Origin: a virus
Direction: 5' to 3' (one strand)
DNA length: 22,636 nucleotides
Virus record (IMG/VR): IMGVR_UViG_3300011113_000252
Span: 1 to 22,636 of that record
The position numbers were made by a program, and so were the translations under genes. Below are positions 1 through 22,636 of this stretch, piece by piece; position 1 is the first letter of the stretch; each line of letters begins with the position of its first letter. The notes beneath the pieces are model-generated. The model saw nothing but the letters and a program-made list of their open reading frames with translations. It ran no database searches and was not told the DNA's origin.

Positions 1-7
1 TTTTTTT

Positions 8-217
8 TTATTTTTTTATTAAACCACTAACAATAAAATTACTTCTATCCTGACCTGATTGTTTCATTAAATTTTTTATTGCCATTAACTCACATTCGAT
101 ATTATCAACACCTTTGATATAGTTAAATCTAACTTCAACTCCCGTTTTCAAATCTAAAACATTAAAACCAACATACTTTTTCATAATCTTTTTCTTTCTT
201 TTTAATTTATATAACAT
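8..217 (-). CDS. Small protein of unknown function behind the repeated leader
   Basis: I do not recognise this protein. It is 69 residues from the first ATG, but the first 18 bases of that reading frame lie inside a 64-base repeat also found before the next gene upstream. I therefore favour the internal ATG at 184 (57 aa, beginning MKKYVGFNVLD), which follows an AAAAAGATT stretch. The body has a beta-like first half (VGFNVLDLKTGVEVRFNYI) and a helical second half (ECELMAIKNLMKQ) with one cysteine. No membrane segment or signal peptide is visible. It ends in TAA near the window edge and is the last gene visible in the direction of transcription. Its own promoter-like leader suggests a separate short transcript. 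Real gene likely, function unknown. Confidence 0.6.
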   Translation of the reverse strand: MLYKLKRKKKIMKKYVGFNVLDLKTGVEVRFNYIKGVDNIECELMAIKNLMKQSGQDRSNFIVSGLIKK

Positions 218-262
218 ATATATAAAAAAGTTTTGTCCCCCTTTTAATAATTTAATAATTTT
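199..262 (-). promoter_or_regulatory. Repeated leader / candidate promoter, copy 1
   Basis: These 64 bases are identical to 618-681. On the coding strand the element has an AT-only stretch, then AAAAGGGGGACAAAAC, then TTTTTTATATATATG, and runs 18 bases into the open frame of the following gene. A perfect copy ahead of two unrelated small genes fits a duplicated promoter plus 5' leader. No obvious Bacteroidota -7 (TAnnTTTG) box is present, so promoter activity is inferred from position and conservation only. Confidence 0.55.
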
Positions 263-636
263 TCTATTATTTTTTCTCTTTTTATTTCTAATAACTCACT
301 CGCAAAAGTATCTAAATCAAATTTTACTTCATCAACACAAATATATTCACATATACCACCATTAAGCCAATTCTCCTCTAAACTACCATTCGCACTCATA
401 AATCTTATAACAACCTCCCAATCATCATAATGTATATACGACACATCCTCATAGGCGTAAACTGGTCTTTTGCCATCATTCGCGAAAATTAAATCATTAA
501 TCTCTAATTCTATACCGGGCAATCTATCCATTACCAAATCAAAAATTAAACTTTTATCCTCACTATTCAAACAACCACCCTCTAATCTACTCAAAATATC
601 TTTCATAACCAATCTTTTTTTTAATTTATATAACAT
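244..636 (-). CDS. Acidic hypothetical protein
   Basis: Unrecognised 130-residue protein. As with the next gene downstream, the first codons (MLYKLK) lie in the shared 64-base leader. The ATG at 606 (MKDILSRLEGG, 120 aa) is a plausible true start. The protein is acidic with mixed alpha/beta character: an amphipathic N-terminal helix, a central aromatic and acidic part (YEDVSYIHYDDWEVVIRF) and a C-terminal helix rich in Lys and Glu (ELLEIKREKIIEKLL). It has three cysteines (CLNSE, then CEYIC) but no spaced metal-binding pattern and no membrane segment. It sits between the structured region upstream and a leader-driven small gene downstream, in a block of small accessory genes. Function unknown. 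Confidence 0.65.
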   Translation of the reverse strand: MLYKLKKRLVMKDILSRLEGGCLNSEDKSLIFDLVMDRLPGIELEINDLIFANDGKRPVYAYEDVSYIHYDDWEVVIRFMSANGSLEENWLNGGICEYICVDEVKFDLDTFASELLEIKREKIIEKLLNY

Positions 637-681
637 ATATATAAAAAAGTTTTGTCCCCCTTTTAATAATTTAATAATTTT
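618..681 (-). promoter_or_regulatory. Repeated leader / candidate promoter, copy 2
   Basis: Second perfect copy of the 64-base element (copy 1 at 199-262). It lies immediately downstream of the structured region in transcription direction and directly before the 130-aa gene. Its G5 run, AAAAC, T6 and alternating TA tract also recur in degenerate form at 2933-2960 ahead of the sigma-like gene. Confidence 0.55.
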
Positions 682-719
682 AACAAAAAATTTAACAATT
701 GTCTCCCCTTTAAACCGAT

Positions 720-1010
720 CTAACCCGATCAGATCCTTCTAAAAAACTTGCCGGAACCCTTTTATTAACAGACACTTCTATCCCATGATAGTTATTACAC
801 TACTGGGTCATCTGTTAATAAAGGTCCCGGTCAATAAAACTTGCCGTATACCCCCCCATTAACACGGTGGTCGTCCTTGCCACCGATTGGTTTGTCCACT
901 GTCAACGCTATCGGACGCGCCGCTATACTTGCTTCTCACAAACTTAACACCAAAGCTGGGCTGTGTATAGTATCCCGTAGTAGCCCTCTATAAATTATTA
1001 ACCTACCGTT
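720..1010 (-). ncRNA. Candidate structured non-coding RNA, class unknown
   Basis: This gene-free stretch holds no credible reading frame and is compositionally unlike the rest: 841-960 has 64 G/C in 120 bases, whereas the neighbouring line 241-300 has about 8 in 60. On the minus strand the visible helices are: GGGCT/AGCCC (986-982 with 962-958); a 6-bp hairpin CGGTGG/CCACCG (885-880 with 870-865); and a long imperfect stem (830-811 with 772-751) with about 20 pairs, one G.U and a two-base bulge. The hairpin loop carries GGACG (876-872), which can pair with CGTCC (917-913) as a pseudoknot. The inner part of the long hairpin has further short pairings (CTATC/GATAG, 791-787 with 782-778). CGGCAAGTTTT occurs twice, at 846-836 and 753-743. 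A 3' hairpin GATCT/AGATC follows. No group I or II intron core, tmRNA, RNase P or tRNA signature was recognised. Ends are approximate; it could also be a DNA site or mRNA leader. Confidence 0.5.
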
Positions 1011-1045
1011 AAATTACTTCCGTCATTAATAATCTTTTTATATAT

Positions 1046-1498
1046 TTAATAACCCATTCTCCCTTTTAAAATCTTTAAACTCAACCATAATTCATCAATC
1101 ATAAAACGCACTTGTATCTCAGGTTTTCTATCCTTCCATCTCATTTCATCACTAACACACGTCATCCATATATGACAAACCATTAAATAGTCAAAATTGC
1201 TCAATTCTCCCGCATCTTTTTTAACTTTTAATATCCTTATATCTTTTTCCCAATTTAAACTCGTCTCGTGCCATTTTTTAACCTTCCATTTTAACGTCAT
1301 CCATCTACTCTTACTAACTCCTAAACAACTCCAACACCTCTTTTCACTAATTTCATTAATAGCAAAATTATTTCCACATTTAACACAATCTACCCGTTTC
1401 TCTTTCTTTATACACTTAACACAAAATTCTCTCTTTCTATTTATACTCGCCGACGTCCTGCCACAAATCTTACACTCATATCTCCATAATCTTTTCAT
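1046..1498 (-). CDS. Double zinc-ribbon protein
   Basis: 150-residue protein with two tandem zinc-ribbon-like modules at the N-terminus. CKIC (about residues 9-12) pairs with CVKC (26-29), and CVKC (38-41) pairs with CWSC (55-58), giving eight Cys in four CxxC knuckles. Such modules bind structural zinc and are common in small phage regulators and DNA- or RNA-binding proteins. The remaining 90 residues are basic and Trp-rich (RWMTLKWKVKKWHETSLNWEK) and match no family I know; they may form a nucleic-acid-binding helical part. The gene starts 12 bases after the T-tract of a terminator-like hairpin, so its expression may be controlled by read-through or by a promoter in the TATATATA tract. A folded RNA candidate lies directly downstream. 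Zinc binding is well supported; the role is not known. Confidence 0.75.
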   Translation of the reverse strand: MKRLWRYECKICGRTSASINRKREFCVKCIKKEKRVDCVKCGNNFAINEISEKRCWSCLGVSKSRWMTLKWKVKKWHETSLNWEKDIRILKVKKDAGELSNFDYLMVCHIWMTCVSDEMRWKDRKPEIQVRFMIDELWLSLKILKGRMGY

Positions 1499-1509
1499 AT
1501 CATATATAT

Positions 1510-1540
1510 AAAAAAAGGGTTTTCCCTTTCAAAAAAACCC
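1510..1540 (-). terminator. Intrinsic terminator or attenuator before the zinc-ribbon gene
   Basis: On the minus strand GGGTTTT (1540-1534) pairs with AAAACCC (1523-1517) and is followed by seven T. A competing hairpin AAAGGG-AAAA-CCCTTT (1529-1514) uses the same CCC. The T-tract ends only 12 bases before the ATG at 1498, so this could act as an attenuator with two alternative folds as well as the terminator of the upstream 74-aa gene. Confidence 0.6.
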
Positions 1541-1588
1541 CTATGAAACAAACAGATTGACTTTTATATCTAAAATATCTAAAAAGTT

Positions 1589-1813
1589 TTAACTAAATTT
1601 ATCTCCATTTTTAACAAACCATTCACGTAAATTATTAAAATATGTTTCTATACTTAACGCACAAGTTCCACACCCAGCAATCGGCATAGGTGCTGACGCA
1701 TCAATATATTTTTTATATAATCTCCATAACCATTCTAATTTTTCCCAATCATTTATAACAGTTTTCATTAACCTATCTAACTCTAATCTATCATCAGCAG
1801 TCCACTTCTCCAT
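1589..1813 (-). CDS. Small Trp-rich protein, paralogue of the preceding gene
   Basis: 74 residues, function unknown. The N-terminal half (ADDRLELDRLMKTVIN, EKLEWLWRLYKKYI) resembles the 69-aa product immediately upstream (SDAELNELGEYVINN, EKLERLWVDYKKNI), so the two look like products of a tandem duplication. The C-terminal half has a CGTC pair (GCGTCALSIE) and an aromatic tail, absent from the partner. The start codon lies inside the upstream gene with a 20-base overlap, typical of translational coupling. A terminator-like hairpin follows. No membrane segment is evident. It could be a small regulator or inhibitor, but nothing shows this directly. Confidence 0.6.
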   Translation of the reverse strand: MEKWTADDRLELDRLMKTVINDWEKLEWLWRLYKKYIDASAPMPIAGCGTCALSIETYFNNLREWFVKNGDKFS

Positions 1814-2003
1814 TTTTTAACTCTATATTTTTTTTATAATCAACCCATAACCTTTCTAATTTTTCCTGATCTAAATTATTAATAACATATTCACCTAATT
1901 CATTCAACTCAGCATCGGACATCTTACGTAAATCCGCTAATTTAATCCTACGATCACAAAATTTTATTTTTCTATTTCCATGACCCTTAAACATTTCTCT
2001 CAT
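1794..2003 (-). CDS. Small basic/helical protein, paralogue of the following gene
   Basis: 69-residue protein of unknown function. It has a short basic N-terminus (MFKGHGNRKIKFCDRRIK; Met4 is an alternative start) and then a helical segment with an EKLERLW core followed by YKKNI that matches the adjacent 74-aa gene. The gene overlaps the upstream membrane-protein gene by 17 bases and the downstream paralogue by 20 bases, so four genes from the sigma-like gene down to here form a tightly packed, probably co-transcribed set. No catalytic motif is visible. Confidence 0.55.
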   Translation of the reverse strand: MREMFKGHGNRKIKFCDRRIKLADLRKMSDAELNELGEYVINNLDQEKLERLWVDYKKNIELKNGEVDC

Positions 2004-2358
2004 AACTCTCTAATTTATTTATTATTTTTTCAACTTTCTTTTTCCATAACTTAATTCTCCAATCAACCCATCTCCTTTCTATATCATCACCAATTTTTTT
2101 AACCCAGTATTTATAAAAATCACTACCCGAAACTGACGCTGCTATAAAAAACACAAAAATTGAAAACCATATATTAAATGTCCATATCAACGCTGTCCAA
2201 AAACTAAAACATTTCAAACAACCAAATAACAACATCAAATTCCATTTAACCTGACCCTCTGGTAATTTTTGTAAAACCCACTGTATCGGTTGAAAATTAC
2301 TAACTAAAAAACCTATACCTAACACTTTTAATAATAAAATTATATTAATCTCAATCAT
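1987..2358 (-). CDS. Membrane protein with several TM segments (holin candidate)
   Basis: 123 residues with hydrophobic stretches at about 1-20 (IEINIILLLKVLGIGFLVSN), 40-60 (LMLLFGCLKCFSFWTALIW) and 60-78 (FNIWFSIFVFFIAASV), followed by a strongly basic, Trp-rich cytoplasmic-type tail (KLWKKKVEKIINKLESYERN). Short size, multiple membrane spans and a charged tail are general features of class I phage holins, but no lysis enzyme is recognisable in the window, so this remains only a possibility. The ATG overlaps the stop of the sigma-like gene (ATGATTGA), implying translational coupling. Confidence 0.6.
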   Translation of the reverse strand: MIEINIILLLKVLGIGFLVSNFQPIQWVLQKLPEGQVKWNLMLLFGCLKCFSFWTALIWTFNIWFSIFVFFIAASVSGSDFYKYWVKKIGDDIERRWVDWRIKLWKKKVEKIINKLESYERNV

Positions 2359-2917
2359 ATACCCTAACCTTTATATTTTTTTTAATAAATCCCGTTGTAA
2401 AATTAAAACTTTTCCTTACGTTATTATATTTAATTCCTGTCCTTTCACTAATTTTAATCAAAGACAACCCATCTTTATAAAACATTTCAAATATCACCCT
2501 ATTATAAAAATAATTTATATTATTTATATTAACTTTCTGAAAATCTGTTAAAATCCTTTCATAATTTTTAATAAAATAATCTATATCATCCTCATTATAT
2601 TCACTACTTTCTAAAAATTGTAATCCTAAACCCCCTTCAACTTCATTATATTCACCAATCTCCATCCAAAACTTTGATGTCGGACGACCATTCCTCAATT
2701 TCTTACCCATTCTACCCTGTATCTTACAAATTCCTATTATATACTTTTCTAACTCGCCCGCATTCCATAATCTCCAAAACTTTTCATCACTCATATTTAA
2801 TATAATTTCAAAAATATAACTTTTAAAATCATCTCTATAATCTTTTCCGGCAATATACCACGCTTCATTTAATGACTGTCTCCCCCATAAATCAGTTATA
2901 ATTCTATCCCTTGTCAT
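2351..2917 (-). CDS. Sigma-factor-like / HTH regulator
   Basis: 188 residues. The C-terminal 45 residues resemble a sigma-70 region 4 helix-turn-helix: VIFEMFYKDGLSLIKISERT then GIKYNNVRKSFNFTTGFIKK, where ISERTGIKYNNVRKSF would be the helix-turn-helix. The N-terminal part is helical and charged and contains a DEKFWRLWNAGELEKYIIGI segment; a long acidic region follows. Phages often carry divergent sigma-like proteins that redirect host RNA polymerase to late promoters. The gene begins a packed cluster, with a promoter-like leader (2933-2960) and two terminators upstream separating it from the structural genes. A small terminase subunit or another HTH regulator is possible, as only the HTH is visible. 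The reading frame is solid and the function moderately supported. Confidence 0.6.
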   Translation of the reverse strand: MTRDRIITDLWGRQSLNEAWYIAGKDYRDDFKSYIFEIILNMSDEKFWRLWNAGELEKYIIGICKIQGRMGKKLRNGRPTSKFWMEIGEYNEVEGGLGLQFLESSEYNEDDIDYFIKNYERILTDFQKVNINNINYFYNRVIFEMFYKDGLSLIKISERTGIKYNNVRKSFNFTTGFIKKNIKVRVYD

Positions 2918-2932
2918 TATCTATTATATTTT

Positions 2933-2960
2933 ATATATATAAAAAAGTTCAGCCCCCCTT
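2933..2960 (-). promoter_or_regulatory. Degenerate third copy of the G-run/T6/TATATATA leader
   Basis: On the minus strand this reads AAGGGGGGCTGAAC then TTTTTTATATATAT, matching the layout of the 64-base leaders at 199-262 and 618-681. It lies just downstream of two terminators and 16 bases before the sigma-like start, exactly where a new promoter is needed. Promoter function is inferred. Confidence 0.45.
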
Positions 2961-2963
2961 AAA

Positions 2964-2988
2964 TAAAAAACCCTCTTAAAAAGAGGGT
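2964..2988 (-). terminator. Intrinsic terminator
   Basis: On the minus strand ACCCTCTT (2988-2981), loop TTT, AAGAGGGT (2977-2970), then TTTTTA. An 8-bp stem with a T-tract gives a textbook intrinsic terminator ending the structural-gene transcript. Confidence 0.85.
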
Positions 2989-2997
2989 CTTGGTATG

Positions 2998-3043
2998 AAA
3001 AACGAGGTGGTATAAAGGGAGGTGTTCGTGAGTTCACCACCTC
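2998..3043 (-). terminator. Upstream tandem hairpin, probable terminator
   Basis: On the minus strand GAGGTGGT (3043-3036) pairs with ACCACCTC (3011-3004) across a 24-base loop, followed by GTTTTTC. It lies 15 bases before the start of the second terminator hairpin. The large loop makes it weaker than that one; it may be a processing or stability hairpin instead. Confidence 0.55.
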
Positions 3044-3069
3044 ATCATATATATTATATCCAAAATTAT

Positions 3070-3321
3070 TTATTTGTTGTTAATTTTTTTAACTAATTCT
3101 TTCATTTCTCTCGTCAATTCCATAATAACATTTTTTAACTCATCAAATTTTTCAGTTAAATTTTCATATTTATTCATATGGTCGTTTTTTAATATATCTA
3201 ATTCCGTTCCTTTCATGACCGTATATTTTTCTAATTCTTTAACCCGTTCCATTACTCCTCTCAAAAAATAACCAACAACACCAATTAATAAACCTAAACC
3301 CCAAAAATATAAATCATTCAT
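3070..3321 (-). CDS. Small membrane-anchored coiled-coil protein (holin/XhlA-like)
   Basis: About 83 residues from the ATG at 3321 (MNDLYFWGLGLL). An upstream in-frame ATG at 3348 would add MMKMIMKMM, but this is probably a shadow of the overlapping acidic gene. One N-terminal transmembrane helix (LYFWGLGLLIGVVGYFLRGV) is followed by a long heptad-like coiled coil (LEKYTVMKGTELDILKNDHM, then ENLTEKFDELKNVIMELTRE, ending KKINNK). This architecture resembles small phage membrane proteins such as haemolysin XhlA or spanin/holin accessory proteins, but no specific family is assigned. It is the last gene before a double terminator, so it ends the late transcript. The start overlaps the stop of the upstream 46-aa gene. 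Confidence 0.65.
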   Translation of the reverse strand: MNDLYFWGLGLLIGVVGYFLRGVMERVKELEKYTVMKGTELDILKNDHMNKYENLTEKFDELKNVIMELTREMKELVKKINNK

Positions 3322-3454
3322 CATCATTTTCATTATCATTTTCATCAACTAACCATTCATCTAAAATATCATCTAATTCCTCTATCTCCTCATCTTTTTT
3401 TTCTTTCAAATAAATAATCAACTTCTTAACATTCTCCCAATTAACTCCTCTCAT
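3314..3454 (-). CDS. Very small acidic protein
   Basis: 46-residue reading frame beginning MRGVNWENVKKLIIYLKEKK and continuing into a strongly acidic tail made almost wholly of Asp, Glu and Asn (ENDNENDDE). It starts two bases before the end of the connector gene's stop codon and ends by overlapping the start of the next membrane-protein gene. The tight packing on both sides supports it as a real gene. Acidic tails of this kind occur in DNA mimics and small chaperones, but no function can be assigned. Confidence 0.5.
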   Translation of the reverse strand: MRGVNWENVKKLIIYLKEKKDEEIEELDDILDEWLVDENDNENDDE

Positions 3455-3455
3455 A

Positions 3456-4058
3456 TTATAAACTTATTCTTTCTCCATCAGGACCACAACAACCCGTATC
3501 ACCACCCCAAAAACTCGGTCCTCTACGACCTCTTGCTCCTCTCGGTCTTTTATTCGTATATATATAGTTAAACCCTGTTAAACTCGCCGGTGGTATTCTT
3601 TCAACACCATTCAACTGATAGTATTCCGGGAACTCAGCAGGGTTATTAATAATAAACTCCCGCACTCTCTGGTCGTAAAACTGAGCATTATTCCCCTGTA
3701 AACTCCTTAACCACTTCAAATCACCCGTATCTATACCCTGAGCATTCTGCGACGTCTGTTGAACCACCGCTTTATTTGTAATTTTCCAATTAATCCACGG
3801 CAAACTTTCATAAATAGTCCATTCTAAAAGTGCTGGTTGAACATAATTTGCTGCTAATTGTAAATAAAAATTCGTATTATAACTATTAACAGATGCCTGC
3901 GACATCAAACTATTATACAAATCCTCTCCTAATATAACCTGTGTATGCACATCCTGTGCTTTCCTGATATAATATTCTAATAATTTATCATCTATATTAT
4001 CATCTACTATACTTCTAATCTTAATATATTGCGGAGTAATAAACGCACACCAACTCAT
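3456..4058 (-). CDS. Head-tail connector protein (DUF6712-like)
   Basis: 200 residues. The N-terminal two thirds are helical with the pattern of gp6/DUF6712-type head-tail connectors: YIKIRSIVDDNIDDKLLEYY, then IRKAQDVHTQVILGEDLYNS and a long helical segment LAANYVQPALLEWTIYESLP. These dodecameric adaptors bind below the portal after packaging and create the tail docking site. The C-terminal 40 residues are unusual, Gly/Arg-rich with a Cys pair (RGARGRRGPSFWGGDTGCCG). The gene follows the portal after a 16-base gap, the usual partner. Assignment rests on the residue pattern and neighbour; confidence is moderate to good. Confidence 0.65.
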   Translation of the reverse strand: MSWCAFITPQYIKIRSIVDDNIDDKLLEYYIRKAQDVHTQVILGEDLYNSLMSQASVNSYNTNFYLQLAANYVQPALLEWTIYESLPWINWKITNKAVVQQTSQNAQGIDTGDLKWLRSLQGNNAQFYDQRVREFIINNPAEFPEYYQLNGVERIPPASLTGFNYIYTNKRPRGARGRRGPSFWGGDTGCCGPDGERISL

Positions 4059-4074
4059 AATCTTTTATTATTTT

Positions 4075-5679
4075 TTAAACATCACCTTTTTTTTCATATC
4101 TATATCCACCATCAACTAACACATCCCAAACAGCAGCACCAACTGACGGCGATTTTCCAATATACCAACTACCCCATTCACTTTCACCCTCAGTCTCACA
4201 TTCACCACCCCAACCTTCAACTACACTAATAAATGCTTGCATCGGCACATCATAATATGTATATGTTTCTCCATCCTGAAACTTAACAACAAATTCTCTA
4301 CTCTTATCATCATACTTAAACTTCCAAACATTTGAACTCTTTTCAACCTTTGTAGGACCTTCTAATGTCTTTTTAATAAAACCCGTTCTTGTATTACCAT
4401 ATATCGTCTTAAACCCTTTCATTTCAACCGGTGCTTCATTTCCCGGCACACCCGAAACACCACTCTCAATTAATCTAACTGCTTCCTCGGGTCTATAACC
4501 ACATGTTATTAATATCTGTTCTTTTTGACTATCTGGTATTGGCGACTGAACCACGGCTAATAAATCAGCAACTGCTAATTCAACATCATAATCTAATTCA
4601 TATTTATTCAAAAATAATTCACCAACACCATTAATTGCTGCTAATCTACTAAATGCCTTTTCTAAATAATTTTGCTTCGGTGTAATATATTGTGCTTGAA
4701 ACTGCTGTAAATCCGTTATTGTAGCATTTTTATTAATCATCATACCCTCCTGCATTATACCAAATAACTGCGGAGATGTGACTTGGTGAGCCGTCATAAT
4801 TCCTTCTGTAATCTCATTATTTAATTCAATAAATCTACTATCACTCGCGTTCATATCTAAACTATTAATCTCAATCTTACTTTCAGGTCCCTCACTAAAT
4901 GTAATAAAAGGAGCATTCGCATTATTCGTTCCCTCAAACTCCATTCTTAATCTATTAATCTCTCTATCAATCGCATCCTCATCAGGTATACCATATGGTA
5001 TATTAATATGTAATCCGGGTGTAAATCCGTTTTTAGCCGCCTGTAAATGAAAATTACTAATCTCATATTCTAATTCCATCCACCTTGCACCTGACATCCA
5101 TGCTGGTATCCCGTATGTCTCAGCACCCGGTGTATATTTTTTAAAATATAATAACTGGTTTGTTTCTTTTCTATTAATCGTAGAAAACTTAGGTATATAC
5201 GCAATCGGGTTATTTGAATATCTACCCCAATTATTACATATATAAAAACCATCACTAACCACCTCATCTTTTTCTGGTAATTTAACACGCACTTTATTAA
5301 CCGGTATATGGTTAATAGCACTAATCTTTTCTCTATTTTCACTCCATATAACCTCTAATGAAAAAGCACCAAATATCTCAAAATCATACGCACATCTCGC
5401 CACCACTTCATCTAAATCACATTCACCCCACGCATTTTTTAAGAAAACTAATGCTTCATTTGATAAATCTTGTTTCAACCAACCATTCCCCGCTATTAAC
5501 TGCGTCTTAGTATTCACAATCGCATTATGTTTTGACGACCGATGTAATAAACCTAAATAATATTCAGGCATTAAATTGTCCTCCCCAAAATTAATCCACC
5601 CATTCAAATTGCGGGTTTCTTTATAAAGTGGTATATTTATATCACCACTACTAAAATTTATTTTCTTAAATCCTTTCAT
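4075..5679 (-). CDS. Portal protein with C-terminal KTSC domain
   Basis: 534 residues. Residues 1-400 fit a phage portal: an N-terminal wing (HNAIVNTKTQLIAGNGW), a clip/stem-like middle part (RWMELEYEISNFHLQAAKNG) and a C-terminal crown-like segment with VTSPQLFGIMQEG and many Gln/Asn (TITDLQQFQAQYITPKQNYL). Portals form the dodecameric ring at one capsid vertex through which DNA enters and leaves. A second domain at about 448-530 matches KTSC (SSNVWKFKYDDKSREFVVKF, then GETYTYYDVPMQAF and a final GYRYEK). KTSC is usually found alone or fused to other phage proteins. It carries an extra Glu-rich insertion at about 488-502 ending in ESEWGSWYIG, a segment shared with the 89-aa gene at 12486-12755. 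The start at 5679 (MKGFKKINFSSGDINIPLYK) has an A/T-only leader. The portal lies downstream of the capsid gene, the reverse of the usual transcription order. Confidence 0.8.
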   Translation of the reverse strand: MKGFKKINFSSGDINIPLYKETRNLNGWINFGEDNLMPEYYLGLLHRSSKHNAIVNTKTQLIAGNGWLKQDLSNEALVFLKNAWGECDLDEVVARCAYDFEIFGAFSLEVIWSENREKISAINHIPVNKVRVKLPEKDEVVSDGFYICNNWGRYSNNPIAYIPKFSTINRKETNQLLYFKKYTPGAETYGIPAWMSGARWMELEYEISNFHLQAAKNGFTPGLHINIPYGIPDEDAIDREINRLRMEFEGTNNANAPFITFSEGPESKIEINSLDMNASDSRFIELNNEITEGIMTAHQVTSPQLFGIMQEGMMINKNATITDLQQFQAQYITPKQNYLEKAFSRLAAINGVGELFLNKYELDYDVELAVADLLAVVQSPIPDSQKEQILITCGYRPEEAVRLIESGVSGVPGNEAPVEMKGFKTIYGNTRTGFIKKTLEGPTKVEKSSNVWKFKYDDKSREFVVKFQDGETYTYYDVPMQAFISVVEGWGGECETEGESEWGSWYIGKSPSVGAAVWDVLVDGGYRYEKKGDV

Positions 5680-5688
5680 ATCATTTAT

Positions 5689-5874
5689 TTATTTATCATC
5701 ACCTATATTTATTAAAGTATCTTTACTTCTTAAAAATAATAAACCCAAAGCAATCCAACCCGAAGTTCCTTCAATTGACGACTTACCACTCCATATCATT
5801 AATCCAGAAAAAATAATAATTGACAACCCAATAATCGTCGTTATTAAACCCTTAACAAATAATCTATCTTTCAT
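5689..5874 (-). CDS. Small two-TM membrane protein
   Basis: 61 residues with two hydrophobic segments: GLITTIIGLSIIIFSGLMIW (about 9-28) and SGWIALGLLFL (about 38-48), joined by a short polar loop (SGKSSIEGT) and ending in a charged tail. It lies between a structural protein and the portal with 2- and 9-base gaps, so it is part of the late transcript. Similar small membrane proteins occur in head-tail modules of Bacteroidota-type phages; a holin role is possible but nothing specific shows it. Confidence 0.65.
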   Translation of the reverse strand: MKDRLFVKGLITTIIGLSIIIFSGLMIWSGKSSIEGTSGWIALGLLFLRSKDTLINIGDDK

Positions 5875-5876
5875 AT

Positions 5877-6275
5877 TTATACTCTATCCATATTTAACCA
5901 CTGACTTTGTGTAGCCACACTACCCGTAGCATTATACGGAGTTGATGTAGCACCATATACCAAAATCCCGGTTTCAACTTCACCAATAGCATTTAATATA
6001 TTTAAATCATATGGTGAAGCCATTTGATATACTACATACGTAAACTCACCCGGTGTTATATTAACAAATCCTGCCGTAGCACTACCCACACCAACCGAAA
6101 CCGTGAATGAGTTATAATAATATGGTGCCTGACTAAAATCATCAGCATAAAAAACATAACTCATAAAACTCTTTTTATCAAATAAACTCCATGTAAAATA
6201 TGGATTTATTAAATTCGTAGAGTTTTCCCATAAAGTGACATCAACTCTATTCGCACCTGAGTTCAAATATATCAT
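5877..6275 (-). CDS. Beta-rich virion structural protein
   Basis: 132 residues, beta-rich and aromatic, lacking membrane segments. Recognisable segments are VDVTLWENSTNLINPYFTWS, an SFTVSVGVGSATAGFVNITP core, and GEFTYVVYQMASPYDLNIL followed by GEVETGILVYGATS. The pattern of a short beta-sandwich with a TYxVYxxxSPxxL motif is one I associate with small virion proteins encoded next to portals in Bacteroidota-type phages, possibly neck or tube-like. I cannot name a family with certainty. It overlaps nothing and starts one base after the stop of the 57-aa gene, so coupled translation is likely. Confidence 0.6.
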   Translation of the reverse strand: MIYLNSGANRVDVTLWENSTNLINPYFTWSLFDKKSFMSYVFYADDFSQAPYYYNSFTVSVGVGSATAGFVNITPGEFTYVVYQMASPYDLNILNAIGEVETGILVYGATSTPYNATGSVATQSQWLNMDRV

Positions 6276-6276
6276 T

Positions 6277-6450
6277 TTATTTAACTTTTTTCTCCTTAAA
6301 ATCAGGCATCACGACATAAAAAAAATCAGGATATAACTTGCTAAACTTATCATATAAACCAATTTCTAAATATCTTAACACTACTGCTTTCTTAGCCACT
6401 GGGTCCCAAACTTTAACATCTAAACACCCATCTTTCAATTTTATTTCCAT
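6277..6450 (-). CDS. 57-aa hypothetical protein
   Basis: Short frame from ATG at 6450 to TAA at 6277: begins MEIKLKDGCLDVKVWDPVAK, then KAVVLRYLEIGLYDKFSKLY, ending with a basic KEKKVK tail. It is the first gene after terminator 6487-6519 and carries an AGAGATTAAAAAA element before its start. Its stop lies one base before the next start, supporting a real gene. The second half reads like a helix with Tyr/Phe (YPDFFYVVMP). Unknown role; small structural or assembly factor by context. Confidence 0.6.
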   Translation of the reverse strand: MEIKLKDGCLDVKVWDPVAKKAVVLRYLEIGLYDKFSKLYPDFFYVVMPDFKEKKVK

Positions 6451-6464
6451 AACTATATATAATT

Positions 6465-6477
6465 TTTTTTAATCTCT
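6465..6477 (-). promoter_or_regulatory. AGAGATTAAAAAA element, copy 1
   Basis: The 13-base motif AGAGATTAAAAAA on the minus strand lies about 15-27 bases before the ATG at 6450, just after terminator 6487-6519. The same motif occurs before the starts at 8888 and 16032. Either a promoter part or a translation enhancer; no experimental basis in the sequence. Confidence 0.4.
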
Positions 6478-6486
6478 TTTATATAA

Positions 6487-6519
6487 AAAAAACCCGCTGT
6501 ATTACCAAACGGGTTTTTT
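6487..6519 (-). terminator. Intrinsic terminator after the tail-tube-like gene
   Basis: On the minus strand AAAAAACCCG (6519-6510), a 13-base loop, then CGGGTTTTTT (6496-6487), extended by T. The symmetrical A/T runs make it bidirectional in form. It ends the capsid and tail-tube transcript and implies a fresh promoter for the portal segment. Confidence 0.85.
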
Positions 6520-6543
6520 CACACATTAATTTATTAATGACTT

Positions 6544-7062
6544 TTAAATTCCAAACTGAGACGCAGCATAAGAACTAATCTGTGTCAATAATTGTCTTGA
6601 TATACTCGTTAAAGTAATCATAGCACCATTCAAATCCGTTCCGGCTTTTCCTAATCCACCTTCCGATGCTGACACCGTAGCCGGACTTTCTAATCCCATT
6701 ATAAAATAATTTCCATTATTGTCCAATATAATCGCTCTCCACGATCCTTGGTCTAACACTCTAATCTTTTCGATATTCGCCGCAATAACATTATAAATAT
6801 TGAAACTCAATGTCTGGGTTCTTTTATACGCATTATTTTCTAAGTTAAACTCTCCCGGTGCTGTATATGAAGCAACTTCCGGATTTTGTAAAAACTCAAA
6901 TGCACTCGCTGTTCCACCTGAAAATGTTCCAATAGTCAAACCATCATTCGCGTATGTATATGTCAAAGCAGAGCCGTTATATGGTGTAATCCACACCGTA
7001 TTCACACCAGCAACTGCCTTACACGGTATAGGATTTTGTCCCGCAGTTAAAACACAACTCAT
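6544..7062 (-). CDS. Probable major tail (tube) protein
   Basis: 172 residues, beta-rich and with few charged residues. Features include a Gly/Thr/Ser-rich N-terminal half (ALTYTYANDGLTIGTFSGGT), a central EFNLENNAYKRTQTLSFNIY segment and a C-terminal SWRAIILDNNGNYFIMGLES stretch followed by a small-residue region and a helical end (SISRQLLTQISSYAASQ). Size, composition and position next to the capsid gene and before a strong terminator fit a tail tube or abundant virion protein. The alternating NGNYFIMGLESPATV pattern resembles tube proteins of Bacteroidota siphophages. A decoration or head-closure protein is the main alternative. Confidence 0.55.
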   Translation of the reverse strand: MSCVLTAGQNPIPCKAVAGVNTVWITPYNGSALTYTYANDGLTIGTFSGGTASAFEFLQNPEVASYTAPGEFNLENNAYKRTQTLSFNIYNVIAANIEKIRVLDQGSWRAIILDNNGNYFIMGLESPATVSASEGGLGKAGTDLNGAMITLTSISRQLLTQISSYAASQFGI

Positions 7063-7095
7063 ATATTTTTAATTTTTTTTTATTATTAAAAGTCC

Positions 7096-7119
7096 ATAGG
7101 GTTAAATCCATAACCCTAT
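7096..7119 (-). terminator. 9-bp hairpin after the major capsid gene (terminator or processing site)
   Basis: On the minus strand ATAGGGTTA (7119-7111), loop TGGATT, TAACCCTAT (7104-7096), then GGACTTTTAATAATA. The stem is perfect but only four T follow, so it is at best a partial terminator. It may protect or set the level of the abundant capsid mRNA relative to the next gene. Confidence 0.45.
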
Positions 7120-7135
7120 AAAACTCTCCATATTT

Positions 7136-8119
7136 TTATTTTCTTTTGTAAATCACATACTGAGGATATGCAACTTGGATACCTTGTTTCCATGCTACTC
7201 TGGTTTCAACCAACTTAGTAGGAAAATCAAAATAAACTGTAAAGTTTGAACTATCACTCACTAAATCTGTTCCAAAAGCAATATTTTTTCTTGGTGTCAA
7301 AATCGCAGTTCCTCTAACAGTTGATACATTCAAACCTCTTGTTGCTACTACTCTAACATTCGGTGAACCCGGATAAATAAAGTCCCAAGTATTCGGGTCA
7401 GCACCCCATGTGACATGAAACAAATTCAATTGTCTAAGAGCAAATGTTAAAACCTGAAAATCAGCGTATCCTAACATCAAAATTAATTCCTCACCTAAAA
7501 TATCTGGTTGCTGTGCTACCGTTTGATTTATTAAACTATCAACAATCGCAATCGCATTTGTTGGTGTAAACGCACCAGTTCCAGACCACGTAGACGTCAA
7601 AACAGACGCAGTAGCCGACGTGCTATCTAAGATATATAACAAACCATTACACTGTGTCAAAGACGCCGAGTAAGTCCCTGAAACAGCACCACAAATCGCT
7701 AAATCTTCAACTCCTGCCGCGATTTTTGCTTGTTGATCAGCAACATATGTAGCCGCGAAAACTTCTGGGTCTAATGTCTCACCATAAGAACCTGCTTTCA
7801 TCAACATACCAAACCAGTATTGTTCTAAATCTTCTAAACAGACAGCGGTTTCTACTTTTAATCTACAAACATCTAAGTTTCTTTGTGCCGGTGTAAATGA
7901 CCCGGTCGCATTAATAGTCCCACCAACATTACAACCACCGGCTTGTATTACTACATTCGATGTTGAAAAATTGATTGCTACTGAATTTTTAACTCCTTCA
8001 ATTGTATTAATATACTTAAAAAGAGTTGGCGCTAAAACCGATTGTCTCAACAACGGCTGAGAAAGTTGGTCGGTATAACTTGTTAACGCATTTAAATAGG
8101 GTGTAATTGCTATTGGCAT
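7136..8119 (-). CDS. Major capsid protein
   Basis: 327 residues, the expected size for an HK97-fold capsid subunit. It begins MPIAITPYLNALTSYTDQLS without an obvious long N-terminal delta domain. Further features are an EGVKNSVAINFSTSNVVIQA segment, repeated cysteines (GGCNVGG, LDVCRLKVETAVCLEDLEQY, LAICGAVSG, TQCNG), a helical segment EVFAATYVADQQAKIAAGVE, an extended ILGEELILMLGYADFQVLTF part and the closing AVRVAWKQGIQVAYP-like beta strands (here ETRVAWKQGIQVAYPQYVIY). It follows the scaffold-like gene and precedes the tail-tube-like gene, the standard order around a capsid gene. The A/T-only leader with no Shine-Dalgarno fits the rest of the window. Identity is well supported by size, content and neighbours. 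Confidence 0.75.
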   Translation of the reverse strand: MPIAITPYLNALTSYTDQLSQPLLRQSVLAPTLFKYINTIEGVKNSVAINFSTSNVVIQAGGCNVGGTINATGSFTPAQRNLDVCRLKVETAVCLEDLEQYWFGMLMKAGSYGETLDPEVFAATYVADQQAKIAAGVEDLAICGAVSGTYSASLTQCNGLLYILDSTSATASVLTSTWSGTGAFTPTNAIAIVDSLINQTVAQQPDILGEELILMLGYADFQVLTFALRQLNLFHVTWGADPNTWDFIYPGSPNVRVVATRGLNVSTVRGTAILTPRKNIAFGTDLVSDSSNFTVYFDFPTKLVETRVAWKQGIQVAYPQYVIYKRK

Positions 8120-8141
8120 ACTTCTTTATTTTATTTTTTAT

Positions 8142-8888
8142 TTAATTTTTAATATTTATTGAACCCAAAGATCCATTCGTTCTCGCATTTGCCATCAATT
8201 CTTTCATTCTTTCAATAGCACTTGCTTTATCAGATCCTGCTGAAAAATTCTCAGTCGTTGTCGGAGTTTTAGCCATATCTCTATAATTTGCATATTCTCT
8301 TAAATCCTCCATAAACTTTTTAGTATTGGTTTTATTAACAACACTTACTTTTTTCCCAGCATCTCTTTTCAATTCATCTTGGGTCGACATATATAACTTT
8401 GACATTTTCTGACCCATTTTTTTCATATCCTCTTCGTATTTAGCCATCAAACCCTCTAACATTTCCATCATTTTTTCACAAGTTTGTTCAACAGCCATAA
8501 CTCTTTTTTTCATTTCCTCATCCTCTTTCTTAACTTCACCATCCTCCATTTTATGTTTTTTCATTTCCTCATCCTCTCCTTCATCTCCAACTTCAATTTC
8601 TACTTCACCCATCAACTGCGAGATAAGACCTTCTTTAACTTCAATAGTTCGACCATCTGTCAATTCATAAGTTCCATCCTCACATGGCACTGGTGCTCCA
8701 TTTTCGTCCATTTTATAACACGGCACTCCAACTTCGATTTCTTTTCCCTCCTCAACAAAAATTGCCTCACCATCTTTTGTCTCTAAATTTGCATACGAAA
8801 AAGTTTGCTTCTTAAATCTTAAATAGTTATTATACAACGATTTAATTTCATCGGCTTTCTTTTTTATTTCTACTACATTTTTATTCAT
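8142..8888 (-). CDS. Scaffold-like protein with an N-terminal beta domain
   Basis: 248 residues. The N-terminal half has a small beta motif (CEDGTYELTDGRTIEVKEGL) of a kind seen in scaffold or decoration proteins next to XkdF proteases. The middle is very rich in Glu, Lys and Met with coiled-coil heptads (EEMKKHKMEDGEVKKEDEEM, then AVEQTCEKMMEMLEGLMAKY and DMKKMGQKMSKLYMS), and the C-terminus is basic with Asn/Gly (KKFMEDLREYANYRDM). A charged, helical protein between protease and capsid genes is typical of scaffolds that guide procapsid assembly and are then degraded. The start at 8888 (MNKNVVEIKKKADEIKSLYN) follows an AGAGATTAAAAAA element. Role inferred from composition and position. Confidence 0.65.
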   Translation of the reverse strand: MNKNVVEIKKKADEIKSLYNNYLRFKKQTFSYANLETKDGEAIFVEEGKEIEVGVPCYKMDENGAPVPCEDGTYELTDGRTIEVKEGLISQLMGEVEIEVGDEGEDEEMKKHKMEDGEVKKEDEEMKKRVMAVEQTCEKMMEMLEGLMAKYEEDMKKMGQKMSKLYMSTQDELKRDAGKKVSVVNKTNTKKFMEDLREYANYRDMAKTPTTTENFSAGSDKASAIERMKELMANARTNGSLGSINIKN

Positions 8889-8900
8889 AAAATAATTTAT

Positions 8901-8913
8901 TTTTTTAATCTCT
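8901..8913 (-). promoter_or_regulatory. AGAGATTAAAAAA element, copy 2
   Basis: Same 13-base motif 13-25 bases before the scaffold-like start at 8888, directly ahead of the heavily used scaffold and capsid genes. Other copies are at 6465-6477 and 16051-16063. Confidence 0.4.
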
Positions 8914-8933
8914 ATATTTATATATCGATTTTT

Positions 8934-10055
8934 TTATAAAAACTTATTTGCTTTTAACATTTTTTTAAAATCATCATCAATTTCTAACCAACCTAACTCC
9001 TCTAACACCTCTAACCATTCAAAGTTTTCCTCTTTTTTCAAACTTTCTAATTTTCTTTTCGCCCAATCAACACCTTCATCACCTCCCCACGCTAACCACA
9101 TCAAACGACCACAACCATCACCTAATTCTTTATCACTATTCCTTCTATGTCTCTCAAATGCCGCCATTCTCGCAATAGTATCACGCGATATAGGTTCTCC
9201 ATTCGCTAATTGATTTGCTCTAACCTTACCAACCGGTGTTCCACACGATCCCCAACCATTTTTTTCAACCCATCTTAACGCAATTTTAGCATTTTCTTTT
9301 GCTGCCTCTGGATAATCTGTAAAACTATCCTCAAATATCTCATCTCTAAATAATTCATCACCCTTTGATATACATATAGCAACTGCTTGGTCCTGTTCCT
9401 TTCCACTCGCAACCTCAATCTCTATACATCTACTAATAAAATCATCCTTACTTTCACCTTCCTCTTTTTCTATAACCATTTCCTCAAATTTTGTAGGTTT
9501 TATACCCATTAAACCTTCTATACTAAATCCATATTTTCCACCTTTAACTTCATTTTCCCAAAAATCCTCATCATCTACTTTAACTTCTAAAAACCAAGTT
9601 CCAACTGGTAAATCAAAACCATAAAATCTACTCTTATCATACATATTGTCCTCAATAATCCATGAACCGACAACATAAGCATCAACCATTCTATTCGTGT
9701 GTTCATCATTAATAACACCACTCGGTTTTTTTCCTAAATTTTTATTAAATATATCAACCATTTTCTTTATGGTCTCCTTAGTAAAATATCCTCTATAAAT
9801 CTTACCATCATCAGTTTTTCTTAAAATCTTTTTATCTGGTATCATAGCAGGACCAACTACTAATTTCTTTTCATTATCTTTAAAAAATTGCATCTGTCCC
9901 CCCTCAGCCGAAAAATATAAACCTTTCATACCAATCGCGGGTTGATCCACTAAACTAACTCTTGATAAACTTAAATCATTTTCCTCATCAATTATAAATT
10001 CAAAAACTGGATATTCCTCGTCTTCGTAAATCTCTTTAACTTTTTTCTTACTCAT
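8934..10055 (-). CDS. XkdF-like prohead serine protease, three-domain composite
   Basis: 373 residues. Residues 15-185 match the XkdF / Peptidase_S78_2 type: VVGPAMIPDKKILR (about 66-79), YFTKETIKKMVDIFNKN (90-106), a DEHTNR motif with probable catalytic His119, VGTWFLEVKVDDEDFW and GFSIEGLMG with probable nucleophile Ser178. Prohead proteases process scaffold and capsid during maturation. Residues 203-235 carry a second short module (DDFISRCIEIEVASGKEQDQ then AVAICISK), a Cys-containing pattern often seen appended in phage proteases. Residues about 248-335 carry a third (DYPEAAKENAKIALRWVEKN, GWGSCGTPVGKVRANQLANG, ISRDTIARMAAFERHRRN, MWLAWGGDEGVDWAKRK), a domain I know from phage head proteins but whose role is unknown to me. 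It sits between the tape measure and the scaffold-like gene. Protease assignment good; catalytic pair inferred. Confidence 0.75.
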   Translation of the reverse strand: MSKKKVKEIYEDEEYPVFEFIIDEENDLSLSRVSLVDQPAIGMKGLYFSAEGGQMQFFKDNEKKLVVGPAMIPDKKILRKTDDGKIYRGYFTKETIKKMVDIFNKNLGKKPSGVINDEHTNRMVDAYVVGSWIIEDNMYDKSRFYGFDLPVGTWFLEVKVDDEDFWENEVKGGKYGFSIEGLMGIKPTKFEEMVIEKEEGESKDDFISRCIEIEVASGKEQDQAVAICISKGDELFRDEIFEDSFTDYPEAAKENAKIALRWVEKNGWGSCGTPVGKVRANQLANGEPISRDTIARMAAFERHRRNSDKELGDGCGRLMWLAWGGDEGVDWAKRKLESLKKEENFEWLEVLEELGWLEIDDDFKKMLKANKFL

Positions 10056-10073
10056 TATTTATATATATCATTT

Positions 10074-12476
10074 TTATTGACCTAACACAGCACGATTTTC
10101 TATTACTTCAACTTTATTTTGAACTCTATTTATATCACCAACATAAACTACACTTTTCGGACCTTCACCACCACCAGCACCATTCATTCCCCCTTGACCT
10201 AAACCAAAAAATTGACCCGGGTTAAATTGTGGGACATCACCACCACCTTCGGCACCTCCACCACCGCCTCCACCACCACCACTCGGCACTGATGAACTAT
10301 TAAACGTAGTCGCTTTTATCTTAGCAATTTGAGCACCTGTTGCCGCTAATGATATACCTGTTTGTATAGCCGCCAAAGCAGGACCACCCAACGGAGGTGG
10401 TATTGACATACCATTAAACCATGCAGCAACTGCCGCCTGTAATCCCGAAACAACAGCACCCGCTATTTGAACTTTCTTATTTTGTTCAAATCCCTTTTTC
10501 TGTATCTCAGCCTCCTTAGCACTACCCTTTTCAACTCCCTGTAATTTCATCGCTAATGATGCCTCCTGTATAGCACCAATAGCACCAACAGCATCTGCCG
10601 TCATATTGCCAATCTCATCAATCTTTGCTTTCGTAGCGGCTACTTCCTCGGCATTTCTTTTTCTATCTGCCTCTGCCTGTATATCACTATACTTCTTTTT
10701 AATATCACCAACTGCGATCTGGTATGCCTCCTCTATCTTTAACTTTATATCCGCATTTGACTTTTCATCGAATAACAACTCCTCCTGACGTGCCTTATAT
10801 TCATCATCGGTTATTTTTCCAACCGCTTTTGCTTCATCAATTTCTTTTAATTTTTCTTTAATTGCCGCTGCTTCCTCATCATACTTCATTATTTTTTGAG
10901 CATTCGCAAACTCTAACTGGGCAAGTTCTTTTTCTTGTCCAGCCGCCATCGCATCAATCTCATCTTTTCTCCTTTGTATCCTCGCATCAGCCTCCTCTTT
11001 CGCTATTCTATCCTCCTCAACTTTTCTTTGTTTCTGGAACTTATCAATAATAGCATTTTTATCAACTTCATATTTTTCATCTAATGCTAATTTAGCGGCT
11101 GCTTTTTCCTCAGCACTCGCTTTCATATTATCAATCTCCTCTTTCTGTCTCTTTAAATCAGTTTCTAATCTTAATAATTCTCTCTGCTCCTCATCTTTAA
11201 TTGCCGCTATTTTAGCATCCTCTGTTTTTTGAATAAGATTTTTATTATTCTCAGCAATCTCCTCTGCCGTTTTTGTAGCATCCTCTTTATTCTTTTTTCT
11301 TAATGCCTTTCTTTCATCCTCTGCTTGTTTTTCTATTCTCTGTATTTCAAGTTCATAACCTTGCTGTTCGGATTTAAGTTTGTCAACTTTATCCTTCATT
11401 TCATTATACGCTTTATCTCCATTCGAACGTATTTCCTCTGGATCAAAAAGCAACTTACTTTCCCAATCTAATAAACTTCCCGCTAAATCACTTTCAACAC
11501 CGGGTATTAAATTAGCAATCTCATCAATTGCTGACAATAAAGTAATCAACGGCGCTTGTAGCCACATCAATATACCCTTTAATATCTTTTGATTTCTAAT
11601 TGCAGTATCCTCCTGTGCCTTAGTGTTTTTTCTATTGGCCTCCATCTCCAACTCGACCTTCTTAATAACCTGACCCGTCTGTCTAATCTTAAACTGTAAA
11701 ATCTCTTTTTCACTCTTACCCGCTAATCTCATAGCATTTTCCTGTAAATTGAGGGCCTCTAATTTCTTTTCCTCTCTTTCAGTCGCTTTCTTAGCATCCT
11801 CTGCTTGTTTCTGCATTTCTTTTGAAACACCCGTAGCCGCTGCTTTAATATCATCCCAATAAGCAACTAATAACCCAACTGCTACAACCAAAGCACCTAT
11901 CCCAGTCGCGGCAACAGCACCTCTAATTCCTGTTAAACCCGCCTTAGCACTTTGAAAAAAAGCACCAAAACTTGCTTTCATATTTGTAATCTGATCTGAC
12001 AACCCACCTAAACTTTCAATCGCACTACTTAACCCAGCAACTGCCTGTAATTGAACTAATGTTCTTTGTAAATTTTCACTTTCACCTCCGAAAAGGGCCG
12101 CCGCACTTTGCATCCCCTGAAAACCAGCCATACCAATTTTAGTCGCTGTTCCTAAACCCTTACCTAAGTTTTCACCCGCAGATCCAGCGGTCGCATTAAT
12201 AACCGCATTCGTATCAGCAATCTGGTCTCTTAAAGCACCCGCTTCTCTTGTTAATGAGTTAAACCTTTCAGTCCCGGGTTCTAATCCCTGTAATTCAATC
12301 GTCATAGCCCTCAACTTCTGTTTCAGGTTCTCACTCTTATTACCAGTTTCCTCTATTGACGTATTAGCACTATCCGTAGTTTTCTTTAACTCTTCAAATG
12401 CAGTTTTAACTTCACCAACCGACTTTGCCGACTTAGTGCTATTAATAAATATGTCTATCGCAATCTGTTCCTGCAT
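10074..12476 (-). CDS. Tape measure protein
   Basis: 800 residues, the longest helical protein here. The N-terminus (QEQIAIDIFINSTKSAKSVG) and coiled-coil stretch are typical of tail tape measures. A hydrophobic segment at about 187-206 (AATGIGALVVAVGLLVAYW), a second near 300-325 (LMWLQAPLITLLSAIDEIAN) and a third near 672-725 (AGAVVSGLQAAVAAW, AAIQTGISLAATGAQIAK) would enter the host membrane during DNA delivery. Between them lie long Lys/Glu/Ala coiled coils (about 350-640). A nine-Gly run is followed by QFNPGQFFGLGQGG and a conserved-looking end (VVYVGDINRVQNKVEVIENR). The protein sets tail length and is ejected with the DNA. With the known rule of roughly 0.15 nm per residue it would suggest a tail near 120 nm. 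No separate tail-assembly chaperone pair is visible beside it. Confidence 0.88.
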   Translation of the reverse strand: MQEQIAIDIFINSTKSAKSVGEVKTAFEELKKTTDSANTSIEETGNKSENLKQKLRAMTIELQGLEPGTERFNSLTREAGALRDQIADTNAVINATAGSAGENLGKGLGTATKIGMAGFQGMQSAAALFGGESENLQRTLVQLQAVAGLSSAIESLGGLSDQITNMKASFGAFFQSAKAGLTGIRGAVAATGIGALVVAVGLLVAYWDDIKAAATGVSKEMQKQAEDAKKATEREEKKLEALNLQENAMRLAGKSEKEILQFKIRQTGQVIKKVELEMEANRKNTKAQEDTAIRNQKILKGILMWLQAPLITLLSAIDEIANLIPGVESDLAGSLLDWESKLLFDPEEIRSNGDKAYNEMKDKVDKLKSEQQGYELEIQRIEKQAEDERKALRKKNKEDATKTAEEIAENNKNLIQKTEDAKIAAIKDEEQRELLRLETDLKRQKEEIDNMKASAEEKAAAKLALDEKYEVDKNAIIDKFQKQRKVEEDRIAKEEADARIQRRKDEIDAMAAGQEKELAQLEFANAQKIMKYDEEAAAIKEKLKEIDEAKAVGKITDDEYKARQEELLFDEKSNADIKLKIEEAYQIAVGDIKKKYSDIQAEADRKRNAEEVAATKAKIDEIGNMTADAVGAIGAIQEASLAMKLQGVEKGSAKEAEIQKKGFEQNKKVQIAGAVVSGLQAAVAAWFNGMSIPPPLGGPALAAIQTGISLAATGAQIAKIKATTFNSSSVPSGGGGGGGGGAEGGGDVPQFNPGQFFGLGQGGMNGAGGGEGPKSVVYVGDINRVQNKVEVIENRAVLGQ

Positions 12477-12485
12477 TCTTTTATT

Positions 12486-12755
12486 TTATAATTCTTTCGG
12501 TCCTCCACTTTCCACTTCAACATATTCATAAGTTCCATCAGGTAAAACATAAAAATTCCATTGTTTTGTAGTATCAGGTGGGAATGTATCAGTATATATT
12601 ACATATAAATCCCTATCCACAGTTCCAATATACCAATAACCCCACTCACTTTCATCAACAACTACTTTTATTATATCTTTCTCACCATCAACATCACATC
12701 TATAAATATCAATTCCCCAACCTATAACAAAATTATTTTCTGTAACGACTATCAT
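12486..12755 (-). CDS. 89-aa tail-block protein sharing a segment with the portal
   Basis: 89 residues, unknown function. It is beta-rich and acidic (KDIIKVVVDESEWGYWYIGT, then TDTFPPDTTKQWNFYVLPDG), with a Pro/Gly-rich tail. Residues ESEWGYWYIG match ESEWGSWYIG in the portal's C-terminal domain, and the underlying 32 bases (12623-12654 versus 4155-4186) agree at 29 positions, so the likeness is at DNA level. It lies directly upstream of the tape measure with a 9-base gap and downstream of the propeller-like protein. It may be a small virion protein or chaperone; the shared motif suggests a common binding module. Reading frame solid, function unassigned. Confidence 0.65.
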   Translation of the reverse strand: MIVVTENNFVIGWGIDIYRCDVDGEKDIIKVVVDESEWGYWYIGTVDRDLYVIYTDTFPPDTTKQWNFYVLPDGTYEYVEVESGGPKEL

Positions 12756-12771
12756 TTTTTTAATTTATTTT

Positions 12772-13809
12772 TTATGTAATTCCGGCACCTTGTTTAAACC
12801 CAGTAGTTCTAACACCAGCACCAAATCTCGCATTTGATACATTTGTGCCAACAGTTCTCAAAGTCCAACTATAACCATCCGCACTCGTATATTGCCAAGT
12901 ATCACCACCAGCAAACCACTGGTCTATCTCAGGACTATATCTCACGCAGTATTGGTTCCCAACAGTAATGGCCGATGCCGTCCATGATATTCCATCATCT
13001 GACGATATAAAAGTTCCAGTCGAAGCGGCTCCATAACCAACTGAAACAAATCTTGGTGTTTTAACATTATTTGTATCCATCCCAATTCTATTACCAGAAA
13101 ATCCATGTGAAACAGTAAATCCACTAAATGTTGAAGCGGTTGCTGTTAAAACAAAATGATTTGCAACCGTATTCGGATTTTGATTTGTTGTCAACCATCT
13201 ATTCAAAAAACTATTATATCTTACACTATTTCCACTTACATTACTCTGTGTAAAATTAACTACTTCTGTAAATGTAGTTCCATTTGTTGATATAATCCTT
13301 CTTGAACCATTTGTTGCGCTATTAAATATAGTTCCAACCCATATATTGCCATCAGCGGTTGTATTCGCACAATCAGGGTTATAACAAAAACTTGTAAACC
13401 CAGAAGAATATGTTGCTCTAATAGTCCATGATCCAGTTCCTGAACTACTTGTTTGTATTCCAGCAGCAGTTTGTAAAATCCATACTCCAAATGGCTCACA
13501 CCATTTAACACCAATCGCATCACTCGTCCCACTTTTTGACCTGAGTGTCCATGTGACGCCATTTGTTGAAGATATTATATTACTGGTGCCCGTTTCAAAA
13601 GAAGTTGCTAAATATAAACCATTGTTCGGGTTAAAATCCAAAGAATATAACTGGGTCAAGGTAGGAACCGTAGCATTATTCCATGTAATTCCATTATTCG
13701 ACCACGCTATTCCATTCGGGACATTCCGTCTCGTAGCAACCCACCTACCATAAGTTAAACCAGTGGGTGTTATAATTTCATCTTGAAAAAGGGCTGGTAA
13801 ACTAAACAT
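12772..13809 (-). CDS. Asp-box (BNR-like) beta-propeller tail protein, probable receptor binding
   Basis: 345 residues built from about six repeats ending in Asp-box-like turns: WSNNGITWNNAT, SSTNGVTWTLRS, TSSSGTGSWTIRA, ISTNGTTFTEVV, SSDDGISWTAS and TSADGYSWTLR. The SxDGxTW turn is typical of sialidase and other six- or seven-bladed beta-propellers. In phage tails such propellers recognise cell-surface glycans or serve as depolymerase scaffolds. No catalytic Arg triad or nucleophile is clear, so binding is more likely than hydrolysis. It begins MFSLPALFQDEIITPTGLTY and lies three bases after the 161-aa gene. It sits among fibre genes, supporting an adsorption role. The repeats are well supported; the ligand is not known. 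Confidence 0.7.
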   Translation of the reverse strand: MFSLPALFQDEIITPTGLTYGRWVATRRNVPNGIAWSNNGITWNNATVPTLTQLYSLDFNPNNGLYLATSFETGTSNIISSTNGVTWTLRSKSGTSDAIGVKWCEPFGVWILQTAAGIQTSSSGTGSWTIRATYSSGFTSFCYNPDCANTTADGNIWVGTIFNSATNGSRRIISTNGTTFTEVVNFTQSNVSGNSVRYNSFLNRWLTTNQNPNTVANHFVLTATASTFSGFTVSHGFSGNRIGMDTNNVKTPRFVSVGYGAASTGTFISSDDGISWTASAITVGNQYCVRYSPEIDQWFAGGDTWQYTSADGYSWTLRTVGTNVSNARFGAGVRTTGFKQGAGIT

Positions 13810-13812
13810 ATC

Positions 13813-14298
13813 TCAAAACGAACTATAATTTTTCACAGATGAAACCCACATATCTACACCATCATAAATCATTGACATAATAAATGAACCTGTTAAACCT
13901 AAACCAGTCGCTCCTACTGTTTGCCACGCACCAGCACTATTTAATGTAAATGAAAATGTTCCGGCTTTAACTAAAAAATTATAAGTAGAATATGTCGGAT
14001 TTGTATAGTTAAATGTTGTATTTCCTGATAATGTATAAATATAGGTATTTGATTTCAATTCTTGGTTAAAAGTTCCTGAAACGGCACTATTAATAACAGG
14101 ATTTGTTTGTCTATAAAAATTAACACCCATACTATACGTTCCCGTCGTATCACCACTCCTCACAACTTCATCTAATGGTGGTGCGGTTAATGGGTTAACC
14201 GCATCATCAACATCATAACTACTCGTTCCTGTTATTTGAAACTCATTATCACTCGGGATCCATTCTAAATTTTGTTCTACTAATTGTATTATTGCCAT
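13813..14298 (-). CDS. Beta-rich tail fibre-associated protein
   Basis: 161 residues, with a Ser/Thr/Asn-rich beta pattern (TYIYTLSGNTTFNYTNPTYS, then NFLVKAGTFSFTLNSAGAWQ and FIMSMIYDGVDMWVSSVKNY), few charged residues and no membrane segment. It resembles small beta-sandwich or fibre head domains that sit in adsorption complexes. The gene lies between the collagen-like fibre (3-base gap) and the propeller-like gene (3-base gap), so the three are translated from one message. A fibre tip, adaptor or chaperone are all possible. Function inferred only from neighbours. Confidence 0.6.
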   Translation of the reverse strand: MAIIQLVEQNLEWIPSDNEFQITGTSSYDVDDAVNPLTAPPLDEVVRSGDTTGTYSMGVNFYRQTNPVINSAVSGTFNQELKSNTYIYTLSGNTTFNYTNPTYSTYNFLVKAGTFSFTLNSAGAWQTVGATGLGLTGSFIMSMIYDGVDMWVSSVKNYSSF

Positions 14299-14301
14299 AT
14301 C

Positions 14302-16032
14302 TTAAAAACTTTTTCTATACGTAAAAAACCAACCCATATTATTTGATATGGTAATAGTATTTGAACTCAAATCTGTTGGTAAAACACCAGATGTAGAACC
14401 AACACTATTTATAAATGCTTGAAAATATCCACCAGTAGTTAAAAAACCACCACCTATGTGTGGCACTGCAACTGGGTTCAGGGCATATCTTAAATTATGA
14501 CCGGATTGTAATGGTCTATATACCAGCACATATGTATTATTAAACGTATTATTTTTATTTCCAACAAAATTTAACGCACTCATATTAAAATTCCAAACAG
14601 TCGTAGAAACACCAGTATAGTTAAGAGGTATATTACCTAAATCTTGTAATTTAGTTCCCACTCTATATCCAGAATATGTAGAACCACTATTCGACACATT
14701 ACTCTTAACTATATTATAAATTGCTAATGAAACAGTCGCACTCGTAGTCCAATTTGATATATCCCATCTTAATGTCTCTAATTTTTCACCATTATCTAAC
14801 ACAAATGTATTCGCATACATTGTATTCGCGACAACACTAAAACTATTCACCGGATTTGTTGTAAAAGCACCACCCGAGGGTAAATAACCACCACTATCAG
14901 CAGAAAACTGACCACTCCTCCATCCTAAATTATATAATTCAGGCATCGACTGTGTTCCAATCACACTACCACTCGACCCTGATGAACCACTTGAACCACT
15001 ACTACCACTTGAACCACTCGACCCTGATGAACCACTCGATCCTGATGAACCACTCGATCCTGATGTTCCATTAACACCTGACGTGCCACTCGATCCTGAC
15101 GTGCCACTATAAGAAAATATACCTATAAATAAATCATGGTTATTTGAAAAATTCGTTGTTCCTGTTCCACTACTATTAACTAATTGAACTCCTATATCCC
15201 AATAACTCGGTGGACCCGGGTTATTAGCCGGTTGTATATTAATCACCCAAGTTTGATAGTTAGCACTATTGTTTCTATCTTGTATAATAATGGTTTGATT
15301 TAATTGTAAAAGTGCTAAAAACACATCTATATCAAGACCATCATCGGTCATATGTGATATACTTATTTTATTTGAGGCAGTTTGTCCAACCGCGTTCCAT
15401 AAAACATAACCTAAACCGGGATTTCCACTTTGTGATGTAGTATTTGCTCTATATAAAAATAAATTACTACTCTGTCCAGCACTACCCGTAGCACCATTCA
15501 CACCACTTGACCCTGATGAACCACTCGACCCTGACGTTCCACTCGTTCCACTACTACCACTCGTTCCTGACGTTCCTGATGAACCACTCGACCCTGACGT
15601 TCCTGATGATCCTGATGTTCCTGATGATCCTGATAGTCCCGAACTCCCTGATGTCCCTGATGAACCACTACTACCACTCGTTCCTGACATTCCACTCGTT
15701 CCTGACATTCCACTCGTTCCTGACATTCCACTCGTTCCTGACGTTCCACTGGTTCCAGCCGGACCCGTAGCATTTATAACACTAATTGTCCCCCCTGAAA
15801 ATGTTAATCCAAATCCAATATAACCTGAACTAATCAATTCATTTATTTCATTATCGGCTCTATAATAAAATCTATTATCACCAACATTTATTCCAATCTC
15901 ACCATCTGCTAAATCATTCATCGTCCATGGACTTACTATACTTGTAAAATCCTCTTGTGTCGGCACCGAAAACGTAGCACCCGGACTTGTTAATCTATGG
16001 TGTGATATTCTACTATACGAAGTTATTTTCAT
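14302..16032 (-). CDS. Collagen-like tail fibre 2 with conserved C-terminal tip
   Basis: 576 residues in five parts. An N-terminal domain (1-88) carries a DGEIGINVGDNRFYYRAD motif typical of phage fibre attachment regions. A first Gly-X-Y stretch (about 90-186) is made of GTS, GSS and GMS triplets with few prolines. A beta-rich insert (about 187-311) follows, then a second Gly-X-Y stretch (about 312-358). The C-terminal domain (about 359-576) closely resembles that of the fibre at the right edge, with NTMYANTFVLDNGEKLETLRW, STYSGYRVGT, NNTYVLVYRP, PHIGGGFL and LPTDLSS in the same order. Trimeric triple-helix stalks with globular tips are typical of adsorption fibres. An AGAGATTAAAAAA element precedes the start. 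Confidence 0.8.
   Translation of the reverse strand: MKITSYSRISHHRLTSPGATFSVPTQEDFTSIVSPWTMNDLADGEIGINVGDNRFYYRADNEINELISSGYIGFGLTFSGGTISVINATGPAGTSGTSGTSGMSGTSGMSGTSGMSGTSGSSGSSGTSGSSGLSGSSGTSGSSGTSGSSGSSGTSGTSGSSGTSGTSGSSGSSGSSGVNGATGSAGQSSNLFLYRANTTSQSGNPGLGYVLWNAVGQTASNKISISHMTDDGLDIDVFLALLQLNQTIIIQDRNNSANYQTWVINIQPANNPGPPSYWDIGVQLVNSSGTGTTNFSNNHDLFIGIFSYSGTSGSSGTSGVNGTSGSSGSSGSSGSSGSSGSSGSSGSSGSSGSSGSVIGTQSMPELYNLGWRSGQFSADSGGYLPSGGAFTTNPVNSFSVVANTMYANTFVLDNGEKLETLRWDISNWTTSATVSLAIYNIVKSNVSNSGSTYSGYRVGTKLQDLGNIPLNYTGVSTTVWNFNMSALNFVGNKNNTFNNTYVLVYRPLQSGHNLRYALNPVAVPHIGGGFLTTGGYFQAFINSVGSTSGVLPTDLSSNTITISNNMGWFFTYRKSF
15674..15745 (-). repeat. Tandem 18-base repeats in the collagen-like stalk
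   Basis: Four consecutive 18-base units (15674-15691, 15692-15709, 15710-15727, 15728-15745), the last differing by one base, encode Gly-Met-Ser-Gly-Thr-Ser type units. The unit length is a multiple of three, so slippage changes stalk length without loss of frame. Further imperfect 18-base and 9-base units fill 15500-15770 and 14959-15099. Confidence 0.85.
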
Positions 16033-16050
16033 CTCTCTTTATATATATAA

Positions 16051-16063
16051 TTTTTTAATCTCT
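16051..16063 (-). promoter_or_regulatory. AGAGATTAAAAAA element, copy 3
   Basis: Third copy of the 13-base motif, 19-31 bases before the fibre start at 16032, followed by TTATATATATAAAGAGAG. Only three clear copies were seen in the window, all immediately upstream of genes. Confidence 0.4.
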
Positions 16064-16067
16064 CTTT

Positions 16068-18914
16068 TTAAGTTATTATATTTCCACTCGCTAATATATC
16101 ATCTAATCCAGCATCAACATAATTCCAAATCGTTCTTGAACCCCAATTACTCAAAGTGTCTATTGACGCATCAACATAATTCGCATCACCTAAACTATAA
16201 AACCAAAGGACCATATCCTCACCACAATCTATATAGTTAAAAAATGTCGGCATCGGTGCCCCGGCTACAACTATATTACTTTGATTGACAACTAAATTAT
16301 ATCCATTTAACACCGTGGTTTGCTGGACACCTTCAACAACACTAACATAATTTCCTTTAATAAAAACATCACCACCATTTATAACATTTCCATCTCCAAT
16401 AATCATATTTTTCTCACCACTACCCAACATAGTATTGTCATCACCAAACACCGCAGACTTTTTAACATTCGTATTATTGCCCTTACCTGTTATAACATTC
16501 GGACCTGTCTGGACATTATTACCCTTACCAGAAACCACATTCGTTGAACTCGGAACCACATTCGTCGTTCCACTATTAAAACTCGTCATACTCCCAATCG
16601 GTGTAATCTGTCTAATCGTCTTTTTTCTCGGTTTAAATGTAAAACTTTTAATTTTTAATAACTCTACCTGACACGTTGTAGTTTTTCCCGGATCGTAATT
16701 CGTTATACTTTGAACTCTATAATATTGTCCATTACCCTCTATATCTAAAAATATACTTTTATTAAATCTAAAATTATAAATATCACTTGGTGTCAATCTC
16801 ATTTCACATCTTATCAATTTAGCATTCTTATCATTAACCTCAGCAAATTGTTTTCTCCAATATAATTCTATTAAATTATTATTCGTGACATCTAAATCTT
16901 CATAATATAACCCTATCGTCTGTCCCCAGTTCAAATCAAAACTCGGGTCTTGTGGGTTGTCAAAATGACCCGCATATGGGTAATTCCCAAACACCTGACC
17001 ATTAAACTTCCAATAATCTGACGGAGTTGTTAATGGTAATAAATTTCCACTATATTTTGTTAATATTCTTAAATTTGTAGCAGTTCTACTAAACACTCCA
17101 TTTCCATCTACTTTTCCAATTTTCGGTATAACAAACTGCTTACTACCCATCACATTAACTAATGGCGTTGAACCAAACACCACCTTCATATCTAATTGAT
17201 TTACAATAAAATCATTATCAATCTCCTCTCTATATTCTCCATAATTTTGATTTGCTCTATTCTTATAATCTACATTATAATAATCACTATCACCCGCATA
17301 CGTTGCTCTAATTGTTTTATATTGTAAATCACTTAATATCTCCTCCTCAATCGGCACATTCAAATCAATCTTATCAGTCCAGTCCTCAACCTGACCACTG
17401 GCATAATAATCATCTCTTGGTTCTATAATCAACGTCTTACTCCATACCTTACTCGGTTCTAATAATAAATTAAACATCTTTATTATACCCAACACAAAAT
17501 CTTTTTGTTTTATATTTTCCTGAAAAAAAGCATTAAAATTAATTGTAGATCCCGGTTGTAAAACATTCACTATACTCGGTATTTCATTCGTGACAGCATT
17601 TTTAATCCAACTCGTAGGTAGGACTTGCATATGAACAAAATTCGCCGGACACGTATTCAAATCCCTTCTATATTCACACCATACTTTTTCTCCGGGTTGT
17701 ATAGGTAAATAATTTCCTCCTAACTGAGCACTCAGGACATCACTCATAACATTAACATTAACCAACACACCAGCCGCATTTGCCACCGCACTATATGGTG
17801 CTCCGGGTATTGACAAATTCAATTGTAATTCATTTTGACCCATTATAGGTATTGGGTATCCCACTAAAACACCTGCCGCATTCGTAGCCGTAGCACCCGT
17901 AATCGGATTTCTTGACCTTCTTAATCTAACATATCTACCATATGGGTTCGCAGTAGTCGACGGTGCTCTTTCTTGTATATCTAATTTAATCTCAAATCTC
18001 TGTGTAAACTCGGACGTCGTTGTATTCGTATATTCAAATGTTGTTGTATTCCAATTACCACCCGGGTCTCCATACGGTGCCACAGTTTCATTATTAAATC
18101 CTATCTTATCAATTCTTTTTAATGGTGGGTAATTCGGGTTAAAAAACACTTGTAATGACTGAGTAAAACTTTGTGTAGCCTGCATTCCAACCCAAAACTG
18201 GACATCCTCAAAAACTAAGTTTTGTTGTAATTTATCTTTTCCAAACGGACATATTAAATTTTCAAATCTCGCGCTATTCAAAAAATTACTTTCATACTGA
18301 TAACCAGCATCACTAAAAATTTTATTCCATATTTTTTTAACATAAACTGCTGGGAAAAAATCAGCAACACCTAATAATTGTAAATCACTCATATCCCAAT
18401 CCCTTCCATAATCAATCATCGGGTAATAATAACCAACATTTGACCACGAAGCCGTAGCATTCCAACTCCCTAATATACTTGCTGTCCCCCATTTATGGTT
18501 CAAATCACTTAAATCTAAATCTTTTAAATATTTTTCACCTATATTCTTAAAAAAATCATCATTCTCACTATAAACAACAACCTCAACCTCTGTTTTATTT
18601 TCAATATCATCTATCGTAGCACTTTTAACCTGTAAATTACCTTCAAAAACCGGAATAGTATTAACCATTATCCAACACTCCGCTTTTCTTGACGGGTTAT
18701 AACTACTATCACTCGCTAAATTAAATAAATCTGTAAAAATCTGTCTATTTAATCCAGTTAAAGGTAATTTAATTGTCTTTGAATAATTCGCTTTTCTTTT
18801 ATCTACTTCTGTTATATCACTAATCTCGTATTGTAAACTAACTGGTTCATATTCATACGTATCTAAAATATAATAAACTCCATCAACTTTTATTTGTATT
18901 TCATATCTTGGCAT
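16068..18914 (-). CDS. Large tail-tip/baseplate-like protein
   Basis: 948 residues. The N-terminal ~130 residues (PRYEIQIKVDGVYYILDTYE, LQYEISDITEVDKRKANYSK, TIKLPLTGLNRQIFTDLF and AECWIMVNTIPVFEGNLQVK) fit a family of tail-tip proteins I know from Bacteroidota phages, in a hub-like position. The middle is a large beta-rich region with many aromatics. Residues about 785-865 are a run of Asn/Gly motifs (VVSGKGNNVQTGPNVITGKG, AVFGDDNTMLGSGEKNMIIG) that look like a beta-helix or a YadA-like passenger. The end has three related units (NYIDCGEDMVLWF, NYVDASIDTLSNWG, NYVDAGLDDILASG), perhaps a tip. Position between the 471-aa tail protein and the fibre supports a distal-tail role. Cell-wall cutting activity is not visible. 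Confidence 0.7.
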   Translation of the reverse strand: MPRYEIQIKVDGVYYILDTYEYEPVSLQYEISDITEVDKRKANYSKTIKLPLTGLNRQIFTDLFNLASDSSYNPSRKAECWIMVNTIPVFEGNLQVKSATIDDIENKTEVEVVVYSENDDFFKNIGEKYLKDLDLSDLNHKWGTASILGSWNATASWSNVGYYYPMIDYGRDWDMSDLQLLGVADFFPAVYVKKIWNKIFSDAGYQYESNFLNSARFENLICPFGKDKLQQNLVFEDVQFWVGMQATQSFTQSLQVFFNPNYPPLKRIDKIGFNNETVAPYGDPGGNWNTTTFEYTNTTTSEFTQRFEIKLDIQERAPSTTANPYGRYVRLRRSRNPITGATATNAAGVLVGYPIPIMGQNELQLNLSIPGAPYSAVANAAGVLVNVNVMSDVLSAQLGGNYLPIQPGEKVWCEYRRDLNTCPANFVHMQVLPTSWIKNAVTNEIPSIVNVLQPGSTINFNAFFQENIKQKDFVLGIIKMFNLLLEPSKVWSKTLIIEPRDDYYASGQVEDWTDKIDLNVPIEEEILSDLQYKTIRATYAGDSDYYNVDYKNRANQNYGEYREEIDNDFIVNQLDMKVVFGSTPLVNVMGSKQFVIPKIGKVDGNGVFSRTATNLRILTKYSGNLLPLTTPSDYWKFNGQVFGNYPYAGHFDNPQDPSFDLNWGQTIGLYYEDLDVTNNNLIELYWRKQFAEVNDKNAKLIRCEMRLTPSDIYNFRFNKSIFLDIEGNGQYYRVQSITNYDPGKTTTCQVELLKIKSFTFKPRKKTIRQITPIGSMTSFNSGTTNVVPSSTNVVSGKGNNVQTGPNVITGKGNNTNVKKSAVFGDDNTMLGSGEKNMIIGDGNVINGGDVFIKGNYVSVVEGVQQTTVLNGYNLVVNQSNIVVAGAPMPTFFNYIDCGEDMVLWFYSLGDANYVDASIDTLSNWGSRTIWNYVDAGLDDILASGNIIT

Positions 18915-18959
18915 CTAAAAAATAATTTTTTTTATTTATATCATTATGTTGCATTTAAA

Positions 18960-20375
18960 TTATTGATTTTGTGTTGCCTCTCGATACGCGAACTTAACAT
19001 TTATAAACATACAAAATAATTTATCTTTCAAATAAGTTCTCACTTCATATTGTGTATCAGTAATAATCAACGGATAGTAATTCCCACCATAAACCCAATA
19101 TATTTCAGGTGAATATACTAACTCTTTCAAAAACTGACTATCATATTCCGTAATCCAATCTGAACTTAAATAAAACGACCTCTGCACATTCTGTGATAAA
19201 ATCGTCTGTCCTCTATCACCTATTGAATGAAACGCCGGTAGTGTCTTTTTAAACTCAGTTCTCTCTACATTATACGTATCTTTTGACAACCAGTTAAAGT
19301 TCCAATAATCCATCTTACCTAAACTATTCAAAAACATAATTCTAAAATTTTCATACGGGCTACAATTATCAACTATTTCAAAACTATACGTCGCTGAAAC
19401 TTGACCCAACACACTATCCCATACCGCTATATTATAATCTTTAACACCAAAAAGATTTATCGATGCTGCCATTAAATTCTCTGGATATACTGGTATATCA
19501 AAACTCCTTCCAGACGACCACGTAGACCCGATTTGACCCGCTACAATTAAATTATTACCAGCATCAAATCCATCAACTTGTAAATATACATTTGTTGATG
19601 CCGTAGCAACTTGAAACCCCATTGTTCCCCAATCAGTCATGAAAACTTTTTTCTTAGCAGTATATTTTGTTAATAACCTATAATCTGGAAACCCACCATA
19701 ACCCATCGTATACGGCACAAAACTTAAATTAACTTCATTATATTGCCTTGTTCCATTAAAACCCCAAGCACTCGAAGCCGTTGCTGGACTACTATATTTT
19801 ATGACATTTGTAATGGTTCCACCCTCAGCAGTTGAACTTTGACCAAACGACTTACTCGTAATCAAACTAACCGCATTCGGCACATTTACAACACTACAAG
19901 TTCCATCATACTGCGGGTTAATCTGCTTATTGTCTTTATCAATAGTTATAACATCACCCGTCAATAAACCATGGGCAGTCGCAAATGTTAAACCTAACGC
20001 ACCCGCACTAAAAAAAGTATCACTAAATGTCTTACCTAAATCCCACTCCTCATAAAACACCGTATTCCATTCAACATAACATTCCGGTGTCGCTAAAAAG
20101 TCGGTTATAAACGGATTTGCCGTATACGATGTATATGTTTTTAATATATCACTTGCCGCAAATAATCCTAATCCAGCACCGGGTCTCGGCGGGACTTTAT
20201 ATAAATAACTAACCCCAGACGTAATCGGACCTGTAATAGTAATGTTATTCAAATATTTAAAACCACTCTGTGTCGCATTATTCGAACTCAATTCATAATA
20301 AATCGTAGCACTATCTACCATTTGTAATGGTTGTCCAACATTTATTGGTGTCGGTTGTTTTATAATCGTAATCAT
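18960..20375 (-). CDS. Tail protein with FCCH-like insert
   Basis: 471 residues. The C-terminal part contains a pattern I know from tail proteins of Bacteroidota phages: NFRIMFLNSLGKMDYWNFNW, DTYNVERTEFKKTLPAF, YLSSDWITEYDSQFLKELVY and IYWVYGGNYYPLIITDTQYE. These occur next to the 948-aa type and are thought to be distal-tail components. An insert at about 120-195 (LTFATAHGLLTGDVITIDKD, QYDGTCSVVNVPNAVSLITS) resembles the FCCH-type beta domain often inserted in phage virion proteins. The start overlaps the stop of the gp10-like gene by four bases, showing coupled translation. Structural role likely; precise position in the tail inferred. Confidence 0.65.
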   Translation of the reverse strand: MITIIKQPTPINVGQPLQMVDSATIYYELSSNNATQSGFKYLNNITITGPITSGVSYLYKVPPRPGAGLGLFAASDILKTYTSYTANPFITDFLATPECYVEWNTVFYEEWDLGKTFSDTFFSAGALGLTFATAHGLLTGDVITIDKDNKQINPQYDGTCSVVNVPNAVSLITSKSFGQSSTAEGGTITNVIKYSSPATASSAWGFNGTRQYNEVNLSFVPYTMGYGGFPDYRLLTKYTAKKKVFMTDWGTMGFQVATASTNVYLQVDGFDAGNNLIVAGQIGSTWSSGRSFDIPVYPENLMAASINLFGVKDYNIAVWDSVLGQVSATYSFEIVDNCSPYENFRIMFLNSLGKMDYWNFNWLSKDTYNVERTEFKKTLPAFHSIGDRGQTILSQNVQRSFYLSSDWITEYDSQFLKELVYSPEIYWVYGGNYYPLIITDTQYEVRTYLKDKLFCMFINVKFAYREATQNQ

Positions 20376-20875
20376 TTCTTAAACTTTATCTTTTTTAATT
20401 CCTCTTTTATTAAATCCGAATATAACTCTTTATAATCTCTACTCAATCTAATTTTCCACTTTTCCCAAGCAATCCTCCACGCTTCATCTACAATTCTATA
20501 ACTCGCATTTGCTGGCTTTATTCCCTTTTTCCTTATACTATTACTCACCGCATAAGAAACACTGTCTAATGAGCCCTTTTCAGGTTTTAATTTTCTATTA
20601 ACCCAACCCTTTAACTTTTTAGGACCCGGTCCTGTCTTAAACGAAAACGGCGAACCTCTATTCACCTCAGTTCCATTAACACCATTATCAACAAAATTAA
20701 AATATCCACTTAAATCATAAATATATAATCTCATGGCACCACCACTCCTATCTATTCCATATCTTATACTTTTTTTTAAATTACCTGTATCAACTTTTTT
20801 ATTTTTAACCAATAAATTAACTATTTGAAAAACTAACTCTTTTCCAAAATTATTCAACACTTCCTCCTCTGTCAT
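20372..20875 (-). CDS. HK97 gp10-like tail completion protein
   Basis: 167 residues with the recognisable gp10-like order: a helical N-terminus, VDTGNLKKSIRYGI (about 28-41), YFNFVDNGVNGTEVNRGSPF (58-77), FSFKTGPGPKKLKGWVNRKL, then YAVSNSIRKKGIKPANASYR and a C-terminal helix. These proteins join the neck to the tail tube and complete tail assembly. A basic C-terminus (LKKIKFKK) is consistent. The gene overlaps the upstream 63-aa gene by 26 bases and the downstream tail gene by four bases, so it is in a tightly coupled set. Confidence is fairly high for family, lower for exact function. Confidence 0.75.
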   Translation of the reverse strand: MTEEEVLNNFGKELVFQIVNLLVKNKKVDTGNLKKSIRYGIDRSGGAMRLYIYDLSGYFNFVDNGVNGTEVNRGSPFSFKTGPGPKKLKGWVNRKLKPEKGSLDSVSYAVSNSIRKKGIKPANASYRIVDEAWRIAWEKWKIRLSRDYKELYSDLIKEELKKIKFKK

Positions 20876-21041
20876 CTAATTTAATTTTTAATTTTTCAAT
20901 TTCATTATAAACATTTAACAACATCTCCTCTTTTGATTTAATTTCATCTTTTATAAAATCCTTATCTAATATAATTTCATTTTCACTCACTAAAACTAAT
21001 TCTCCATTTTCTAACCTGTGATATATAAATTCTTTTTCCAT
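20850..21041 (-). CDS. Small coiled-coil protein
   Basis: 63 residues with a short N-terminal beta hairpin (FIYHRLENGELVLVSENEII) followed by a charged coiled coil (DKDFIKDEIKSKEEMLLNVY, NEIEKLKIKLDD). No known family recognised. Overlap of 26 bases with the gp10-like gene and a 17-base gap to the fibre gene make it part of the same transcript. It may be a tail or fibre chaperone; that is only inference. The frame is short but looks protein-like. Confidence 0.6.
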   Translation of the reverse strand: MEKEFIYHRLENGELVLVSENEIILDKDFIKDEIKSKEEMLLNVYNEIEKLKIKLDDRGGSVE

Positions 21042-21058
21042 ATAATAATTTCTTTTTT

Positions 21059-22636
21059 CTAAGGCTGTGTCCTTCTATACGTGACCATAAAACCACCATT
21101 CGTAGCAATAGCGATTGCTGTTGAACTTAAATCTGCTGGCAGTGAAACCGAAGTTCCTACATTTTGAATAAATTGTCTATAAAAAAATCCTGACAAAAAT
21201 CCACCACCTATGTGTGGTATAACTATATTTGCCGCTGAGTTCACTAAACTATGACCCGTCCCATTCGGTCTATAAATCAAAACATAAACATTATAAAATG
21301 TATTATTACTATTCGCTGTGTAATTTATATTATTAATTTGATATTCACCAGAAGAACCTATTGTTAAACCAGTAGTAATTGTTAATAATCTTGTTCCAAC
21401 TCTAAAACCTGAATATGTAGCAGAACCTTGAAAAATATTACTTCTTGATAAAGAATATAAACCTATATCTACTGTCTGTGATCCAGTAAAAGCCGGAACC
21501 CTCCATCTTATTGCTTCTAATTTTTCTCCACCATTAATAACCATCGTAGTTGCATATAATGTATTTGCCACAATAGCAAATGAACCCTGTGGATAATCCG
21601 TATATAATCCACCAGACATTAACCAACCACCATCATTTGTTGAAAATGACGACGCTTGCCAAACACCACTCACTTGCGGAGTTATTAACGACTGTGTTCC
21701 AGATAATGCGGCCCCTGATGAACCACTCGATCCACTTGAACCACTCGATCCACTCGATCCACTCGATCCACTCGATCCTGATGAACCACTAACACCAGAT
21801 GTTCCATTAACACCTGACGTGCCATTAACACCTGACGTTCCACTCGTGCCATTAACACCTGACGTTCCTGACGTTCCACTTGTTCCACTTACACCAGATG
21901 TTCCATTAACACCCGACGTCCCACTCGATCCTGACGTTCCACTCGATCCTGATGAACCACTAACACCTGACGTTCCACTCGATCCACTTACACCTGACGT
22001 GCCACTTGTTCCATTAACACCTGACGTGCCATTAACACCCGACGTTCCTGACGTTCCCGCAGCACCAGCAACACCTGTCGCACCAGTCGCACCAGTTGGA
22101 CCCGGAGGACCTATCAATCTAACTTGACTTGTAAAAGCACCTAATGAATATGTATATGCTAATGGTCCCACCATCGGAGCATTACATGGTGAAAATCGCA
22201 TCGGGTATCTCAAAGTTATATCAGCAACCCAACCATTACAATAATCCTTACTAAACTCATAAAGTGGTTCAAACGATATACCATCAGTTAAAGTAATTCC
22301 TAAATCTCTTATTTGCGGGTGTTGAACTATTTGACCTATATACGTTTCTAAAACATACTTACAATCACTTAAACTATCAATATAATTCACATCACCTTTA
22401 TTAACTCTATCTATAACATAAACTCTAAAACTTTGCTCCTCTGTTAAAAAACTCATACTATCAGGACTTTGAAACCATCTCGCAGTTCCTGTTTCAACAT
22501 ACATATACGGAAACCTCGTATCCGCTATTGGGTCTAAATTCCAATCCGGACCCCCAAAATCAAATCCATTTAAAAATAAATGACTTGACCAATATAATTC
22601 AAAAACATTTTTTAAATAATTTATTGTTGGTGTATT
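21059..22636 (-). CDS. Collagen-like tail fibre 1, 5' end cut by the window edge
   Basis: Partial gene. The first ATG in frame is at 22504 (481 aa), but the same frame stays open to the window edge and adds 44 protein-like residues (for example VFELYWSSHLFLNGFDFGGP, then DWNLDPIADTRFPYMYVETG). The true start is therefore outside the window and at least 525 residues are encoded here. The N-terminal part (about 170 residues) has a globular segment (SLSDCKYVLETYIGQIVQHP, PLYEFSKDYCNGWVADITLR, YPMRFSPCNAP) that could be a tail-attachment or tail-terminator-like domain. A Gly-X-Y stalk follows, beginning with a proline-containing GPPGPTGATGATG and then GTS, GSS and GVN triplets. The C-terminal ~210 residues share the tip of the second fibre (ATYSGFRVGTRL, YVLIYRP, PHIGGGFL, LPADLSS). 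It ends in TAG. Confidence 0.8.
   Translation of the reverse strand, partial: NTPTINYLKNVFELYWSSHLFLNGFDFGGPDWNLDPIADTRFPYMYVETGTARWFQSPDSMSFLTEEQSFRVYVIDRVNKGDVNYIDSLSDCKYVLETYIGQIVQHPQIRDLGITLTDGISFEPLYEFSKDYCNGWVADITLRYPMRFSPCNAPMVGPLAYTYSLGAFTSQVRLIGPPGPTGATGATGVAGAAGTSGTSGVNGTSGVNGTSGTSGVSGSSGTSGVSGSSGSSGTSGSSGTSGVNGTSGVSGTSGTSGTSGVNGTSGTSGVNGTSGVNGTSGVSGSSGSSGSSGSSGSSGSSGSSGSSGAALSGTQSLITPQVSGVWQASSFSTNDGGWLMSGGLYTDYPQGSFAIVANTLYATTMVINGGEKLEAIRWRVPAFTGSQTVDIGLYSLSRSNIFQGSATYSGFRVGTRLLTITTGLTIGSSGEYQINNINYTANSNNTFYNVYVLIYRPNGTGHSLVNSAANIVIPHIGGGFLSGFFYRQFIQNVGTSVSLPADLSSTAIAIATNGGFMVTYRRTQP
21741..21776 (-). repeat. Tandem 9-base repeats in fibre 1 stalk
   Basis: Four exact consecutive 9-base units (21741-21749, 21750-21758, 21759-21767, 21768-21776) encoding Gly-Ser-Ser. 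They sit near the C-terminal end of the Gly-X-Y stalk (about 21701-22111), which as a whole is made of imperfect 9- and 18-base units. Confidence 0.85.

Follow-up and report, generated by a model that had tools for sequence, protein, structure and literature searches.

A terminator-like hairpin beside a GC-rich piece in a gene-free interval of an uncultured tailed phage

Results

The window analysed here, i.e., the whole stretch of DNA under study, comprises the 22,636 bases of IMG/VR virus record IMGVR_UViG_3300011113_000252 and derives from an uncultured tailed dsDNA phage. The minus strand carries its substantial genes, whose products include a portal, a capsid-like, a prohead-protease-like and a tape-measure-like protein and two TSG-repeat tail proteins (names not covered by PHROG matches are those we infer). 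Distant matches to the portal occur in phages of Streptomyces and Nonlabens; those in Nonlabens phages, together with AT-rich leaders, are the grounds on which we guess at a host within the Bacteroidota. Searches of IMG/VR with the zinc-ribbon, portal, 200-aa head, 74-aa, downstream-gene and capsid proteins recovered a single relative, IMGVR_UViG_3300034198_010292 (record G001; 31,781 bases), with a portal 66% and a capsid 88% identical to those of the window; no relative of the capsid was found in genome contigs. The record of the relative ends, after the terminase genes, in a tail-fibre gene (L006:3-1658), the counterpart of which (21059-22504) lies at the opposite end of the window. The two records seem to represent a single gene order cut at different points, and the ParB-like, methylase-like and terminase part is therefore probably missing from the window.

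Behind the head genes, between two genes of an accessory block, lies a non-coding gap of 409 nt (637-1045), whose neighbours all share the minus-strand orientation. The upstream gene (1046-1498) encodes a Cys-rich zinc-ribbon-like protein of 150 aa with a weak match to DZR_2, below the Pfam cut-off. Its codon-usage score is unusually weak (z of 1.2 vs. 3.9–7.5 in the other genes tested), and an IMG/VR protein search gave no relative; the gene is probably a recent acquisition. The related phage has a Cys-rich counterpart that is 25% identical. Directly past its stop codon is a TATATAAA box (1037-1044, minus strand), a possible -10-like element. Ten such boxes occur on the coding strand, seven of them shortly before gene starts; the upstream half of the phage promoter motif is not recognisable at this one, which could be a chance occurrence in AT-rich DNA. 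The downstream gene (244-606, minus strand, ATG at 606) encodes 120 aa, has no assigned function, and its protein found no relative in Pfam, PHROGs or IMG/VR. It is preceded by a promoter-like GACAAAAC-N16-TATATAAA element (656-625) that recurs in the window (237-206) and in the related phage, each time with identical letters and the 16-base spacing. More generally, (GA)nAAAAC-N16-TATATAA stands before genes in both phages (656-625 and 237-206 in the window; L003:14739-14770 and 15348-15379 in the relative). Both phages also encode a sigma-like protein (2351-2917; L003:18098-18664) that might read this shared element.

A first-pass annotation had proposed that the minus strand of 720-1010 encodes a new structured RNA with a GC-rich folded core. 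All letters and coordinates on which it drew proved correct, and we likewise found no credible reading frame: the gap holds no minus-strand ORF of at least 50 aa, its six-frame codon-usage scores are low (z of -0.6 to 1.8, vs. 3.9–7.5 in 13 of 14 window genes), and no frame on either strand carries a clear coding signal. Positions 841-960 do contain 64 G+C in 120 bases (53%), a value reached by only 0.8% of the 120-nt segments of the window. This is the sole gene-free peak among four, as the other three GC clusters (10151-10348, 15466-15774 and 21909-22147) all fall within long ORFs. Folded as a whole, 720-1010 reaches a z of only about -1.5 on either strand.

When parts of the interval were folded separately and compared with dinucleotide-preserving shuffles, a long imperfect hairpin with a GC-rich lower part emerged on the minus strand (834-748; z of -4.2). 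Its predicted energy is -36.9 kcal/mol (mean of the shuffles, -22.2), and none of 500 shuffles equalled it. The imperfect stem of the earlier annotation is thus real and larger than described, with pairing that spans 834 to 748, and it lies far beyond the shuffles whichever strand is folded, as expected of an inverted repeat. In a scan of 451 segments of the coding strand, the one holding the hairpin (751-870) tied for second place by z (-3.84). The stem comprises approximately 25 bp, with ACCGGGACC/GGUUCCGG near its GC-rich foot, an AU-rich upper half, a large internal loop and an inner 9-bp hairpin. One base past the hairpin, after a single G, follows a U6 tract (746-741, minus strand) in the geometry of a terminator, and farther downstream lies a small GATCT/AGATC hairpin (735-717, minus strand). 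A stable hairpin with a GC-rich foot and a U-rich tract after the stem, both on the gene strand, are the hallmarks of an intrinsic terminator. Terminator-like sites also occur at other unit borders of the accessory block (2991-2967 and 1542-1515). Given its GC-rich foot and G-U6 sequence, and its location behind the zinc-ribbon gene and before a promoter-like element, the hairpin appears, as judged from sequence, to take the place of a terminator. It is left unlisted by a simple terminator scan, which considers only loops of 3–8 bases.

The GC-rich non-coding piece itself (847-1000, minus strand; hereafter the core) has no significant fold on either strand. On the minus strand its z is +1.2, with 275 of 300 shuffles folding at least as well; strong helices, nested or not, number 25 against 25.1 expected, and the best of them is weaker than the shuffled average. 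The helices CGGTGG/CCACCG (885-880 with 870-865) and GGGCT/AGCCC (986-982 with 962-958) and the pseudoknot pair CGTCC/GGACG (917-913 with 876-872) have their letters in place, but they are at chance level, the possible helices of the core being together as numerous and as strong as chance gives; with a helix inventory that equals chance, such pairs would be expected anyway from a 160-base stretch of like make-up. The postulated folded core is consequently not borne out, the sole significant structure of the interval lying outside the GC-rich part, and nothing in these results supports a GC-rich RNA domain that folds separately. These chance-level results remove the argument for core structure but do not prove the core unstructured, as nested folds and simple helix lists do not reach tertiary structure. 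One loop, CAAGGACG, may resemble CsrA-type GGA loops.

An 11-nt direct repeat, CGGCAAGTTTT, flanks the hairpin as originally described. It is weakly above chance (about 1% of shuffles). The first copy (846-836, minus strand) contains a CGGCAA that can pair with UUGACCG (834-828), rivalling the hairpin base; the second (753-743, minus strand) forms the 3' foot of the hairpin and the start of the U-tract. A fold constrained to the first-copy pairing reaches -31.7 vs. -37.3 kcal/mol, and the competing small hairpin alone -4.1 kcal/mol. CTTGC(C) words, perhaps a binding site, cluster at 747, 840, 876 and 928 on the plus strand. CTTGCC has five copies on the plus strand of the window, three of which (747, 840 and 876) fall within 135 bases, and CTTGC has four copies within 182 nt at the hairpin and GC-rich region. 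Repeated 6-mers exceed the shuffles (28 vs. 13.5 pairs; 0 of 500 shuffles).

Searches for relatives and for known RNA classes gave little. Rfam yielded no useful match at gathering score or at E up to 10, where only one plant-type microRNA model and one snoRNA model appeared, far below their cut-offs; covariance models of known riboswitch aptamers, GOLLD and ROOL did not match. The window contains no tRNA or tmRNA genes. Searches with blastn against phages and plasmids returned either nothing or matches no better than chance, most of which lay in the AT-rich tail, and a DNA search found no copy of the stretch in the related phage. Among 396 Bacteroidota genomes, four gave matches at E ≤ 0.01, which equals chance expectation. 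Exact 15- and 16-mers of the core (IMG/VR; GTDB genomes by 16-mer) produced only short, non-extending matches, the longest of 22 nt in L087 and ending there, in scans of a kind that would miss diverged homologues.

The related phage has an odd non-coding unit of its own (about L003:14770-15345), located between two promoter-like elements and containing a 118-aa ORF with a weak coding signal (z of 2.1) and no family match. Homology of this unit to the window's gap was considered and rejected, the alignment score being at shuffle level. Past the ORF, at 15150-15290, we observed a branched fold (z of -3.9; 0 of 200 shuffles) without an Rfam match, which is a better-supported RNA candidate than 720-1010 of the window.

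Discussion

With moderate confidence, we interpret 637-1045 as the end of a minus-strand transcript, either the 3' tail of an mRNA or a small RNA of approximately 290 nt, stopped by the hairpin. RNA polymerase would either arrive from the zinc-ribbon gene or start behind the box at 1044, then pass the GC-rich piece and stop at the long hairpin (834-748) and its U6 tail. The downstream gene would then start from its own promoter-like element (656-625). The product, a zinc-ribbon mRNA 3' tail or a small phage RNA, as it may be, would be both ended and protected by the stable hairpin. Several observations argue for termination at this site: the z of the hairpin, the G-UUUUUU that follows it, the orientation of the genes, the terminator-like sites at other borders, the repeated promoter-like element downstream and the missing coding signal. 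Against it, the stem is longer than that of a usual terminator and escaped the simple terminator scan. Moreover, a GC-rich piece of approximately 150 nt is more than the 3' tail of an mRNA would require; this piece is left unexplained by the transcript-end model and may have some further role. On balance, the data fit a signal that ends transcription better than they fit an RNA machine.

We consider it unlikely that the interval encodes a discrete structured RNA belonging to a new class, with a compact and perhaps pseudoknotted GC-rich part and, for its 3' domain, the long hairpin. Such an RNA would account for a GC peak in AT-rich, gene-free DNA, for a possible -10-like box of its own at 1044 and for a real hairpin, and the hairpin loop GGACG can pair with the upstream CGTCC. 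However, shuffling the core costs it no folding stability, its helices are those that chance would supply, Rfam offers no match, and no homologue turned up in the phage, plasmid, IMG/VR, GTDB or Bacteroidota searches. According to PMC8250186, structure predicted from one sequence is no evidence of functional RNA structure. A narrower version appears more doubtful still: a phage-specific small RNA of approximately 290 nt that begins at its own box at 1044, ends at the hairpin, is not in Rfam and contains a pseudoknotted GC-rich domain missed by folding scores. The broader proposal, that of a new structured RNA built on a folded GC-rich core, is unsupported rather than disproved.

Nearly as probable as the new class, and likewise improbable, is a DNA element (a replication origin or a protein-binding or regulatory site) in which the inverted repeat and the CTTGC(C) words serve as binding sites without any need for an RNA. 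The CTTGCC/CTTGC cluster at 747, 840 and 876 and the excess of repeated 6-mers would fit such a site, but the words were chosen after the fact, their spacings (93, 36 and 52) are irregular, and transcription better accounts for a U-tract placed exactly at the hairpin's 3' foot. With the direct repeat on either side of the hairpin, a small rival hairpin could form, so that a transcription switch is possible, though not the simplest reading. In such a switch, CGGCAA at 846-841 and at 753-748 would compete for UUGACCG (834-828), the hairpin would form with or without its foot beside the U-tract, and the GC-rich piece would act as a sensor controlling readthrough into the downstream gene. Both pairings can form, with energies 5.6 kcal/mol apart; yet the promoter-like element of the downstream gene sits behind the hairpin, the competing hairpin is weak by itself, and Rfam returned no known sensor at E up to 10. 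We regard this mechanism as very improbable, and we hold equally little confidence in a decayed or foreign insert, the functionless remnant of a higher-GC gene or mobile element. The GC content is unlike that of the genome and the stretch is absent from the only known relative, as such a remnant might be, but comparison of its frames with Pfam, PHROGs, phage proteins and the two phages' own frames gave no match, and the intact hairpin speaks against decay of at least that part.

In sum, the interval is non-coding and contains a single significant hairpin, which is terminator-like; the interval is probably where a transcript ends and possibly encodes a small RNA. If transcribed, it would add one more unassigned small RNA to a poorly sampled phage group, probably of Bacteroidota, and would test whether a GC peak alone marks an RNA gene in an AT-rich phage.

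Compared with known systems, the stretch is phage-borne, non-coding and in an accessory region, as are GOLLD and ROOL. Both classes often have tRNA islands nearby, and many GOLLD RNAs are longer than 800 nt (PMC12286853). In contrast, the candidate described here measures approximately 300 nt at most within a gap of only 409 nt, lies in a window without tRNA genes, and has neither an Rfam match nor covariation-supported helices; the kinship suggested in the first-pass annotation is accordingly not upheld. Like riboswitch and attenuator leaders, it lies upstream of a gene and combines a GC-rich non-coding piece with a terminator-like hairpin behind it, for which an alternative pairing is possible, but it matches no known aptamer, and a promoter-like element intervenes between hairpin and gene. 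With the intrinsic (rho-independent) terminators that end phage small RNAs and mRNA tails it shares a GC-rich stem foot, a U6 tract one base on, sense orientation and a position before the next promoter-like element. Its stem is unusually long for that group (approximately 25 bp, interrupted by an internal loop and enclosing a 9-bp hairpin), and we describe it as a candidate terminator, recognised from its sequence.
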